Shown here: positions 1 to 64,000 of the stretch, in pieces | Position numbering within the stretch: the first letter of the stretch is position 1 | How the letters are laid out: every line of letters begins with the position of its first letter | Source: a virus | DNA length: 64,000 nucleotides | Virus record (IMG/VR): IMGVR_UViG_3300044707_000140 | Span: 1-64,000 of that record | Reading direction: 5' to 3' (one strand) | Notes under the pieces: generated by a model | Database searches by the model: none | Told to the model about the DNA's origin: nothing | What the model saw: the letters and a program-made list of their open reading frames with translations, nothing else | Position numbers and translations under genes: made by a program

Positions 1-451
1 CAAGAGCTATCTGAAGGTTGTCATTTGTATTAATCTTCGTATATATCAAGTTGGGTCCCTCATAGAACACACATGTTGCGTTCAATATAATAGGACAGGG
101 GCTCGCTGCGCATATTACTGGGCTGCTTGTAAAGGCTGTATTGTTATTTGCATTAGCAAATAGCTTAGACATGAACGATTGGTTGTCTGCTGGATCCACT
201 GGATCAGGAGCAGCAACGTAAACGATTGGCTCACTAGTAATAATAGGAGTGACGCTTTGTTGAGGCACCCTACCATAAAGCTTAGACAAAAAGGAGTTCT
301 GACTAGATGATAATTCACTAGATGGTGGTTCTGAAACCACTGGAGCTATAAAAACGGGGGAATTATTTACGTAGTCAGAAGTTTGTGACGCACCTGATGT
401 ACCAGATGTGCCACTACTTCCATACTGTAGTATGTTAGGAAGTACGTTCAT
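1..451 (-). CDS. fibre/adhesin-like virion protein, 3' part cut by window edge
   Basis: An open frame starts with ATG at 451 and runs without a stop off the left edge (150 codons visible). The N-terminal ~110 residues are Ser/Thr/Pro/Asn-rich and contain two similar tags, NSFLSKLYG and QSFMSKLFAN. Then comes a segment with CVFYEGPNL followed by INTNDNLQIAL. The latter resembles NGEYLTNIDVNPLDSLEVAL of the neighbouring gene and similar stretches in the genes at 36799 and 37383, so it looks like a module repeated in fibre-type proteins. It is the last visible gene of the late minus-strand series. The function (receptor-binding or fibre protein) is inferred from this shared module and position only. 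Confidence 0.7.
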   Translation of the reverse strand, partial: MNVLPNILQYGSSGTSGTSGASQTSDYVNNSPVFIAPVVSEPPSSELSSSQNSFLSKLYGRVPQQSVTPIITSEPIVYVAAPDPVDPADNQSFMSKLFANANNNTAFTSSPVICAASPCPIILNATCVFYEGPNLIYTKINTNDNLQIAL

Positions 452-459
452 GTCTTAGA

Positions 460-855
460 TTAATGTACGATTTTCAGAACATCACCTGTGCGGTACACTT
501 GACCAGCAAGCAAACCACCAGCGATAGCAGCAGCATTATCAGCATATTGAGGGGCTCCTGTATAGGGTACAGAAAGCACAATCCTCCAATCCAGGGCACC
601 TGTACCTGTTGTTTGGGCATAATATAGGGTTCTAGGTGCAGTGGTTCTTACAAAGAGCTGGCCTAAATAAATGGCAGCAGCTGTTGGGGCCCCGCTTCCT
701 GTAACAGGAACGAGGTTATTATTCACCTTTTCTAACGCAACCTCCAGAGAATCAAGGGGATTGACGTCAATATTGGTGAGATATTCTCCGTTATAGAGGA
801 TGCAAAGGGCATTCTCATATACAGAACATGTTGGGCAAATTGCAGCGGTTCTCAT
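460..855 (-). CDS. small fibre-like structural protein
   Basis: 131 residues from the ATG at 855; an in-frame TTG three codons upstream is less likely because a sigma-A-like promoter ends six bases before this ATG. The start has a CPTC pair (residues ~8-11). Then follows YNGEYLTNI and a D-S-L-x-x-A-L-E-K-V stretch shared with the gene at 1-451 and with the fibre-like genes near 37-38 kb. The C-terminal half (TTAPRTLYYAQTTG, DWRIVLSVPYTG, GQVYRTGDVLKIV) looks like a beta-rich domain common at the ends of phage fibre proteins. I infer a virion surface or fibre-associated role; no enzyme motif is visible. Confidence 0.65.
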   Translation of the reverse strand: MRTAAICPTCSVYENALCILYNGEYLTNIDVNPLDSLEVALEKVNNNLVPVTGSGAPTAAAIYLGQLFVRTTAPRTLYYAQTTGTGALDWRIVLSVPYTGAPQYADNAAAIAGGLLAGQVYRTGDVLKIVH

Positions 856-861
856 AGTGAG

Positions 862-892
862 CAAAGTTAATTAATAAGTGTTAATATTCAAT
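862..892 (-). promoter_or_regulatory. Bacteroidota sigma-A-like promoter before the gene at 460-855
   Basis: Read on the minus strand: ATTG, 19 bases, TAACTTTG. The second box is a perfect match to TAnnTTTG and the first matches TTTG at 3 of 4. Only six bases separate the -7 box from the ATG at 855, so the mRNA would be nearly leaderless. The rest of the 865-929 gap holds a GAGGAA/TTCCTC hairpin and a TAATATAGC motif. Confidence 0.6.
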
Positions 893-929
893 GAGTTGGA
901 GGAAAAATTCCTCATAATATAGCTATAGG

Positions 930-3900
930 TTACCTTATTCTTGACTCAGTAGTAACTCTTATTCCAAGAGACTTAGCAAGTTCAGGATCTATATAAGGCA
1001 GCACCTCTGTTTGGAACTGATATCCAACAGGCATTAGGTTAAGAGCATATTTAATAGGATGGGCTTTCTCCATCATCTTCTCATCATTTATGGCATATCC
1101 TGTCACCTCTCTTTGTAGGTTATCAATCAGCTGAGCAGACTTGGAAATAAGACCTACAGCAGGCATTACGCTACCCTTGGTGATGCTCTCAAAGGACCTA
1201 GGATCGTAATAGAACTTAAGCTCATCTGATATCTTATTGATAGCCTTAGCCCAGAACTTGTATCTGTTTCTGGTGAGCTCATCAGCATCCTCAGGAGGTT
1301 CAGCAGCCTTAGCAGCTATTACAAGTCCCATTACACTAAACAGTAGACCAAGCTCTTTCATTTGGTTAGAGAGCTGTCTTCTCACCAGGTCATAGAACTC
1401 TTCGTCTGTGATTTCCAGTTTCTTACCAGTTTTCTTGAAGTGGTCTTCTCTCTTAGCTTCCAACATCTCGTCCAGTATCTTCAGTCCTTTGTCTGTTCCA
1501 AGAAGCACTTGTCTCATTTGGAAGACATTGAACAAGCCCAGCTGAGCCCAGGTTTTGAAGAACAAACGTGTTCTACCATATTCCCATTCTTCCTGTTCCT
1601 CACTCTTTTGAATATCCTGACCCCTTACAAAGATTTGTTTAGGTATCCAGGTTTTAAACATCATGAAGGAACGGAACAAAGCATCTCTTCTGTAACCAGC
1701 TTTATTATCTGAGTTCATTTGACCACTTAGATTTCTACCATACTCAATCACCTTGGTACGGTATTTTGCCAGCTCCTCATCACTCACTCCAGGAATTACC
1801 ACCTGACCATCTTCTATTTTAGCCACCTTATCAAGAGACGAGCTTTCTTTCAAAGCCTTCACACGCTCCTCATATCCCTTCTCATATGTTCTTCTTTCAG
1901 CCTCAGACATTGTCTTATATCTAGCTCTATCCTGAGCCTTTACATATTGTCTAATGTTCACAATCTTACCATCCATCACCATTGAGTTCTTATTGAAAGC
2001 CAGTGCATTAGCAAGCTGTAGCTTTCTATCAGGGAATGCGTTGGTGGACATCATTACATCTGTAAAGGTCCAGGTTCCTAGATACTCACGGAAGCCTTGT
2101 TTCCAAGCAATACCTCTTCTTTTCTCTGCAGAAATATCTTCATTCAAAGGAACTACTAAATCTATAAGCCCTTTATCTAATGTGCTGAGACCCACTCCTG
2201 TAGTGATGGCTAAGTTCTGAGCTTCAAACTCTCTAAACCTATACATGTTTCCAGCATTAATAAATGCTTGGAAGTTAAATCCTGCATAGTTGGCAATAGC
2301 AATTAAAGGTTTCAAACCTACAGCAAGTGCTCTCACTAGTACGTTTGATGTATCCAGTCCTTTCTTGATAGAGAGCACAGTTTTCTCTTTGCTTTCCTCA
2401 TCCTTTTGAAGCTGTCCAGCAAGTCTGTTCATGTTCACATTACCAAGAGAAGACAGGTCTTCTGTAATACCATACACCTCATCATCAATAATTGTCTTCA
2501 AAAGAGCAGCGTTCTTAATGTTGTCATCACCCACTCTTGGAACATTTCCTTCATATACAATGCTTCCATCAGGAGCAGTGATGATGTGTCCTTTGCTTTC
2601 CTCTACGTTATGTAGGGTGAGAAGGATGTTCTCCATCTCTTTAGCGTTCTCATATTCTAACAAAGCCTTAATCCAAAGTGTTCCCACCTTGTTCAGGTCT
2701 TTAGAAAGTTCATCTACAGCTTTTTCAGTTCTTGTGAAGAAACGAGGTATTTGTCTTTTCACCTCACCAGTCTCAGGATCAATTTTAGCATGCGCAGGAA
2801 GCTCATCTATCTTCGTAGTGTACATGTCATTAAAGAAATCCTTAATCTGTTTTGTTGTTTCAGAACTTTGAGATATCTTCTGAAGGAGTGTAGCTTCTAT
2901 CAATGGGAAGAAAGACATACCTTCCTGATCTAAATATCCTAATTGCTTAGCTCTTTGATTTAGGTTGGTTAAGAATGTCCACATTTTCATGGCATTCTCA
3001 TTACCCCTCATCTGTAAGTATTCTGGAGAGTAGTGACCTTCTTCTTTCATTGTTTGATTGAAGAGGTATTTGAACTGTCCTTGATTATAACCATTAAACG
3101 TTTCAAGATTAATATCAAGAGAGTTTCTCAACTGCTTGATTCTGAACTTTCTTTTGAGTTCATCTTGGTCTGGGTCTGACGAAAACTTGATAGTGTTAAG
3201 TTCCTTGATTCCTCTATCAATAGCTTCTTTGGCTAGAGCGTTATACTTCTCACGATCCATGTTCTCTAAGAAGAACTGCTTATTCCTAGCTTTAGCATTC
3301 TTAGCTATTTCATCCCAGAACTTTCTATCAATCTTCTTGATTAGTTGCAGTCTTCCGTTGTTCACTGTACCAATCATATCAAATGCACTTCTACCAGAAC
3401 GATTCGCATCTTCGTATAAAGGAAGAAGCAGCTTTTCAAACTCATTAATAAGCCTAGACATCTTGATGTTTACCAAGCTCTTAGCGTTCATAATGAGGTT
3501 GGATGCAAGACGAATGTTTACAGGAGCAAGCTTAGATCCTTCTAGGAAGGTTTTGGAAAGACCATCCACCTCTTTCTCTGCAGCTAGGAAGTTCTCTTTG
3601 GCTGCTTCTGTATCTTCTATAAAGTTTTCTTTAATAGCATATTGTACAACAAAGTCTTTCTGAAGCTGATCAATCTTCTTAAGCATTCTTCCTGTGGAAT
3701 TGTTAATCTCTTCCAACGACTTAAGAGTTTTCTTATCCTCATCACGGAGGTTTTCTTTACCAATGTGGTTAATGAACACCTCGTCCATTGTAGCAAACTT
3801 CTCAGCACTTGTTCTATATTCTAACAAATCACCCAGCTTCTTCCTGAGCTCTTCTTTGCTAAGTGTCTTATAATCAATGTTTTCAAATGTCTTAAGTGTT

Positions 3901-6900
3901 TCAGCAGCGTTGTTCAAGAAGGTTCTACCTACGTTTGCCAAAGGACCAAAGTCAAGCTTCATATGCAAATGACGTATGGCCTTACTTATCTCATTGAGCA
4001 TCAGGTTCTTAGCATACTTTTCCTCAGGAGATACGGGCACCTTGTATAACTTCTCGTAATACTGTCTCATAGAAGCAAGTAGTCTGTCCACTTCAGGATT
4101 ACCTGTGGACTCTGTATTCAATGGAACAGGCAAAAGATATAGGTTAGTTTCCTGTAAGTTGTCTAGCTTTCCTATTTCCATGGAAGACAATACAAGACCA
4201 CTTTGACGATCTCCCTGAACAGCATATGTATAGTTAGCTAGGAAAGGAATCATACGTGCCTTTCTAAGCTGATCAGGTTGCACCTTCAAGTTGTACATAA
4301 TCTTTGACTGTTCACCCATCTGCATCTTCCATTCCTTCTGCTTATACCAAGGGACATCCTCGTCCTTAGTCTTATCAATGCTTGTAGTTTTCCAGTCAAA
4401 CATGTCCACTACAAATCCTTTTTTTTCATCAGGTTCAATAGCAATAAAGTCTGCTGTTGTACCAATCATTCCTTTAGCCTTAGTGTTCACTATCTTACTT
4501 TCTATTCTAAATCTTGTACCAGGCTTGTAGGAACGAATGAGTTCTTTTGCAAAGTTTCTCAGTCTCTCCTGAATAGCAGAAGATAGTCTTGACTCAACAG
4601 GAGTATCTAAGAACTGAGCTCTTGCAAATCCATCTTTGTCTATAAGGTTGTTTGTAACATAGTCTTGCAGGAAAGCATGGACATCTGTACCCCAGTCTCT
4701 CTTCTGGTCATCTTCCAGCTTATCCATAGGAGATCTTTCAAATTGTCTACCCACCTCTTCTTTTATCTTCTGTGTAACACTTCTTGCTACACGCTCATTG
4801 TTGTACGTGTAGTGTCTGTCGTTAGGGTCTGTGGTAATAATATTCATGCTGGCATCCATTTGAGCCAGTGTGTCATAGAACTTGTTCACCTCATCATTAG
4901 AAGCAATCTGCAGAAACACCTCATTTCCAAGAGAGTCTGTAACTAGCTCACCCCCTTCAATTCTTGCTGCAGCTTCTTCAAATACATCTATAGTAGACTT
5001 CCTATAGATGCTTCTAATCATATCTTTGATAGCATCCCACCACTGTTGAATCAGGCTTCTAGTTTCCTCTTGCATCAGTTCTGGATATTCTGTGGTGCCC
5101 TCATTTCTGTTGATAATCACTTCTGTAATGAGCTTATCCACAGCCTCCATCTTTATCTTACGGATGTTAGGTCTTCCGTCAGATAGTTGATAGTAGGGGT
5201 TGTCCTTATACTTCTCAAATACCTGCTTGTATATCTTGAATCTCTCAATCTTGGAGATCATTTCTGTAACTAGCTTAGGATCAACTTGTTCAATCATTGC
5301 TCTAGAGATGTGAACAATCTCCTCTGTTAGAGCAACATCTTCTCTACCAGCAGCTACAGCTACAGACATCTTAGCTAAATCAGCCACACCATTAACACCT
5401 TTTGTATCAATATTAGGATTAGCTTTAGCATAGTCAGCTAGAGATTGGATGTTGATTCCCATCTGCTTAGCTGCTTCTTTCATCTTAGCTACAGTGGATT
5501 CAGAAGCTCTAGAGGTAGGTACGCCTTCTATTTGGAACAGTATTTTCTCTCTTTCTCTTTCTTTGTTAAGAGCTACCTCATTCCACTGGTTACCATACTC
5601 ATCTGTAACCACCTTAGGACTGTATCCCTGCTTCTTCAGAACATTAGTTACAGTGGTTTCGTAGAAGTTATAGATAGGCTTGAGAGCACCAAATCCTTCT
5701 CTCTCTACTCTTTCAAGTTCTTGTTTGAGCTGGTTTATCTCTCTGTTTATACTTTCTATGCTATTTAATTCAGGTTTAGTATTAAGGTACTCTTGCTCAG
5801 ACATACCTTTCATTTCTAATATTTTTTCTTTTTCAGACTCTACAAATTTAATCCTATCTTCTTTTTCTCTTTTAAACTCTTCTAATGTACTATGACCTTC
5901 CACCTTACTAGCTGTATCTCCTTTAGGAAACAACACTTTGTTATATCCCTTCTTAGCTGAGTCTTGGATGATAGATTTGATAAAGAATGTTACCCAGTTA
6001 TTGTCTTTGTTTAGGAGTTGTAGGAATTGATTTTTAGAAACATCTTCTTTTGAAGGACCGCTAAAAGCAATTGCTTCTTTCTCACTTTTAAACCCTCCTT
6101 CTATAAGACCTACAAGATTATTATAAATACTCCATGTTCCATCTGATTCTTGTTTAATTTCATCTTCAAAGTCTCCTGGTTTTTGATTAACTAAATCACT
6201 TTTATCTCTACCCTTCTGAAACAAATCAGATTGTAGTTCTAGTATTCTACGAGTTTTAGTTAATGTACCTCCAACACTAGGAACACCGTTTTTTTCTAAT
6301 TCTTTAGCTGCTTGAACACCTTGGGTGTCTCTAGCTTCTTCTATTTCTTGAGGTAATGCTTTTCTATTTTGAATACCAACCACAGAATCATCACTTCTAA
6401 ACCATCCAATTCCTTTGTCTGTAGCAAACTGAGCATGTCCTCTAATAGCAGGAGTAATGGCTGGTGTAGCTATTTCGTTCTCTGTATAATTGGTTCCTCC
6501 TGGAACTGTTAGGTTAGAATAAAATTGTGTAGGTGTCGCTCCTGGAATAGGAAATCCTCGATCATCTGTTTCATAATCTTCAACTTGCATTCTCCAAGGT
6601 TCTTCTACAACATCTCTTTTAGCAACATTAATCTCAATAGCAAAGCTGTAGTCACCTAACATATTAGCAACTAGCTCTTCACGATTGATGGTGTTGTATT
6701 GCTTGAGGAGCTCAATCTGCTCCTTAGGAATCTGAAGATCTGCTTGCACCTTGTTCCAGAACCTATCACCTGTCACCTTGTTTCTATCTAAGGTGCTGAA
6801 CAGTGTAACAGCCTTGTCTGTTTGCAAAGCGTTAACAGCCTTTAGACCAGCCTTTACAACAGACTCTTTGCTCTCAGACTCTGGTACAATACCATCATAC

Positions 6901-6989
6901 TTGTCCCACAGATAGTGAGCAACATCGTTTCCTCTAGAAACCACTAGATTTTGCCAGCTTTCAAGGTTCTTATTTGGACAGGTAGCCAT
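930..6989 (-). CDS. giant virion-associated protein with PD-(D/E)XK (RecB/Cas4-like) nuclease domain
   Basis: 2019 residues, starting one base after the stop of the 4308-residue gene, so the two are translated from one message. Visible motifs: GTDVH with H771, GTTADF with D847 and DWKTTS with D865 and K867, spaced as in RecB/Cas4-type PD-(D/E)XK nucleases (GxxxH, GxxD, D-x-K). Around residues 556-560 EEIVH is a likely decayed HExxH zincin site. A hydrophobic segment lies near residues 1875-1892 (LLFSVMGLVIAA). Long charged helical stretches fill the remainder. In crAss-like phages the large genes next to the virion RNA polymerase encode cargo proteins ejected with DNA; I infer the same here, with a nuclease acting on host or phage DNA after entry. 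The nuclease assignment rests on motifs alone. Confidence 0.75.
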   Translation of the reverse strand: MATCPNKNLESWQNLVVSRGNDVAHYLWDKYDGIVPESESKESVVKAGLKAVNALQTDKAVTLFSTLDRNKVTGDRFWNKVQADLQIPKEQIELLKQYNTINREELVANMLGDYSFAIEINVAKRDVVEEPWRMQVEDYETDDRGFPIPGATPTQFYSNLTVPGGTNYTENEIATPAITPAIRGHAQFATDKGIGWFRSDDSVVGIQNRKALPQEIEEARDTQGVQAAKELEKNGVPSVGGTLTKTRRILELQSDLFQKGRDKSDLVNQKPGDFEDEIKQESDGTWSIYNNLVGLIEGGFKSEKEAIAFSGPSKEDVSKNQFLQLLNKDNNWVTFFIKSIIQDSAKKGYNKVLFPKGDTASKVEGHSTLEEFKREKEDRIKFVESEKEKILEMKGMSEQEYLNTKPELNSIESINREINQLKQELERVEREGFGALKPIYNFYETTVTNVLKKQGYSPKVVTDEYGNQWNEVALNKEREREKILFQIEGVPTSRASESTVAKMKEAAKQMGINIQSLADYAKANPNIDTKGVNGVADLAKMSVAVAAGREDVALTEEIVHISRAMIEQVDPKLVTEMISKIERFKIYKQVFEKYKDNPYYQLSDGRPNIRKIKMEAVDKLITEVIINRNEGTTEYPELMQEETRSLIQQWWDAIKDMIRSIYRKSTIDVFEEAAARIEGGELVTDSLGNEVFLQIASNDEVNKFYDTLAQMDASMNIITTDPNDRHYTYNNERVARSVTQKIKEEVGRQFERSPMDKLEDDQKRDWGTDVHAFLQDYVTNNLIDKDGFARAQFLDTPVESRLSSAIQERLRNFAKELIRSYKPGTRFRIESKIVNTKAKGMIGTTADFIAIEPDEKKGFVVDMFDWKTTSIDKTKDEDVPWYKQKEWKMQMGEQSKIMYNLKVQPDQLRKARMIPFLANYTYAVQGDRQSGLVLSSMEIGKLDNLQETNLYLLPVPLNTESTGNPEVDRLLASMRQYYEKLYKVPVSPEEKYAKNLMLNEISKAIRHLHMKLDFGPLANVGRTFLNNAAETLKTFENIDYKTLSKEELRKKLGDLLEYRTSAEKFATMDEVFINHIGKENLRDEDKKTLKSLEEINNSTGRMLKKIDQLQKDFVVQYAIKENFIEDTEAAKENFLAAEKEVDGLSKTFLEGSKLAPVNIRLASNLIMNAKSLVNIKMSRLINEFEKLLLPLYEDANRSGRSAFDMIGTVNNGRLQLIKKIDRKFWDEIAKNAKARNKQFFLENMDREKYNALAKEAIDRGIKELNTIKFSSDPDQDELKRKFRIKQLRNSLDINLETFNGYNQGQFKYLFNQTMKEEGHYSPEYLQMRGNENAMKMWTFLTNLNQRAKQLGYLDQEGMSFFPLIEATLLQKISQSSETTKQIKDFFNDMYTTKIDELPAHAKIDPETGEVKRQIPRFFTRTEKAVDELSKDLNKVGTLWIKALLEYENAKEMENILLTLHNVEESKGHIITAPDGSIVYEGNVPRVGDDNIKNAALLKTIIDDEVYGITEDLSSLGNVNMNRLAGQLQKDEESKEKTVLSIKKGLDTSNVLVRALAVGLKPLIAIANYAGFNFQAFINAGNMYRFREFEAQNLAITTGVGLSTLDKGLIDLVVPLNEDISAEKRRGIAWKQGFREYLGTWTFTDVMMSTNAFPDRKLQLANALAFNKNSMVMDGKIVNIRQYVKAQDRARYKTMSEAERRTYEKGYEERVKALKESSSLDKVAKIEDGQVVIPGVSDEELAKYRTKVIEYGRNLSGQMNSDNKAGYRRDALFRSFMMFKTWIPKQIFVRGQDIQKSEEQEEWEYGRTRLFFKTWAQLGLFNVFQMRQVLLGTDKGLKILDEMLEAKREDHFKKTGKKLEITDEEFYDLVRRQLSNQMKELGLLFSVMGLVIAAKAAEPPEDADELTRNRYKFWAKAINKISDELKFYYDPRSFESITKGSVMPAVGLISKSAQLIDNLQREVTGYAINDEKMMEKAHPIKYALNLMPVGYQFQTEVLPYIDPELAKSLGIRVTTESRIR

Positions 6990-6990
6990 A

Positions 6991-9900
6991 TTATCTCTTA
7001 CAAGTTAAGGTTATAATTTTACCAGCTTCTTCAGGTGCATATCCCATTTCTTCTAGCATCTTAGCATTGATTGCTGGGAAGGCATAAGTTACACCATCTT
7101 TTAATTTCATTGTCTTCTGAGATTCTATTTCTATAGGTGTTTCAGCAGCCTGTGCACCAAAGTATCTAGCCACATAGTTATTAGAACGCTCAGGAGATGT
7201 AGCACCTTGCATGGTGTACTTCTTATCTTGGAATGTGTACTCCTTGGTGTATGTAGTGGGTTCCACCTTTACAAACCCATTGTCTATTACAGACACTGTA
7301 GGCTCTGTGTAGAACTCATTAGCTCTGAAGCCATCTCCCCACGCATTGATCATCTGGAATACGTAGTTCTCATATTTACCTTCCTTCAGAACTGCAGGGA
7401 TTTTGTTAGCCTCATCGATGTACACCTTCTTAAACAACCCTCTCTTTCTAAAAGAATAGTCACCCTCTTTCATCATCTGTATCTTGGTTTTACCAGCAGG
7501 AACCACATCCCACGAATAAGCTACAATATCTGCTTGAGCAGAAGCTGTTCTAGAAGAAAGCTTTAAGAGCTGTGGAATCTCTCCATTTCTCATGGCATTC
7601 AATAGAGCACCATGTTTGTCAAAGTTCATGTTCAGGTTGTAATATGGCTCACCCATATAATTGTAACCACCTCTAGCTTTCTCAGAAGGAACAATATCAT
7701 CATTGTTCCAGTTGTTTCTCTGGAAGGCATTCACCTCATAGAACTTGGTTACATCAATATCAGATTCCTCTTCTAGCTTGGTAATCACGTTGTTATATAT
7801 GTCTGCAAAGTCCTCATAAGGAAGCAGAGATGTAAAAGAGAATGGTGTAGTGGACAGTCCTGATTGTAGGATGGATACACCAATAATCTTCTTGTACAAG
7901 CCTTCTCTATTCTGACCCTTCAGATATTCTCTCACTTCACGGAAGGAACTAATTACGCGATCCTGGTCATACACCTTATTATCCTTGTTCTTCAAAGATA
8001 GGTTATTTACACCACCATTCTTCTGAGGAGTTTGGTGTTGCATGATACCATTTTTACCTACGATATAGTTCGTAAACAAAGGATGATCAGGCTTATTCTC
8101 AATGGAAGTCATAAACTCCATCACTTCCTTGGGAGCATTGTTATCACTAAGTAGGAGCTTTGGAATGAGGGCATTCCTACTGCTATCAATCTGTACAGCC
8201 CAATCAAAGAAATCATTCACAGCCTTTCTAGCCACCTTTAAAAAATCTCTTTCATTGTACATTCCAGTGTAAGGCTCAATCACCTTTCCAAGCACATCCC
8301 CAATAACTCCTCTGTCAGAAATTAGGAACTTTGAAATAGCCTTTTTAGATCTATTTATTCTATCACGCATAGTTCCTAAAAAGCTGTTTTTCAATATGTT
8401 ATCAGGAGAAGAGATTACAGATTTTCTAGCCTTGATGAGCTGTTGCTCTTTTTTAACTACTAAGAATGGATCATTAAAGCTAGCTGTATCATAGTTGGTT
8501 CCTTGTGTCACCATCATTAACTGCTCACTTAGCTTGGCATATTTGAGGAACTCGTTCAGGATAAACTGCTGTTCTGCTTTTTGTTTTTCATCAAAGCGGG
8601 TTTCACCAATCATCTCTAATAGTTTACCCTTAGAAGGAATCTGTGTCACCTTAGCAAGCTGTTCTTTAGAGGCTTTATATTTACCCTTCACCTCATCCAC
8701 CATTCTATCATTGAATAGGTAGCTATATCCAGCATTCTCTAGGTTCTGTAGGTAATCACGGACGATAGGCTGGTTCATGAAGTAGGACACTGTATCAACA
8801 GGAACTCCTGCTTTTACAAGGAACAGGTAGGTTCCTGCTACATTGTATGTAGCACCCAACTCAATAATCCATGGACCCTTAGAGATGTCTACATATCCAT
8901 CGATGAACATACCGATGGTGTTGGATATATATTTTTTATCAGCACTCTTGATTCCAGACAGAGACACGTAAGTATTTCCATCTATATCAATAGTGTTAAA
9001 TCCATCTGCAAACTTAAGCTGAGCATCTCCTAACCAATATTGATCCACCTTACTAAGACCAGAAAGCTTTCTAGGATCAATGATGATTGGTTCTCTTTGA
9101 TTTAAAGAGTGGTTAGTTTGAGCCACAGCTGCAATACCAATAGCATACTTACCTGTTACAAACGCATGGCGCAGTCTTGACATGAATGTTCTGTCAAGCA
9201 TGTTTCCTACATTAGTGTAATCAAACGTGGGAAGACCAAGCTTCTTTGTAATCTTCTTAGATAGGTCTTCTAGTTCTTTAGAAGAGTTGGGCCTTGTAAG
9301 CTGAGCATAGTTGTCTTCTCTTTCTACCAGATTCTGACTAGACTGGATGTACGCGTTCTCTAAGCTTTGCTTGTAGAGTTTGTCAATCAGAGCTTGTTTA
9401 AATTCTTCCTTAGTGATACTCTTCACAAAATCCCTTGTAATCTCTTGATCATCATAGGCTTGTGCAAAGATGGTTCTGAGAAGTCTCTGTTGTTCAGTGC
9501 CAACTGGATTACCATCTAGGTCATATTCAGGGCTGAATAAAATATCTTTCTCTTCTTCAATAATACGGTCAAGTTCCTGCAGTTGTTTCTTGCTAAGGAA
9601 CTCACCACTATCAATCATCTTAGCAAACTCAGCTCTAGCCTTCTCACCTATACCAAAATAAGGAACCACCTTAAGGTTTCCTCTTCCATCTGTATACAGG
9701 TTTTTTAGATAGACACTGAGTTTATCTATGTCAAAGTCAGATCCCACCTTCTGAACAAGTGCAGAGGGGACAATTACAGCATCCCCATATTCTGCAGGGA
9801 GGAAGCGTTTGATTCTGAATGACTCAATGTAGTTTTGTTTACCTGTAGGAATACGGAAAGCTACACCAGTTAAAGCAGCTAGTTGTGCTTGCCCTTCCTT

Positions 9901-12900
9901 AGTATTATTGAAATAGTGTAGCAGCTCTTCATCAGTCTTATCACTCTTGAACCATCTGCCCACCATTATCTCACAATAGCGTTCACCATCTTTATTCTCA
10001 TAGAACTTAAGGAAGTCAGATGTGTATGCATCTCCTTCTTTCTTAGCACGCACTGCCTCAAGAAGTGTAGAAGGAAGCTGCACCTTTAATCCCCCTGTAA
10101 CTTTAGGAGAGATGAAGTTTTTATCAGCTAGTGAGTAGAGGATGTTTCTAACTTGTTGGTAGACAGGGGTAGCTTCTAATACAGCCTTACCTTCTAAGAA
10201 ACTGTTTAATGCAGCAATCGTGTTGCTGTTAGCTTCTCTTTTAAGAATCTCGTTACGCAGTGTTTTTGCTGCCTTAGAGAAATCTGTAATAACAAATTCA
10301 TCACCCACCTCAACAAGCCCTAGCTTCTTCAAGAAGGTTTTATATCCTTCATCTGTAAGAGCTTCTAGAAGTGATTGGTTAGTCTTAATTTCTTTATATA
10401 GAGGAGATGCTTCTTCTCTTCCCTCTTCGGTTTTAATGTCATACCACATTTTGTAGCGCTCAGGGAAGGTCTTACTCTTCTCAAAGTCAATGGGCACACC
10501 AGCATCCATAAAGTCCATGGTGATGAGCTTAGTCATCTGAGATCCTCTGGTAACTAAGTCTTCTTCTTTAGAAGGCACCTCAGATTGTACACTCATGATA
10601 GAGAATGGAACATTAATAATACCCTTGTAAGGAGCTGTATTGAATTCTCCTTTATCATTGTATACATCATTTATCTCTTCAGCCCCCACCTTTCTAGCAC
10701 TACCATACACCACGTAGTCCAGATTCTCACCTTCCATCTTTTTTAGAAGCTTCATAGCGTTAGACTCACCATGTTTGGCTAGTCTATCCATCTCATTTAA
10801 TACACGGAAGGATAGAGGATAGAGGGCAAACTTATCTAGTACAGGGTCATTGTAACTTTTGTTACCACCTTTATTACCAGCAACAATAGGTTTGCTAGGA
10901 GTGTATGCGCTCTTTACAGCAGGGTTGTTCTTTTCAAACTCAGCAATCTGTTTATCTGTAGCACCAGAGTCTACAAGCTTTTTATAAGCTACATCATGTC
11001 TGTATTGTCTTTCCTCAGCAGCACTCCAGTTGGAAGAACGAATTCTAAAGTTTCTGTGGGCTTTGAATGTAATCATACCAGCACCATCAGGTTCTTTAAA
11101 ACCTTCATATCCTGGCATTTCATTCATAGCAATCACATCAGCCAATGTGGTGCTATTGAAACTATCTCTTGTGAAGTCTGTACGTCCATAGTCTTCAGGC
11201 TCAAATCCTTCATTCCACACTTTATCCAGAACAGAGTTCATGTTAGCTGAACCATGTAGGATAGCTTGACGTGGAGACAGAAAGTTCTTAATACGCTTCA
11301 ACTCATCAGAATACTGATAAGGATCTGAATATAGAAGTTTGTGGTATTCTATATTGGCAATCATGTAGTTCACCGTGATGGTGGACATATGAATGTCAAG
11401 GTTAGCTTTGCTCACCACTCCTGACTTAGAGAAAGAAAGGTCCTCCACAACATACTCATCCTCTTTAGTCTTCTCTACAATACCATACTTCTCAAGGGTG
11501 TTCTGAAGCTTGGCTGTTTCAGCCTTTATGTATCTTTCAAAAGCAGCATCCACCTTCTTCTTTATAGCATCTCTGCTTACAATATCTTTAGCTTCTCCCT
11601 CTTGAGCAAGAACTTGTTTAGACAGTTCTGGGCCAAGGATGGCATTCATGAAGCGTAAATCATCTGTGTTTCTATCTTTAGCTACACGTCTGTCCTCTCT
11701 AGCTAGGTTGATTTCATCAATCAAATATCCTCTAAAGATTTCATTTATAGTGTCATATCCTCTTCTCATATCCTCCAGAGACACATGATTTCCCATATAT
11801 GTCTGGTATTCTAGAGAAGCATCTCCAGCTACAAGATTGTAATAGTAACCCTCTAGGTTCATGTTAATCTCCTGGATCAAACGTTCCTTCTGGTTGAGTC
11901 TAGAAGATTCTTTCTTTCTACCGCTAGTCTGGTCATTGGTACCATTAGCCACACTGGTTTTCATAATCTCTGCCACTCTTCCACCAGTCCTCTTATTGCC
12001 AGTTTTTGTTTCTTTATCAATGTTAAAGATGGCATTCAGTATCACTGAGTTCTGAGCAAATAAGTCTGTGTACAGATAACCATATCCATTACTACCCTGC
12101 AAAGATTCATAGGTGGGAGCTGCAGATATATTCTTGTATAGCTCATTGCTAGGATTGGTTCCAATGAATGTTTGCAGCTTTTCACCATTTACACCATAGA
12201 ACGTACTAGGGAATTCTGGATTCTCTATACGTGCCTTGATAGCAGCTAGTGTGCGTAATCTCTTAGTGATGTCTAAGGTTTTACCCGTAACTGTAGCAAT
12301 CTTCTCACGTTCCAAGAGGCTCTTGTACACACCGTTGGTAGCTATGTTGAATCTCTCAAACAGTCCAGGGTTACTAGTCTCCAGGTTAATTATATCATCA
12401 GCATTGAATGTGATACCAAAAGATTCCAAGAACTTCACCTTCTCTTGAGGAGTTCCAATGGGCATTTCTTTTACAGCATCAGGTTTAGAATAATATCCCT
12501 TAGTTTTAACATCGTATGTAAAATACTTATTCTTTGGATCAAGGAATACACTTCTAATACCGTTCTCAAAGTCTTTTACAATCTGTCTTGTGGCAGTGTT
12601 TAAGTTACCCTCAGACACTTGTACACCTCCTTCAGAAAGGATATCTAACATCTTCACCTCAGGATTCTGCTTATTGAAAGCTATGGTGAAAGCTGTAAGT
12701 AGTTGAATATTATGCTTTTGCATAGCATTCCAGTCAGGAGCATTCTCAGAACTGGTCTTTGCTAAGCGCTGGTAGAGCAACTCATAGTTTGTATCATTAG
12801 CTGCCATGTCAGCAATTCTGCTAAGCATATCCTCTGTATTCAGAGAATCATGAACATTGTTCATTACAGAAACATAAGCTTCTCCAAGAGGAACAAGATT

Positions 12901-15900
12901 CACTCCTCCTATAGAAGAAGGAATAGGCTTGCCATTATTATCTGTTATGGGTAGTGTGGCTAGTACAAGCTTTACAGCGCTGTTAAGCTTTCTGTAATTG
13001 TCTATTTTGTGAGCACCATCATACTCACCCTTTCCACTGTTCTCATCGCTCTTCAGGTTTACATCATCATTCTCATCAAACTCTATTCCGTATTTCTTCA
13101 GATAGATCTCATGAGCATCCACTAACTTATCCCAGTTGAGCATGATTTTGTTGAACATCTCACGATACACCATACCACGCTGGAGGGCTGTATCTTCAGC
13201 AATCAAACCTGCCTTAGCATCATTCTTTAATTGCTCGTTCATACCCTTGAGCTTAGACATAATGTTTGTCTTCACTCTAGCATACACATCAGACTTTTTG
13301 ACTTCCTCATCAATATCAAACAAGCTCTGACCATCTCTTTGCATATATCCTATGCTCAGGAAGGTCATTTGCTCCATGATGTCATTCACCTGTTTAGTGG
13401 TGAATATAGGAATTTCACTGAGACTAGCATCTGCTGTGATGTAAGCATCTTCAATGTCTATAACACCCACCTTTGCAAAAGCTAACTCAGACTCTCCCAT
13501 TACAAGAGTGTTGTAATACCCTTTACCAATCTTGTCAAATAACTTGTTGGTGTTTGTTTCAGCATCCTTTCCTGTGAAGAAGGTCTTAAAGAAGTCAACC
13601 AATTGCTTGAATATACGAGCAAGCAAAGACTTAGGTTCTACAGGAAACTTACCATCCTTGTAGTATTCAGCAAACTCGTCTGCTAACAGCTCTTCAATTT
13701 GCTTAGAAGTGGCGTCAGCATAATCAATAGTTTGGAATGTTCTTCTGTCTACAAAGCTACCCTTTCTAGCACGCACCTCATTTTCAATGAGAAGACGCTC
13801 TTCAGGGGTTGCAAAATTTTGCCAAATGGGGTGGAATATCTCGTGTAGAGCTGTACCCATCACTGCATTCTCAGCAATATAGATGGCTCCATTCTTATAC
13901 ATACCCCAAGCCTGCAAACCGTTAGTTCCTGTAATTATGTTCTTTACACGGTATACAGGAATGTTAGGGAAGATTTGTTTGATGGCTTTCTCCACCTTGG
14001 GCCAGTTCTCAGCACTGAACTTCTTAAGATCAGAATGCAACACTCTACGAAGTTCTGGATCATCAGGAGTGGGATCAGTGTTATCCCAAGCCTCATCTAG
14101 GTTAGCCTGTGTTTCAGCGTTCACCTCAGGAATCTGAGGAGTTTGAGGAATCATCTTGGGTGTAGCCTTCTGTAGTTCAGTGAGAACAAAAGCAGCTACA
14201 GTGTTCTTGATTACATCCTCATCCACCTTTCCAGTGGTAGCCTGTTGCACCTTACGCATGTTCTCCAGAAGGCTATCTGGAACCTTAACCAACCTTAGTG
14301 TACCTGCTAAATCTTTCTCATCAGCAGTGAACACTACATCAGCACCAGCTATAGGAATAGTGTTTTCTGCAGTGCCATTTAGATTGTATCCTGTACTTAC
14401 AGGAGCTGGTGCTACAGCAGGAGCAGCTTTTGGAGCTTCCTTAGGAGCTTCAACAACTTTAGCTACACGAGCTTGGTCTTCTTTTATCTTACCAATAACA
14501 AATTGAGCAAGCGTGTTCATAACCATTTCCCTATCAGGTTGGCTTTCTAACAACTTGTCAATCAATGCTTTATCAGTCTTGTCAGATATCTTAACTGTTC
14601 CAGCTAGGTCTTTACTATCCGCTGTGAACACTATTGTATTATCACCAATTTTAACACGGTTCTCTGAAACACCGTCTAGTTCAAACTTACTCTGAGGAGT
14701 TGTACTTACAGCAGGATTAGCAACAGGAGCCTGATCTGTATACTTCTTATCAAAGTCAGCATCATTAATAATGAAATAGATACCATTTCTATTTACATCA
14801 TTTGCATCCTCTTGAGGTCTGATGTTTGTGGTGAGAGGTATTTCTTTACCATCTCTATTACCCTTACCATCAGCTTGCTTTGGAGAAAGCAGATAGGTTT
14901 GGTAGTTGGGCCATATTACAGACTCAATTGTACCATCAGGGTTTATGCCTGTGATCTGCTCATAACGTTTGTTATAGTCAGCATCATTCTCTGTCAGCCT
15001 AGAATTGGTGTTGGTAAACATTCTCTCTAGGACAGCAGTGATGATTCCTCTGTTATCCTCTAGAGCTGTAGGAGTGAACTCAGAAACGGGTGTGTATTTA
15101 CCCTCATCATTCTGCTTTCCAGACATGAAGAGTTTAAATCCATCTTCTGTTTTCTCAAACCAAACGCTATTGAATCCAGCCACCTTTCCTTCTCTAGGAC
15201 TTCCCCAATACACAACAGTTCTCAACCAGTCTATAAGTCGTTGAGCCTCAGGGCTGTTCTCTAATACAAACTTACCTTTCTTATTTTCATCAACGATGAT
15301 GTTAGACAGACGATGAATTACTTGGTAGATGGTGTTAGCTTCTTTAGCAGTGTGTTGTCTATTGTTAAGTGCTACATATGCATTGTTTAAACGCAGGAAC
15401 ACTCTACCTAGCGCATTACCAAAGGATGTAGATCCACGGGTGATTCTTTCTTCAAGCGTAGGAACATACAGCACAGGACTTTCTGTAAGGTCAGTTTGTT
15501 TAACAAGACCAGAATCTACAACACTTACAGGCACATAGTCTTCTTTAAGATTGCCCTTATCATCTAATTCCTTCACTCTATCAGGTGTACCAAAAGATGC
15601 TGTAACATTATAATTAGTCAGGGTGGTAGCTGCAAGAGCATCCTTTCTAAACTGATCAAACTTAGCGCTTGTCTTGAGTTTTGCTTCTTCAGATGCAGAC
15701 TCAGGGAACAGGTTATCTATGCTAAGTGGAAATACTTGGAACACAGCTGAGTTGTGCAGTCTATCACGGTATTGCTCATCTGTTTCTGTTTCAGCCTTAC
15801 CAGGAATAGCTTCACCATTCTCGTTCACTAAGGTGTAACTCTTACCATCCTTACTAGGGATAGCCATTACCAAAGCTATAGTGTTCTCAGGTTTTACGTC

Positions 15901-18900
15901 AGTTCTACCCTGAGCAAGGAACTGTGTAAGACCAGGGATGAGCTGAGCCTGTGTACTATTAGTAACCACCACTCCTTTAACATCTGCTCTATTAGCTAAT
16001 GTAGGAAACTTAAATCCAAAACGATTAGCTCTTAATGCATGTTCTGTAGGAGGAATACCCTCTCTTTCAAATGATCTTGCAGAAGGACCTGTGGTGGCTT
16101 TATTTATTACTCGTAGAGATTTTCTTCGATCAGGTTGATATGCTCTATCATAAGGAGCATTTGCAATCCCTTGATTGAGTGTACCTAATATCTGATTGAT
16201 TACCTCTTCGTTCTTCTTAATACTTTTCTCCTCTTCCTTTCTAGAAAGCTCTTTGTCCATAGCTTTGTAGAAGGCTTCAAGAATCTGTTCCTTAGCACGC
16301 TGCTCTTTACCTATTGCATCAATCTGGTTATAGAGATCAGTGATTTTGTTACGTAAGTTGGTAACATCTTCCTCACTAATAGCAATCTCTTTCTTGAGAT
16401 CCTCAAGGAAGTTGTAGTCTTCTATCATCTCCTTAAGGCCAAGGATGTCTGTGTAGTTTACAGTTTTGGACTTACGGAGCTCATCAAACTTATCTCTAAT
16501 CTCTTGAGGGTATTGACTATCAAACTTTTGGAAAGCTGTCTTCAGCATAGACAGAAGATCCTTCATAGTATCTTCCACTGAATCCAACAGCTTAGAGAAC
16601 TGGTTGATTTGCTTACCACTAGATATGGCAAGATCTTTGAGCCCTTTTACCTGCTCATCCAGTTCATCCATCATGTCATAGAAGTCTTCAGGCAGTTCTC
16701 TTAGGTTCTGCATGAAGTCTTCAAAGTGAGAAACGTTAAACTCAAGGGCCTCTTTCTCAGCCTCCAGCTCACCTATTTCTCTTTCAAGATCTGTTCTAAG
16801 ATTTGCAAGCTTTGTTAAACCCTTCATAGATCTGTTGAACACCTTACTGAAGTCAGTGATGATAGATACATTGCTGTATTTATCCTTCACTCTGAACTGA
16901 CCTAATGTATCAAGATCTTCATTAAGTTTGGCTAAAGCTTCTTTTTTATCTACAATCTTACGATCAATCTCCTCAATTTTAGCTTTAGTCTCATCATGTA
17001 TCTCCTTGATAATCTGTCTTCTAGCAGCTATCTTGTTTTCCAGATTCACTCTTGCATCTTTCTCTGCAGCACTTTCTTCCTCACTAAGGATGGCATTTGT
17101 TGCTGGAGAGTATTTGCTATTAGTCCAGATTTGAGCACTGTCATAACCTGGTTTAATCTGGAACTGATCTAGATTTACAGGAATTCTGTGCTTAGGTTTA
17201 CCATTCTTTCTAAGCTCATCAGATTCAAAATAAAGAGTCTTGGTTGCTTTATCATATACAATCTTACCAATAGCTTCTTTACCACCCTTGAATCTGAAAT
17301 GATATTTGTTGTCAGAGTTTTCTACATAGAATCTAGCAGCACGGTTCATGTCAGCTTTCTTACTGAGCATATATTCTTCAAACACTGCAGGCTTTATGGC
17401 TAAGGTTCTACCATCATCAGTCTTTACAACAATATTTCCTTGCTCATTTGTACCAATCACTTGGAACTCAGAGAACTTCTGCACCTTAATACCATCAACA
17501 GTTTCAATAGTTTTGGCTCCAGCTACATAAGTTTCACCCACCTCAACATCTTTAACGCCATCTTTTGTCTTCACCTTGATGATGTCTTTAGGCTTCTCAC
17601 CTCTAGTGTTTGTAGGAGCTGTTGCCTCAGGAGTGGTGTACTTCTGAGGATTGTTTTTCATGTCGTTATACTCATTCATGAAAAGTTTCCTACGTAAAGA
17701 AAGCTCTACAACATCTCTTAAGTCTTGCTGAAGACCGTCTGTATCAACCGCATCTATGTTGGAAATATCAGCAGCAGCTTTATCAACAGCTTCTTTTACA
17801 GGCTTGCCCTCTTTGAAAATGCTAGATAGTATCTCAGAAGTGTCTACACCAGCCTCAGCCAGCCTAGCATTCACCTGAGGAATACGCACATCATAGTCAG
17901 CAATCTTGGAAGTGGCATATGCCATCTTATCAAGCACCTCAGGAGTGTAAATCTTCTTACCATCTGGTGTAGTAATTCCTCCAAATCTGATACCTAAAGA
18001 GTTGTATATTTCGTTAGTAGCAGTCGCTGCTTTCTCAAGATTGGCAACTCTCTGTTGGAAAGAGTCCACTGTATCATTGATATTAGCATAGCCTTGAGAC
18101 TTTAAGTTAGCTAATCCTCCAGCAGTGAGTCCTTCTTTTTTAAGGTCAGCCAGATCATCCATCACCATATCAAACCTACCATACTTAATACGCGTAGACA
18201 GGTAGTTATGCATCATGTCTCTCTTGAGGTCAAGAGCCTCAAGTTTATCTCCTTTTACAATTGCTTGTTGTTCTTGTTCTCTTAGAACAATACCTCTGTT
18301 AACAGAAGCAAGTCTGTCTTTGAATGCTTCTCTAAGTGTAGGAGCATTATTTAGTCCAGAGATGAACTGCTGTGTATTTGTAGCAAGGGCAGTGGATTGA
18401 CCAAACTTACCAATGGCTTGCATCAGTCCTCCAGTGATACCACCAAGAACCATACTTTCCATACCCTCTTTAGAAACAAAGGCACCTTTACCCTCACCTT
18501 TTTCATCTCTACCTGTAAGTCCGTATAGGAACCCATCCACCCAAAGACTAGCATCTCCTGTTTGTTCTGCTTTGTCAAAGTAGTTTTGTACACCTACCTG
18601 AAGGGCATATTGTCCAATCTCTTGACCAGCTTCTTTAGGATCAAACACATATCCTCCCACCTTCATAGATGTTTGGAATAGTTTTCCAAATCCAGTTTTC
18701 TCTGCAGCTTTGGCTACATACTTTCCATCTTTTAGGATGACATCATCTGCTCTTGTCAGAAGACTGTTAGCAGCATTCTTAGTAGAGCTATATGTTGATC
18801 CCAGTAAGTAAGGAAGTTGGGTGAACTCTGTTGCACTCAGAAGAGCAAGGTTTCCAAAGAAGGATGATTTACCTACAGCATCAGCTTTTGCATTGATTTC

Positions 18901-19917
18901 ATCAAGAGCTTGACCTACAGGTTCTTGTCCATTGTTAACTTGTTTGTATTCCTCAATAAGATTGTCTCTATACTCTTTGGCTGTTTGTAAAGCCTCAAAG
19001 CTAGACTCTCCTGCAGAAGAATAAGCAGCAACAAGGGCTCTTCTTCCCTCATCACCAAACTGTGCAAATCTGCTAGTTTGAGCAGCAACGTCTGCCAGTT
19101 TAGAAGTTCTTGTTGTAAGGTCGGCAATAGAAGATATTTCTTTTTCAAGAACAGTAGCAGCCTCTATATTCTTACCGTTGCTGAATGCTCTAGATAGATT
19201 CTTCAGTAGAGGTGTGTAGAGTTTAAATCCTTGTGCAGACTCAGCAGCAACAGCAGTGCTAGGGGCTAAAAATCCTCCAAGTGCTCTACCTGCTCTTAGG
19301 AGTCCAGCATTAGCAATATTACCACTCACCATTGCACCCACAGCAAAGCCAGAGTTTTTGATGAGTTTGTCAAATAAGAAATTGGTTTTTAACCAGTTAT
19401 CAGTGGAATACCAAGTGGCATTCTTTTCTACATCTGTATAGTAGTTAGGAAGGTATTCATTATCCACTTTATTGTTCCACTCATCTAATCCCCTCATCAT
19501 CTCATTATCCCATATGTCAGCAAGTCTTCCTGAGAAAGGAGACTTGGCTAATCCGTATAACATGCCCACACTACCAGCAACCGTGGTGGCTGTCAGGTTC
19601 ACACCCTTTAGAAGACCATTAACAGCTTTGTCAAGGTTAGATTGGGCATAAGCTTTTTGGTCCTCAATGTTTACAATATCAGGAGAATAGATAGCATACC
19701 TTCTGTTTTCATAAAGTTCTTGAGCACTTACAGTGGGGGCCATAGGTGTAACCACAGGCCCAGCACCGAAGAACCTATCTAATGCATTACCTGAATTCCC
19801 AGAAAGACCACCTTGCACACTTCCACGATTTACATTGGAAGAGGGGTTGTCTAACTCAGGAAGTTCTGTGTTAGTATTAGTGAGTAGGGGATTCAAGTTT
19901 TTATCAAAACCTGGCAT
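6991..19917 (-). CDS. giant virion RNA polymerase polyprotein with zincin domain
   Basis: 4308 residues. Residues 3355-3358 read RIPT and 3394-3398 read DFDID (preceded by VGS), matching the beta'-type double-psi barrel order R-x-P-T ... DxDxD and the DFDID signature known for the crAss-like virion RNA polymerase (phi14:2 gp66). Residues 2025-2029 are HEIFH with EELLADEFAEYY at 2075-2086, the pattern of an HExxH gluzincin peptidase. A coiled coil spans roughly 943-1225. A ~75-residue unit containing FTAD.KDLAGT is tandemly repeated near 1743-1815 and 1840-1915. The protein would be packaged, injected and used to transcribe early genes; the zincin could process this or neighbouring proteins (inference). 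It is roughly twice the size of phi14:2 gp66, so extra domains are fused here. Confidence 0.85.
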   Translation of the reverse strand: MPGFDKNLNPLLTNTNTELPELDNPSSNVNRGSVQGGLSGNSGNALDRFFGAGPVVTPMAPTVSAQELYENRRYAIYSPDIVNIEDQKAYAQSNLDKAVNGLLKGVNLTATTVAGSVGMLYGLAKSPFSGRLADIWDNEMMRGLDEWNNKVDNEYLPNYYTDVEKNATWYSTDNWLKTNFLFDKLIKNSGFAVGAMVSGNIANAGLLRAGRALGGFLAPSTAVAAESAQGFKLYTPLLKNLSRAFSNGKNIEAATVLEKEISSIADLTTRTSKLADVAAQTSRFAQFGDEGRRALVAAYSSAGESSFEALQTAKEYRDNLIEEYKQVNNGQEPVGQALDEINAKADAVGKSSFFGNLALLSATEFTQLPYLLGSTYSSTKNAANSLLTRADDVILKDGKYVAKAAEKTGFGKLFQTSMKVGGYVFDPKEAGQEIGQYALQVGVQNYFDKAEQTGDASLWVDGFLYGLTGRDEKGEGKGAFVSKEGMESMVLGGITGGLMQAIGKFGQSTALATNTQQFISGLNNAPTLREAFKDRLASVNRGIVLREQEQQAIVKGDKLEALDLKRDMMHNYLSTRIKYGRFDMVMDDLADLKKEGLTAGGLANLKSQGYANINDTVDSFQQRVANLEKAATATNEIYNSLGIRFGGITTPDGKKIYTPEVLDKMAYATSKIADYDVRIPQVNARLAEAGVDTSEILSSIFKEGKPVKEAVDKAAADISNIDAVDTDGLQQDLRDVVELSLRRKLFMNEYNDMKNNPQKYTTPEATAPTNTRGEKPKDIIKVKTKDGVKDVEVGETYVAGAKTIETVDGIKVQKFSEFQVIGTNEQGNIVVKTDDGRTLAIKPAVFEEYMLSKKADMNRAARFYVENSDNKYHFRFKGGKEAIGKIVYDKATKTLYFESDELRKNGKPKHRIPVNLDQFQIKPGYDSAQIWTNSKYSPATNAILSEEESAAEKDARVNLENKIAARRQIIKEIHDETKAKIEEIDRKIVDKKEALAKLNEDLDTLGQFRVKDKYSNVSIITDFSKVFNRSMKGLTKLANLRTDLEREIGELEAEKEALEFNVSHFEDFMQNLRELPEDFYDMMDELDEQVKGLKDLAISSGKQINQFSKLLDSVEDTMKDLLSMLKTAFQKFDSQYPQEIRDKFDELRKSKTVNYTDILGLKEMIEDYNFLEDLKKEIAISEEDVTNLRNKITDLYNQIDAIGKEQRAKEQILEAFYKAMDKELSRKEEEKSIKKNEEVINQILGTLNQGIANAPYDRAYQPDRRKSLRVINKATTGPSARSFEREGIPPTEHALRANRFGFKFPTLANRADVKGVVVTNSTQAQLIPGLTQFLAQGRTDVKPENTIALVMAIPSKDGKSYTLVNENGEAIPGKAETETDEQYRDRLHNSAVFQVFPLSIDNLFPESASEEAKLKTSAKFDQFRKDALAATTLTNYNVTASFGTPDRVKELDDKGNLKEDYVPVSVVDSGLVKQTDLTESPVLYVPTLEERITRGSTSFGNALGRVFLRLNNAYVALNNRQHTAKEANTIYQVIHRLSNIIVDENKKGKFVLENSPEAQRLIDWLRTVVYWGSPREGKVAGFNSVWFEKTEDGFKLFMSGKQNDEGKYTPVSEFTPTALEDNRGIITAVLERMFTNTNSRLTENDADYNKRYEQITGINPDGTIESVIWPNYQTYLLSPKQADGKGNRDGKEIPLTTNIRPQEDANDVNRNGIYFIINDADFDKKYTDQAPVANPAVSTTPQSKFELDGVSENRVKIGDNTIVFTADSKDLAGTVKISDKTDKALIDKLLESQPDREMVMNTLAQFVIGKIKEDQARVAKVVEAPKEAPKAAPAVAPAPVSTGYNLNGTAENTIPIAGADVVFTADEKDLAGTLRLVKVPDSLLENMRKVQQATTGKVDEDVIKNTVAAFVLTELQKATPKMIPQTPQIPEVNAETQANLDEAWDNTDPTPDDPELRRVLHSDLKKFSAENWPKVEKAIKQIFPNIPVYRVKNIITGTNGLQAWGMYKNGAIYIAENAVMGTALHEIFHPIWQNFATPEERLLIENEVRARKGSFVDRRTFQTIDYADATSKQIEELLADEFAEYYKDGKFPVEPKSLLARIFKQLVDFFKTFFTGKDAETNTNKLFDKIGKGYYNTLVMGESELAFAKVGVIDIEDAYITADASLSEIPIFTTKQVNDIMEQMTFLSIGYMQRDGQSLFDIDEEVKKSDVYARVKTNIMSKLKGMNEQLKNDAKAGLIAEDTALQRGMVYREMFNKIMLNWDKLVDAHEIYLKKYGIEFDENDDVNLKSDENSGKGEYDGAHKIDNYRKLNSAVKLVLATLPITDNNGKPIPSSIGGVNLVPLGEAYVSVMNNVHDSLNTEDMLSRIADMAANDTNYELLYQRLAKTSSENAPDWNAMQKHNIQLLTAFTIAFNKQNPEVKMLDILSEGGVQVSEGNLNTATRQIVKDFENGIRSVFLDPKNKYFTYDVKTKGYYSKPDAVKEMPIGTPQEKVKFLESFGITFNADDIINLETSNPGLFERFNIATNGVYKSLLEREKIATVTGKTLDITKRLRTLAAIKARIENPEFPSTFYGVNGEKLQTFIGTNPSNELYKNISAAPTYESLQGSNGYGYLYTDLFAQNSVILNAIFNIDKETKTGNKRTGGRVAEIMKTSVANGTNDQTSGRKKESSRLNQKERLIQEINMNLEGYYYNLVAGDASLEYQTYMGNHVSLEDMRRGYDTINEIFRGYLIDEINLAREDRRVAKDRNTDDLRFMNAILGPELSKQVLAQEGEAKDIVSRDAIKKKVDAAFERYIKAETAKLQNTLEKYGIVEKTKEDEYVVEDLSFSKSGVVSKANLDIHMSTITVNYMIANIEYHKLLYSDPYQYSDELKRIKNFLSPRQAILHGSANMNSVLDKVWNEGFEPEDYGRTDFTRDSFNSTTLADVIAMNEMPGYEGFKEPDGAGMITFKAHRNFRIRSSNWSAAEERQYRHDVAYKKLVDSGATDKQIAEFEKNNPAVKSAYTPSKPIVAGNKGGNKSYNDPVLDKFALYPLSFRVLNEMDRLAKHGESNAMKLLKKMEGENLDYVVYGSARKVGAEEINDVYNDKGEFNTAPYKGIINVPFSIMSVQSEVPSKEEDLVTRGSQMTKLITMDFMDAGVPIDFEKSKTFPERYKMWYDIKTEEGREEASPLYKEIKTNQSLLEALTDEGYKTFLKKLGLVEVGDEFVITDFSKAAKTLRNEILKREANSNTIAALNSFLEGKAVLEATPVYQQVRNILYSLADKNFISPKVTGGLKVQLPSTLLEAVRAKKEGDAYTSDFLKFYENKDGERYCEIMVGRWFKSDKTDEELLHYFNNTKEGQAQLAALTGVAFRIPTGKQNYIESFRIKRFLPAEYGDAVIVPSALVQKVGSDFDIDKLSVYLKNLYTDGRGNLKVVPYFGIGEKARAEFAKMIDSGEFLSKKQLQELDRIIEEEKDILFSPEYDLDGNPVGTEQQRLLRTIFAQAYDDQEITRDFVKSITKEEFKQALIDKLYKQSLENAYIQSSQNLVEREDNYAQLTRPNSSKELEDLSKKITKKLGLPTFDYTNVGNMLDRTFMSRLRHAFVTGKYAIGIAAVAQTNHSLNQREPIIIDPRKLSGLSKVDQYWLGDAQLKFADGFNTIDIDGNTYVSLSGIKSADKKYISNTIGMFIDGYVDISKGPWIIELGATYNVAGTYLFLVKAGVPVDTVSYFMNQPIVRDYLQNLENAGYSYLFNDRMVDEVKGKYKASKEQLAKVTQIPSKGKLLEMIGETRFDEKQKAEQQFILNEFLKYAKLSEQLMMVTQGTNYDTASFNDPFLVVKKEQQLIKARKSVISSPDNILKNSFLGTMRDRINRSKKAISKFLISDRGVIGDVLGKVIEPYTGMYNERDFLKVARKAVNDFFDWAVQIDSSRNALIPKLLLSDNNAPKEVMEFMTSIENKPDHPLFTNYIVGKNGIMQHQTPQKNGGVNNLSLKNKDNKVYDQDRVISSFREVREYLKGQNREGLYKKIIGVSILQSGLSTTPFSFTSLLPYEDFADIYNNVITKLEEESDIDVTKFYEVNAFQRNNWNNDDIVPSEKARGGYNYMGEPYYNLNMNFDKHGALLNAMRNGEIPQLLKLSSRTASAQADIVAYSWDVVPAGKTKIQMMKEGDYSFRKRGLFKKVYIDEANKIPAVLKEGKYENYVFQMINAWGDGFRANEFYTEPTVSVIDNGFVKVEPTTYTKEYTFQDKKYTMQGATSPERSNNYVARYFGAQAAETPIEIESQKTMKLKDGVTYAFPAINAKMLEEMGYAPEEAGKIITLTCKR

Positions 19918-19929
19918 GTCTTAAATATT

Positions 19930-22539
19930 TTAAAAGCCTGCTATATTAGAAAAGTCGTAATTAGGATACTGAAGTTTTAACATTGAACGCAACTCATTAT
20001 TAGTTAATGTGTTAAGTTGCTTTCTACCTTGGTCATATCCAACTCTTTGAAGACCACCCATTCCTGAAACTTCAAAAGGAACCCATTCTCCCACCTTTGA
20101 TTTTAAAAATATAGTGGGTACAAATAGATCAGGATTAGTTGCATCCCCTGTAAGGTCAGCATTTATTTGGAAATCAGTTACTCTTGGGAAGTCTCCAAAA
20201 GACTTTTGCATAAACGCACGGTCAGGATTACCTGTTGGGTTAGTGCTACCTTTTCCAAAACGGAGCATCTGTGCAGCTTGTGTATTATCATCTGTATAGC
20301 CGCTATTGTTAAGCACCTTATCAATAGTTCCTTTATCTAATTTAAGTTTCTGGATATTTGAAGGATCTTTTTCATTCTTCAACCACAGCTCAAATTGATT
20401 ACCAGATTGATGCACAAACAGTCTAGTGTCCTTGAGATTTTCACCAGCTAAGAAACCAGACGCTGTGCCTAGACTAAAGTTGTTATCAGCAGCAATTCCT
20501 TTTTCATTAGCTCCTGTTAACAATCCACTTAGATTAGCAGCCACTACAGGAGGAATCTCTTTTGACTTCCCTGTAGAAACAGCTTTGATTGTGGGAAGAA
20601 GATCATTAGCAACAGGAGCCATGATATCTTTGTACCTCTCATCAATAGATCTATTGATATTTTTATCAAAGTCACGGTAGTTATTGTAATATTCATTAAC
20701 ACTTAAAAGTGCTTTTCTCATTTCAGGACCACCAATAACATCTGCCCCCAAGGTTCTTTTACTCATCTCAACAGTGGCTTTCTGTCCATTAGGAAGAGTG
20801 TAATTAAGACGAATCTTTCCAAGAGGAGCTCTATCTACACTAAGAGAAGCTTTCCCAGTTTCAATATCATTTATGATTTGACTAGGGGTTTTAATAAGAG
20901 ATGTAACACCTTGACCAGGAGTGTAGAACTGTAAATTCACAGCACCTCCAACATCTAATTGTCTTCTGACAGCATCTCTTGTAGCTATAGCACCTTGGTT
21001 TGTTCTATATACATCAGCTTTAGCTTGTGCTTTAGCTTCTTCATCTCTATCTTGAATAGCCTGTAATGTGTTTGTCTGTCTAAGGATTTCCATAACAGAC
21101 CCTAAAGCCCATGCTGGTTTCTTAGTAGCCTTGTTAGTATTGTTCTTATAATCATCGAGGATTGCATCTATTTCACCATTTGTCAATCCTTTATTAATCA
21201 ATCCTTGTCTTAGACCATTGATGCTACCCATGGTCTTCTCAGTGAAATCTAGAACAAGTTTGTCAGCATTGTTTCTAGCATCTGTAGGGGTTCCTAAAGA
21301 TATAGCTGGTGACATGGTGGGGTCTCCATAAAGCTCAGCACGTTTAAGTGCATTTGCTATAGCTGATTGTTCTAATTCTTGTTGTTTAAGTGTAGTGGTG
21401 ATACCAAACTCATAAGACTGACGTTTCTCTGTAGTCCACTTTAGACGCATCTCCTCATTCCACTGTGCCACCTTTTTAAGAGGACTCTCTACATATTGCA
21501 CAGACTGTTGCTTCCATGAGAAAGCGTTTGCAAACTCTTTTACAAATCCATCCTTGTATATAGAAGCTTTTACAGCATCTGGGTTAGTTCTTACTAATTC
21601 CAGGTTCTTCTTTAGTTCATCATCAAGCTCTCCAGGTGTACCATCTTTTCCTAGAAGCTTATCTAGGTAAGCAATTCTTTGATCAATTTTTTGAGACTCA
21701 GTGGGATCAGTTACTATCTTCTTTTGACCCTTCAGATAGTCAAGAGTTTCTATTGCATCAGCTCTTTGAGCATCATAGCTCAAACGAGCTCTTGAAACAA
21801 GTTGGTCAGTGCCCACTCCCCTAAACTGATATCTAGCATCAATGTCAAGTTGATTGATATCATCTGGAGTGAGAGACGCATTGATAGCAGCCTTGATCTG
21901 TCCCTCATCAATGCCCTCAATCTTATAACGCTTCATAGCGTCTGCTATCTCTTTTGTATTTATCTTACCATCTTCTACTTTAAAAGGAATATCATATTCC
22001 TGAAGCTTTGGATGGAGAAGTTTGATAGCATCTAACGCTGTCTTCTTAACATCTCTATAAGGAGTGTATCTACTTCTAAATGAAGCATTTACATCATTAG
22101 AATTTAGATAGGCCCCTGCCTTATCTGTAAAGTCTACAATATTAGCCTGTGAAGATTTTCCTTCAGATATGGCCTTTTCCATTTCAGCCAGTTGCTTTCT
22201 ATAGAAAGCTGTAGAACCTACAGCATTTTGGATGACAGGGTCTTTGCTCACCTGAGTCACCATACCTCCTACAGAGTTAACAAGTTGAAAGTTAGAGAAA
22301 TCAGCAGCTGCAACTGTTTTTAAATCACTTCCCAATTGGTTAAGTCTAGACTGCAAATAGGCCTTCTGAGTGGGATTGGCAATATCCAAACCAGCCACAT
22401 TGTCAATATAATTCTGGATCTTTTGTACTCCAGCATCATATTGAGCCTGCTTTTGCATACCCACAGACACCATAGCCTCCACAGGAAGCTGCTGGATGTA
22501 AGGGTTAAATTGGGGTATTATGTCTGTATAAGAAGCCAT
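19930..22539 (-). CDS. crAss-like cargo/ejection protein
   Basis: 869 residues, starting 9 bases downstream of a host-type promoter leader and ending 12 bases before the vRNAP gene. The N-terminus (FNPYIQQLP ... VGMQKQAQYDAGVQKIQ ... AGLDIANPTQKAYLQ) resembles large proteins that sit just before the vRNAP in crAss-like phages. The body is mostly predicted helical and polar with many charged residues and no signal peptide or membrane segment. No enzymatic motif is visible. By position and composition I infer a capsid-stored cargo protein that travels with or protects the RNA polymerase during ejection. Confidence 0.6.
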   Translation of the reverse strand: MASYTDIIPQFNPYIQQLPVEAMVSVGMQKQAQYDAGVQKIQNYIDNVAGLDIANPTQKAYLQSRLNQLGSDLKTVAAADFSNFQLVNSVGGMVTQVSKDPVIQNAVGSTAFYRKQLAEMEKAISEGKSSQANIVDFTDKAGAYLNSNDVNASFRSRYTPYRDVKKTALDAIKLLHPKLQEYDIPFKVEDGKINTKEIADAMKRYKIEGIDEGQIKAAINASLTPDDINQLDIDARYQFRGVGTDQLVSRARLSYDAQRADAIETLDYLKGQKKIVTDPTESQKIDQRIAYLDKLLGKDGTPGELDDELKKNLELVRTNPDAVKASIYKDGFVKEFANAFSWKQQSVQYVESPLKKVAQWNEEMRLKWTTEKRQSYEFGITTTLKQQELEQSAIANALKRAELYGDPTMSPAISLGTPTDARNNADKLVLDFTEKTMGSINGLRQGLINKGLTNGEIDAILDDYKNNTNKATKKPAWALGSVMEILRQTNTLQAIQDRDEEAKAQAKADVYRTNQGAIATRDAVRRQLDVGGAVNLQFYTPGQGVTSLIKTPSQIINDIETGKASLSVDRAPLGKIRLNYTLPNGQKATVEMSKRTLGADVIGGPEMRKALLSVNEYYNNYRDFDKNINRSIDERYKDIMAPVANDLLPTIKAVSTGKSKEIPPVVAANLSGLLTGANEKGIAADNNFSLGTASGFLAGENLKDTRLFVHQSGNQFELWLKNEKDPSNIQKLKLDKGTIDKVLNNSGYTDDNTQAAQMLRFGKGSTNPTGNPDRAFMQKSFGDFPRVTDFQINADLTGDATNPDLFVPTIFLKSKVGEWVPFEVSGMGGLQRVGYDQGRKQLNTLTNNELRSMLKLQYPNYDFSNIAGF

Positions 22540-22553
22540 AGATCATCAAGTTA

Positions 22554-22585
22554 CAAATGTAATAGAAAGAATTATAATTTCCAAG
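22554..22585 (-). promoter_or_regulatory. Bacteroidota sigma-A-like promoter for cargo/vRNAP genes
   Basis: On the minus strand: CTTG, 20 bases, TACATTTG, the second box being a perfect TAnnTTTG. It lies 14 bases before the ATG at 22539 and would drive the 869-, 4308- and 2019-residue genes as one transcript. Confidence 0.6.
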
Positions 22586-22625
22586 AGAACTAACGAGTTT
22601 TGGTAATTCTCTCTAACTGAATTGG

Positions 22626-25600
22626 TTATAGATTTTTGAACGCTTTAGCAACTGCTCCATTTTTACCTTCCTCATTCTTTCCTTTTTTTCTAGTAGAAAC
22701 AACTCTTCCAGAAGCATCATACAGGTGTTCGTATCCAGGAGCAAGAGTAGCATCAGACCCTTTACCTGAAGAAAGAGATCCTTCCATGTTAAATTCCTGA
22801 AGAGGGTTCATGTTCACAGCTCTAAAGCGAGGATCAAAACGGTAGTTGTACATGTTCTCATATACAGCTAATGTTCTGTTTTCCAGCTTGTTCTGAGCAT
22901 ATTTAGCAGCAATAGAATTAAGGGCAGCCTGTGTTGTAGCCTTTGTATTAGAAAGAGCTTGAGCCTGTCTTTGTGCTTGAGTATCAAGGATTTGTAAGTT
23001 TTGAAGCTTAGCTTGGTTAAGCAAGTTTCTATTCTCAGAATACACTCTTTGTTTCTCAGCTTGGTTCAGTCTAAACTGCTCACCTAACACCTTTTGATTA
23101 GCTGCATACTTCTGAGCATTCAGAGAAGCTAGAGCTGCAGGGTTATATCCAACAAGTCTTTGTGTAGCATTATAGTCAGCCTGATTAGCATTTAGAATAT
23201 CCTGAAGAGATATGTCCATAGGAACACCAAGTTCAGGAGTAAACTTCTGAGCAGGCACAGGTTCTACCTGATTTTGAGATAAAGCATACATCTCACCTAA
23301 TAGCTGGTTAGCATCTAATCTTTCAGCATCAGAAGGTCTTAGATAGGGAAGTATTTGATTTAAATAAGAAAGTGCACTTAGTCCACGATTTGGTGGAATA
23401 ACTGGTGCAACATTTGCTTTTGTAGGTGTTGCAGAAGGTTTAGGAAGATCTAAAGGAGGAATTGTTTTAAGTGTACGAGGAAGACCTCCTGTTTTAGGTC
23501 TAAGTATTTCACCAACACCTTGCCAACCAGCACCAAGTTTAGAGTCTACAAATGGATCTCTACCATATAAAGCTCTGTGCCTAGTCTCAATTAATGGTCT
23601 TGATTTAGGATTGGTAAGTAGAAACTCTTGGAACTCTTTATTACCCTTACCCTTAAATCCAAGAGCATCAGCCACCTGATCCCATTCTCTTGCAGAAAGC
23701 TCAGAAGCTGTAGCTACACCAAGTCCTGTTACATTTCCTTTCCAAGGCTGAAGTCCATATCTACTTACATATCCATCATTTGTAGAACTAGCCACTCTTT
23801 GACTAGAAACTGAATCACGTACAGGTGCTGCGGTGGGTGGAACCATTTGATAAGGAAGAAGTCCTGATTGTTGAACAGGTATACCAAACTGAGCTTTAGG
23901 AATATTAGCTCCCTTCTTAGCCAAAACATCTCCTTTGTCTGTAATCTTTACAAGCTCTTCTTCTTTTGTATCATTGATAGCATTCTGAAGAGAAGCAGCA
24001 TTTATCTTCTTGTCTGCCAAGTCTTTAAGTTTTGCGTTAGCACCTTCGATGTTTGCTTGTAGAGTTCCTAGAGCAAGCTTGTCAAAAGATGATTGTACAT
24101 TCAAACTATCAAGCTCATCTATTGATTTATCAATCAACTTATTCTGCTTATTCTCTTTTTTAGATAAGTCAGCCACATAGGTCTTGAACTTCTTACCCTT
24201 AGATTTAGGATCTGCTAGCATATCAGCAAATGCTTTTGTGATTTTAATATTACCAAATACAGTGAGGTTAGACTCACCACTTGTACCATCTTGTAACTTT
24301 ACAGCTGGTTCACCACGCTCCACCTCTACAGGATTGTCACCATAGGTGATACCAATACCTGTGTTTCCTCTTCCATCAGACTCATCGTGAGATTGTCCTC
24401 TGAACATGATAGTTTCTCCTCCCTCAGGAAGATAAGGATTCTGAGACATAGTCTCTGCATATCCACCCCAGTGAGTTTGTAGTTCACCACCCATTTGCAT
24501 ATCTGGTCTTCCTGTAAACATTGCTCTTGCACTAGGAGGAGTGTATTCTTTCAGGTGACCACCAGCTCTGAGCATATCAGCATCAGCTGGGGGCTTAAGA
24601 AGGTCTTTCAACTTATGTTCTCCAAAGGTGGTAATCACCTGTGGTTGCCATGTGTGACTCATCCAAGCATAAGGGGATGTAGTTCCACCATCTTGCATGA
24701 AGCTTCTATTCATATTTTGAATAGCCATACCTGTAGATTGACCTACAATATTGCTTATATTCTTATCACGTCTTTCTCCTGCAGCTTCTGTTTTCTCTGC
24801 CTTTTGATCTAAAGCACTACCAATCACTCTACCAGCTACTTTGAATATTGGTCCAGTGCCAGGAATCAACATACCAACCGCTTCTCCAATTCCTGAACCT
24901 ATATCACCACCACCATCATTAAAAGCTCCTAGTTGATCAATAGCACCAAATATTTCATTACCTCCCTGCTGGTTCATAAATGTCTCAAAACCACCTTGAG
25001 CTTTTTTAAGCTTACCACCTTTCTTATAATTCTTCACCTTAGAAGTATCATTCAAAGGTTCATATCCAAGATCTGTGTATAGAACACCAGGATTGTACAT
25101 ATTTTGAATCTCTGTTGGATTACCACCAATCACTGCACCATCTTGAGCAAGTACGTTTGTACCTACACCATAAGAAGGAAACATTTGTTCTGGTTGAAAT
25201 TCTACATCTTCTGGTCTAACATATTGTCTTCTAGGCTGTTGTACAGGTCTACTAGCAGCAGCTTGAGAAAATACATCTGTAAGCTTTTCTTGTTGTATAG
25301 TTTGTTCCAGAAGATTTTTTGCCTCTTTAGATTTTTGTATACCACCAACAATCTGTCCTAAAACAGGAATACCCTTAGCCCAATTTTTAGGTTTCTTTGC
25401 TGTGTTAGACATACCTATAGATGTAGGCATGGCACTAGGTGTAATAGTTTGAGAAGGCATTCCAGCAGTTAACTGTTGTGCAGTTGGTATCTGTATTCTA
25501 GGAAGACCACCTGTACCTACCTGTGCTTTTGGAATCTTCTTACCTTTCTTAGCAGCTCCTGATTCAGCTAATGCACTAACCATTTGCATCATTTGATCAG

Positions 25601-25892
25601 AACCACCACCACCACCTTGTGATTGAGTGTTCTGTTGTGCTTGAATAGCAGCAAGTTGTCTACGTTCAGCATCTGTCATACCTGTTGCAGCATAATTAAC
25701 ATCAGACTGCATTCCATAGACATCTATAGGAGTAAAGGGAGCTGGAGCTTCACCACTTGTCATATATGCGCCAATCTGAGCCTTCTTTAAAGCTTTACCA
25801 TGTTTAGCCATAAATGCTTCTTCTGTAGGAAACTTCTTGTAGAATTCCTTTTCAGACTTAACACCAGCAATTTTGAGCATCTCTTTTTTCAT
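22626..25892 (-). CDS. large cargo-type virion protein with repeated KAQxG/QxGG tags
   Basis: 1088 residues. The N-terminus EFYKKFPTEEAFMAKHGK leads into KKAQIG (residues 36-41). Similar tags recur as IPKAQVG, LKKAQGG and IPKAQFG, with looser relatives LAQDGA, FMQDGG and MQMGGE. Between tags are Gly-rich or Pro-rich linkers, a Lys/Glu helical stretch (~residues 570-660), and a C-terminal Gln/Asn-rich helical region (~850-1030). No catalytic motif is visible. It is followed by the vRNAP transcription unit and preceded by a 258-residue gene bearing the same tags. I infer a capsid-interior protein assembled or processed through these tags; this is unproven. Confidence 0.6.
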   Translation of the reverse strand: MKKEMLKIAGVKSEKEFYKKFPTEEAFMAKHGKALKKAQIGAYMTSGEAPAPFTPIDVYGMQSDVNYAATGMTDAERRQLAAIQAQQNTQSQGGGGGSDQMMQMVSALAESGAAKKGKKIPKAQVGTGGLPRIQIPTAQQLTAGMPSQTITPSAMPTSIGMSNTAKKPKNWAKGIPVLGQIVGGIQKSKEAKNLLEQTIQQEKLTDVFSQAAASRPVQQPRRQYVRPEDVEFQPEQMFPSYGVGTNVLAQDGAVIGGNPTEIQNMYNPGVLYTDLGYEPLNDTSKVKNYKKGGKLKKAQGGFETFMNQQGGNEIFGAIDQLGAFNDGGGDIGSGIGEAVGMLIPGTGPIFKVAGRVIGSALDQKAEKTEAAGERRDKNISNIVGQSTGMAIQNMNRSFMQDGGTTSPYAWMSHTWQPQVITTFGEHKLKDLLKPPADADMLRAGGHLKEYTPPSARAMFTGRPDMQMGGELQTHWGGYAETMSQNPYLPEGGETIMFRGQSHDESDGRGNTGIGITYGDNPVEVERGEPAVKLQDGTSGESNLTVFGNIKITKAFADMLADPKSKGKKFKTYVADLSKKENKQNKLIDKSIDELDSLNVQSSFDKLALGTLQANIEGANAKLKDLADKKINAASLQNAINDTKEEELVKITDKGDVLAKKGANIPKAQFGIPVQQSGLLPYQMVPPTAAPVRDSVSSQRVASSTNDGYVSRYGLQPWKGNVTGLGVATASELSAREWDQVADALGFKGKGNKEFQEFLLTNPKSRPLIETRHRALYGRDPFVDSKLGAGWQGVGEILRPKTGGLPRTLKTIPPLDLPKPSATPTKANVAPVIPPNRGLSALSYLNQILPYLRPSDAERLDANQLLGEMYALSQNQVEPVPAQKFTPELGVPMDISLQDILNANQADYNATQRLVGYNPAALASLNAQKYAANQKVLGEQFRLNQAEKQRVYSENRNLLNQAKLQNLQILDTQAQRQAQALSNTKATTQAALNSIAAKYAQNKLENRTLAVYENMYNYRFDPRFRAVNMNPLQEFNMEGSLSSGKGSDATLAPGYEHLYDASGRVVSTRKKGKNEEGKNGAVAKAFKNL

Positions 25893-25893
25893 G

Positions 25894-26670
25894 TTATTGG
25901 TATTTATCTAACCATCCACCCTTGGTTGGTTTGTTATAGTTTGTAAAGTTAAGCAATTGGTCTAGCTTCTTAATGGGTTGAGCATCAGCATTATTTACAC
26001 TCACACCACCTTTAGCCATAGGATATTCTGTCACATATTCTCCATCAAACTCATAGTCTTCTCCTGGTTCCATGTATTGGACATCTCCTGTGTCAGATAT
26101 TCCGAGGAGGGGTTGATCTACACCCTCCATAGTGATTACATTTGAAGGGATGATGACAGGGCTTCCTACATTCTCAGGGTTCCAATATCCCATGGGATCT
26201 ACAGGAATATCACTACCATCCTGACTAATAGTCTTAGGTTTGAAGTCTAGTCCTGCTTGGTAGTATTTCATTTCCTGACCATTCTGTGCACTAGCCTTGG
26301 TCTTCTTAGCATAGGGACCGTTAGCAGGAGCAGCCCCTGATACACGTGCGTATGTGAATCCTACAGCACCAGGAAGAGATCCTCCCATAGCTAATTGCAT
26401 TGGGATAGGTTTAACACTGTCTCCCAACTGAGCCATAGGAACTGTTTGGTTAGCACCAGCCATAGCAGGCATGATGTTACCACCATCTTGAAACTGTCCA
26501 CCCCATGCAGGGCTGTAGTTACGTCCTTTGGTGTTGTATGCCCACCCTTTGAATCCAGGAGGCAGGCTCACATCAGAGTTGTTAGCGTTAGGTTTTTTAC
26601 CATAGTTATCTTTGGTCTTTTGTTTCAAGACCAATCCTCCTTGTTCATATTTATCTAACCAATTAGCCAT
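25894..26670 (-). CDS. small cargo-associated protein sharing a peptide with the capsid protein
   Basis: 258 residues, ending one base before the 1088-residue gene. It begins NWLDKYEQGG and ends GGWLDKYQ, so a WLDKY motif marks both ends. Residues 99-112 (LPGAVGFTYARVSG) are nearly identical to residues 6-19 of the putative major capsid protein (IPGLTGFTYARVAS), with several synonymous codon differences. QxG-type tags (FQDGG, AQLG, AQNG) resemble those in the next gene. The C-terminal part is acidic (YMEPGEDYEFDGEYVTE). No enzyme motif is visible. I infer a capsid-lumen protein linking cargo to shell or scaffold. Confidence 0.6.
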   Translation of the reverse strand: MANWLDKYEQGGLVLKQKTKDNYGKKPNANNSDVSLPPGFKGWAYNTKGRNYSPAWGGQFQDGGNIMPAMAGANQTVPMAQLGDSVKPIPMQLAMGGSLPGAVGFTYARVSGAAPANGPYAKKTKASAQNGQEMKYYQAGLDFKPKTISQDGSDIPVDPMGYWNPENVGSPVIIPSNVITMEGVDQPLLGISDTGDVQYMEPGEDYEFDGEYVTEYPMAKGGVSVNNADAQPIKKLDQLLNFTNYNKPTKGGWLDKYQ

Positions 26671-27536
26671 TATTTGTAAGAGATTTGGGCTGGTGTAATA
26701 ATAAACTGAGATACCAAGTGAGCATCAAAACGATTGTCAAGGATGTGTCTCACTTTCAACTCTTTAGCTCTCAGGGGCTCCTTCTTGAAAGATCTCTTGC
26801 CATAGTCCATGTTAGCCTGGTTTACCACCTTATCCAAAGATAAGGACTCACATGTACGTACGAAAAGAGGTTCCTGTTTATACTTAACCAATGACCAGAA
26901 CGTGTTGTACTGGTAGAAGTTATCACTCTTAGTAAACGTAATTGTCTTACTATCAGTGTTATATATAGGATACTTCAAGTAGTCCTTGAGGTTGTTGATT
27001 GGTTTAGGAACCAACTCTAGGATACCAGTGGACTGCTGACCATTATATAACACAGCCTTATTGAACCAAGCGTTGTCAGTTTCTATCTTGCGGTTGTCAT
27101 CAGATATACCATCTGGATCAGGGAAGTATCTATATGCCTTGGTATAATCCTGTACACTCTGAAGAATCTCATCCTGATACTGGTAGGCAAATGGATACTC
27201 GATGATGTAAGGTTCGATGTTTCCGTAGAAGTAGTTATACACCACTGGATTCTTCAAGTGTCTCCAGATACAAGCACTGTACAACTGTTTAAAAGTGAGT
27301 GTCACCTGTTCATTAGGTGTCACCTCAGAGATGGGGAAGTTGATAGACTTTTTACAACTACCCGTGGAAGTGATGATAATAACAGTGGCATTACTGTCAA
27401 CGCTATAAGTGACACCATCAATTAGCTCACTCTTAGGCACACCCGTAGCTATTACATTTCCAAGATTGTCAGAAATGTTAAAAGGTCCACTCCTGGGAGA
27501 GGCTTTCACTAGCTTTATGAATACAATCTGAGGCAT
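26670..27536 (-). CDS. virion protein with N-terminal GPFN-type domain
   Basis: 288 residues. Its stop overlaps the next start by one base, and it begins one base after the 1684-residue tail gene ends. The N-terminal ~75 residues (SGPFNISDN ... TGVPKSELIDGVTYSV ... TVIIITSTGSC) clearly resemble the N-terminus of the 193-residue fibre-like protein at 36206. The remainder contains aromatic-rich segments (WRHLKNPVVYNYFYGNIEPY, FYQYNTFWSLVKYKQEP). The distribution suggests a tail-associated protein that shares a small beta domain with fibre proteins. Exact function is unknown. Confidence 0.55.
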   Translation of the reverse strand: MPQIVFIKLVKASPRSGPFNISDNLGNVIATGVPKSELIDGVTYSVDSNATVIIITSTGSCKKSINFPISEVTPNEQVTLTFKQLYSACIWRHLKNPVVYNYFYGNIEPYIIEYPFAYQYQDEILQSVQDYTKAYRYFPDPDGISDDNRKIETDNAWFNKAVLYNGQQSTGILELVPKPINNLKDYLKYPIYNTDSKTITFTKSDNFYQYNTFWSLVKYKQEPLFVRTCESLSLDKVVNQANMDYGKRSFKKEPLRAKELKVRHILDNRFDAHLVSQFIITPAQISYK

Positions 27537-27537
27537 T

Positions 27538-30500
27538 TTATAAAGGTGGTAGGGTTGTTGTTGTTGTAGTTGTTACTGGTGGTTCTGTTGTTGTAGTGGT
27601 GGTAGTACATACTATACAATCCTGACCACTTGTACAAGATATGCCACATAAGGTGATAATCACTCCTGGGTCAGAATAAGGCACCGCTTTAGTGCTAAAG
27701 CATAGGTTTTCAATAGATTCTGGTTCTATAGAAGTGTAAGAAATTTGTGCACTTCCACATTTATATCCAGCTACATAACGAATAGAATCTGTTGTGTTAT
27801 AAACAACATAACACTCACAAGGATAGGCAGTAGTGGTAGTAGTTGTTGTGCTAGTGCTAGTAGTAGTAGTTGTGATAATTTCACAAGCTACACCCTCTAA
27901 ATCACAGCCTGTATAAGCTGTTGTTGTAGTGGAGGTTGTAGATGTGGAAGTTGTTGTAGTGCTACTGGTGGTAGTGGTTGTAGTGTTTGGAACAAGATTA
28001 CCCACAACAGCTTCAAAATCTGAACAGCAATCATTGAGTCCTGAGTAGAAGAAATTGTTCTCACCAATGTACCAGTTAGGGATATAGCTATGGAAGCTTA
28101 TCCAACTCTTAGTATTGAAGTTAAAAGATACTGTCCAGCTCTTGTTACAGAAATATTCTGTATCTGTCAGGAACACTTCTGTTTTAATTAGTTTCTCTTC
28201 ACCACAGCATTCTACAGGCTTTTCTAAGTAGAACTTCTTATCTGCATCATCATATATGATATTATCCACCTTTGGAATATAGTCAAGTTTGGTTATCAGG
28301 ATGCGATCATATTTACTATCATACACCCCATGTAGACCAACACCAGTGAAATGATTGTCCACATCCAGGTTGGGGAAATAACGTAGGATTTCAAAGGCCA
28401 GATGGTCTGTAAAGAACCTGTTCATTCCTGATCCAAATCCTGATAAATCAACCGCTTGTGTACCACTGATAAGAAATACCTGACCACGTTTAGCATCTAT
28501 AGTCACTTGTCCTTGCGGTATCTTCAGGAGCATCTTGTTCTGGGTTCCTACATATCCCAAATCAGTTTCTGCAAAATCAATTGGGGGAGCTCCTCTGAAC
28601 AGTGAAGGATTACCAACATATGCTGCCTGAGGGTTGCTAGTATCAATAGTTAACAAGTTGTTGTACATCAACGTCTTGTTCTCAAATCTAGCCAAAATAG
28701 CTCTGTTCTGAATTCCATCTAAAGAGATGAGATCTCCAAAGTTTTGAGGGAAGTCAAAGTAAGATATTGCTCTGTAAACCAACCAGTTATTTACTCTGTT
28801 ATCAGCATCTATATTTTGAGGATCTGAGTAGATGGTTCTGAAAGGATACTGTGTATAACATATTGCCTTCCAGTCAAATGGTAGATGAGTGAATGTGTTT
28901 TCTCTGTTTTGCTTAGAGAATGTTACATTATAATAGTAGGTGTTGTCCTGAGCGATAGGAACGTAGCTTTCTTGCACCCAATCATCAGGAATACTTGTAC
29001 TTACATGAGGCCAGAAGTCTCCTTCTCTATTGTTAAAAGCTTGACGTAAATCAACGTTGTAAGAACTCTCACAATAGAAATAAGGGATTCCATAAGCAAA
29101 CTGGTACATCTTACCATCATAGAAAGTTCTACCATTACTAGTAATAGGAGTTTGACTATTAGGACAGTCAAGATTATTAGCCTTAATAGAGAAGAAGTTT
29201 GTCAATACAGCTGTCTCAATTGACGCATCTACAAGGATGGAACGTGCTGAGTGCCAGTATTCTGGATAAGCCACGTTACCTATCTCATCATAGAATATGT
29301 CACTATCATCAGGAGCATTCACACGGTTGTCAATAAAGAAAGGCAGTTTGGTCTTGAAGGCAAACTTGTTAATGAATGTATCACCACCAAAGAATGTAGC
29401 TGTAGCAGTTGTTGCAGGAGTGATGTCTTTTTGAAATCCTGTGTCCACTGTATCATAAGAATAAATCTGTCCGTATTGATTAACAAATATATTCTTGAGA
29501 GATCCATAATAAGAGATAACACTTATATATTCATCTTTAGCAGGAACAGAACAATTGTCTAGATTTCCATCAACACCTGCATCACTAAGTGTCATTCTAG
29601 ACCTATCATTTACAGTGCCTGATATAGTGGGGGTTTGATTAGGGAATGGAAGAGGATCTCTAGCAAAGCCAAGAGATGATTCTTTAGTTTTTAAATATAC
29701 AGAACTCTCTCTATTCCAGTTGTTTATATCCTTATTATCATTAACACCTTGTACACCAGGAATCAGGTATTGCTTGAGATCAAGTTCACGTTGCTTAACT
29801 CCTATTCCGTTAGCAATTGAATTACTATAGTCGTAGCTAGCAATTGAGTTGTAGGAATATGAATAGTTTTGTCTAGTGATACCGTTTACATATATTGTTA
29901 GATAGGCTTGATAGGCAGCAAATAGAGCAGTGGCATTGTATGCACCAGTGGTAATTACTGCTATTTGGTTAGCGCTATTTAATGCATCATTTTGAGCCTC
30001 AAGACTTACCAGTCTGTACATTGCATTATCTCTCACTTGTGTAAAGTGAGCCCTACCAGCACCAAATATTACGTTCTCTAGCTTTAGCACACCACCTAAG
30101 AATGGTTGCCCAAAGGATGTTTCAGGAGAGTTGAATACATGTCTATATTTAGATCCTTCATCTTTAAATCCATCAAGTTGACCTGGAGCACAGAAATCAT
30201 ATCCAACTTTGTCTGTTAGTTCAATACTATAACCACCATCACCACTTTTGTAGGTGGGAGGGTTAAGAGATGGTATGATTCTAACACCACCAAATAAAGA
30301 TCCATCTACAAACCACTGTCTTTGTTTAAGGGCAGACATCGTTCCATTAGGGTTGCAACATCCATTAGTTGGATTGAGAGCACAATATTCTGCCCAATCA
30401 GTATATCCTACAGGAGTAGGCAGTAAGCTTCCAGTAGCAGCATCTATTCCACAAGTACCAATAGGAGGATAGAAGTTAAATGTTGTACTATCAGAAGCTG

Positions 30501-32592
30501 CCACCGTAATCTTATACCAACTATATGTATTAGATATAATTGACCCCTTTGCTCCTTGATCAAGTGTAGGGGATGGAAAATCTAGTGCACACAGATTAAA
30601 TGACTCGTTCACAGGAAAATCACCACTTGCACCAATTGTTTTTGTAACACTTTCTCCTGAATAACAATCAATATAGTTTATGGTACCAGGTTCTGTTGCA
30701 TATACAGTGAACTGTCTACACACAGAGGATGTACTTCTAGATGCAAGAGGAACTGTGTAAGCATTACTGTTCTCTAACAAGAATGGATCTTGTCTAAGAT
30801 CGTTGTAAGGATAGTTAGGGAAATAGTATTCTTGACCCTCACGCTCATATTTACCCACATTTCTGAGGATACCCTTAGCCACGATGGACTTATTCGTGCT
30901 TCTATCACCACGTATAATCTTAAAGCCAGCTATCTGGTTTTTCTGTTCAGTGGTGAGACCAGACGCCTGAATAAGAGAACTTACTTGTTGAACATCTATT
31001 CTTACACCCATTGGGAATATTGCATCCCTTTGGATAGCCATAGAGTTTTGGCCTGTGAAGATGGCAGACTCAAATATAGGACTCACTAGAACATCTGGGA
31101 ACTTATGGTGTCTAATGGGTTGACCAGCCAAATCTCCCCACAACTCATCGTTGCAAGGATAGTCTTCTGTAGACTCCCAATAGCTAAACTCACCATATTG
31201 ATAAGGTCCTTTGTAATCTGTTGCTGAAGAATAGCCAGGAGAGAATCCTGTAACTGTAGCTGTGTTATATATCTTCCAATAGGGACTAGTTCCTGTTAAA
31301 GGATCTGGATCACCTATAAAGTCATCATTTGTTGGAGAAACAGGAGATAGGTCTAAAATGTTTGCAAGTCTACTAGGAATATGAAATCCATCAGTTTGCT
31401 TACCGTTGTTAAGCAGAAACACTATCTCAAAGGCATACACCTCATCCCTCAGATACCCTCTAAGGTTAGTGGCATTGAATGCATCAGCATATGTTTCTGT
31501 ATTAGGAATACGATAAGTTTCCCATAGAAGATTAATACCATTAGCTATCTTCTGGTAGTTAATTCTCTCTACAGATGTAAGTTGGTCCCAAACTAATATG
31601 TCACGTACAGCTGTTACATCCTGAGCAATCTCATAATATGGAAACTTCTCAAGTATATCATTGATTGTCAGACGGATGTTAGTTTTGTTCTGACCTGTAT
31701 AGGTAATCACCTGACTTAGACCATCAATGAAATAAGTGCCTATCAACTCTACAGAGGTGATAGCGTTTACAGTTTTAATAACTGCTACATTAAAATAATC
31801 ATATAGTCCTGTATTATCTAAGTTGCTGACAGTGAGCTCAATAGATCTACCCACCTGATAATTAAAATTAGCAGTGGTGATACTTGGATCAGCAATAGGA
31901 GTGGGATTGGTAACAGAGTAGTAGGAAGTGAAAGGATTTCCAGCAGGATCGGAATACTGAATAGCAAACTGATATGTACCTGCTTGAAGATCTCCTCCTG
32001 TGGTGATTCTAGTGACATCCAACTGAGGAATAATAAAATCAGGTTGAACGTTCAGTCCATTACAATCTATCTGATCACTGTACACAGGATCGCACGCAGG
32101 GGTGCCTCCTATAAGAATATAGGGTAGATTTTCTGGGTTGAGATCAATATATCTACGGGGATTAAGACCATCTGTCCAATACACCTCTGTTGTGCATTCT
32201 GTGATTCTGTGAACAGCCTTATGAATTGGATAGTTAATGTTGAAGTTGAGACAAGCGGGATTTACATAGGTGTGATAGATACAATCATTATTATCCATAT
32301 ACCCTATCTCAGAAGCACCTGTTTCTGGGTTGGTGATAAAGAATACATGTTTGCTTCTCTCTTGGATGAAGTGTGTACCTATTAATGCAAAGCCAGAAGG
32401 GAATGTAACGCAAAGTTCATTCCCTGGCTCATTCTGATAGTTAACAGAATTAGCATCAAAGTTTTCTACAGCAGCATTCAGCGCATACGTTAGCTTACCC
32501 TTAGGAATCTGGTTGAGGGTCTGATCGAGGTTTAAGCCAGTGGTAGCGTTGTTAAACTCCTGTCTAATATTGCCTTGTTCTTGCTCAGCCAT
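27538..32592 (-). CDS. tail stabilization/muzzle-like protein (P22 gp10-like) with poly-Thr C-terminus
   Basis: 1684 residues. The N-terminus has GLNLDQTLNQIPKGKLTYAL followed by a FPSGFALIGTHFIQ stretch, typical of the large distal tail ('muzzle' / Tstab) protein of crAss-like phages, related to P22 gp10. The body is rich in aromatic and Asn residues, as in large beta-rich tail proteins. The last ~150 residues alternate Thr/Ser-rich runs with short Cys-rich segments (TGCDLEGVACE; CECYVVYNTTDSIRY ... CGISC) and end in Thr-Pro repeats. These repeats are also present in fibre genes at 36-37 kb. It sits directly after the ring/tubular protein gene, as expected. It should form the tip of the short tail through which DNA and cargo exit. 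Confidence 0.75.
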   Translation of the reverse strand: MAEQEQGNIRQEFNNATTGLNLDQTLNQIPKGKLTYALNAAVENFDANSVNYQNEPGNELCVTFPSGFALIGTHFIQERSKHVFFITNPETGASEIGYMDNNDCIYHTYVNPACLNFNINYPIHKAVHRITECTTEVYWTDGLNPRRYIDLNPENLPYILIGGTPACDPVYSDQIDCNGLNVQPDFIIPQLDVTRITTGGDLQAGTYQFAIQYSDPAGNPFTSYYSVTNPTPIADPSITTANFNYQVGRSIELTVSNLDNTGLYDYFNVAVIKTVNAITSVELIGTYFIDGLSQVITYTGQNKTNIRLTINDILEKFPYYEIAQDVTAVRDILVWDQLTSVERINYQKIANGINLLWETYRIPNTETYADAFNATNLRGYLRDEVYAFEIVFLLNNGKQTDGFHIPSRLANILDLSPVSPTNDDFIGDPDPLTGTSPYWKIYNTATVTGFSPGYSSATDYKGPYQYGEFSYWESTEDYPCNDELWGDLAGQPIRHHKFPDVLVSPIFESAIFTGQNSMAIQRDAIFPMGVRIDVQQVSSLIQASGLTTEQKNQIAGFKIIRGDRSTNKSIVAKGILRNVGKYEREGQEYYFPNYPYNDLRQDPFLLENSNAYTVPLASRSTSSVCRQFTVYATEPGTINYIDCYSGESVTKTIGASGDFPVNESFNLCALDFPSPTLDQGAKGSIISNTYSWYKITVAASDSTTFNFYPPIGTCGIDAATGSLLPTPVGYTDWAEYCALNPTNGCCNPNGTMSALKQRQWFVDGSLFGGVRIIPSLNPPTYKSGDGGYSIELTDKVGYDFCAPGQLDGFKDEGSKYRHVFNSPETSFGQPFLGGVLKLENVIFGAGRAHFTQVRDNAMYRLVSLEAQNDALNSANQIAVITTGAYNATALFAAYQAYLTIYVNGITRQNYSYSYNSIASYDYSNSIANGIGVKQRELDLKQYLIPGVQGVNDNKDINNWNRESSVYLKTKESSLGFARDPLPFPNQTPTISGTVNDRSRMTLSDAGVDGNLDNCSVPAKDEYISVISYYGSLKNIFVNQYGQIYSYDTVDTGFQKDITPATTATATFFGGDTFINKFAFKTKLPFFIDNRVNAPDDSDIFYDEIGNVAYPEYWHSARSILVDASIETAVLTNFFSIKANNLDCPNSQTPITSNGRTFYDGKMYQFAYGIPYFYCESSYNVDLRQAFNNREGDFWPHVSTSIPDDWVQESYVPIAQDNTYYYNVTFSKQNRENTFTHLPFDWKAICYTQYPFRTIYSDPQNIDADNRVNNWLVYRAISYFDFPQNFGDLISLDGIQNRAILARFENKTLMYNNLLTIDTSNPQAAYVGNPSLFRGAPPIDFAETDLGYVGTQNKMLLKIPQGQVTIDAKRGQVFLISGTQAVDLSGFGSGMNRFFTDHLAFEILRYFPNLDVDNHFTGVGLHGVYDSKYDRILITKLDYIPKVDNIIYDDADKKFYLEKPVECCGEEKLIKTEVFLTDTEYFCNKSWTVSFNFNTKSWISFHSYIPNWYIGENNFFYSGLNDCCSDFEAVVGNLVPNTTTTTTSSTTTTSTSTTSTTTTAYTGCDLEGVACEIITTTTTSTSTTTTTTTAYPCECYVVYNTTDSIRYVAGYKCGSAQISYTSIEPESIENLCFSTKAVPYSDPGVIITLCGISCTSGQDCIVCTTTTTTTEPPVTTTTTTTLPPL
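27541..27606 (+). repeat. GTT/GTA/GTG trinucleotide tract (poly-Thr coding)
   Basis: A run of GTN triplets encoding Thr (with Pro) on the minus strand at the extreme C-terminus of the 1684-residue protein. Such tracts are prone to slippage and recombination with the similar tracts at 36.4-37.2 kb and 39.5 kb. Confidence 0.8.
27828..27990 (+). repeat. GTT/GTA/GTG trinucleotide tracts (poly-Thr coding)
   Basis: Two clusters of Thr/Ser codons flanking a short Cys-containing insert within the 1684-residue tail protein. Codons vary (ACA, ACT, ACC, AGC), so the amino acid pattern rather than an exact DNA repeat is maintained. Confidence 0.8.
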
Positions 32593-32597
32593 TAGTA

Positions 32598-33569
32598 TTA
32601 GTTATTGCGTCTCCAACCATATCTATTGCTACGGTTGGGTAGTTCGTACATGTTAAATCTGTTCAGGTCATTCTTAATCCTACGTTGCTTAGCCCACGGG
32701 TCTTGTTTCTTAATCTCAATATCAGCCATGATGAATGCCTCCTCAGCTTGTTGTTTGTAATATCCAAGCTTTTGTTGGAGCTGATTAAAGGTTTCATCAT
32801 TGGTCTGGTTAGTGAGGGTTTCCATCATTTTAAACTTGATGAATGCCTCAATATATTCCCTGATACGAAAGTTGTTGGGAATCATTTGATTTCCAATAGC
32901 ATCGTATTCTGTAGCATAGAAAATCAGATGCACAATACCATTACGGAAGTTAGTGACAAACTTATTGTCTCTAACGTCAAATGAGTCATACCCAGCAGAA
33001 CCAGGTGTGAACTCACGTAGAGGAGGAGCTTCTGAATAGAACTCCCAATTGCTAGTGTATTCCACTCCACAGTTTCTTTGAGCCGAGATGTTACCAGGTT
33101 TAAGTAGGTATTGTCTTTGATAAAGAACAGGAGCTTGATTGTTTGTTTTGTAGACAGTCTGGATTATTTCAGGCATACAAGATCCATCACATCCCACATT
33201 TCCACAACAAGGGCTAGGGATAGAGCAATCTGTAACAATAGGGCTCACCTGAATAGTAGTGGCTGTAGCAGCCTGAGAATAGAATGAGTTTGCTTGTTGA
33301 TAAGGATAACCATTTACAGCTGTACAAAGCCATGCCTCACGAACAGCATAAAAGTTGTCTGGGAGTCTAGCTTCGTAGTCACAGATGTTTAACACTTGCT
33401 CCTGAATCACAAACGTAGCTCTGCCTAGTTTGAGTAGACATTTCTCTAGGTATGTAGGAAACATAAGATCGTCAATAGCCCCTGTATCGAAGTAGCTTTT
33501 AAACTCTTCCTTTACAGTGGAATAGACAATCTCAGGGGAGATAAAGTTATATTTGTAATAGTATGACAT
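32598..33569 (-). CDS. tail tubular/ring-like protein
   Basis: 323 residues, five bases upstream of the large tail gene. It starts SYYYKYNFISPEIVYSTVKEEFKSYF, followed by a helical region (LEKCLLKLGRATFVIQE), a Cys-rich insert (CSIPSPCCGNVGCDGSCMPE) and a C-terminal helical part ending in a basic tail (RFNMYELPNRSNRYGWRRNN). In crAss-like phages the gene before the muzzle protein encodes a tail hub or P22 gp4-like tubular protein; size, helical content and position agree. I infer a ring in the short tail connecting portal to tip. The Cys-rich insert may bind metal or form disulfides. Confidence 0.6.
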   Translation of the reverse strand: MSYYYKYNFISPEIVYSTVKEEFKSYFDTGAIDDLMFPTYLEKCLLKLGRATFVIQEQVLNICDYEARLPDNFYAVREAWLCTAVNGYPYQQANSFYSQAATATTIQVSPIVTDCSIPSPCCGNVGCDGSCMPEIIQTVYKTNNQAPVLYQRQYLLKPGNISAQRNCGVEYTSNWEFYSEAPPLREFTPGSAGYDSFDVRDNKFVTNFRNGIVHLIFYATEYDAIGNQMIPNNFRIREYIEAFIKFKMMETLTNQTNDETFNQLQQKLGYYKQQAEEAFIMADIEIKKQDPWAKQRRIKNDLNRFNMYELPNRSNRYGWRRNN

Positions 33570-33574
33570 CTAGT

Positions 33575-34051
33575 TTACTTTTTCCATTCGTGATAAATAT
33601 GTTGATACCTATCGTTGGTTTTGATATAGTGAGATAACAATCTGGATGTTGTTCTGGAGGGTTTGAAATACCACAGTTTTGAATGTTTAAACCTTGCTGT
33701 ATCCTTGAACCAAACCCATCCAAAGAAATAACCCTCTGTGTGAAAGTTGAAATTATATATACGCTTACCTTTCTCTTTTGTCTTCTTCCAGTCTATAGGC
33801 AGGTTGATAAACTCTTTCCCATCCACTCCCTTCATCTTCCTACGCTTCTTCTTGTTTATTGAAAACTCACCAAACCCAAATGGAAGCTTTGCTCTTTCTC
33901 CTGTCTCTAGAATGTACTCTTTGAAAGCATCACTAAAACCATAGACAATATTTCTCCATTCATCAAATGTTAATTTGACGGAGGGGTTTTTCTTACAGAA
34001 ATTGTTGTAGTTATCTTTACTGGCGCTTCTCCAGTCTATTTTAACTCGCAT
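33575..34051 (-). CDS. conserved basic crAss-like protein, possibly IHF-fold
   Basis: 158 residues, overlapping the upstream stop by one base. It contains LTFDEWRNIVYGFSDAFKEY, then LPFGFGEFSI followed by a basic patch KKKRRKM. The GFGEF-basic arrangement recalls the beta arm region of IHF/HU-like proteins, which crAss-like phages carry inside the structural block. The C-terminal half has many Trp, Phe, Tyr, Arg and Lys residues (TEGYFFGWVWFKD; WYFKPSRTTSRLL). It could bend DNA in the capsid neck or be a structural ring component; I cannot decide between these. Confidence 0.5.
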   Translation of the reverse strand: MRVKIDWRSASKDNYNNFCKKNPSVKLTFDEWRNIVYGFSDAFKEYILETGERAKLPFGFGEFSINKKKRRKMKGVDGKEFINLPIDWKKTKEKGKRIYNFNFHTEGYFFGWVWFKDTARFKHSKLWYFKPSRTTSRLLSHYIKTNDRYQHIYHEWKK

Positions 34052-34779
34052 TATCTAGTGTTTGGAACATTAGGTGCTTGACCATCAACTCCATCACTTG
34101 TAATGTCTGTCTTTAATCTAAAGTAGGTGGATAGTAACTTCTGGGAAGTTAGCTCTAACACTTGCTTTTCTAGGTAGCCAGGAACAGGAGACTCTTTATC
34201 AAGAGGATTCTTGCAAAGTTCTTCTGTTGTATATTCTGGGGTACCACAGCCACATTCTGGAAACATAATGGAATTTGGAACATCCTCCTCGAACAAAGCA
34301 ACAAGTCTGATGGCTTTCAGAAGGGGGTTATTCACATAGAGATATCCATTAGCAATCCAGTAGTATTCTTCCTTCTTAATGATAGGAAGCTTAAGCAAGT
34401 TGATATATCTATTGATGGTTATTTCTTTTAGTTTCTTTCCTTGTCCACTTAATGCATTAATAGAGTAGACACCCTGGATAACGTATTGATAATTACCCTC
34501 TGTAATGCGTGGCAACTTAAATTTGGTTCTTGCCACCGTGCAAGGATCTACATAATCACAACATTCAGAAATAGGAACTTCCACCATCTCTAGACAAGGG
34601 ATGGTGGTGAACACTGTATCAGTGGCCCACAACTTCCTTAGATTAGTCTCACGTTTAATCAAAAGGAAGGCATTATTCTTAATCTCGGACATAACAGCTC
34701 TATCCGTGATCAAGTTGTCTGTAGACAGCAACTTGTGCATAGAGCGTACATCCGAAACTAATTTCCTAAAAGTAGACAT
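34051..34779 (-). CDS. head-tail ring/connector-like protein
   Basis: 242 residues, overlapping both neighbours by one base. The N-terminus is helical (TFRKLVSDVRSMHKLLSTDNLITDR), the middle has Cys pairs (SECCDYVDPC; PECGCG) and the C-terminus ends with a helix (LEKQVLELTSQKLLSTYFRL). The layout (helical N-terminus, beta middle, helical C-terminus with a flexible tail) resembles the 243-residue protein at 40725 and the 323-residue protein at 32598. I infer that the three are stacked ring proteins of the neck and short tail, as in crAss-like virions. Family identity is not proven. Confidence 0.5.
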   Translation of the reverse strand: MSTFRKLVSDVRSMHKLLSTDNLITDRAVMSEIKNNAFLLIKRETNLRKLWATDTVFTTIPCLEMVEVPISECCDYVDPCTVARTKFKLPRITEGNYQYVIQGVYSINALSGQGKKLKEITINRYINLLKLPIIKKEEYYWIANGYLYVNNPLLKAIRLVALFEEDVPNSIMFPECGCGTPEYTTEELCKNPLDKESPVPGYLEKQVLELTSQKLLSTYFRLKTDITSDGVDGQAPNVPNTR

Positions 34780-36029
34780 TATAAGTACTGTTTGAATATG
34801 TTTGTTATTCCATAATCGAAGTCTATGAGAAATCCAGTCACCTCACCTTTTGTAATAGTGTACCCATTTTTATCATCCCAAGAGCTTTTAGCTGTTGAGA
34901 ATGCAGGGAGCTGGAAGAACTTAATTCCATTAAAATCCAGGCTCACTTCGTGATGTTTGTCTCCTGTGAAGATGTAGAAGTTCTCATGGTTAGACCATGC
35001 TTCTTTATACTCCATAGGAAACAGACCAGCTAGTTTGGCAGGTTTCAAAGCATCCCCATGATTGAACATCATGGCAGAGCTTCCGTAGCTAACATACTTT
35101 CTATATCTTGGAGAGATGTCAAAAGAGACACGCTCTTCATTTCTAAAGTAGGTCTGTAACCAGCTAGCTAAGTGCCATCCTACAAACTCATCGTGATTAC
35201 CAGCTACAAATATCACCTCTATATCAGAGCTTTTTTGAAGAAGCAGATTTATTACATTTATCTCATGATCACAAATCCTTTGGAAAGCACTGTGATAGGA
35301 CAGAATGTTTTGTTGAGGTGTACCCTTTGTAGTTGTGTTAGTGAACTCACTATTAAATTCGTCTGACCCAATTATGTATTTAATATCTGTAATATTGTTA
35401 GAAAGAGCAGCTTGATTAAGAATTGTTTCTACCTTTTCAATGTAAATAGCAAATCTTTCATTAATATCATTGTTTCCTTCTATATCTAGTTTGTTCAGAT
35501 GGGAGTCTTGTTTGTTAATTACCAAACAAGCATCTGCTTTAGATGACTCAAACTTAGGAGCCATTATCTCGGGAGATACTGGTTGGTAGGCCTCTAAAAA
35601 AGAAATGAACGAGTCTTGGAAAACTTGTTCATTGTTTTTCTTACCTAACCAAGCCTTCACTTGATAGTGAGGGGTTTCAGCATTGCCCCAGTAGTTTTGA
35701 ACATATTTAGTTATCTCCCACTTGTCCGTATCAATCTTGCACTTTTCAATCAGCTCATCTAAACTTTTGATTTCTTCTTTACTATTGAAAACCACCTCAC
35801 CAGTTCCTTTCTGTACATCCTCGAAAAACCTCACAATTTGGTCTTCTAGTTCTCCAATGTAGTTCCCAACCTCTGCATCATTTTCTGCAGTTTCTGAATT
35901 TCTTAACTCTCGTATCAACGCATCCACCTCATCCTCTGTAATGTTTAGTTTCTCTGCGTAGAACTTTTTGCTCTTTTTCCAGTGTAGCATCTGCTCCATC
36001 TGGTGCAGAAGGGATTGATTTTCAGGCAT
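34779..36029 (-). CDS. calcineurin-like metallophosphoesterase
   Basis: 416 residues. The metallophosphoesterase motifs occur in order: DSH at 175-177, GSDEF around 221-225, GNHDE at 277-281, NHGD further on, and GDKHHE near the C-terminus. These are the usual Asp/His/Asn ligands of a di-metal centre. The first ~170 residues form a separate helical part with an HTH-like start (KKFYAEKLNITEDEVDALIREL). It opens a new transcription unit: a terminator and a promoter lie just upstream, and the ring/tail genes follow with one-base overlaps. The substrate is unknown; possibilities include nucleic acids (Mre11/SbcD-like) or nucleotides. An enzyme here, amid structural genes, is notable. Confidence 0.75.
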   Translation of the reverse strand: MPENQSLLHQMEQMLHWKKSKKFYAEKLNITEDEVDALIRELRNSETAENDAEVGNYIGELEDQIVRFFEDVQKGTGEVVFNSKEEIKSLDELIEKCKIDTDKWEITKYVQNYWGNAETPHYQVKAWLGKKNNEQVFQDSFISFLEAYQPVSPEIMAPKFESSKADACLVINKQDSHLNKLDIEGNNDINERFAIYIEKVETILNQAALSNNITDIKYIIGSDEFNSEFTNTTTKGTPQQNILSYHSAFQRICDHEINVINLLLQKSSDIEVIFVAGNHDEFVGWHLASWLQTYFRNEERVSFDISPRYRKYVSYGSSAMMFNHGDALKPAKLAGLFPMEYKEAWSNHENFYIFTGDKHHEVSLDFNGIKFFQLPAFSTAKSSWDDKNGYTITKGEVTGFLIDFDYGITNIFKQYL

Positions 36030-36057
36030 TTACGATTTAGTTTAGTTAAAATTGCCA

Positions 36058-36089
36058 TAAAGGTAGAAAACTTTTTGATATTTTCCAAA
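36058..36089 (-). promoter_or_regulatory. Bacteroidota sigma-A-like promoter for phosphoesterase-tail operon
   Basis: Minus strand: TTTG, 20 bases, TACCTTTA (one mismatch to TAnnTTTG). It lies 28 bases before the ATG at 36029 and downstream of a strong terminator, so it restarts transcription for the tail and cargo genes. Confidence 0.65.
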
Positions 36090-36142
36090 TTATTTTAAGC
36101 ACTTAGGTTAGTGTGGATAACTAAGTTGGTTATAAATAAAAA

Positions 36143-36168
36143 CTCCCCAGGGTAGAGACCCCAGGGAG
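36143..36168 (-). terminator. intrinsic terminator after the fibre gene cluster
   Basis: An 11-bp stem (CTCCCTGGGGT with ACCCTGGGGAG, two G-U pairs), a CTCT loop, followed on the minus strand by TTTTTATTT. A second small stem (ACCCTG/CAGGGT, 36172-36195) lies between it and the preceding stop. Confidence 0.8.
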
Positions 36169-36205
36169 AATACCCTGAAAACCAACAAACAGGGTTTTTG
36201 ATTAT

Positions 36206-36787
36206 TTAAAGACCGCAAGGTCCTGTAGGTGTTATACTTCCACTTCCTCCAGTTTGAACAACTGTTCCAGTTTCTGCACATATTGATATGCCACCTGAAC
36301 CTACAGTTTGTGTTAAGAATTCACCTGAGCATGCAAACCACTCTATACTAATAGATGGACTACCCACCACATCATATTGTGTACAGTCTAAAGGAGCTTC
36401 TGTAGTGGTGGTGGTAGTTGTAGGTGGTGGCTCTGTAGTGGTTGTTGTAGTTGTTGTTGGAGGTACTTCTGTAGTGGTGCTTGTTGTAGTAGATGTACTA
36501 GTAGACGTACTAGTTGATGTACTTGTAGTGGTTGTAGAAGAAGTTGATGTTGTGGTGGTACACTCTCCACTTATTGTAATATCTATGTAATTGGTGCAAA
36601 GTGCACTATTAGACATCACCCTAATAATAGTGGTTCCATTAGGAACCAGAGATGTTGTGTATCCAGATAAAAGAGCCGCTTTACTCACACCAGTCTCGAA
36701 AGCTGATACAAACCCATCAACATCTGAGTAGAGATTGAATGGGCCTGTATCAGTTCCAGCTGTTGTTAATGTTATTGTTACAGTCAC
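36206..36787 (-). CDS. modular fibre/decoration protein with poly-Thr linker
   Basis: 193 residues. It starts at GTG because an in-frame TGA lies two codons upstream. Domain 1 (residues ~1-75: GPFNLYSD ... TGVSKAALLSG ... TTIIRVMSNSALC) resembles the N-terminus of the 288-residue protein at 26670. Next is a ~55-residue Thr/Ser/Pro-rich linker. Domain 2 (CTQYDVVGSPSISIEWFACS ... ISICAETG ... GPC) resembles the Cys-containing domain of the next gene and of the 1684-residue tail protein. It is therefore built from modules reused among virion proteins and is likely a surface-exposed fibre or decoration protein. A terminator follows its stop. Confidence 0.65.
   Translation of the reverse strand: MTVTITLTTAGTDTGPFNLYSDVDGFVSAFETGVSKAALLSGYTTSLVPNGTTIIRVMSNSALCTNYIDITISGECTTTTSTSSTTTTSTSTSTSTSTSTTTSTTTEVPPTTTTTTTTEPPPTTTTTTTEAPLDCTQYDVVGSPSISIEWFACSGEFLTQTVGSGGISICAETGTVVQTGGSGSITPTGPCGL
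36401..36560 (+). repeat. Thr/Ser-coding trinucleotide tract
   Basis: Long GTN/AGTN triplet tract on the plus strand, encoding a TTTTST-type linker with Pro-Pro interruptions in the 193-residue protein. It resembles tracts in three other late genes. Confidence 0.8.
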
Positions 36788-36798
36788 AAATCAGTTGT

Positions 36799-36898
36799 TT
36801 AGACAGTGGTTGTAGTGGTAGTAGTTGTGGGAGGTGCAATTGTTGTAGTGGTAGTGGTTGTAGGTGGTGTAATCGTAGTGGTTGTTGTAGTTGTGGGA
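36799..36898 (+). repeat. Thr-coding trinucleotide tract with Pro-Pro spacers
   Basis: C-terminal tract of the 187-residue protein: three Thr runs separated by Ala/Pro-Pro. At DNA level the plus strand is GTN-rich and near-repeats itself with a period of about 33-36 bases. Confidence 0.75.
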
Positions 36899-37362
36899 CA
36901 CGCTCCAAGAGTTGACAGCGTTACACCAGGGGTTGGTGGTACAACAACAGATTCTGTACAAGCACAGACGTAAATAGTACCAAACGCACCAACCACAGCA
37001 GTTGTATAAATACCACCACAAGAATAGTAAATAATCTCTGCAGGAGTAATTGTACTGTTGTTTACAGAGTAAAACTCACAAGAAGGACATGCTATTGTAG
37101 TTGTAGTGGTTGTTGTAGAGCTAGTGCTTGTGGTAGTTGTAGTAGTTGTTAAACTATTCACCAGTGTTTGAAGAGCTGTAATTTGACTCTGCAAATCACA
37201 CACCTCAGCATCTATTTTTTGTAGAGATACAGTGACTGTATCACATGTATGAATTCCTGTACAAGGCAGGTTAGGACCACTATAGCACACATTATCTGTT
37301 GGTGTACATGGAACATTACAGGGGTCTACAGGAGCGTAGTTAGGTTGATTGCAACAAGACAT
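36799..37362 (-). CDS. modular fibre protein with poly-Thr linkers
   Basis: 187 residues. The N-terminus is Cys-rich (SCCNQPNY, CNVPCTPTDN), then CYSGPNLPCTGIHTCDTVTV is followed by SLQKIDAEVCDLQSQI and a short coiled coil. This resembles the Y-x-G-x-x-L ... D-x-L-x-x-A-L-x-K module of the genes at 1-855 and 37383. A Thr/Ser run follows, then a Cys domain (CEFYSVNNSTITPAEIIYYS ... IYVCACTES ... GAC) and a C-terminal array of Thr runs separated by Pro-Pro. The pattern is that of a surface appendage with stalk-like linkers. Role in glycan binding is inferred only. Confidence 0.65.
   Translation of the reverse strand: MSCCNQPNYAPVDPCNVPCTPTDNVCYSGPNLPCTGIHTCDTVTVSLQKIDAEVCDLQSQITALQTLVNSLTTTTTTTSTSSTTTTTTTIACPSCEFYSVNNSTITPAEIIYYSCGGIYTTAVVGAFGTIYVCACTESVVVPPTPGVTLSTLGACPTTTTTTTITPPTTTTTTTIAPPTTTTTTTTV
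37093..37150 (+). repeat. Thr/Ser-coding trinucleotide tract
   Basis: Central linker of the 187-residue protein, encoding about 18 Thr/Ser residues between a coiled coil and a Cys domain. Confidence 0.75.
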
Positions 37363-37382
37363 TATATAATTATTTTAAACTA

Positions 37383-38471
37383 TTAAGGAATATACATGAT
37401 ATAGTAACATCCAAGACCAGGCTGGAAGTTCGGGTGACCTAATCCTCCTCCTGCAGAACCAACACTGACTGCCACAGAAACTCCTGTAACTGCTGTGTTT
37501 GTGGTGGTTGACGAACTTTTTGTACCATCTTGATCCATGTAATCAGCAACCGCTCCTGGCTCATCTGGATCAGAAAATCCAGGTGCATACGCAAGAGTGT
37601 GTGTATGTCCAGGGTCAGTTACAGTGGCTGTAGCTGAGTGAGAGTGAGCAGCAATCTGAGCAGAGGTAAGTACAATAGAGTTGGCTCCTTGTGTTCCTAG
37701 TAATGTATAAGAAGGATTTCCAGCAACCGCAGGATCAACAGCAGGATTGAGGGGTCCTCCACCCATGCCTGTTGTAGTACCTACAGGTACACGCCCTCTT
37801 TTATCAGGAGTTCCGTTGTTACCATTACAGAGGTAGATTTTATCAAAAGCACCAATACCTGCACCAGATACATCGAAATTACCAGTCAGTGAACCATAGT
37901 ATTCAACAACAGTGAAAGGCACCATTCTATCCTTGTATGAAGTAGTAGGAGAAGGTGGTGTACAAGCTGCCACTAGAGCGCACAGTTCTGATTTCTTTAC
38001 ATAGTTAGTTTCAACATCTATTACAAAAGCATCAAAGTCAGCAATGTGTGCACAGAGCTTTGTAATTACTGCCTGAAGGATGGCATGAGTTCCAGAAGTG
38101 GAAGTTACACCATCTAGACATCCTACAGTGTAGGGTCCTTCTAGTGCAGCAAAGTCATCCTCTAGAGCAGTAACTCGTGTGTCTAGCTCACATACAGCTT
38201 TGATAATAGCATTGATTACATTAGGAAGTGTAAGGTCTTCACAGGCTACTAGATTCTTATTAACAATCTCACAAATGATTTGTGGGTTAATGTCTAGTTT
38301 AATACCTGTACCGTTTAGTGTAGAGACAAGAAATCCAATCAATGCTTGCTCTACATAAGAGAGCGAATCACCAGTTTTGATTCCCAAAATAGGAACATCA
38401 ATACCTGTATACTTAACACACTGATCAGAAACAATCTCTGTACATCCGTTATAGCAATTTGAGCAAGACAT
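37383..38471 (-). CDS. tail-collar-type fibre protein
   Basis: 362 residues. The N-terminus (CTEIVSDQCVKYTGIDVPIL, then GIKTGDSLSYVEQAL) carries the fibre module seen in neighbouring genes. A helical region follows (LEDDFAALEGPY; KLCAHIADFDAFVIDVETNY). The C-terminal ~180 residues resemble a phage tail-collar / microcystin-dependent-protein domain: MVPFTVVEYYGSL, KIYLCNGNNGTPDKRGRVPV, SAQIAAHSHSATATV and the ending HPNFQPGLGCYYIMYIP. Such domains form the trimeric knob of short fibres and bind receptors. I infer a host-recognition fibre; trimerization is expected from the family but not seen directly. Confidence 0.75.
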   Translation of the reverse strand: MSCSNCYNGCTEIVSDQCVKYTGIDVPILGIKTGDSLSYVEQALIGFLVSTLNGTGIKLDINPQIICEIVNKNLVACEDLTLPNVINAIIKAVCELDTRVTALEDDFAALEGPYTVGCLDGVTSTSGTHAILQAVITKLCAHIADFDAFVIDVETNYVKKSELCALVAACTPPSPTTSYKDRMVPFTVVEYYGSLTGNFDVSGAGIGAFDKIYLCNGNNGTPDKRGRVPVGTTTGMGGGPLNPAVDPAVAGNPSYTLLGTQGANSIVLTSAQIAAHSHSATATVTDPGHTHTLAYAPGFSDPDEPGAVADYMDQDGTKSSSTTTNTAVTGVSVAVSVGSAGGGLGHPNFQPGLGCYYIMYIP

Positions 38472-38738
38472 TTATCTAAATTTTAGAAGTTTAATTCTGC
38501 TGGCAATCATGTTCACAGTGAACGCAGCATTATAATTTGGATTGCAATATTTATATGTAAGAATTCTCCTGTAGTTCAGGAGATCCAACATTGTTCCACC
38601 AGGAACAGGTTGGTTTAGAATAAAGACAATATTATTGTACAGATTGCTTGCTAAGTCAGCTAACTTGCAGTCAATCTCAGCAATTAATGCTGGGATATTA
38701 GCACATTCTGGACAATTTGTAAGCCTGGGTGATAACAT
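38472..38738 (-). CDS. small hypothetical structural-block protein
   Basis: 88 residues, ending one base before the collar fibre gene starts. It has CPEC near the N-terminus, a helical segment with C24 (ALIAEIDCKLADLASNLYNN) and a C-terminal MIASRIKLLKFR. Its start overlaps the end of the 50-residue zinc protein by 41 bases in another frame. Position among fibre genes suggests a fibre-attachment or assembly role, but nothing in the sequence proves it. Confidence 0.55.
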   Translation of the reverse strand: MLSPRLTNCPECANIPALIAEIDCKLADLASNLYNNIVFILNQPVPGGTMLDLLNYRRILTYKYCNPNYNAAFTVNMIASRIKLLKFR

Positions 38739-38850
38739 TTGTTATAATTTTTTGTCCTTGTTTAGTGGCTGCATTGCACAGCCCACAAAGACCGTTAATC
38801 AATTGACATCCACACCCAACATTAGCTCCACAATTTCTACACTTTGCCAT
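38698..38850 (-). CDS. 50-residue Cys-rich zinc-binding protein
   Basis: ATG at 38850, one base after the stop of the preceding 187-residue gene; stop TAA at 38698-38700. Cysteines at 4, 7, 13, 15, 22 and 25 (CRNCGANVGCGCQLINGLC) form a likely zinc ribbon or double knuckle, followed by a short helical tail. The compact spacing and tight coupling to both neighbours argue that it is a real gene. Function is unknown; small proteins with this Cys pattern could stabilise fibre or neck structures. Confidence 0.65.
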   Translation of the reverse strand: MAKCRNCGANVGCGCQLINGLCGLCNAATKQGQKIITNVITQAYKLSRMC

Positions 38851-38851
38851 A

Positions 38852-39415
38852 TTAGTAAAAGTTTATTACGTAGTTATTTCCAGAGCAACCACAGTTATTT
38901 CTGAGGAAGTTGTCAAGCATTATGTCTGCCTGGTTATATAACCTCATCGCATCCTGTGTAGCGCAGTTGTTAGCTGCAGCTATAGATCCTTGAATGAAGA
39001 AATATATGGAAGTGAGGTTCACCTTTGCTTGTGTTTTAATAGCTCTATCACATTCCATCATATCAAGCTTCATGAATGCGCCATCAAACTTTTCTTGTAA
39101 TCTCTCAACACGCATAATTGACTTTTCTACAAAGTTTACATATGCAGGTGCCACTGAGTATTTTAGAAAATACACACCATCAGGAAGTGGTTGTTCCACA
39201 CCTGGTGCAGTGATACCCAAGTTTGAAGAGTTGAAAACATTAAAATCGTTAACGCTGAAAGGTCTAAATACAATACCAAAACCAGGAACATTAATCTCAA
39301 TAGTAGCTCCAGAAACAACAGGAGGGTTTGTAGGATAGACAGATGCATCAGCAACTCCCAACGTAAGTGTGTTATACGTAGGAATCACTAGTATGTCTAA
39401 TTTCAAGTCTGCCAT
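38852..39415 (-). CDS. conserved head/neck-region structural protein
   Basis: 187 residues. The N-terminal half looks beta-rich (LKLDILVIPTYNTLTLGVAD; GIVFRPFSVNDFNVFN; GVYFLKYSVAP). The C-terminal half is helical (VEKSIMRVERLQEKFDGAFM; AIKTQAKVNLTSIYFFIQGS) and ends with CGCSGNNYVINFY. The two-part architecture suggests a virion component that docks by a helical arm. It starts 16 bases after a terminator hairpin, so its expression depends on read-through from the strongly transcribed capsid region. Function unknown. Confidence 0.6.
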   Translation of the reverse strand: MADLKLDILVIPTYNTLTLGVADASVYPTNPPVVSGATIEINVPGFGIVFRPFSVNDFNVFNSSNLGITAPGVEQPLPDGVYFLKYSVAPAYVNFVEKSIMRVERLQEKFDGAFMKLDMMECDRAIKTQAKVNLTSIYFFIQGSIAAANNCATQDAMRLYNQADIMLDNFLRNNCGCSGNNYVINFY

Positions 39416-39431
39416 GTTGTTTTAAATAAAT

Positions 39432-39472
39432 AAGCCAGAGGATCTGAGTTTGTATCCTCTCACCTCTGGCTT
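39432..39472 (-). terminator. terminator/attenuator between capsid-region and fibre genes
   Basis: A perfect 10-bp stem AAGCCAGAGG/CCTCTGGCTT (39432-39441 with 39463-39472) followed on the minus strand by ATTTATTTAAAA. The next start codon is only 16 bases downstream and no promoter fits between, so it probably reduces rather than stops downstream expression. Confidence 0.75.
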
Positions 39473-39508
39473 AGGTTAATATAATATTTCTATGTCTCTA
39501 TCCTACTA

Positions 39509-40696
39509 TTACGGAATCAAAGTTGATGTAGTAGTAGTAGAAGGCCATACAGTGGTTGTGGTAGATGTAGTGGTGATACAAGAGTTATCAGCAGTTACAG
39601 TACCAAGACCAGCCTCAAGAACAGCCTCAATCAATCCACCAATTGGGTTCGCAGAACCATTGGATTGTGTTTGAGGAGTAGCAATGATTACAGTGCTGTC
39701 TTCAAAGATGTAGTCACCCCATTGATAAGTAGATTTGTCATAAGTGTTGAACTTGATGTAGTAAGTGTCATAAGTAACACCATCACTTACCCAGCTTTCA
39801 AAGTTCTCGTTATAACCATTCATTCTGTAGAGGTGCTTCAAATATCCAGCCTGATAGCTGTAGAAGTTCTTCTCCAATTGAGCAATCTCAGCAGAAGTAC
39901 CAACAGCGTAAGAAGAACGCTGAATGATTACAGGAACTGCTGCAGTGTTACAAGCATCAGCAACGATGAAGTCAGCTGTAGTTGCAGGTCCATTGATAAT
40001 GAACGTACGGAACCACATGCGGTCATACTCGAAAGGAAATGCTGCCACATCACAAGGCTGACCATATTTAGTAAGAGGCTTACCAGTGATACGGAGAACA
40101 GCGTTTTGGTCGTTACCAAGTCTCTGGAACTGATAGAAGTCAGAGAAAGTGATGTTGTCAGGGTTGTTACCAGGAGCCTGATACAGGAAGTGAAGGATGA
40201 TGTCATCGATCAAAGCAGGCACATCAACAGTAGTACAAGGATCACCACCACAATCGCAACAAGGTGCATTTACAGTTACTGAACGAGTGAAACCGTTGAA
40301 GTACAGAGTGTCTAAGTAGCTAGAGTGAGCACGCAAAGTTACAGTGATAACATCACCACACTGTACGTTCCAATCTCCAACATCTGTAATCTGAGTGATA
40401 GGAGTAGGGCAACCTTGCACCTTGTACCACTCAGTTACGTTGCTGTTGCAACCAGATCCTGAAGGACAACCTTTAATCTTATCAGAACGCTTAGAGCCTT
40501 GCAGATAAGTGTTAGTACGGCCCTGCGCAACATAGAAATAAGGAGCAGCAGCGATGTTACCAGCTGTTGCAAGAGTGTAGTCATTGCGGAATATACCCAC
40601 CTGACCTGCTGTTAAATCTTGCGTAGATCCAGAGCTAGGGAGCGCAGTTTGCCCTACTGGTACTACGAACAGCGTAGTTAATGAAAAATCAGCCAT
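39509..40696 (-). CDS. abundant virion protein, candidate capsid auxiliary/decoration protein
   Basis: 395 residues. It begins ADFSLTTLFVVPVGQTALPS and has many beta-type segments and Cys pairs (CCDCGGDPC near the middle). Its last ~25 residues are TTTSTTTTVWPSTTTTSTLI, a short version of the poly-Thr tails of the fibre genes. Codon choice is even and similar to that of the capsid gene, and a strong terminator follows, both suggesting high expression. crAss-like phages carry an auxiliary capsid protein in this zone; I infer that role but a major tail-ring component remains possible. Confidence 0.55.
   Translation of the reverse strand: MADFSLTTLFVVPVGQTALPSSGSTQDLTAGQVGIFRNDYTLATAGNIAAAPYFYVAQGRTNTYLQGSKRSDKIKGCPSGSGCNSNVTEWYKVQGCPTPITQITDVGDWNVQCGDVITVTLRAHSSYLDTLYFNGFTRSVTVNAPCCDCGGDPCTTVDVPALIDDIILHFLYQAPGNNPDNITFSDFYQFQRLGNDQNAVLRITGKPLTKYGQPCDVAAFPFEYDRMWFRTFIINGPATTADFIVADACNTAAVPVIIQRSSYAVGTSAEIAQLEKNFYSYQAGYLKHLYRMNGYNENFESWVSDGVTYDTYYIKFNTYDKSTYQWGDYIFEDSTVIIATPQTQSNGSANPIGGLIEAVLEAGLGTVTADNSCITTTSTTTTVWPSTTTTSTLIP
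39520..39573 (+). repeat. short Thr-coding tract
   Basis: GTN-rich plus-strand tract encoding the poly-Thr C-terminus of the 395-residue protein, the fourth late gene bearing this low-complexity type. Confidence 0.7.
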
Positions 40697-40724
40697 TTTG
40701 TTTTATTTTAGGTGATTAAAAAAT

Positions 40725-41456
40725 CTATTCGTTTGTCTGTATCCTGAATTGTGCACTTTGAACAGCAGATTGGTTCTCAGTGTACATTGCAAGGTTTTGT
40801 ACTGTTAAGTCTAACAGCTCATCCTCCAGATATAGTTCAAGTTCGCAGTCTTGATCAAATGATGGTTCTCCATCTAGCATGATATATCCTGTCTTATTTA
40901 TATACAAAGGATAACGCATGTAGGACATGTAAATCTTGCTCGGAGTGAAGGTACCATCAGTGAAGATGGATATTTCATCTGTAGAGAGGAAGTTGAAAGT
41001 CTCTTGATATTCAAAAGAAGGCTTGTAGTGATCATTGTTCAGAATGAACTGTAAGTCACCATGTTTAGCCAAGTCTCTGTTAATCCAGATCTTTCTATCC
41101 TTACACACCCCTTTGTCAGCTAGTACATATGCATCAATATAGAACATGTACTTAGGAACAAGTAGGTGCAGATTAGCAAACCATTGATTTAGTTCAGCGT
41201 TCTTGAGAGTGAGAGCAAGAGGTTGATTGTTATACGTGACCACTAAGCTTTGGAGGTCCTCATAACGCTTCTTGAAAGCATCGAGACCCATTCCACTTAT
41301 TACACTAAAACCATCAACCTTTTGTTTTATCAGCTTAATCTGGGCCTCATTGAGAGCCAGAATTTTATCTTCTAAGTTTATCTGCTGGTGTATATTGGTC
41401 GATAGTTTATTTAGTTTTTGGTCAATCTTATATAATAAACTATCTACTGGTATCAT
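40725..41456 (-). CDS. ring/connector-like protein
   Basis: 243 residues, overlapping the upstream gene by four bases (ATGA type). The N-terminal ~60 residues are helical (LLYKIDQKLNKLSTNIHQQI; LALNEAQIKLIKQKV), the middle is beta/alpha with many Tyr, and the C-terminus is a helical tail (EDELLDLTVQNLAMYTENQ). The same plan appears in the 242-residue protein at 34051. Its place right after the capsid genes fits a head-completion ring under the portal. No enzyme motif is visible; the assignment is by architecture and order. Confidence 0.5.
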   Translation of the reverse strand: MIPVDSLLYKIDQKLNKLSTNIHQQINLEDKILALNEAQIKLIKQKVDGFSVISGMGLDAFKKRYEDLQSLVVTYNNQPLALTLKNAELNQWFANLHLLVPKYMFYIDAYVLADKGVCKDRKIWINRDLAKHGDLQFILNNDHYKPSFEYQETFNFLSTDEISIFTDGTFTPSKIYMSYMRYPLYINKTGYIMLDGEPSFDQDCELELYLEDELLDLTVQNLAMYTENQSAVQSAQFRIQTNE

Positions 41457-42421
41457 ACTGCAGCTAATTTCTTAGATTTCAACTTACCTTCGAGAGTCAA
41501 GAGCAAGTCTTGGTTATCATCGTCAGCAAGCAGTTTAATTAAATCATCTTCATCCTTAGCTACTTCAAACTCACCTTCATAAATCTTACCATTTGGTCGA
41601 GCTCTATAAATAGAATGTGTAAGAGCTTGTTTCACTAAGTCTTTGATATGGAGTAAGTTATCCTTCATATCTGCGAAGCGTGTGAACACTTCAACAGGAT
41701 TTAACCCTTGATACTTACCGTTTTTAAACTCGGTTTGTTTGAGGACATTATCTACAAGATTGTAAACAGCTTCCTCTTTAGTATCATCAGTTACAGGTAA
41801 TCCCAACAAGCGTGCCACTTTTCTTTTTCTCTCAGGGGTCATATTGTCAAACTTGACAATAGCCTTATTGATAAGTTGCTTCTTCTTGAACATCACTGCG
41901 TTCTCAATATCCTCGTCAGCCACATAAAACTGTGTATCTGCAGGAAATTCACCACGCTCCCAAGCTTGATAAGAACTTGCAATTGTGGGGTGAACACGCA
42001 ACCAAGAGAAAGCTATTTCCTGAAGAGGAATAGAAAGATCAAAGAAGTTGTCTCCATCTAGCAGCTTTACAGGCTGAACGTGCAAAGTGTCATTTGTAGA
42101 TGTGGACATTCCATAGTTCCAGAAATTAGAACGAGGACCTAGATCAACATCTCCTAAAGCAGCTTGTAACTTGTCTCTTAAAGCTGTTACACGTTCAGTC
42201 TCCATTTCTCTCTCTAGAGGATCAGAGATTCTGCGTATGTAAGCAGCATCAGGATCAATACCTGTGCGGTATTTACCATCAAGTTCTTTGTAAGGATACT
42301 TAAATACCCCTGTTCCAGGGATACGTGTAAGCCCTCTTAAAGACAGGCCACCTTGCATTGTTTGAAGTTGTGAGTTATTATACTCCTTCTTAAGTGTTGA
42401 GATTTTACCTAACTTACCCAT
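41453..42421 (-). CDS. capsid-adjacent conserved protein
   Basis: 322 residues when started at the ATG at 42421. I prefer this start to upstream ones because its leader (ACCAAATAAATAAACTACAT) closely matches that of the scaffold-like gene (ACCAATAAAAAACAACTACAT), and the preceding bases form hairpins. Residues 34-40 (IPGTGVF) faintly echo the IPG..GF start of the capsid protein. The C-terminal part is helical and charged (FADMKDNLLHIKDLVKQALT; LLLTLEGKLKSKKLAAV). It directly follows the capsid gene, so I infer a head protein or assembly factor; its specific role is unknown. Confidence 0.6.
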   Translation of the reverse strand: MGKLGKISTLKKEYNNSQLQTMQGGLSLRGLTRIPGTGVFKYPYKELDGKYRTGIDPDAAYIRRISDPLEREMETERVTALRDKLQAALGDVDLGPRSNFWNYGMSTSTNDTLHVQPVKLLDGDNFFDLSIPLQEIAFSWLRVHPTIASSYQAWERGEFPADTQFYVADEDIENAVMFKKKQLINKAIVKFDNMTPERKRKVARLLGLPVTDDTKEEAVYNLVDNVLKQTEFKNGKYQGLNPVEVFTRFADMKDNLLHIKDLVKQALTHSIYRARPNGKIYEGEFEVAKDEDDLIKLLADDDNQDLLLTLEGKLKSKKLAAV

Positions 42422-42457
42422 ATGTAGTTTATTTATTTGGTTTATTAGCAGAGATGT

Positions 42458-42592
42458 GAGGACCGAACCTCGCAGCAATTGGGAGACACCCCAATTCTCA
42501 CCTCTGTAGTTTGAGAAGAGCTCCCCCACTCTGAAGTGGGGGGTATTCTCTCCTCGGTAGTTTATAAGAACAGCGTATAGCTGTATTCTTAT
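42458..42592 (-). other. array of four RNA hairpins downstream of the capsid gene
   Basis: In the 170-base gap after the capsid stop, four stems occur in series: ATAAGAA/TTCTTAT with an inner CAGC/GCTG (42564-42592), CCCCCACT/AGTGGGGG (42523-42542), AATTGGG/CCCAATT (42477-42496) and GAGG/CCTC (42458-42471). Two near-copies of ATTCTCnCCTCnGTAGTTT (plus strand, 42494 and 42545) lie between them. None has a clear U-tract, so I read this as mRNA stabilising or processing structure rather than a simple terminator. Confidence 0.65.
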
Positions 42593-44145
42593 TAGAACTG
42601 TGGAATTTCTTCAATAAGAACTGTACGAGACAAGTCCTCAATGAATACATCACAACGATCCTTCATCCAGATTTCATATCCTGGGAATTTGTTCGCAGAG
42701 CTCATACCCTGAGACTTAGCAAAGCCTAAGTGGTGGCGAGTTCCATCGATATATCCCCAAGTCATAGAAGGTGCACCCTTCATACGAACTTCACGGATGT
42801 TGTTAACCATAGAGCCATCAGACATTGGAGATACGTCGAACACCATGAATACAGGTGTAGACTTCTTGTTCTGTCCAAATTCTAGGTTAGATTGAGGAAG
42901 GTCAAGTTCTTTCAGGTGAATCAGTTCAACACGACCAGTCTCACGAGTTACCATTGCATCGAATGCAAAGTTGTAAGTGATGTGTTGTCCTTCGCCCTGC
43001 AGGTAACGGTTTCCGCTATCAGCTATGAAGCTAAGACCACTGTTCAAAGCGTCTGTCTTCAAAGCTTGTTGGAACACGTCAAAACCTGCTTCGTTAGTAT
43101 ACATTTTAACACGACGGTCTTTAACATCCACACGACGATAGAACAGGTCACCAAACACAGAACGGATCAGGTTGGCAGTAAATTCACCACGGTTGTATTG
43201 AACCAGGTTACCGTTGTTACGCATGCGGTGGTAAACACCAGCAGAAGTACGCTTAAGTTCTTGCTTGCTACCGTTAGTCTTAACAGTACCAGGACGAGAC
43301 CAAATCATACGCTTAACTTTCAACTCAAGCATAGATTTACGCATCCAGAACTCAATAAATGGCTCCCATTTAACATCGTTACGAGTTAAAGGAAGTTGGT
43401 TACGACGCTGAGGTGCATATACAAGGATATCCAAAGGACGTCCTGCAGAGTCACGCATCATTTTGTCATCAGCCCACTCAGTGATTTTGTGCTCAAAACC
43501 ATATGCAGAACCTAAAGATTCAAACATTGTGATTTGCTCACCCAAACGAGGAAGACCTAACAAATCTTGATCGAACTCACCAATTGCAGCATCAACCAAC
43601 TCAAGCTCGATACCTACTTGTAAGAAAGTAGAGCTAACGAAATCTACAGTTGGGTTGTCTGTAACCAAAGTGAAGCTATAAAGGAATCCCATGTTCCAAG
43701 GAATTGGGTCCTTAATAACGTAGAAACGAGGACCATACTGACGGCTACCAACAGAAACGATTGCGTTCTTAGAGAACTCGTTTGTGTCAAGTACCAATTG
43801 GAACTCTTGTCCATCGATACCAGGCTTGCTCAACTCAAGAGTTGAGTTAGGTACATCGATGATTTTGGGGAATTTGTAGGGAACAGCTACTTGCCATTTC
43901 CAAGCATCGCTATTATTATCAATGTAATAAGGCGTGCTTTTGTTGATCATGTCAAGGAAGTCATTGCTGTACAGAGAGCTCTGCGTATAGAGACTGATGA
44001 TCTTCTTGTCGTAATCAGCAGGCTCAGTTGAGTGAAAGCTCTCCAGGTGGTTAGCGTCAGTTAGCTTACCTACAGCACGCTTGTCCATAGAAGCGACACG
44101 AGCATACGTGAAGCCAGTTAGACCTGGGATTGTTTGAATTGCCAT
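42592..44145 (-). CDS. major capsid protein (HK97-fold candidate)
   Basis: 517 residues, close to the usual size of crAss-like major capsid proteins, placed right after the scaffold-like gene and downstream of portal and TerL. The N-terminus IPGLTGFTYARVAS contains a peptide repeated in the cargo-associated protein at 25894. The body has even codon use and mixed alpha/beta segments (GFLYSFTLVTDNPTVDFVSS; WADDKMMRDSAGRPLDILVY) and ends EDLSRTVLIEEIPQF. An unusual hairpin array follows the stop. It should build the icosahedral shell. I do not see a cleaved prohead region within it. Confidence 0.75.
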   Translation of the reverse strand: MAIQTIPGLTGFTYARVASMDKRAVGKLTDANHLESFHSTEPADYDKKIISLYTQSSLYSNDFLDMINKSTPYYIDNNSDAWKWQVAVPYKFPKIIDVPNSTLELSKPGIDGQEFQLVLDTNEFSKNAIVSVGSRQYGPRFYVIKDPIPWNMGFLYSFTLVTDNPTVDFVSSTFLQVGIELELVDAAIGEFDQDLLGLPRLGEQITMFESLGSAYGFEHKITEWADDKMMRDSAGRPLDILVYAPQRRNQLPLTRNDVKWEPFIEFWMRKSMLELKVKRMIWSRPGTVKTNGSKQELKRTSAGVYHRMRNNGNLVQYNRGEFTANLIRSVFGDLFYRRVDVKDRRVKMYTNEAGFDVFQQALKTDALNSGLSFIADSGNRYLQGEGQHITYNFAFDAMVTRETGRVELIHLKELDLPQSNLEFGQNKKSTPVFMVFDVSPMSDGSMVNNIREVRMKGAPSMTWGYIDGTRHHLGFAKSQGMSSANKFPGYEIWMKDRCDVFIEDLSRTVLIEEIPQF

Positions 44146-44173
44146 TTTTTATTCTTTTGTGTTTATGAAAAAA

Positions 44174-45466
44174 TTATAAAAACCATGAATTTTGTTTAGA
44201 AGGCTGAGAGCCACCGCTAGTTGTTGACTTAGTTTTAGTCACCTGTCTAGCCACTTCCCCAAACAGCTCGTTTGATTTCTTAGAAACGCCTGTTCTTTGG
44301 ATGGTAGATAGTGTAGGATCTTTTTCTAAGATCTTCAGTAGCAGTGCAACCTTCACTTTGGTTGCATGGTTTTCAGGTCTTTTCAACTCTAAGATGGTCT
44401 TATCGAAATCTGTGAGAGTTTCTCCTGTTGCTGTCTTATACTTATCTACCAGCAGGAAGTCTTGTAGTTCGTTGGCCAACTTAGGGTTGATGGGTATTCC
44501 GTCAAACTCCTTGGATTTCAGCTTATCCTGAAGGACTTGCTGAACGTTATTAATATACTGATTCTTTACAGCTTGTTTCTGTTGTAGCTCCACCTCAGCC
44601 TTTTGCTCCATTTGGGCAAGTTTCTGGGCTTCCTTCTTAACCAACACCTTGTGGTGTTTTGTTGCTACACTTTCTAAATCACCGTAGTTTTTGAGTCTTT
44701 CAACCTCTGTGTTGATGTCTTCAGGCTCAAATCCTTGATCAGCTAGAGCTTGCTTAATGACTGACACTTGATTATTCTCTTGTGACAAGTCCATATCAGC
44801 GAAGCTTACAACATTGTTATATGTACCAAAGTATTCCTTTGGATTAACACCTTTTACGAATATAGCATCGAACGCTTGTTGATAATCTTCACCAAACTGA
44901 CCAATGAAGTTTTGTACCATTTCAACAGCTCCTTTCTTCTTCTCACTTTGGAAGCGTTCAAGGAACTCTTCAGGAGTGGATATACTTACATCTTCTTCAT
45001 CCTCATCCTGTGAAAACACACCAAGTTTGAAGAGGTCGCGGGACAGAGCTGTAAATTGACTCACTTGCTCATCTCCACCTTCTGCATCATCTGTTTCTTC
45101 AGCAGCAGGTTTAGCTTCAGCAACAGGAGCTGCGGGAGCTTTCTTCTTAACTGGTTGAGGATCAGCTTCTTCTGCATTATCCTCATCCCCAGCATTATCT
45201 CCCAAGAAGCTAGAAATCAGGTCTTGACCTGAAAGTTCTTTACCATCTTCTTTAGGAACAATCTCCTTTCCTTTTGGAACATCTGGTTTTGGATCTGCAG
45301 TGGGGGGTGTAGCCTCTTTTACAATCTCCTGAAGTTGATCAGGACTGCTTGTAGAAGTTTCAGGAGCTAAAAGGTCATTAAGAAGCTCCGTACCACCAGG
45401 ACCCATTTCCATAGTGTTCTCAATACTAAAGTTGCCAAACGATGGCGTATCAAGGTTCTCAGCCAT
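44174..45466 (-). CDS. scaffold-like head protein
   Basis: 430 residues. The first ~170 are acidic and low complexity (NAGDEDNAEEADPQ; SQDEDEEDVSIST), with Ala/Pro/Lys stretches. Then come long helices with coiled-coil character (KEAQKLAQMEQKAEVELQQK; AVKNQYINNVQQVLQDKLKS) and a Ser/Gly-rich tail. Acidic, helical, disordered proteins immediately upstream of the capsid gene are typical of scaffolds that guide shell assembly. A sigma-A-like promoter starts 31 bases before this gene, so scaffold and capsid are co-transcribed. Confidence 0.65.
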   Translation of the reverse strand: MAENLDTPSFGNFSIENTMEMGPGGTELLNDLLAPETSTSSPDQLQEIVKEATPPTADPKPDVPKGKEIVPKEDGKELSGQDLISSFLGDNAGDEDNAEEADPQPVKKKAPAAPVAEAKPAAEETDDAEGGDEQVSQFTALSRDLFKLGVFSQDEDEEDVSISTPEEFLERFQSEKKKGAVEMVQNFIGQFGEDYQQAFDAIFVKGVNPKEYFGTYNNVVSFADMDLSQENNQVSVIKQALADQGFEPEDINTEVERLKNYGDLESVATKHHKVLVKKEAQKLAQMEQKAEVELQQKQAVKNQYINNVQQVLQDKLKSKEFDGIPINPKLANELQDFLLVDKYKTATGETLTDFDKTILELKRPENHATKVKVALLLKILEKDPTLSTIQRTGVSKKSNELFGEVARQVTKTKSTTSGGSQPSKQNSWFL

Positions 45467-45497
45467 ATGTAGTTGTTTTTTATTGGTTTATGAAACG

Positions 45498-45528
45498 TAA
45501 AAGTATATAATAGCTATTGAATAACAAA
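45498..45528 (-). promoter_or_regulatory. Bacteroidota sigma-A-like promoter for scaffold-capsid operon
   Basis: Minus strand: TTTG, 19 bases, TACTTTTA. The -33 box and the spacing are exact and the -7 box has one mismatch at its last base. It lies 31 bases before the scaffold ATG, with an A-rich leader lacking a Shine-Dalgarno. Confidence 0.75.
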
Positions 45529-45529
45529 G

Positions 45530-45592
45530 AGTTAGATGGCTATATAGACCATTTTCATGGATAATATAGCATTAATGTTTTTTACTCTAACT
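45530..45592. promoter_or_regulatory. nested dyad upstream of scaffold-capsid promoter
   Basis: Outer arms AGTTAGA/TCTAACT (45530-45536 with 45586-45592), inner arms GCTATAT/ATATAGC and a central CCAT/ATGG. It could be a transcription terminator for the portal-side genes or an operator. GCTATATAG and ATATAGCATTAAT recur upstream of an early gene at 53705-53731. Confidence 0.5.
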
Positions 45593-45595
45593 AAA

Positions 45596-45850
45596 TCACT
45601 TTAATTCTACCCATCTAAAACCAAGTTTCCACAGAAATCTGGCTGTCTTGGAGGACTCTTTACTAACCTTTGTCTCGCTCCAGTCAGGGTGTTTTAAGTG
45701 AAAATGCTCATGTAGGGCGGTGAGTAAATACCTATAACCACTAAGTCTTACATCTAATTCTATCTTGTTCTTATCATCCCAGGCTAGTCCATGAGCTTTT
45801 TCTCTGCCTAGTTTACGATGCTCTACCTTATGTGGGTTTGTTATTTCCAT
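45596..45850 (-). CDS. small HExxH zincin-like protein
   Basis: 84 residues from the ATG at 45850; an upstream in-frame TTG is less likely. Residues 47-51 are HEHFH, followed by LKHPDWSET, so two or three His plus a later acidic residue could bind zinc as in minimal WLM/SprT-like metallopeptidases. The rest is basic (ARFLWKLGFRWVELK at the end). It overlaps the preceding 78-residue gene by 23 bases and sits between portal and scaffold, exactly where many phages place the prohead maturation protease. I infer a candidate maturation peptidase, but its tiny size leaves room for a non-enzymatic zinc protein. Confidence 0.6.
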   Translation of the reverse strand: MEITNPHKVEHRKLGREKAHGLAWDDKNKIELDVRLSGYRYLLTALHEHFHLKHPDWSETKVSKESSKTARFLWKLGFRWVELK

Positions 45851-46064
45851 ATTGACTTGCTTCAAATATTTCTTTAAGAGCCTGATAAGTAATTAATAAT
45901 GACATCTTTTTTATTCCACTCACCATCTCAACCTCTTCTTCAGACAACAAAACAGTGTCCATGTCCTCAACAACACCCATTGCTTGTATACAGGCTGTAA
46001 TGTCCTCATGAGGTGTTGGATCAAACTCCATGATGTCATTATCTAATATCTCGTTGATATCCAT
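45828..46064 (-). CDS. small acidic hypothetical protein
   Basis: 78 residues, overlapping the portal stop by one base. Acidic N-terminal two thirds (ILDNDIMEFDPTPHEDITAC; DMDTVLLSEEEVEMV) and a helical C-terminus (SLLITYQALKEIFEASQYGN). No recognised motif. Translational coupling between portal and the HExxH protein suggests a head-assembly accessory, possibly a partner of the small zincin. Confidence 0.55.
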   Translation of the reverse strand: MDINEILDNDIMEFDPTPHEDITACIQAMGVVEDMDTVLLSEEEVEMVSGIKKMSLLITYQALKEIFEASQYGNNKPT

Positions 46065-48658
46065 TATTCTTTTTTAGGTTTCTTCGCTCTTCCCTTTGCA
46101 TTCTCTTTTGCTATCGCTAAATCATTTGCTTGATTCTCACGAGCCACTTTCAATTTCTCCCTTTCTACAGAAAGTTTTTCAGCAGCTAGTCTATTCTTGG
46201 AATTGATATCAGCCATTTTAGCATCAAACTCTCTACTTGCTTTCGATTGTTCTGCAGCTAACTTGCTGATTTCCAATACATCAGGAGTTCCTGACTCATC
46301 TACATCAGACAGACCCATACCCATAGACTTAGCTTCAGCATTGATTAGGGCAATCTCTTTCTTGTTTATGCGATCAAGCTCGTTCTGGTAGTTATCATTT
46401 GCAATATCCTGCTCTTTCTGTATTTGAGCTTGTTGCATTTGAGCTTGAGCAATTTGAGCCTGTTGATCAGTTTGTTGCTGTTGGATTTGCAATTGTTGCT
46501 GTTGCATTGCATCTTGTTTGTCACGAAGAGTTTTAAATACCTTCTTCATTTCTCTCATAGACTTAGTGCTGTACAGCTCGATCACGTCGTACAGAGATCC
46601 ACCATTCTGCATCAAAGGCTGTGCCAGCTGACGAAGCTCATTGAACATCTGTGTATCCTCAGGACGATTTGTCAAGAACACCTTCAGGTCACGAAACTTT
46701 AAGTCAGAACCATTAACAGAAACAAAAGCTGATTCACCCTCGCTAGTAATATAACTGAGTGTAGACTGAGGCTTCTTAGATTCTACATATAGAGCTGCAT
46801 CAATAATAGCTTGATAGAGCTGACCCATTACATATTCGTGAGCTATAAATAAAGGTTCTGTTTGAGCGTAAGACTGTTGAACAGCTGTGTTTACACCTGT
46901 AGCAGACTCACTGGCTGTAACAGATCCCATACGCTGTCTACTCATCCCCACGAGTTCCCAACATTCGTTCTTTAATTGTTGAGCTAGTGTATAACGAGAT
47001 TGAATTTCCTGTGTACGTGTGAGGTCAATATCTCTAAACTGGTTGAAGCTTGAAGGACTCTTCAAGTTCTCAGGGCTATCGTCAATAAAGACAACACCCC
47101 TGTTTCTTGCTTCTAATTCCCATATATCTAAAGCATCTTGGGCATCACCATCCTTAGGAACAGGAATATGTCTGATGGATGTTAAATACACCTTACCCAC
47201 TTCTTTCTCTAGTAGCTTATAGAGCTGGTTCATACATACGTTGTACAGCACCTGGAAAGGCTTCATCAAATCTACCAGAGATTTAGCTTCTGTGTTCTTC
47301 ACCTCAAAGGTTATACCAATGATAGGACAATAATTAAGAAGCTTAAAAGGTTTAACGTGATAGATGTCTGGACCAATTTTTGTACCCTGATACCACTGGT
47401 TAATCCATCCCCACTCTAACGATTGTTGTGTGGGCATTGTACCACTCTTATAGTTTTCATCTACAAGAACAGATTGCTCGTTACCAAGCTCATCTAAATA
47501 GATGAGTTTACCAATCTTCTTCTTACTTAACCAGTAACAACGAACAACAACATACTTATATCCAAAAGAACTAACATTAGATGTTAATCCTAAGAAGTCT
47601 TTTAGTCCATCATTATTCTCCTTCATTTCTGATTCAATAATCATACGTGTTTGAAGAACAAGAGGATCGAATGTATCATATGTCACTGAGTCAATACCAG
47701 GGACAGCATTGGGATTACCTAGATTAGATTCACGGACGTTAATAAGTCCATAGTCTTGGAGAGAACTTCTTAGATGGTCTATCTCTTCTTTAGTGAGATC
47801 AGGAATGCTTTCAATGATTTCTGAAAGCTCCATAACTTGCACTGTACCAGCGGCATAAGCACCCTGTGCTCTACCTGTAGGGTCAGAAATATACTTCCTA
47901 TCAGGAGTTGTAAGAAACCAAGTGTTCTTTGGGTTAGCCACCTCGATGTTAAAACCGAGCTTTGAGTTGTCTTCATATATATGATAGAATTCTCTTCCAG
48001 AAATTAGCATATCACGAAATGCATCTTCGCTCTTTTCCTTTACATTGAATTCAGCTTTCTGGCATGTAAGCACGTGGTTAGCCCACTTTTCAGCTACAGA
48101 TGTGTAACTGTCTAGGACATCCTGCACATCTTCCATTGTCATTTGTTGCACCTCTTCCTCAGAAAGTTCTTGACCATTCATTGCAGCATTTTCTAGAATT
48201 TGCTGTTTAGCTTTTCCAATAACATATTGCTGAAGAATTTCTGTTTTAAACTCAAGCTCTTCAGACTTACTATCATCATCAAAAGCCTTCACCCTGAATG
48301 TGTCAGGACGCTTGCTTATTTCACCAACCAGTTCATTAACAGGAGTGGTGATGATGGAGTACATCTTAACATAAGCAGGCAATTGTAGATCAGCTGTAAG
48401 TACGTCTGTGAATGAACGCACTTGTGGTTCCTGATAGAAGTCTTCCATCCTCAGGATACCCTTCATTAGGTCATAGTTTTTAACAAACGTGTCACGGTTC
48501 TTTACATACTCAGCATACGCTTTGTTTGCAAAGTAGTCCATGGTGTTTTTAATCCAGCTTTCATCTTGCTTCTCCTTATCTGTCTTAAACTGGTCAGGGA
48601 AGATGTTAAGATAGGCATACCTAATGGTAGCATCTTTGGTATATCTTATAATTGCCAT
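46064..48658 (-). CDS. portal protein
   Basis: 864 residues, starting on the last base of the TerL stop, the classical terminase-portal order. The length and layout fit crAss-like portals: a helical N-terminus (DKEKQDESWIKNTMDYFANK), a central mixed domain, a helical stretch around GMSRQRMGSVTASESATGVN, and a long Gln-rich coiled coil near the C-terminus (MQQQQLQIQQQQTDQQ ... AQIAQAQMQQAQIQKEQ) ending in a basic tail (ENAKGRAKKPKKE). It should form the dodecameric DNA channel at one capsid vertex and bind terminase during packaging. Confidence 0.75.
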   Translation of the reverse strand: MAIIRYTKDATIRYAYLNIFPDQFKTDKEKQDESWIKNTMDYFANKAYAEYVKNRDTFVKNYDLMKGILRMEDFYQEPQVRSFTDVLTADLQLPAYVKMYSIITTPVNELVGEISKRPDTFRVKAFDDDSKSEELEFKTEILQQYVIGKAKQQILENAAMNGQELSEEEVQQMTMEDVQDVLDSYTSVAEKWANHVLTCQKAEFNVKEKSEDAFRDMLISGREFYHIYEDNSKLGFNIEVANPKNTWFLTTPDRKYISDPTGRAQGAYAAGTVQVMELSEIIESIPDLTKEEIDHLRSSLQDYGLINVRESNLGNPNAVPGIDSVTYDTFDPLVLQTRMIIESEMKENNDGLKDFLGLTSNVSSFGYKYVVVRCYWLSKKKIGKLIYLDELGNEQSVLVDENYKSGTMPTQQSLEWGWINQWYQGTKIGPDIYHVKPFKLLNYCPIIGITFEVKNTEAKSLVDLMKPFQVLYNVCMNQLYKLLEKEVGKVYLTSIRHIPVPKDGDAQDALDIWELEARNRGVVFIDDSPENLKSPSSFNQFRDIDLTRTQEIQSRYTLAQQLKNECWELVGMSRQRMGSVTASESATGVNTAVQQSYAQTEPLFIAHEYVMGQLYQAIIDAALYVESKKPQSTLSYITSEGESAFVSVNGSDLKFRDLKVFLTNRPEDTQMFNELRQLAQPLMQNGGSLYDVIELYSTKSMREMKKVFKTLRDKQDAMQQQQLQIQQQQTDQQAQIAQAQMQQAQIQKEQDIANDNYQNELDRINKKEIALINAEAKSMGMGLSDVDESGTPDVLEISKLAAEQSKASREFDAKMADINSKNRLAAEKLSVEREKLKVARENQANDLAIAKENAKGRAKKPKKE

Positions 48659-50682
48659 TATGAGAACAATTTACTTTTTTTCTTTTGGAATAACCCTCTT
48701 GATTCTGTGAACAATTGGTTTTTCTTATTTGGTCTAAAGAATGCTTTTAATCTGTCATCTCCTGATCCTCCCACCTTTCCAAGTATGGGGTCCATTTTAA
48801 GAGCTTGTGCAATAGCTAACTCTGCTGCTACAATACGGTCAAAGTTACCTTGATCGTTATACTGAATAATCTCTTCTAGCAGAACAGGATCAAATATCTT
48901 TGACACACCTAGCACCTCTTTAATGATATCACCATCTTCGTTCTTTTCTTGATACACTACAGCCTCCATATACTTCTTGAGACAGTTGTGCAGATAGTCT
49001 CTTATCTTATCTGCTGAGCGGTGCACCCCATACTCACGCTTTACGGTGGTACCAGGCACCACTTCTTTCAACCACTCAGGTTGTTTTTCGAGGTAGTGTG
49101 CATCTCCTTTTGCTTTCATATATTCTATGAAGGAGATATCATCATTTTCACAGAGCGTTCGTGCATTATAATATTTGATAAGAAGTCTAGCCTGTTCTTC
49201 CCAGGTTTCTTTCTTATCAGGTCTTGCACAATACGAAGCTACGAACATATCTTGGTATTTCTCACCAGTTATGTCGTGCATTCTCTTATAAATATATACA
49301 GAACCCAAAGATGTAGAATAGGCAGCTTGTCCTTGTCTATAAGGGTCAACTCCTGCTACATAGAGTCCGTATGGTGGGTTTTCTAAAGGAAATTCATATA
49401 CAACTACAGGAGCATCCTTCAGATCAGTATTCTTAAGAGGGAAGTTAGTGATGGGTTGTTTGTCTGTAAACTCATGACTTATCTTCTCTCCATCATGGAA
49501 CAATATAACAGGAGTACCTGTGCGTTCTTGACCAATGAGTCTAGCTTTCTGACGTTTAGCTGCCTCAATATCAAATATGTTTGTGTCCTCATTCAGGAAG
49601 ATGTCATCCACTTCCATGGGATAGTACATCTTCTCTTTCAGATAGGCCACTCTATCTCCAGCCTTTTTCAGGCGTTCTAGATTAGATTCTGTAATTTGTT
49701 TAGCCTTCTCCTCATTACTCACCAACATCTTAACGTTGTGAAGATCGCTTCCTTTAGGCTGTTCCAAAAACGCACCAAGCGTACTTTCTTCCTTAGCCTC
49801 CATTCGATATTTATACGAAATAAACAAGCCATGAATACGTTTCTCATCCTTTTCATTATTGTATGTAAGGAAGTTAAAGTTGTCTACATCAAACATTAGA
49901 CTCTTGGCATCCATGAATCTCTTCATATCACCACCAGTCCCAGTAAGAATTGGAGAACACCCCCATCCGTATGGAGTTGTAAAACCTGGCACAGCTGCCT
50001 GAAATCCTCTGAGAAAATTACCCTTACCAATCTCATCAATAATTAGTTTACGTGGTTTGGTACCAGCAATAGCTTCTTCGTTATTACCTTCATCCAAGTT
50101 ACGGATGAGGATCTGGGAGAACGGAATACGCTCTCCTGATTTAGTCTTAATACCTAGGGTGACTTGGTTTTTCCAGTTGTCCTCAACTCTCTGCCATCTC
50201 CATGCTTCAGGCAAAAAGTTAAGGCCCTTGTCCAGCTTATCCGTGATCAGCTTTATATCGGGGGCATTCAACCCAGCGATCACATTCTGGGAATTCTCAT
50301 CAAATGTAGCGCCCCACCCTATGTAAGAAGCCTCTAAAACAGACTTAGCAAAACGTCGAATTCCTAGTATAACTAGTCCTTTCTTGTCTTGTTGAGCCCT
50401 TTCTATTTCGTTTGTTACAATCCACTCATTGTCACGCAATAAGGGATTGGCATATTTCTGTGATATTCTTCCACGCTCATCAATAACATCCACTTCTGTG
50501 TGCCAGATGTTAAGGTGCCAGTAGAGAAAAGGGTTAATGAACACCCCGTTCATCATAGCACCATTTAAGCATATATCTCTATGGAAGTCAAAAAAAGGTT
50601 TGTACTCTGCTGACTGACGATCAGGAATACGCCCCTGGTTTAAATACCAGTCTCTGTAATCTATGCTTTTTATTTCAGTCAT
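48658..50682 (-). CDS. terL: terminase large subunit
   Basis: 674 residues. The ATPase half has a Walker A-like GIRRFAKS with K113, and Walker B KLIIDEIGKG with D216/E217. The nuclease half starts with YVAGVDPYRQG (D446), the first catalytic Asp of the RNase H-like fold, and continues to SGDDRLKAFF near residue 641. Length, motif order and the neighbouring portal gene agree with crAss-like TerL. It packages DNA into the prohead and cuts it. The Walker A departs from GxxxxGK[ST], as is common in terminases. Confidence 0.9.
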   Translation of the reverse strand: MTEIKSIDYRDWYLNQGRIPDRQSAEYKPFFDFHRDICLNGAMMNGVFINPFLYWHLNIWHTEVDVIDERGRISQKYANPLLRDNEWIVTNEIERAQQDKKGLVILGIRRFAKSVLEASYIGWGATFDENSQNVIAGLNAPDIKLITDKLDKGLNFLPEAWRWQRVEDNWKNQVTLGIKTKSGERIPFSQILIRNLDEGNNEEAIAGTKPRKLIIDEIGKGNFLRGFQAAVPGFTTPYGWGCSPILTGTGGDMKRFMDAKSLMFDVDNFNFLTYNNEKDEKRIHGLFISYKYRMEAKEESTLGAFLEQPKGSDLHNVKMLVSNEEKAKQITESNLERLKKAGDRVAYLKEKMYYPMEVDDIFLNEDTNIFDIEAAKRQKARLIGQERTGTPVILFHDGEKISHEFTDKQPITNFPLKNTDLKDAPVVVYEFPLENPPYGLYVAGVDPYRQGQAAYSTSLGSVYIYKRMHDITGEKYQDMFVASYCARPDKKETWEEQARLLIKYYNARTLCENDDISFIEYMKAKGDAHYLEKQPEWLKEVVPGTTVKREYGVHRSADKIRDYLHNCLKKYMEAVVYQEKNEDGDIIKEVLGVSKIFDPVLLEEIIQYNDQGNFDRIVAAELAIAQALKMDPILGKVGGSGDDRLKAFFRPNKKNQLFTESRGLFQKKKSKLFS

Positions 50683-51017
50683 TATCTTCTGCTCCTGAGG
50701 AAGTCTTCAGCCATTGAACTCAACTCTCCATTCCCTCTAACTTCCACTTTAGCTTCTTCTTTCTCACGCAGTTTTTCCACAACCTCCAGAAGAGCTAGAT
50801 AGTTCTTCATTGTTTCCTGGATGAACTTACCCTGTGCCTCAATGCTTGCTATCACCATGGGTAACATACCTCCTTTAGCTGTAGGTTTCCACTCAATCCT
50901 GTCCTTCAGTTCATGAAGGGGATTTGCATCTACATAAGCTTTCCACGATGTGAGCTGTTGTTCAGCCCAATCAAGCTCTGTATTTATGTATGTAGTTTTT
51001 TTAATAGTCTTCGCCAT
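50682..51017 (-). CDS. putative terminase small subunit
   Basis: 111 residues, its stop overlapping the TerL start by one base. Helical throughout: LDWAEQQLTSWKAYVDANPL, VIASIEAQGKFIQETMKNYL and a charged coiled-coil (VVEKLREKEEAKVEVRG). Small, helical proteins directly upstream of TerL are often the DNA-recognition subunit. No HTH is obvious, so this remains an inference by position. Confidence 0.45.
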   Translation of the reverse strand: MAKTIKKTTYINTELDWAEQQLTSWKAYVDANPLHELKDRIEWKPTAKGGMLPMVIASIEAQGKFIQETMKNYLALLEVVEKLREKEEAKVEVRGNGELSSMAEDFLRSRR

Positions 51018-51282
51018 CTTGCTCTTTTAAAATGTCATCCAGATTCATACCATCCTTAATAATCTGGTCAAGTTCGTTCTCATCTGTATGAGGAACGTCT
51101 AGCTCTAGTTGAGACTTATACTTCTCTAGAGCAAATAGCACTTCTTTGTCTGTCAGTCCCCACACGTCTCCATACTCATCAAGCGCAGTGGCTAAGTGTC
51201 TACCCATATTGTAATTAGGGTAGGCAGTGTGTAGTTGTTGGAGAATTGTCAGAACCTGACTGTAATAACTTGCCTTTCTCAT
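51001..51282 (-). CDS. small hypothetical protein
   Basis: 93 residues, overlapping the next gene by 17 bases. Helical N-terminus (SYYSQVLTILQQLHTAYPNY) and acidic C-terminus (ELDQIIKDGMNLDDILKEQD). No family recognised. Its place in the terminase operon suggests a role in packaging or head assembly. Confidence 0.6.
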   Translation of the reverse strand: MRKASYYSQVLTILQQLHTAYPNYNMGRHLATALDEYGDVWGLTDKEVLFALEKYKSQLELDVPHTDENELDQIIKDGMNLDDILKEQDGEDY

Positions 51283-51286
51283 TAGC

Positions 51287-51469
51287 TCATTTTACTATCA
51301 AGCCAGCGCTTGTAGCAGATAGCTTCTCTAATCCTGGTGAAACAACACTCTTGATTAGTTTAGCTATCTCTTCGTTAGCTAGCGTTTTTACATCTTCTGA
51401 AATTCCTGGAGTTGCTACCAAAGCTCCGAGCTTCTCAATAACAATCCATGCTTCTACTATTGGGTTCAT
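51287..51469 (-). CDS. very small hypothetical protein
   Basis: 60 residues, start overlapping the upstream stop as ATGA. Composition is helical (VEAWIVIEKLGALVATPG; LANEEIAKLIKSVVSPGLEK). No Cys, no signal peptide, no recognised motif. Tight coupling to both neighbours supports it as real. Confidence 0.55.
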   Translation of the reverse strand: MNPIVEAWIVIEKLGALVATPGISEDVKTLANEEIAKLIKSVVSPGLEKLSATSAGLIVK

Positions 51470-51723
51470 ATTAATTGGTTTAAATCTTCGTCATCAAGCT
51501 TTTTAGAAGGGTCAATCTCCACCTCTATATCAAACTCATTTTCCTCTTTATCTCCTTTGGTGTAATATTCTTCCTTGATAGCAATTCCTATGTTATCTTG
51601 TAACTCATCAGGAACGCCTATAATATCCACGAAATCAGCGCCTTTGTTCCAAGCGTCTGTAAGCACCTCAATGAATAGCTTCAGAGGTATCTTCTTAAGG
51701 GTGATTTCTTGTCTATTTTCCAT
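51466..51723 (-). CDS. small acidic hypothetical protein
   Basis: 85 residues, with an 11-base overlap with the zinc protein upstream and a 4-base overlap with the gene downstream. The N-terminal half is helical (LKLFIEVLTDAWNKGADFVD) and the C-terminal half strongly acidic (KEENEFDIEVEIDPSKKLDD). Function unknown. Confidence 0.55.
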   Translation of the reverse strand: MENRQEITLKKIPLKLFIEVLTDAWNKGADFVDIIGVPDELQDNIGIAIKEEYYTKGDKEENEFDIEVEIDPSKKLDDEDLNQLI

Positions 51724-52003
51724 CAGGATTCATTTCATCTTCTTGATCTGGTGTTACCAGGGCCAACCACTTTTCTAAAGGGCAAGCACAAGATAGACAC
51801 TTAGTCTTGGCAGCCAGGGTGCATCCACAATGTGTGCAATGATCGTCTGGTCTGACAGTTTTATAGTTCTTTCTGTTTTTGGAGTGGTATTCACATCCAG
51901 CACAGATGGCCAACCTTTCTTCACTCGTTTCCGTTATCTTGCTCCTCAACTTTTTGGGCGGCAGCAGGTTGTTCCTCCACCCCTCGTAAATCTGAGAAAT
52001 CAT
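51713..52003 (-). CDS. small zinc-ribbon protein
   Basis: 96 residues. Cysteines at 34/37 (CAGC), 56/59/61 (CTHCGC) and 69/72/74 (CLSCAC) plus His55/58 form one or two zinc sites; the CACPLEKW ending of this part is characteristic of small phage zinc proteins. It overlaps the end of the IHF-like gene by 83 bases in another frame; I keep this long overlap because the N-terminal stretch YEGWRNNLLPPKKLRSKI looks like part of the protein. It may bind nucleic acid. Confidence 0.6.
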   Translation of the reverse strand: MISQIYEGWRNNLLPPKKLRSKITETSEERLAICAGCEYHSKNRKNYKTVRPDDHCTHCGCTLAAKTKCLSCACPLEKWLALVTPDQEDEMNPDGK

Positions 52004-52373
52004 ATATCCTTGGTTTTAAATCTCTTATGTTGTCAAGGGCTGACTGAAGCTTCATGCTGGCGTTCCTCCTTTTGGCTTCTGGCAGCGCTTCGTCATTTGC
52101 CTTTTTCTCAAACAGGGCCTTTTGGCTTAGAAACTTCTGCATTGTTTTCACCGCCTTCCCATCATTGAAAAAGAACTTCCCAAACCCACTGATTTCCAAG
52201 CTCTTATGCTGAGACATTGCCTCGTTAGCGCTTTGGAACTGGTGGTTGACAACAGCCTCTAGCACCTTCTCACTCATTCTCATTTTCACAGCCATTTTCC
52301 TAATCAGATATTCCTTGACGGAAAGGCTAACAGGCTTATCAGTGAACAAGTCTGATTTCAAGGGTGATGTCAT
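51921..52373 (-). CDS. IHF/HU-like DNA-bending protein
   Basis: 150 residues from the ATG at 52373 (an in-frame TTG two codons upstream is disfavoured). Residues ~15-65 read VKEYLIRKMAVKMRMSEKVL ... VVNHQFQSANEAMSQHK ... SLEISGFGKFFF, matching HU/IHF order: helical N-terminus, then the ISGFGKF strand leading into the DNA-binding arm. The C-terminal ~80 residues are a phage-specific helical extension with an Ala/Gln/Glu tail. crAss-like phages usually carry IHF-like genes; this one may shape DNA for packaging or control the divergent promoter region next door. Confidence 0.75.
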   Translation of the reverse strand: MTSPLKSDLFTDKPVSLSVKEYLIRKMAVKMRMSEKVLEAVVNHQFQSANEAMSQHKSLEISGFGKFFFNDGKAVKTMQKFLSQKALFEKKANDEALPEAKRRNASMKLQSALDNIRDLKPRIYDFSDLRGVEEQPAAAQKVEEQDNGNE

Positions 52374-52683
52374 TATCAAAGTTTAACACGATTTGTGGAT
52401 TCACCTTCACCTTTGTCCCATCCTTCACCAGCACTCCTATCTTCTTCAGCCTAGAAATGATGTTATTTATGGAGGCATTGGTGGTGCCATATCTCTCACA
52501 GAAATCCTTACGTATGTTAGCATAAGAGATGTTACCCCTTACAGCAGCAAAAGCCAGGAGCTGTATTTCTCTCTGTGTTAGCTTCAGATCGTTTACAGCA
52601 GACAATAGGGTGTAATACCTTTCAGCAAGGAGGATGTTATCACTCTCTTGTTTCCTTAGTTTCTGTAATACGACGTTCTTCAT
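52339..52683 (-). CDS. winged-helix DNA-binding protein
   Basis: 114 residues. Residues ~36-95 contain TQREIQLLAFAAVRGNISYA ... NIRKDFCERYGTTNASINNI ... ISRLKKIGVLVKDGTKVKV, the helix-turn-helix plus wing layout of a winged-helix domain. It is the first gene of the long minus-strand late block and lies only 14 bases downstream of a host-type promoter. It overlaps the IHF-like gene by 35 bases. I infer a regulator of late transcription or of the adjacent control region. Confidence 0.65.
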   Translation of the reverse strand: MKNVVLQKLRKQESDNILLAERYYTLLSAVNDLKLTQREIQLLAFAAVRGNISYANIRKDFCERYGTTNASINNIISRLKKIGVLVKDGTKVKVNPQIVLNFDNDITLEIRLVH

Positions 52684-52697
52684 AAATTTAGTTAGTA

Positions 52698-52729
52698 CAA
52701 AGATAGGAACTATTTATAACATATTCAAA
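52698..52729 (-). promoter_or_regulatory. Bacteroidota sigma-A-like late promoter
   Basis: Minus strand: TTTG, 20 bases, TATCTTTG. Both boxes match TTTG and TAnnTTTG exactly. It lies 14 bases before the ATG at 52683 and should begin the whole terminase-portal transcript. Confidence 0.75.
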
Positions 52730-52890
52730 TACAATCTTTTACCCTATTGCTATATTATGTCTTATTTCCCTTATTTCTGTCTACCAGAAGGGGATGAAAA
52801 AGCTTTATATCTAAAGGATGTATAGAATAATAACCCACCCAACCTCCCCAAAGTTACAACATCCTTCAGATAGGTTCCAAATTTATTTTT

Positions 52891-52954
52891 TAGTAAAGCC
52901 ACATCTTGACAAACACCCCCCTATAGTAAAGCTTTAGCTTGACATTCCCCCCTA
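52891..52954 (+). repeat. two adjacent iteron-like direct repeats
   Basis: Unit 1 (52891-52923) and unit 2 (52924-52954) both read TAGTAAAGC, five variable bases, CTTGACA, 2-4 variable bases, CCCCCCTA. A third CCCCCCTA occurs at 52977-52984, giving a 30-31 bp period for the C boxes. They lie in the 52684-53122 non-coding region between the divergent late and early blocks. Confidence 0.8.
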
Positions 52955-52957
52955 CCA

Positions 52958-52973
52958 GGTTTCACGTGAAACA
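52958..52973. promoter_or_regulatory. parS-like partition site
   Basis: GGTTTCACGTGAAACA matches the widespread bacterial parS consensus TGTTTCACGTGAAACA at 15 of 16 positions; 52959-52972 is a perfect 14-bp palindrome. parS is the loading site of the ParB clamp. No ParA or ParB gene is visible in the window, so a host ParB is the likely reader (inference). The site is embedded between the second and third CCCCCCTA boxes. Confidence 0.75.
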
Positions 52974-52996
52974 GGTCCCCCCTAATTTTCTAATAG

Positions 52997-53040
52997 GTTG
53001 GAAATCAATTGTGTGCATGGGAGGGGAGGGTACTTCCAAC
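52997..53040. repeat. inverted repeat enclosing a G-rich tract
   Basis: GTTGGAA (52997-53003) pairs with TTCCAAC (53034-53040) and encloses GGGAGGGGAGGG (53019-53030). The rest of 53041-53122 holds C/G-rich runs and an A-rich leader before the first early gene; no host-type promoter is evident there. Confidence 0.6.
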
Positions 53041-53122
53041 AGCAACCCCTCCTAGGTTTCGAGTGGTCGGGGGCACCCCCCACACTTGAACTCCATTATT
53101 TAACCGCCAAAAAACAAAACAA

Positions 53123-53515
53123 ATGGCAAAAGAAATCAAAGGCCGTGATGTCCTTAACATCAAGACAATCTTAGTGGGAAGACCTTACAATGTAGAAGCT
53201 GGTCATCCTTTAGATGGTAAGACTTACAATCGTTACCAGTTCGATGGTATTGTGTTCACTGTGAACTCAGAAGATGAGTTTGTAAAGTGGAAGAATGATG
53301 GTACACTCTACAGTGCTACATTCACAGAAGGTAAGATGATGGTTGATGTTGATGGTCAACAAGTTGAGCGTAAAACTCTACAATTGACTGGTTGCACTAA
53401 CATCAATCAGGAGAAAGCAATGGCAAGAGCAGAGCGTGAGATTAGTTACTTCCTCACAGAGTTCGATCCTGCAAAAGTGGACGAGAGCTTGCTTGCACAA
53501 TTGCAAACTGCCTAA
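53123..53515 (+). CDS. early hypothetical protein, probably highly expressed
   Basis: 130 residues. Mixed alpha/beta composition: IKTILVGRPYNVEAGHPLDG, YNRYQFDGIVFTVNSEDEFV, then a Thr-rich middle and a helical end (QEKAMARAEREISYFLTEFD). No recognised family. It is the first plus-strand gene after the control region, with an A-rich leader (AAAAAACAAAACAA) and an ideal terminator directly after it, so it forms its own transcription unit. This layout suggests an abundant early protein such as a host-takeover or DNA-binding factor, but nothing confirms it. Confidence 0.65.
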   Translation: MAKEIKGRDVLNIKTILVGRPYNVEAGHPLDGKTYNRYQFDGIVFTVNSEDEFVKWKNDGTLYSATFTEGKMMVDVDGQQVERKTLQLTGCTNINQEKAMARAEREISYFLTEFDPAKVDESLLAQLQTA

Positions 53516-53523
53516 TAAAGACT

Positions 53524-53541
53524 TGAGCCCTTCGGGGCTCA
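53524..53541 (+). terminator. intrinsic terminator
   Basis: TGAGCCC-TTCG-GGGCTCA stem with a UUCG tetraloop, followed by TTTCTTTTC. It ends the transcript of the first early gene. Confidence 0.9.
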
Positions 53542-53704
53542 TTTCTTTTCATATATAGGGGTGGGAGACAACCAAATGTTGTCAGGGTGGGATAAAACAA
53601 CCAACTTTGTAGTTGTAAGTGATTAATAATCAATGCGTTAGAGAGTGGGTGTGTCACCCATCACACCTTTTAGCACCCTTTTCACCATTTCTCAATAACC
53701 AAAC

Positions 53705-53731
53705 GCTATATAGCATAAATATAGCATTAAT
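53705..53731. promoter_or_regulatory. operator-like AT-rich boxes before an early gene
   Basis: GCTATATAGC (10-bp palindrome) and ATATAGCATTAAT. The same 9-mer GCTATATAG and 13-mer ATATAGCATTAAT occur at 45539-45576 upstream of the scaffold-capsid promoter. Possible binding site of a phage regulator. Confidence 0.45.
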
Positions 53732-53752
53732 TAACCCTTTAAACCAATTGGT

Positions 53753-53914
53753 ATGAAGAAGTTTATTATCACACTTATGGGATGGAATGGTCCTATTAAG
53801 TCAGAGTATTGTTATGGATATAACAGACAAGAGGTTTATTCTATGTATAGGAATGAATATCCTGTTTCTGATTATCCTCAAATACAATATATTGATGTGG
53901 CTGAGATGTTATAA
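53753..53914 (+). CDS. 53-residue early protein
   Basis: ATG at 53753 behind the leader CCTTTAAACCAATTGGT; stop TAA at 53912-53914. The protein starts MKKFIITLMGWNGPIKSEY and is rich in Tyr (YCYGYNRQEVYSMYRNEYP). No signal peptide or known motif. A terminator overlaps its stop. Short aromatic early proteins of this kind are often inhibitors of host functions, but there is no direct evidence. Confidence 0.55.
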   Translation: MKKFIITLMGWNGPIKSEYCYGYNRQEVYSMYRNEYPVSDYPQIQYIDVAEML

Positions 53915-53932
53915 GAGCCTGGAATGGGCTCT
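53914..53932 (+). terminator. intrinsic terminator
   Basis: AGAGCC-TGGAATG-GGCTCT followed by TTCTTTTA. The next gene's preferred start is only 27 bases downstream. Confidence 0.75.
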
Positions 53933-53959
53933 TTCTTTTAACCCTTTAAAATGCTTGTT

Positions 53960-54328
53960 ATGAACAATGAAACTATTTACACAATAGTCCCTGAGACTAT
54001 AGATAGTAAGTCAATAGGGGATTATACACGAGAAGAGCTTGTTAGAGCTAGTTTTTGTTATTTACATGGTGATTTACAAGATAAGGTGGGGGGATATGAC
54101 ATATTCAACATGCTAAGATCTGAATTAGAGCCTGAACAGATAAATGAGCATGGTTATTTAACAGATGAGTTTGGACCAGGCATATATTCATGTGTATGCA
54201 TGGGTGAGCCTTGTACATTCTTCAGATGGAAGCGTATGCACTATAAAGGACTTGTGGTCCTTAATGCAGATAAGGAGTCATACGAATATGCATCTAAATG
54301 TTATGAAGAAAGAGAATATTCAATTTAA
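53960..54328 (+). CDS. early hypothetical protein
   Basis: 122 residues from the second ATG (53960), whose GCTTGTT context resembles other starts here; the ATG at 53951 is possible. Contains LVRASFCYLHGDLQDKVGGY and a Cys/Met-rich middle (IYSCVCMGEPCTFFRWKRM). No known family. It is followed by a 34-base gap with the leader motif TTTAAAACAGTTTGCT and the next gene. Confidence 0.55.
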   Translation: MNNETIYTIVPETIDSKSIGDYTREELVRASFCYLHGDLQDKVGGYDIFNMLRSELEPEQINEHGYLTDEFGPGIYSCVCMGEPCTFFRWKRMHYKGLVVLNADKESYEYASKCYEEREYSI

Positions 54329-54362
54329 CCTATTAATAATCAATCATTTAAAACAGTTTGCT

Positions 54363-54866
54363 ATGAAAAAAGAACTTGTTCTCCCTTTGGGAGTAAAAAT
54401 TGAAGATGGTCACCTCTATTTTGGAGATCGTCAGGTTTCTTTCCGCGGTGAGCCATATAAGTTTGCTCACATTCCTACAATGGCAACAATGTTTGCTGTT
54501 AGGTATGGCAAGGGTGTATTATGCACCACATTTGACCTTATTTGGTCCAGAATGCTCATTGAGGAAGGCTATCATGATGAAACACTTATATGGATTCGTG
54601 GAGTGGAGATGTCAGGAGAGAAATATCTTCCTAGTGGTTATTATTCAGATTGGAAGTCTGTTGAGTATGTACTAAACACCTTTGCTAAAGAATTACAGGG
54701 TCAAGAGTGGTTTATAGAGGTGGATGATATTAATGATGAGTATGCCTGGGATGAGGAAAAAGGTGTATTTAGAAAGCAGATAAAAATAGAGAAGATAGAG
54801 TATATGTGGGCTGATGATGATGAGCCAGAATATGACTCAGCAGGCTATACAGAGGAAGATAGATAA
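54363..54866 (+). CDS. early acidic hypothetical protein
   Basis: 167 residues from ATG 54363, preferred over upstream in-frame starts because it follows a gap with an A/T-rich leader. N-terminus MKKELVLPLGVKIEDGHLYF; middle with several Trp (DLIWSRMLIEEGYHDETLIW); C-terminus very acidic (WADDDEPEYDSAGYTEEDR). The acidic tail recalls DNA-mimic inhibitors, but this is only a composition hint. A terminator lies about 80 bases after the stop. Confidence 0.55.
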   Translation: MKKELVLPLGVKIEDGHLYFGDRQVSFRGEPYKFAHIPTMATMFAVRYGKGVLCTTFDLIWSRMLIEEGYHDETLIWIRGVEMSGEKYLPSGYYSDWKSVEYVLNTFAKELQGQEWFIEVDDINDEYAWDEEKGVFRKQIKIEKIEYMWADDDEPEYDSAGYTEEDR

Positions 54867-54946
54867 GATATTTAAGGTGCCTATACACAAGATAGGTAAA
54901 TGGCTACATGGCACAGCCTTTTATTGTTTTTCATAAGCAAGCGTAC

Positions 54947-54971
54947 GCTCCTGTGTTTCCACACTGGGAGC
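54947..54971 (+). terminator. intrinsic terminator
   Basis: GCTCC..GTGT-TTCC-ACAC..GGAGC stem with one internal mismatch, followed by CTTTATTTTTATT. The downstream small-membrane-protein unit starts 37 bases later. Confidence 0.75.
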
Positions 54972-55007
54972 CTTTATTTTTATTAATCAATTAAAAATCA
55001 ATAAGTT

Positions 55008-55157
55008 ATGTTAAAATTAATCTACACAGGTGTAACCATTGCGTTATCAACACCTATTCTTGGATGGAATGCTCTTTTTACTGTCATCATGGGGGACATC
55101 AAGTATTGGGATAATGCTTGTGAGCAAGTTAATAACCTTATAAACTCAAAATTATGA
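55008..55157 (+). CDS. 49-residue small membrane protein
   Basis: ATG 55008, stop TGA 55155-55157 overlapping the next ATG as ATGA. Residues ~3-28 (KLIYTGVTIALSTPILGWNA, then LFTVIM) form one hydrophobic segment, followed by a polar tail with GDIKYWDNACEQVNN. Translational coupling to the lipoprotein gene suggests the pair works together at the cell envelope, for example in superinfection exclusion or lysis. No sequence proof of either. Confidence 0.55.
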   Translation: MLKLIYTGVTIALSTPILGWNALFTVIMGDIKYWDNACEQVNNLINSKL

Positions 55158-55270
55158 AAAAACTACTCTTATTAGCAGTTATTGCTGTATTTATGCTTCA
55201 GAGCTGTGCCACAAATGGATATGGCTGTAGGGGCAAAGGCAAGATTATTACACGTGTTAAACAATTCTAA
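55154..55270 (+). CDS. 38-residue lipoprotein
   Basis: Starts MKKLLLLAVIAVFMLQSC: two Lys, a hydrophobic core and lipobox LQSC with Cys18, a clear type II signal peptide. The mature part is about 20 residues, basic (GYGCRGKGKIITRV). It overlaps the membrane protein gene by four bases and ends 11 bases before the next gene. Phage-encoded small lipoproteins commonly block superinfection (as in phage T5 Llp or lactococcal TP-J34 Ltp); this is a candidate of that type by inference. Confidence 0.65.
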   Translation: MKKLLLLAVIAVFMLQSCATNGYGCRGKGKIITRVKQF

Positions 55271-55281
55271 ATCAATTAGTT

Positions 55282-55428
55282 ATGAAAACTATCCTTTTAT
55301 CCCCTCGAGACTTTATTTTGTTCAAAACCTTAGCCAACCGTATTCACCTTATTTTTATGTATAAAGTGCTGCATGGTGTATTCCATGTAGAGGCTGATGC
55401 ATTACGTCTTGACGAGTTGGGTTACTAA
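55282..55428 (+). CDS. 48-residue early protein
   Basis: ATG 55282 behind the leader CTAAATCAATTAGTT. Sequence begins MKTILLSPRDFILFKTLANR, with an amphipathic helix, then HVEADALRLDELGY. No membrane segment long enough to be convincing and no motif. A terminator follows its stop. Confidence 0.5.
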   Translation: MKTILLSPRDFILFKTLANRIHLIFMYKVLHGVFHVEADALRLDELGY

Positions 55429-55435
55429 GGATGAA

Positions 55436-55464
55436 AGGACAGCTCTGAAATATGGGCTGTTCCT
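55436..55464 (+). terminator. intrinsic terminator
   Basis: AGGACAGC pairs with GCTG(T)TCCT with a one-base bulge, followed by TTTTTTA. Confidence 0.75.
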
Positions 55465-55489
55465 TTTTTATGTTTGAAAAAGTGTTGTA

Positions 55490-55664
55490 AATCACACTTT
55501 TACATACGTAAAACTGTATCCATACCCAAAAACACTCATAATGAGTCATATAATGCACTTTATGGCTCATATTGGTCCTTTATAAGTCACATTATCGCTC
55601 ATGTGTGAGCTATAAATGGCCAAATCAGGAAGTAAATGCATGACATTTTCGGTAAAATTCATGC
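55490..55664. repeat. dyad- and repeat-rich intergenic region
   Basis: The gap 55465-55701 has no gene. It contains AAGTGT/ACACTT and TTTTAC/GTAAAA stems, three degenerate ~20-base units of the type ATGnGTCATATn(8)CTTT, and a strong hairpin GCATGA(c)ATTTT/AAAATTCATGC at 55638-55664 before the gene at 55702. Possibly a regulatory or replication-related site; no clear promoter was seen. Confidence 0.4.
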
Positions 55665-55701
55665 AAACAATAATACATAACACATTTTAAATCAATTATT
55701 T

Positions 55702-55920
55702 ATGGCAATTAACACATTCGTGACTAAAAAGTCAACAAGCAAGTATCCCAGACTTATGACAAGTAAGGATGATGGATACGTTTATTTATTCATAGAGGAT
55801 GGTTTAGCTATTCCTCTGAACAATCCAGATTATGTTAGAACAATGGATATTGAGGATGTGACAGACTGGAATATGAGTAATTTTGAAGATTTTGATGGTT
55901 CAATCACCCTAACAAACTAA
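55702..55920 (+). CDS. small acidic early protein
   Basis: 72 residues, ATG after the leader TTTTAAATCAATTATTT. Begins AINTFVTKKSTSKYPRLMTS, then YVYLFIEDGLAIPLNNPDYV and an acidic end. No known family. It heads a run of closely spaced genes (5-base gap to the next). Confidence 0.55.
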   Translation: MAINTFVTKKSTSKYPRLMTSKDDGYVYLFIEDGLAIPLNNPDYVRTMDIEDVTDWNMSNFEDFDGSITLTN

Positions 55921-55925
55921 AGCAT

Positions 55926-56141
55926 ATGGTAGGGACAATCTTCAGAAAGCATGTTGAAAGACATGAGGCTGGTACAGCTGGCAAATCAATGTATCAAGCG
56001 TGGAAGGTAACAAAAGACCTAGGAGATGGACTATACGAATGTGTTCGTGTAGATAATACACAAGATCCTATGGGTGCTGCTAATCCACAGAAGCGTACAT
56101 TTAAACAAAAAGACATCCTTAACTATCTCAAAACTAAATAG
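55926..56141 (+). CDS. small basic early protein
   Basis: 71 residues; the AAAGCAT leader before ATG resembles that of the gene at 56744. Basic and mostly beta-like: VGTIFRKHVERHEAGTAGKS, GLYECVRVDNTQDPMGAANP, then RTFKQKDILNYLKTK. Unknown function; ends two bases before the next start. Confidence 0.5.
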   Translation: MVGTIFRKHVERHEAGTAGKSMYQAWKVTKDLGDGLYECVRVDNTQDPMGAANPQKRTFKQKDILNYLKTK

Positions 56142-56143
56142 TT

Positions 56144-56725
56144 ATGCACTTCACCGTTGAGCTTGTGCTTAAGAGCTATATGCCTAAGCAACTAGAACCA
56201 GGTATGTGGTTTATAACAAAGCTTAATCCAGGCACCAGAAAAGAATATTCAGAGATATGGGCCTTGGATAAGTTTCCTAAAGAATCACTAGAAGAGTTTA
56301 TAGCTAAAAATGGTGCTCCTGTTGAGCCCTATCTAATCTATGATGAGCAGGTGCTTGCTGAGCCACACGAGATTGGATGGTGGGATGATGGACCAGACTT
56401 TGATGAGCTTAGAGACATCGATCTTAAAGATGTTAATGGTATCATCAATGAGTTTGATGGATTTGTAGACCTTGAGATAGACGAATGGGATTTTGCTCAT
56501 GAGGATGAGGTGAATCCTATCATTTATGCAGACAAGATTACCATCACTATTCCAGGGATGTATGATGAGGAGGAAGAAGAGGATGATGAGGAAGGTCCTT
56601 GGTTATGTATCACTTGTAATGGTTCAGGATATGGTGCTACACCAGATGTAGCTTGTCCTGTCTGTCATGGAGAGGGTGAAATCTATCCTTCAGATGATGA
56701 AGAGAATATAGAAGAAGATAATTAA
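56144..56725 (+). CDS. early protein with DnaJ-type zinc motif
   Basis: 193 residues. Residues 155-178 hold CITCNGSG and CPVCHGEG, two CxxCxGxG motifs as in the zinc domain of DnaJ, here binding at most one zinc. The preceding region is very acidic (MYDEEEEEDDEEGPW), and the N-terminal ~75 residues form a folded domain (LVLKSYMPKQLEPGMWFITK). Chaperone activity is not implied since there is no J domain. It may dock to another protein through the zinc hairpin. Confidence 0.6.
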   Translation: MHFTVELVLKSYMPKQLEPGMWFITKLNPGTRKEYSEIWALDKFPKESLEEFIAKNGAPVEPYLIYDEQVLAEPHEIGWWDDGPDFDELRDIDLKDVNGIINEFDGFVDLEIDEWDFAHEDEVNPIIYADKITITIPGMYDEEEEEDDEEGPWLCITCNGSGYGATPDVACPVCHGEGEIYPSDDEENIEEDN

Positions 56726-56743
56726 TTAACAAAACAAAAGCAT

Positions 56744-56944
56744 ATGTTAAAGCACATTAAATTAGAAAGGCTTCAAGAAATTGAGGCTGAAAGAGCACAA
56801 ACAGAAACAGATCCCAACTTTCAACAATGGATGAGTGACCTTCAAATAGGTAAACTCTATGAAAAGAAAGATGGTATCACTAGAGCACAACAAATGATGG
56901 CAGATTGGAATCAATCACCTTTAAACAAAACTTTATGGGAGTAG
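56744..56944 (+). CDS. small early protein
   Basis: 66 residues with leader AACAAAACAAAAGCAT. Helical: KHIKLERLQEIEAERAQTET and QQWMSDLQIGKLYEKKDGI. Its end overlaps the next gene's start by 10 bases. No motif recognised. Confidence 0.5.
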   Translation: MLKHIKLERLQEIEAERAQTETDPNFQQWMSDLQIGKLYEKKDGITRAQQMMADWNQSPLNKTLWE

Positions 56945-57507
56945 ACATCGCTGGGATCAATCCTCAAATAGTTGGGGAGCGTCCACAGAAACCAGATTGG
57001 AAAACAGCTACAGGATATGAAAAGGATATGTATATTAATTCTATGGATCTATTTCACAGTAGCAATCCTGGTATTTATTTCAGGAGTAATTGGTGGGGCT
57101 GGAGACCAATTCATGCTATTGCAGACATGGCTATTAGGTTGATGAATCTTCCTTTTGATACAAGCTTATGGGGAGAGAATAATGGTGGTGGATTGAAAAC
57201 ACAAGAAGAATGTAATCAGCTAGCTGATGCAATAGAAGCATTTATGACGCTAAATCATGCTAATATGTATGATGAGGATGATAGATTCTATTTGTGTCTT
57301 GGTTCATGGACCAATTCTAGCGGTACATTTATTGATAAAGAGATTGAAGCTGAGCTCAATGCACAACATCTATTAGGTACTATCCTCTACCGTGGAGTGG
57401 TAGCATCTAATGGACAATTAGTGTTTCCCTCTCATAGCGCTCCTCTGTATCACGTAACCAATTTTATCACCTTCCTTCGCAAATGTGGAGGATTTGAAAT
57501 CTGGTGA
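56935..57507 (+). CDS. early hypothetical protein
   Basis: 190 residues from ATG 56935; an in-frame TTG at 56905 is disfavoured. Contains YFRSNWWGWRPIHAIADMAI, LPFDTSLWGENNGGGLKTQE and FYLCLGSWTNSSGTF. The Trp/Gly-rich N-terminal half looks like a compact domain of a type seen as small phage early proteins, but I cannot name a family. It is followed after one base by the next gene. Confidence 0.5.
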   Translation: MGVDIAGINPQIVGERPQKPDWKTATGYEKDMYINSMDLFHSSNPGIYFRSNWWGWRPIHAIADMAIRLMNLPFDTSLWGENNGGGLKTQEECNQLADAIEAFMTLNHANMYDEDDRFYLCLGSWTNSSGTFIDKEIEAELNAQHLLGTILYRGVVASNGQLVFPSHSAPLYHVTNFITFLRKCGGFEIW

Positions 57508-57508
57508 C

Positions 57509-58069
57509 ATGACTACATATGCCCAAACCCTTGCTGCTCAGCCAGACAGAAGGAGAAAGAAGGAGGTCAGAGACTTCCTTTTTTCTTTATTTGCAGGCTT
57601 TGAGCTAAACAGAATAGTGGGACTCGCAGGCCCACATATTGGAGATTATATAGAATTCTGTAAATCAAAAGGATATACAGAGTTTGAAATCTATGAAATG
57701 GACAAACTAACTGCCTTACATCAACTAGTTCATCTTAACGATAGTGTACAGCTTAAACTCAAAAACATTTTGGAAGCTAATCCTGACCAACCTGGTACAC
57801 TGTATGATTTAGACTATTGCGTTACAGGTAGATATATGAAGGAACACATGATAAGATTCAAAAGCAACTTCATTATGACCTTCTCTGGTAGAGTGTCCTT
57901 AAAAGAAACAATGGATACATTTTTTGACGTGAGACAAGAAAAGGTGGTAGACATGGTGGAAAATAAGCGTCCTATGAGACATAACACTTATTTTACTAAT
58001 AAGGGTGTGTACGTACAGCTATCCTACCGTGACACATCACCTATGTTTTGTATCGCTAAAATTGCTTAA
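57509..58069 (+). CDS. possible methyltransferase-fold protein
   Basis: 186 residues from ATG 57509. Residues 38-42 GLAGP, 62-65 YEMD and 99-104 YDLDYC follow a spacing like SAM-dependent methyltransferase motifs I, II and IV (glycine loop, acidic residue after strand 2, D-x-D-Y after strand 4). The C-terminal part is basic (VVDMVENKRPMRHNTYFTNK). Size is small for such an enzyme and the glycine loop is atypical, so it may be an inactive Rossmann-like protein. Confidence in any catalytic role is low. Confidence 0.4.
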   Translation: MTTYAQTLAAQPDRRRKKEVRDFLFSLFAGFELNRIVGLAGPHIGDYIEFCKSKGYTEFEIYEMDKLTALHQLVHLNDSVQLKLKNILEANPDQPGTLYDLDYCVTGRYMKEHMIRFKSNFIMTFSGRVSLKETMDTFFDVRQEKVVDMVENKRPMRHNTYFTNKGVYVQLSYRDTSPMFCIAKIA

Positions 58070-58071
58070 TC

Positions 58072-58677
58072 ATGGCTATTGTAGACATCCCAGCTCGTGT
58101 TTGCCCACATTGTGGTGGTACAAGATGGAGCTTAGAACCCAAAAACACAGGGTTTGTACGCTACAGATGTCCTGTATTAGCACTAGAAAGGCGCAAACGC
58201 TGGAAAGAAAAGAATCCTGACCGCGTTTTGCAACATGAAAAGAAACATGCTGCAAAAAGAGTGGCTGCAGGGTATTTTAAAGAAAGAAGACAACTAATTA
58301 AAGAACAAACAATTATTAATCAACAATTAAATTCAAACAAAATGGCAACTAACAAATTTTTCTACAACTGGAAAGAAATCAAAGAACTAAAAGATCTCAT
58401 TCGTACAGGGGAACCTATTTCACGTATTGCTAAAAGAGAGTGTGCTCGTTTCAACACCAGTGCTCAAGCTTTACAAATGAAAATGTACAAGCTTGCTAAA
58501 AGTACCAATAATATTAGAGAGTGGGAAGGTCCTAAGAAAATACGTAGAACTAAGGCTCAAATGGCTGAAGCACAAGCACCTACCAACAAAGGGCTCACTG
58601 TTCCTGAAGGAACCACATTTGAGGGTACACCCAAGAAAGTGGAAATCCACACTGATCACTTCCGTATTTATTTCTAA
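58072..58677 (+). CDS. zinc-ribbon protein, possible fusion of two small genes
   Basis: 201 residues. N-terminal part (1-90) has CPHCGG (C11, C14), C33 and the very basic ERRKRWKEKNPDRVLQHEKK, similar to nuclease-associated zinc modules. An in-frame ATG at 58342 (Met91) follows ATTAAATTCAAACAAA, which looks exactly like the leaders of neighbouring genes. The C-terminal 111 residues (FFYNWKEIKELKDLIRTGEP ... ARFNTSAQALQMKMYKLAKS) form an HTH-like helical domain. Either a stop was lost and two genes fused, or two products are made. Likely nucleic-acid binding. Confidence 0.6.
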   Translation: MAIVDIPARVCPHCGGTRWSLEPKNTGFVRYRCPVLALERRKRWKEKNPDRVLQHEKKHAAKRVAAGYFKERRQLIKEQTIINQQLNSNKMATNKFFYNWKEIKELKDLIRTGEPISRIAKRECARFNTSAQALQMKMYKLAKSTNNIREWEGPKKIRRTKAQMAEAQAPTNKGLTVPEGTTFEGTPKKVEIHTDHFRIYF

Positions 58678-58697
58678 ATCCATAAATACTCATCCTT

Positions 58698-58910
58698 ATG
58701 TCAACACTCGTCTATCGCTCTGCCTGGAGCACAGTAACACCCTTAGTTTATCAAGATGGCTCTGATGACACAGCTGTTAATGAATTCATTGACAGAGTGT
58801 TCAAAGCTAAATTGCGTACAACAAGATTAGTTCTTGATAACAACAAGATGTATTACAAACCTAGTAATCAGTACAAAAGATTTGTTGTTCGCATGCGAAA
58901 AATTAAGTAG
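58698..58910 (+). CDS. small basic early protein
   Basis: 70 residues. STLVYRSAWSTVTPLVYQDG, then VNEFIDRVFKAKLRTTRLVL and a basic end (NQYKRFVVRMRKIK). No family recognised. A strong terminator begins 12 bases after the stop. Confidence 0.5.
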   Translation: MSTLVYRSAWSTVTPLVYQDGSDDTAVNEFIDRVFKAKLRTTRLVLDNNKMYYKPSNQYKRFVVRMRKIK

Positions 58911-58922
58911 ATTTGGGCTACG

Positions 58923-58951
58923 GTTCCTACTCTCATTTAGAGGGTAGGAAC
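58923..58951 (+). terminator. intrinsic terminator
   Basis: GTTCCTAC..CTC-loop-GAG..GTAGGAAC stem followed by TTTTAAA. The next start codon is 17 bases beyond. Confidence 0.85.
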
Positions 58952-58968
58952 TTTTAAATCCAAACTAT

Positions 58969-59199
58969 ATGGCAAAAGACAAATGCGTACTGTGTGGCGC
59001 AGAAACTCTCTATGATGAGAGTGTACACATAGATTATAGACATGGATATATTGAAGGAGCTGGACAGCTCTGCAAATCCTGTTATGATAGGGGAACAAAA
59101 CGAACGCACATCACTATTCCTGCGGACGTTATTTATAATACCCCGAATGATCAAGAATTAGGACAGAAGGTGAGAACTATTTATAATCAAACTAATTAA
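58969..59199 (+). CDS. small zinc-binding early protein
   Basis: 76 residues with C6xxC9 and C35xxC38 (CVLCG ... LCKSC), a classic four-Cys zinc site. HIDYRHGYIEG between the pairs adds possible ligands. Starts the transcription unit that continues into the DNA polymerase (next gene starts one base later), so it is probably replication-linked. Confidence 0.6.
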   Translation: MAKDKCVLCGAETLYDESVHIDYRHGYIEGAGQLCKSCYDRGTKRTHITIPADVIYNTPNDQELGQKVRTIYNQTN

Positions 59200-59200
59200 A

Positions 59201-59464
59201 ATGGCTACTAAAAAGAAAGCTGCTCCTAAAAAAGCAGTAAAAAAATCTGGATACCTGTATGTTGATCTATTTAACAATAACACTGCAGATGTTCAGCTAG
59301 ATTGTACTAATGGTGAAATGGTAGAAGCACTTGCAACAGTGTTCAGTGATGCTGAACATCCTGTCACTAGAATAGTTGTTACAGCATTAGGTTTAGCAGT
59401 TACTGAATTGGAAAAGAAAGAAAAGAAAGTTAAGAAGAAAGCAGCTCCCAAAAAGAAGAAATGA
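59201..59464 (+). CDS. small protein with lysine/alanine-rich histone-like tails
   Basis: 87 residues. Both ends are Lys/Ala/Pro-rich (ATKKKAAPKKAVKKS; KKEKKVKKKAAPKKKK), as in bacterial histone H1-like tails, around a small core (YLYVDLFNNNTADVQLDC ... IVVTALGLAVTEL). Stop overlaps the polymerase start (ATGATGA). I infer nucleic-acid binding, perhaps as a polymerase accessory or single-strand binding factor; unproven. Confidence 0.6.
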   Translation: MATKKKAAPKKAVKKSGYLYVDLFNNNTADVQLDCTNGEMVEALATVFSDAEHPVTRIVVTALGLAVTELEKKEKKVKKKAAPKKKK

Positions 59465-61419
59465 TGAATGTGATCATTTATGATATCGAAACCTTAAAAG
59501 AATACTTTCTAGTGGTAGTATTAGTTCCTCAAGAACCGTATAGAGTATTTAAAGTTAATCAAGAAGAGAACAGTCTGGGTGCGTTTGTTAAGTTCACCGA
59601 GCAGTATAAAGATTATTATTGGGTGGGCTACAATAATCTTCGGTTTGACTCTCAAGTGGTGGAATGGGTACTGCGTAACAATGAATATTGGCATGAGCTT
59701 TCCAACTTGGAAATAACAGCCAAAATACACCAGAAGGCAGCTGATGTCATACATGACGCTAATTTCGATGTGTTTCCTGAATTTAGGGAGTATGACCTAA
59801 GCCTCAAACAGATTGATCTCTTCAAGATTCACCACTTTGACAACAAGAATAGACGTGTTAGTCTTAAGCGCTTAGAGTTTGAGATGGACCTTGAGAACAT
59901 TGAAGAAATGCCTATACACCATGACAAGACAAACATGACTAGGGATGAAATCATCCTTACGACAGAATATTGTTTGAATGATGTGTGGGCCACCTATCAG
60001 TTCTACAAGGTGACTATTGGTGATACAGATCATCCTTTGTATAAAGGTGATAACAGAATACAGCTCAGACAGGATATACAGGATGAGTTTGGCATTCCTT
60101 GTCTAAACTATTCTGACAGTAAGATTGGTGATGAGATGATCAAAAAGTATTACTGCCAGGAGAAGGGTATAGACTATAGGGACCTACCTAAAAAGGGTAA
60201 GTTTGAGAAGAAAACTTATGTCAAAAACTGTATTGCGGACTATGTACAGTTCCAAACACCTGAGCTGCAAAAGTTTCTAGCACGCATCAGAAAGATGAGT
60301 TTGGGTATGCAGGATGATTTCAAAGAGGAACTACACTTCTATAACAATGTGTATTCCTTCATGAAAGGTGGTTTGCATACAGAGAACGGTCCCAAGATCT
60401 TTGAAGCTGATAATGAGCACGAGATTATAGACTGGGATGTATCCAGCTATTATCCAGCCATTATCATTAACAATGGTCGTTATCCAAGACATTTGGGTAA
60501 AGAATTCCTTCAGGGCTATAAGACAATGTTTGAGAAAAGATTGGAACTCAAGCCTTTAGCTAAGAAGGACAAGAAAATCAAGGGTATTGTAGGAGCACTA
60601 AAGCTTGCTGTAAACTCAGTTTATGGTAAGAGCTCTGACATACAGAACTGGATTTATGATAGACAGCTCACTATGTTCACCACCATTACAGGTGAGCTGA
60701 GCTTAATGATGCTTATAGAAGCTTATGAACTGGCTGGCATTAATGTCATATCTGCTAACACAGATGGTGTAACAATTATGATCAAAAAATGTTACATAGA
60801 CAAGATGCACGAGATAAACAGCTGGTGGAGTGAGCTAACACAATATGAGCTCGAGAGGGCTGACTATCAAAAGATTATATTTTCCACGGTAAATGACTAT
60901 CTTGCAATAAAAACAGATGGAGAGATTAAGAAGAAAGGCGATTTCCTCACGGATTTCGAGCTTCATAAGAACAAGTCAGCGCGTATTGTCCCAATGGCTC
61001 TGGAACAATATTTTGTTAGTGATATACCTGTTGACACTACTATTCGCAACCATAGTAATATCTTTGACTTCTGCCTCAGACAGAAAGCCTCAAAAGACTT
61101 CCACTACGAAGGAATAGATAGGTCCACAGGTGTTAAAACTGTGTACAATAAGCTGATTCGTTATTATATCTCCAACACTGGAGAGAAGCTTCTAAAAATC
61201 AAGAATGAGGATTCTACAAGTGGTGCTGCAGCTGTTTCCCAAGTGGAAGCTGGTGAGTGGCTAGCCACTGTATGCAATAAACTTGATAAAAAACATCCTC
61301 TAGATAACATCAATTATGCCTATTACATTGAGCGTGCTGAGAAGCTCATTAGGAAGATTGAAACAGAAGGTAGATCTCGCAACATAGTTGTAAATCCTAA
61401 CCAATTAAGTTTATTCTAA
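59461..61419 (+). CDS. family B DNA polymerase with 3'-5' exonuclease
   Basis: 652 residues; start ATG 59461 or 59464. Exonuclease motifs: Exo I D8-I-E10, Exo II GYNNLRFD (N58/N59, D63), Exo III YCLND (Y170, D174). Polymerase motifs: A DWDVSSYYP (from D324), B KLAVNSVYGK (from K381), C ANTDGV (D435). Motif C is TDG rather than the usual DTDS, an atypical form. The short length resembles compact phage-type PolB rather than cellular enzymes. crAss-like phages carry either family A or family B polymerases; this one is of the B type. It copies the phage genome with proofreading; the mode of priming cannot be read from here. Confidence 0.92.
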   Translation: MMNVIIYDIETLKEYFLVVVLVPQEPYRVFKVNQEENSLGAFVKFTEQYKDYYWVGYNNLRFDSQVVEWVLRNNEYWHELSNLEITAKIHQKAADVIHDANFDVFPEFREYDLSLKQIDLFKIHHFDNKNRRVSLKRLEFEMDLENIEEMPIHHDKTNMTRDEIILTTEYCLNDVWATYQFYKVTIGDTDHPLYKGDNRIQLRQDIQDEFGIPCLNYSDSKIGDEMIKKYYCQEKGIDYRDLPKKGKFEKKTYVKNCIADYVQFQTPELQKFLARIRKMSLGMQDDFKEELHFYNNVYSFMKGGLHTENGPKIFEADNEHEIIDWDVSSYYPAIIINNGRYPRHLGKEFLQGYKTMFEKRLELKPLAKKDKKIKGIVGALKLAVNSVYGKSSDIQNWIYDRQLTMFTTITGELSLMMLIEAYELAGINVISANTDGVTIMIKKCYIDKMHEINSWWSELTQYELERADYQKIIFSTVNDYLAIKTDGEIKKKGDFLTDFELHKNKSARIVPMALEQYFVSDIPVDTTIRNHSNIFDFCLRQKASKDFHYEGIDRSTGVKTVYNKLIRYYISNTGEKLLKIKNEDSTSGAAAVSQVEAGEWLATVCNKLDKKHPLDNINYAYYIERAEKLIRKIETEGRSRNIVVNPNQLSLF

Positions 61420-61850
61420 TGGATATCAAAAAAGGAGACAAGTTTAAGGACTATATAGGTACTCCTTGTTTCATTAGCTACATCAAGGGAGACATTATAA
61501 AGCTGTCATTCATAGAAGAGCGTCCACACGTAGAGGTTTGGGATAAGAAGGAATTCTTAGCTGAGATTAGCAAGAATAGATTCTTTCCTGAACCACGCGT
61601 TGTGGTGAATAGAACAAACATCACCACACATCTTATTGAATATCAGCTAAATATGGTGGGTAAAACAATAGAGCAAGCTTATGAGTTGGAAGATTGGTAT
61701 CAGCAATGGACCATGACAACAACACAGTTTGAACTCTTCAAAGCATATGCAATCCCTCTGCTTCGTAAGGTATTTAAATTCAACAAACGAAATGCGGAGA
61801 GTACATTTGACTGGTTTAATCTCCAGTATGGTCTTCGCATAAAAGACTAA
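61419..61850 (+). CDS. polymerase-linked hypothetical protein
   Basis: 143 residues, start overlapping the polymerase stop by one base. DIKKGDKFKDYIGTPCFISY looks like a small beta barrel; the C-terminal part is helical (TTTQFELFKAYAIPLLRKVF). Probably a replication accessory because of the coupling. No family recognised. Confidence 0.55.
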   Translation: MDIKKGDKFKDYIGTPCFISYIKGDIIKLSFIEERPHVEVWDKKEFLAEISKNRFFPEPRVVVNRTNITTHLIEYQLNMVGKTIEQAYELEDWYQQWTMTTTQFELFKAYAIPLLRKVFKFNKRNAESTFDWFNLQYGLRIKD

Positions 61851-61853
61851 TCC

Positions 61854-62015
61854 ATGTTCTACTTTATTATCACCTTTGCAGTGGTTTTCACTGCATGGAT
61901 AGGATGGGAGCTATACAGAGCTCCTAATATGGAAGATGAAAATGATACACTGTATGACCCAACCACTACATGTTGGGATGATGATAAAAATCATACAGAA
62001 GGAGGCTTTCACTAA
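61854..62015 (+). CDS. 53-residue membrane-anchored protein
   Basis: ATG 61854, stop TAA 62013-62015. N-terminal hydrophobic helix (FYFIITFAVVFTAWIGW) then a polar acidic tail (NMEDENDTLYDPTTTCWDDD). Reads as a single-pass membrane protein with its tail on one side. Function unknown; possibly envelope or lysis related. Confidence 0.5.
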   Translation: MFYFIITFAVVFTAWIGWELYRAPNMEDENDTLYDPTTTCWDDDKNHTEGGFH

Positions 62016-62025
62016 ATCTTTTTTT

Positions 62026-62121
62026 ATGAATAACGATAGAGAGTCTGCGAAAGCAGAGATGATGGGCCTTTTTGCCCTATTTATCGCAATGTTTTTAATT
62101 ACAGTTTTTGATAAATGTTAA
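62026..62121 (+). CDS. 31-residue membrane protein
   Basis: ATG 62026 after a T-rich stretch; stop TAA 62119-62121. NNDRESAKAEMMGLFALFIA followed by MFLITVFDKC: a charged start and one membrane helix. A longer in-frame start at 61936 would overlap the gene before it and is disfavoured. Function unknown. Confidence 0.45.
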   Translation: MNNDRESAKAEMMGLFALFIAMFLITVFDKC

Positions 62122-62127
62122 ACAACT

Positions 62128-62685
62128 ATGGGATCACAATCATTCACCGTAAGAAGCAGAGGCATGTCTGCTAAAGAAGCATATGACAGAGCTGTAGAAG
62201 AGGCTGAATCAGAATATGGCCATCAACAAGGATATAGTGGCGCTATTAATGCTACACCAGGATTTAGAGATGTGACAAAGGACTACAAGTCTTCTAGTCT
62301 TCCTAAATACAATTTTATTGAAAAGCGCATGGATATTCTCACTAAACACCAAGGCGCAGAGTGCATTTGTATTACAGAACCCAAGACCAACACCAACAAG
62401 ATTAAAACACAGGTGGACCATGTTGTAGAGAAAGGCACCAAGAAATGGGTGCTTCTGTATTGTGTTTATGAAGCCTGGAGTGGTAAGTTTGTAGCATCTT
62501 TTGACAAAAAGGGTGATGCTGTAGCTAGAGCTCGTCAGCACACAGAGAAAACACAAGCTGAAACGCATGTAAAAATGGAGAAGAAACTTGAGAAGGGAAC
62601 ACCTCTCACTGCTAAAATCACCTACAAAAAAGCAAAAGATGAAAAAGAAGGCGAATGGGAGTTCTACGGCTGGGCAAGCTGTTGA
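62128..62685 (+). CDS. early hypothetical protein
   Basis: 185 residues. SQSFTVRSRGMSAKEAYDRA and a GYSGAINATPGF stretch, then an alpha/beta core (KKWVLLYCVYEAWSGKFVAS) and a basic Lys/Glu-rich part (VKMEKKLEKGTPLTAKITYK). The QGYSG motif is frequent in small phage early proteins, but I cannot name a family. Unknown function. Confidence 0.55.
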   Translation: MGSQSFTVRSRGMSAKEAYDRAVEEAESEYGHQQGYSGAINATPGFRDVTKDYKSSSLPKYNFIEKRMDILTKHQGAECICITEPKTNTNKIKTQVDHVVEKGTKKWVLLYCVYEAWSGKFVASFDKKGDAVARARQHTEKTQAETHVKMEKKLEKGTPLTAKITYKKAKDEKEGEWEFYGWASC

Positions 62686-62863
62686 TTACACACTTGTTAC
62701 AACCAGAGCAAAGCTCGTGGGTAACATCCTTTATTATTCAGGCGATGAGTTTGAAACAACAGATGACATTACAGAATTAGCAATGGAATCTGAGGAAGAA
62801 CTGGTTGACAGACTCATTAACCTTTTAGATTATTACTATGATAAAGCCAACGAACTTTCCTGA
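62639..62863 (+). CDS. small acidic early protein
   Basis: 74 residues if started at ATG 62639, which overlaps the previous gene by 47 bases; the true start may differ. The core (YTLVTTRAKLVGNILYYSGD ... SEEELVDRLINLLDYYYDKA) is a plausible folded domain with an acidic helix. It overlaps the next gene by 26 bases. Function unknown. Confidence 0.45.
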   Translation: MKKKANGSSTAGQAVDYTLVTTRAKLVGNILYYSGDEFETTDDITELAMESEEELVDRLINLLDYYYDKANELS

Positions 62864-63035
62864 AGATTTTGAGCGGGAAGCACTAAAAGATTCTGTATAT
62901 TTGCTAGAAGAACAACAAAGAATACTGCAGGAGATTAATGAAGAAGAACATAGACTGCCTGCGAAGATTACGCTTTTAACACCTCTTCCTGAATCTACGA
63001 CAAATGAATCTGAAGTTAACACCCTACCATTTTGA
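62838..63035 (+). CDS. small coiled-coil early protein
   Basis: 65 residues. Charged helix DFEREALKDSVYLLEEQQRI then QEINEEEHRLPAKITLLTPL. Overlaps the previous gene by 26 bases and the next by 32. Overlapping short genes of this type make start choice uncertain. Confidence 0.4.
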   Translation: MIKPTNFPEDFEREALKDSVYLLEEQQRILQEINEEEHRLPAKITLLTPLPESTTNESEVNTLPF

Positions 63036-63630
63036 AGAGCTAATTAAAAAGAGTTATTCTCTTGATCTAATTTTCTTACTAAAGCTTGTCGAAGAACAGT
63101 ATGACATTGCTTCTCTAAAGGAAGCTAGTGTAAAGATTGCTGCTCTTCATCAAACTTTAGTAAGAAAAGGATTGATTACAGAAACAGAGGATAAACTCAC
63201 CACCATGGGTCAAGAGCTCATTAAGTTTATTGACACCAAAGAACCAAAGAAGATTGTAAAGAAGAAACCTGCAACCACAGAGTTTGAAGAGTGGTGGAAA
63301 GCATATCCAGGTACAGACACATTTAAGCATAATGGTAAGAGCTTTACAGGTGCAAGAAGCTTGAGACAAAACAAGGATGAGTGCAGGTTGAGGTTTGATA
63401 AGATACTTCTAGAGGGAGAATATACAGCAGCTGAACTAATAGAAGCGCTTAAATTTGATGTCCTTCAAAAGAAAGAAAGTTCTGTAAAGAGTGGGACCAA
63501 TAGGCTCACGTACATGCAGAATAGTCTCACCTATCTGAATCAACGCAGCTATGAACCATTTATTGAATTAATCAAAGAGGGTGTTCAGATTGAACAAGCC
63601 CCTAAAATTGTAGGAGGAACAGATATATGA
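63004..63630 (+). CDS. possible replisome loader/initiator-type protein
   Basis: 208 residues. N-terminal winged-helix-like region (FLLKLVEEQYDIASLKEASV ... LHQTLVRKGLITETED) and a basic linker (IKFIDTKEPKKIVKKKPATT). The C-terminal part FEEWWKAYPGTDTF ... SLRQNKDECRLRFDKILLEG resembles the W-x-x-YP domain found at the end of phage replication proteins that load DnaB helicases. It lies two genes before the DnaB-like helicase, which supports this. The assignment is by motif resemblance only. Confidence 0.5.
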   Translation: MNLKLTPYHFEELIKKSYSLDLIFLLKLVEEQYDIASLKEASVKIAALHQTLVRKGLITETEDKLTTMGQELIKFIDTKEPKKIVKKKPATTEFEEWWKAYPGTDTFKHNGKSFTGARSLRQNKDECRLRFDKILLEGEYTAAELIEALKFDVLQKKESSVKSGTNRLTYMQNSLTYLNQRSYEPFIELIKEGVQIEQAPKIVGGTDI

Positions 63631-63878
63631 CAATATATAGCATCTTAGACATAATGGAAAAACAAACATCCAATGCTAGATTTCCTCTAAGACATGACCA
63701 GATACTAAATTTTGGAGACATCATTGTTCGCAGAAATTCTAAATTTATGATTGTAATAAAAGACATGAAGGAGGAAGATAAAGTGATGGTTGCAGAGAAG
63801 TATGGAAATGTTTATGTAAGAGAAAGAAAGAACATATGGTTTTCTACAACACTAAATACTTTAATGCATGAGCTTTGA
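63627..63878 (+). CDS. small early protein
   Basis: 83 residues, start overlapping the previous stop as ATGA, end overlapping the helicase start. LNFGDIIVRRNSKFMIVIKD suggests a small beta-barrel fold. Function unknown; probably linked to helicase expression. Confidence 0.5.
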   Translation: MTIYSILDIMEKQTSNARFPLRHDQILNFGDIIVRRNSKFMIVIKDMKEEDKVMVAEKYGNVYVRERKNIWFSTTLNTLMHEL

Positions 63879-64000
63879 ACAACTAAAACAAGAGGTCCAG
63901 CTAGGCCTAGAGGGCAGAAATAGCGGCATACCTATGGGCTTTGATAGGCTAAATAGATATATTGGCATCCGTAAGAGCATGTACTTTCTTGTAGGTGGTT
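63868..64000 (+). CDS. DnaB-like replicative helicase, 5' part only
   Basis: Open frame from ATG 63868 to the right edge (44 codons). RNSGIPMGFDRLNRYIG then IRKSMYFLVGG matches the start of the RecA-like core of DnaB/SF4 helicases, where G-I-P-x-G-F-x-x-L precedes the Walker A loop (the window ends at YFLVGG, just before it). The N-terminal domain typical of DnaB is missing, so this is a core-only helicase. Partial because of the window edge. Confidence 0.7.
   Translation, partial: MSFEQLKQEVQLGLEGRNSGIPMGFDRLNRYIGIRKSMYFLVGG

Follow-up and report, generated by a model that had tools for sequence, protein, structure and literature searches.

A Hypervariable Modular Gene of Environmental crAss-like Phages and a Candidate Head-Loading Motif at Its Joints

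The Locus and Its Genes

The window, which is the whole stretch of 64,000 nucleotides that was analysed, belongs to a viral record of 98,080 bases (IMG/VR record IMGVR_UViG_3300044707_000140). It contains P0001, a pared-down version of a modular gene that is hypervariable among relatives, located directly before a gene of 1088 amino acids (Table 1). By gene order, the larger gene takes the place of cargo protein C1 when compared with the cargo genes of phage crAss001 (PMC10172136). BLASTP detects no homology between its product and crAss001 gp45 (best E 0.24), and the label “C1” is therefore positional only. A single open reading frame (ORF) joins P0001 to the C1-position gene in four distinct relatives (L104, L245, L251, and L158).

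The gene that the initial annotation had taken for a putative capsid gene encodes the crassvirus major capsid protein, as judged from its Pfam match. It lies in one block with genes matching CrAss_Ring_1 (E 3.5e-9), CrAss_Ring_2 (E 3e-17) and P22_portal (E 2.3e-14), and on the basis of these capsid, ring and P22-like portal genes the record is assigned to a Crassvirales-type phage. The capsid protein has no match among PDB sequences, and its monomer model (mean pLDDT 45, about 25 at the N-terminus) was of too low confidence for use. Threonine-rich, low-complexity stretches are common to the virion-region ORFs at 27538-32592, 36206-36787, 36799-37362 and 39509-40696, at or near the C-terminus in the first and the last of these, and are also found in two small ORFs beyond the window.

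Table 1. Coordinates of the genes, spacers, junctions and peptides discussed in the text.
Feature	Position	Strand	Basis or remark
Major capsid protein, 517 aa	42592..44145	-	PF23898, E 1.1e-26; phrog_11589, E 3e-31
1088-aa gene at the position of crassvirus cargo protein C1	22626..25892	-	Gene order; carries KAQIG, KAQVG, KAQGG, KAQFG
P0001, 258 aa, minimal form of a hypervariable modular gene	25894..26670	-	109 distinct homologous ORFs
N-terminal WLDKY, residues 4-8	26647..26661	-	WLxxY enrichment in homologs
FQDGG, cassette junction, residues 60-64	26479..26493	-	Inserts in L144, L214, L219, L238, others
MAQLG, cassette junction, residues 79-83	26422..26436	-	Inserts in L113, L115, L148
Conserved spacer GGSLPGAVGFTYARVSGAAPANGPYAKKTKASAQNG, residues 96-131	26278..26385	-	Flanking sites in homologs
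LPGAVGFTYARVSG, P0001 peptide resembling the capsid, residues 99-112	26335..26376	-	
SAQNG, main cassette junction, residues 127-131	26278..26292	-	Inserts after the site in L105, L109, L148, L150, others
ISQDG, cassette junction, residues 148-152	26215..26229	-	Inserts in L113, L117, L125, L217, others
GYWNP...GISDTGD domain, residues 154-218	26017..26211	-	Lbo-JY46 match; weak phi4:1 gp40 match
C-terminal GGWLDKYQ, residues 251-258	25897..25920	-	Commonest homolog C-termini are of GGWL[DN]KY type
IPGLTGFTYARVAS, capsid peptide, capsid residues 6-19	44089..44130	-	Near-invariant across 136 capsid loci

Anatomy of the P0001 Family

The relatives of P0001, drawn from viral contigs, range from 132 to 1825 amino acids, and their inserts fall at a small number of fixed positions. 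They differ from one another by the stretches inserted between common spacers, which are WLDKY, SPAWGGQF, the GFTYAR module, EMKYYQxGLDFKPKTIS, the GYWNP domain and a C-terminal GGWLDKY. Both the terminal motif and the joint motif are far more frequent in the family than expected, with 239 occurrences of WLxxY observed against 4.7 expected and 282 of [AS]QxG against 43. The GYWNP domain matches a sequence of Lbo-JY46 (49%, E 7e-9) and, weakly, gp40 of Cellulophaga phage phi4:1, a virion protein by MS/MS (36%, E 0.01). Pfam searches with eight long homologs gave nothing above the cut-off and two sub-threshold matches in a single homolog.

Inserts tend to start and stop at short glycine-containing sites. 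A QxG or GG motif stands at 61 of 90 left insert ends and 58 of 90 right ends, compared with 23% and 33% at random positions; the ends, placed by BLAST, are only approximate, and roughly one in three has no such motif. The GFTYAR peptide itself lies within the 36-residue spacer that immediately precedes the main junction, SAQNG. An xGG-type site is found at most 8 residues before this spacer in 108/109 homologs and a SAQxG-type site at most 34 residues after it in 109/109, counts to which homologs retrieved with queries containing SAQNG contribute. The second half of the spacer occurs in two exchangeable forms, PSNGPYAKKTKASAQNG and PSKGPRRNQTDVTDASAQNG (L207, L208, L210, L217, and others). 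At the other end of the gene, an alternative N-terminal module, CxCGHSW...CxxCG, replaces the MANWLDKY start in L115, L143, L148 and others; it is a possible zinc-binding knuckle, and the CGHxW form is present in 19 of the 109 homologs.

An HExxH motif is present in 22/109 homologs. In place of the lone SAQNG of the window, L105 has SAQDG and SIAQNG with a zincin-like cassette of 267 residues between them. Six relatives carry this cassette too, and HExxHxxD is invariant in the seven. The predicted fold (mean pLDDT 87) has no match among PDB folds below E 0.001, and its nearest counterparts are the 739-aa structural protein gp41 of phi4:1 and a protein of crAssphage cr125_1. By sequence too, phi4:1 gp41 aligns to the cassette; gp41 and its neighbour gp40 are both annotated as virion proteins by MS/MS.

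The Peptide Shared with the Capsid

A 14-residue peptide of P0001 had been reported to recur near the N-terminus of the capsid protein, and both copies are indeed present, each on the minus strand, in the 258-aa and the 517-aa ORF. The claim that the match is kept at the protein level also holds, since GFTYARV is identical in the two proteins while its codons differ at five positions, all of them synonymous. A scan of the six frames of the 98,080-base record locates PGxxGxxYAR, G[FMHN]xYAR and FTYAR only in P0001 and the capsid, bearing out the expectation that the peptide would be confined to the capsid and to the gene before the large cargo gene.

Is this likeness greater than chance would provide? 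The heptamer GFTYARV is the sole 7-mer in common among the 34 proteins of the window, and at least one common 7-mer is found in 30% of shuffled proteomes. The ungapped score between P0001 and the capsid, 53, is attained in 0.2% of pair shuffles. A second local similarity relates residues 169-201 of P0001 (26068-26166) to residues 9-41 of a virion-region protein encoded at 37383-38471 (BLASTP E 0.003), and its score is the same. For the 36-residue module, the score against the capsid was attained in 0/2000 shuffles, and an equal score against any window protein at a frequency of 0.002; the corresponding values for modules of relatives are 0.008 (FS-type), 0.08 (MM-type) and 0.15 (HM-type). The match between P0001 and the capsid is thus real and conserved. 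After the search space has been counted, its excess over chance is modest and the likeness borderline, and divergent modules lose the match.

Nearly all P0001 homologs bear [LIM]PG[AS]xG[FMNH][TSM]YAR[TVH] and retain the PGxxGxxYAR core, so that the peptide is kept in relatives, as the check proposed for it had asked. The usual last residue is T, with V in a minority of homologs, which makes the V of the window a minority reading. The capsids of these records show IPGLTGFTYARVASMDKR with hardly any change, while the module varies at the very positions that make the match (F to M, N or H; T to S or M; V to T or H); the module therefore drifts against a near-constant capsid. In one record, a capsid variant GFQYAR even stands alongside an unchanged GFTYAR module. 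None of the capsids sampled from crAss001, phi14:2, FpV4, five Suoliviridae and Lbo-JY46 contains the peptide; those of the Lbo-JY46 group have, in the corresponding position, a PSLTGF block that is related to it. From the initial interpretation, the conservation of the peptide, its confinement to two genes and the position of P0001 directly before a cargo-type gene survive, whereas the proposal of capsid mimicry or of a shared partner is unsupported, because the module and capsid peptides do not change together.

A QxG Motif Common to Cargo-Type and Basic Proteins

A QxG motif preceded by K, A, S or M is common to P0001, to the C1-position gene and to small basic proteins encoded in a cluster, and it is a far stronger shared short motif than GFTYARV. 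Across 53 homologs of the C1-position gene, KxQxG occurs 111 times where shuffles give 9.5; a comparison set of 248 other large ORFs contains it three times. Per 1000 residues this amounts to 1.94 and 0.011, respectively, a difference of about 180-fold.

The record also contains, beyond the window at 86133-88205, a run of five small and very basic ORFs on the minus strand that carry the tag, one of them with DUF6321. In four of the five genes the tag falls within the first 10 or 11 residues (MGKIKKYQTGG, MGKISKAQFG, MRHIKKAQRG, and MAKVKKAQDG). In the fifth, it is found at an internal methionine (MPRKAQKG), which may be the true start. The pattern recurs in relatives, where KxQxG is located in the first 25 residues of 80/213 basic ORFs and of 1/604 other ORFs; the controls for the basic ORFs gave 5/205 for internal windows and 0.85 for shuffles. 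The tag begins at residue 6 in 55 of the 80 tagged basic ORFs, with the form MxxxKKAQxG. One Lbo-JY46 protein begins MKIRIIGLPKAQIG, and phi4:1 gp40 contains repeated [FY]QxGG.

Interpretation

We favor a reading, to which we assign a probability of about one half, in which P0001 would be a minimal modular carrier, the likeness of GFTYAR to the capsid a coincidence and [K/S/M]AQxG a head-loading signal. Conserved spacers would be joined at short QxG/GG sites, between which relatives hold enzyme-like cassettes. The GFTYAR module would serve the carrier as a spacer or for docking, next to the main cassette site; LPGAVGFTYARV, as part of one spacer just before SAQNG, would be kept for the spacer’s own role, and it most likely resembles the capsid N-terminus by coincidence, aided by the minority V of the window. 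The motif [K/S/M]AQxG, common to the C1-position gene (as repeats), the joints of P0001 and the N-termini of small basic proteins, is most likely a head-loading signal and perhaps a processing site too, in the manner of the capsid targeting sequence of T4. Sites of the KAQxG type would thus load cargo and may also release it. A P0001-type protein would probably be packaged into the head, from which it would be ejected along with the C1-position protein; its virion location, loading, ejection and cleavage are all inferred. Points that weigh against this reading are the lack of gp45 homology in the BLASTP search, the lack of a recognised maturation protease among the virion-region genes scanned, the share of imprecisely placed insert ends that have no motif, and the module-capsid score, which exceeds that of shuffles for the module taken alone. 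The signal shared by the cargo would then be [K/A]QxG rather than GFTYARV.

What else could the two motifs do? It is rather unlikely that the peptide copies the capsid N-terminus, enabling the cargo to bind the site of the capsid N-arm or a common partner such as the scaffold or the portal. The restriction of the peptide to two proteins of the genome, the conservation of both copies, an identity kept at the protein level and the module-capsid score unmatched in the 2000 shuffles are what such mimicry would predict. However, co-variation is missing between a constant capsid and a drifting module, down to the GFQYAR capsid paired with a GFTYAR module; HM- and MM-type modules do no better than chance at window scale, and other crassvirus capsids sampled do without the peptide. 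A loose partner common to module and capsid may be compatible with the conservation data. Gene conversion, by which capsid DNA would recently have been copied into P0001, was rejected on the codon differences in GFTYARV: its one point in favor is the similarity at the protein level, and with five synonymous differences in seven identical codons, in a single short ungapped block, it is left with next to no probability. GFTYAR could also be the site at which one maturation protease cleaves both capsid and cargo, much as in other phages a single motif marks where the prohead protease cuts both the capsid N-terminus and internal proteins (PMC7411985). This appears highly improbable, given that the capsid lacks the QxG motif seen in the cargo genes, that family matches reveal no maturation protease in the virion-region genes scanned and that the capsid peptide, running from residue 6 on, leaves little to remove.

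For the QxG sites, the alternative is that they are recombination-prone joints or flexible linkers that hold no loading or processing signal. Inserts do begin and end at these sites, and glycine-rich linkers are flexible. Yet the same motif occupies a fixed N-terminal position in separate basic proteins, for which no cassette exchange is needed, and it is enriched in the C1-position gene, so this explanation seems doubtful. The modular carrier with its QxG joints is the stronger finding, and mimicry of the capsid is not demonstrated.

To our knowledge, how crassviruses select the proteins that are loaded beside the genome is not settled. Somewhat more tentatively than for P0001 itself, we propose that KAQxG may be a portable head-loading signal in environmental crAss-like phages, one that would mark the N-termini of a family of basic head proteins encoded in tandem as well as the joints of a cassette-swapping carrier (P0001 and the C1-position gene) whose enzymes would be ejected into the host. 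With one motif marking both the starts of basic proteins and the joints of a variable carrier, such a loading rule is directly testable. If it holds, the cargo of uncultured crAss-like phages could be listed from sequence alone, and hypervariable cassettes in a carrier of this kind would suggest an arms race waged with injected proteins. The literature searched, in which few subscription papers were covered, contains no description of WLDKY, of KAQ-type motifs, of Lbo-JY46 or of modular ejected phage proteins, nor of the modular carrier and its QxG joints.

Comparison with Known Systems

In T4, the small basic internal proteins reach the head by way of an N-terminal capsid targeting sequence of 10 residues, which the prohead protease afterwards cuts off (PMC9026906, PMC7411985). 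The anatomy found here resembles such a loading signal; membership of a T4-type system is not claimed. The likeness to IPI-IPIII and Alt lies in a short N-terminal peptide of about 10 residues borne by several small, basic and otherwise different proteins, which it is proposed to guide into the head. The T4 sequence is, however, another motif, while K-A-Q-x-G, here a candidate signal, is also repeated inside two large proteins, and nothing points to common descent of the two.

The likeness to the cargo proteins C1 and C2 of crAss001 is positional, since P0001 and the 1088-aa gene follow muzzle-type genes as the crAss001 cargo genes do (PMC10172136); gp45 and gp46 of crAss001 are without the GFTYAR module. 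In phi4:1, the weak match to residues 154-218 of P0001 is at the start of gp40, which also has the [FY]QxGG repeats, and the domain at the end of gp41 is zincin-like and resembles the L105 cassette. No GFTYAR module was noted in either protein and, as far as seen, the domains are in separate genes rather than in exchangeable cassettes.

Polymorphic toxin systems combine a constant carrier with exchangeable enzyme-like domains. The P0001 family shares this arrangement, and differs from them in placing its cassettes at several internal joints of a gene of the phage structural region.

Follow-up and report, generated by a model that had tools for sequence, protein, structure and literature searches.

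A parS-type site on the genome of a crAss-type phage without detectable partition genes

The locus described here raises the question of what a nearly exact bacterial parS site is doing on a phage genome in which neither ParA nor ParB is detected. The window, i.e. the whole stretch of 64,000 bases analysed, covers positions 1 to 64,000 of a source record of 98,080 bases. This record may be incomplete, because it is shorter than many of its relatives (19 records of 100-118 kb).

The site and its surroundings

The site, GGTTTCACGTGAAACA (52958..52973, without strand), was delimited by a pattern scan and by its recurrence in relatives whose flanking sequences differ. It differs from the 16-bp parS consensus TGTTTCACGTGAAACA at one base (15 of 16 positions identical), and its core GTTTCACGTGAAAC (52959-52972) is a perfect 14-bp palindrome identical to the consensus core. 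A preliminary description of this DNA had claimed both the single deviating base and the palindromic core, and the sequence bears out both. Its figure of 0.0002 occurrences expected per 64 kb is reproduced as 4^-14 × 64,000, i.e. under uniform base composition. The core is present once in the whole 98,080-base record. When up to three mismatches are allowed, the consensus is matched three times in the window versus 0.50 expected, and the other two matches carry three mismatches each.

As had also been described, the site lies in a divergent non-coding region, which from the ORF coordinates measures 439 bases (52684..53122, without strand). On its left is the gene of a 114-aa winged-helix (wHTH) protein (52339..52683, minus strand), recognised by its predicted structure and conserved whether or not the site adjoins; on its right is the ORF of a 130-aa protein (53123..53515, plus strand), the first gene of the rightward module. 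The wHTH gene is followed by that of an HU/IHF-like DNA-binding protein (51921..52373, minus strand; profile match to Bac_DNA_binding).

The iteron-like repeats that had been noted around the site are three copies of CCCCCCTA (52916..52984, plus strand), which begin at 52916, 52947 and 52977 and are thus spaced by 31 and 30 bases. They are probably not part of the parS-like element, because exact copies of CCCCCCTA are absent from the short flanks (30-40 bases) of the more distant carriers of the site. TTGACA boxes are found close to the site in this phage. One of them adjoins a second, imperfect dyad, GTAAAGCTTTAGCTTGAC (52926..52943, without strand), which is separate from the parS-like site. 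This dyad recurs upstream of the wHTH gene in five relatives (L136, L185, L186, L195 and L203), with TGTCAAGTTATAGCTTGACA in some relatives, and is possibly the operator of that gene.

The phage and its gene content

The profile scan covered 95 predicted proteins (94 of 105 ORFs plus one more); ORFs of 2019 and 4308 aa lay outside the scan, and the terminase and the DNA polymerase were profiled separately. The families named here come from partial lists for the 95 proteins, namely the best 25 of 35 for Pfam and the best 25 of 94 for PHROGs. Among them are crAss-type capsid, muzzle and ring proteins (PF23898, PF25731, PF24228 and PF25702), by which the phage is classed as crAss-like, as well as a P22-type portal, RecA/UvsX, ribonucleotide reductase and rII-like proteins. 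A protein of 772 aa that contains a GHKL ATPase domain (L211:7438-9756) is possibly the rIIA-like protein among the 95. No tRNA genes were found in this record.

Among named phages, the closest terminases belong to Leptolyngbya phage Lbo-JY46 (41%) and Cellulophaga phi17:2 (34%); the taxonomy lines of these two phages do not name Crassvirales. The closer of the two (L204, PP438436.1) is recorded on the cyanobacterium Leptolyngbya boryana. A genome-contig search also turned up two terminase relatives (L209 and L210) in MAGs labelled Clostridiales and Lachnospiraceae; these are perhaps misbinned phage contigs.

A Shine-Dalgarno-like stretch precedes 8 of 86 genes, and promoters of the form TTTG-(18-21)-TANNTTTG occur three times in 27 upstream regions versus 0.04 in shuffled sequences. 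Low Shine-Dalgarno use, which is not unique to Bacteroidota, and promoters of this kind are both Bacteroidota traits. By these gene-start and promoter traits, a host among the Bacteroidota fits the sequence.

No ParB_N domain was found in the whole source record (G000) by profile search in six frames. HTH_ParB and the tyrosine integrase (PF00589) were each found in none of 24 records and ParA (AAA_31) in none of 15, G000 being included in every case. The earlier remark that no ParB is visible therefore agrees with both ParB profiles, and the search for ParA and ParB beyond the window, across the 98-kb record, detected neither. A phage-plasmid with its own ParABS would encode both proteins; in this record, which is perhaps incomplete, neither gene was detected. 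Proteins with a weak, sub-cutoff ParB_N match, in frames of about 250-270 aa, are present in 4 of 30 records (L205, L206, L207 and L208). They do not track with the site, since a strict site is present in two of these four records and missing from the other two. Profile searches could miss a phage ParB that is very divergent.

Conservation and position of the site among relatives

Relatives were collected with the terminase large subunit (48658..50682, minus strand; profile match) as query, the best 80 of about 500 relatives being taken in each of four overlapping sets. The window and 172 fetched loci gave 114 non-duplicate loci, which extend ~10 kb to each side of the terminase gene. In these loci the strict pattern GTTYCACGTGRAAC is matched 35 times, versus 0 for each of 40 permuted palindromes. 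Of the strict matches, 18 are in the divergent region, 14 in Band-7-type genes and 3 elsewhere. When one mismatch is allowed there are 81 matches (control mean 1.1, maximum 16), of which 24 are a variant in the capsid gene.

Many relatives, both close and distant, have the site in the same region. In 26 representatives that carry it in the divergent region, mean pairwise identity is 33% over the 80 flanking bases versus 88% over the 14-mer, although the latter value is high partly by construction, as the representatives were picked for the site. In the locus L002, at 79% DNA identity, all 14 bases are the same and the adjoining bases are changed. That the site is kept while the surrounding DNA changes suggests that the virus may borrow the chromosome-sorting machinery of its host.

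Whole records exhibit a similar picture. Among 43 records, the window's own included and some being near copies of one another, 19 have a strict site, and each has exactly one; two strict copies were found in none of the 43. With up to one mismatch, a site is present in 31 of the 43, and only G010 has two. Six of these 31 have the capsid-gene variant only, and one (G011) has its site only inside the terminase gene. The one-mismatch matches are partly noise, because the reversed pattern, used as a control, also has matches in 7 of the 43 records at this threshold. The remaining 12 records have no site even with one mismatch, and among the 19 records of at least 100 kb six are siteless in this sense (G009, G012, G020, G032, G037 and G040).

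A site with up to one mismatch was likewise found in none of 12 named phages (11 crAss-like or related phages and Leptolyngbya phage Lbo-JY46), and the site is accordingly rejected as a general feature of crAss-like phages. The expectation that relatives would keep the palindrome thus holds for the same region of many of them and fails for the 12 siteless records and the 12 named phages, and the preliminary description drew its circle too wide when it spoke of a hijack in crAss-like phages.

The site is not confined to the divergent region. Of 86 loci covering both this region and the portal-capsid interval, 36 have the site in the former, 11 have it between the portal and capsid genes, 39 have it in neither and none has it in both. 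A phylogeny-aware test of this exclusivity gave 0 independent pairs changing the same way and 2-4 changing in opposite ways, which is too few for significance. In many relatives the portal-capsid position is occupied by a Band-7 (SPFH) gene; in the window, two small ORFs (45596..46064, minus strand) take its place, as judged by comparison with the relatives. The gene at L154:14610-15137 and its homologues are such Band-7/SPFH genes between the portal gene and the next gene.

Within the 114 loci, all 13 Band-7 genes that encode the peptide PGFHVKLP spell the exact parS-type 14-mer, a count that is not based on genes picked for the site. A fourteenth GFHVK gene, which encodes PGFHVKIP (L240), does not spell it. 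Within the site, four of the five codons are invariant in the 13 genes, and the fifth is TTC or TTT, the degenerate motif being variable at that same position. In contrast, only 5 of 82 other columns with an invariant amino acid (other than M or W) are codon-invariant, the genes for this comparison having been picked for the site. Where carriers of a divergent-region site have a Band-7 gene, the peptide at this place is mostly PGFHWRIP or a related one. Both the 40-palindrome control and the 13 of 13 genes indicate that the sequence is kept by selection at the DNA level. The codon-column and flank comparisons agree with such selection, but used loci chosen for the site.

Further positions are also occupied. 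Two loci without a Band-7 match (L226 and L229) have the site after the stop codon of a gene in the same stretch, and in G017 it lies inside a gene of 406 aa on the opposite side of the divergent region. A second position within Band-7 genes (L168, L181, L193 and L194) may be a coding coincidence, because L190 keeps the same peptide with other codons.

The variant GTTACACGTGAAAC in the major capsid gene was set aside as evidence. It is found in some relatives and not in this phage, whose capsid gene (42592..44145, minus strand) encodes 517 aa. Although GTTACACGTGAAAC fits the B. subtilis consensus TGTTNCACGTGAAACA, the peptide it encodes is invariant while synonymous codons change freely, and it may be a coincidence of codons. 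The capsid variant and the other sites are largely complementary: of 83 loci, 45 have a site at the divergent or Band-7 position only, 16 in the capsid gene only, one at both and 21 at neither; on the tree, the relation between capsid and other sites is mostly not significant (median p 0.125, range 0.03-1).

In some clades the site has CATGTG or CACATG at its centre, which is a point against an orphan parS. Eight loci (L230, L260, L273, L282, L284, L285, L287 and L293) have GTTCCACATGGAAC, with an altered centre, in the divergent region. This centre possibly reflects a different ParB specificity.

Candidate functions of the site

On these comparisons the site is a selected, host-type parS on a phage without detectable partition genes. 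It resembles bacterial chromosomal parS (ParABS) in its identical core, in 15 of 16 positions overall and in an inner variation (T/C and A/G) that matches the degenerate pattern. It differs in being on a phage genome, usually in one copy, with no ParA or ParB detected in the record. That the site is movable and usually single favours a parS bound by host ParB over an operator. Probably, therefore, it is an orphan parS, i.e. a place on the phage DNA where the chromosomal ParB of the host would load, and the earlier idea of a host hijack is strengthened by the present comparisons.

ParB in general loads onto DNA as a CTP clamp and spreads. Under the orphan parS reading, host ParB would bind the phage site and load and spread there, and host ParA (perhaps also SMC) would then treat the phage genome like an origin region. 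The genome would be positioned on the nucleoid, and copies would reach both daughters during delayed or non-lytic infection. The outcome would be a plasmid-like persistence with neither integrase nor partition genes. The two parts of this reading differ in strength. Binding by host ParB is likely, and its prediction does not depend on the identity of the host, because the ParB orthologs tested are described as sharing parS specificity (PMC7383237). Given binding, the balance tips slightly toward partition or positioning as the selected function. One site might be enough, as a single parS near oriC is reported to suffice, in a source that also gives the B. subtilis consensus (PMC7022226).

The main rival is a ParB decoy, which we regard as rather doubtful: many phage copies would load ParB clamps away from the chromosome and so stall host segregation or division during lytic growth. 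It draws on the same control palindromes and PGFHVKLP genes as the orphan parS. It would also be favoured by the scarcity of host sites, with which many phage copies could compete: at up to two mismatches from the consensus, 1-10 parS are reported in 12 gut genomes, and Bacteroides caecimuris is named among the gut genomes with parS clusters (PMC10197239). The lytic-type functions encoded (rII-like lysis inhibitors, ribonucleotide reductase and RecA/UvsX) and the failure to find a tyrosine integrase are consistent with it as well. A decoy should benefit from several sites, however, and strict sites never exceed one per record.

It is less probable again that the site is transcriptional, with host ParB silencing or insulating the divergent promoters in the way that ParB and KorB act in other systems. 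Its place between divergent genes and near TTGACA boxes in this phage would suit such a role. In P. aeruginosa an inserted parS with ParB is reported to have lowered the expression of adjacent genes, and in S. pneumoniae mutation of one parS to have induced comCDE (PMC7022226). The known host-ParB effects and KorB silencing (PMC11790492) are comparable in that a single site could suffice for a clamp of the ParB family, and differ in that no tie to a promoter holds across the relatives here. Regulation is made less likely by this, as copies in relatives lie inside Band-7 genes, after another gene downstream of the terminase, or in the 406-aa gene. The early/late switch under ParB control that had been proposed as an alternative is weakened for the same reason, i.e. 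some relatives carry the site elsewhere, including inside coding genes.

An operator of a phage-encoded regulator that merely resembles parS is very unlikely. The obvious candidate is the wHTH protein, whose gene adjoins the site and whose structure model gives weak matches to winged-helix proteins (ArsR and T4 MotA among them; best E 0.038). Its helix region, TINNIISKLKK, is kept in relatives both with and without a neighbouring site, from which we infer that the protein is an unlikely binder. A different dyad recurs in the same region of several genomes. The wHTH operator is rejected on account of the sites inside coding genes of some relatives and of the conservation of the helix regardless of the site.

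Still less credence is given to a packaging or replication-origin element coincidentally equal to parS. The site is usually present once per genome and often no more than 8 kb from the terminase gene, a distance to be read against loci that extend only ~10 kb to each side. Its positions vary, as in G017, and the full 16-bp parS is present in unrelated viral contigs. Chance or coding constraint, which may account for the capsid-gene variants, is contradicted for the strict divergent-region and Band-7 sites by the 35 matches versus 0 for 40 controls and by the 13 of 13 PGFHVKLP genes, and has a negligible probability.

The phages P1 and N15 are phage-plasmids or extrachromosomal prophages that encode a partition system of their own and carry the sites belonging to it. 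Some mycobacteriophages are reported to be extrachromosomal prophages with their own ParABS (PMC7157519). The phage studied here is like these in having a centromere-like site on its genome, and unlike them in having a host-type site alone. Use of host ParB by a phage was not reported in the literature searched, which consisted of titles and the beginnings of abstracts, subscription papers and preprints being mostly outside it.

The orphan parS bears on a recognised problem. The crAss-like phages are described as persisting without lysogeny by a mechanism still open, for which a carrier state or episomal pseudolysogeny has been proposed (PMC8375218). With crAss001 the present phage shares crAss-type head and tail genes and the lack of a detected tyrosine integrase; unlike it, crAss001 has no such site at up to one mismatch. 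For the persistence of crAss-like and other integrase-less phages in growing hosts, an orphan parS offers a concrete hypothesis that needs one site. Should this be true, phages would exploit the chromosome segregation of their hosts without contributing any protein, and such a lifestyle would be marked in metagenomes by a lone parS.

Lone sites are not restricted to the relatives of this phage. The exact core was found in at least 120 stretches of a viral collection, which may contain misassigned bacterial fragments, versus 20 and 64 for two palindromes of the same composition, the only two controls used here and threefold apart from each other. The full 16-mer (T..A) is present in 69 of the 120 stretches listed, versus 0 of 20 and 10 of 64 for the controls. 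When eight proteins from the window's clade were compared with the 120 stretches listed, a positive control being included, none of the stretches matched at E 1e-5. It is conceivable, at somewhat less than an even chance, that the orphan parS is a widespread viral strategy, in which the genomes of unrelated tailed phages without ParA or ParB would pass for small chromosomes and be partitioned by host ParB and ParA in non-lytic carriage. The window's clade would be one example, with the site lost and regained at new positions.

Among the stretches listed, 41 belong to records of at least 30 kb, of which 8 have ParB_N. AAA_31 was detected in none of the 33 remaining records; 22 of these have the full 16-mer, and in 18 a copy lies outside ORFs of 100 aa. 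A lone exact core in the fetched stretch, with no ParB_N or AAA_31 detected in the record, is seen at L053:5334, L056:11567, L112:885, L118:11528 and others. A check of 20 proteins in total, drawn from 14 of the 33 records, identified terminase, portal or head proteins in five records (L053, L056, L080, L112 and L118).
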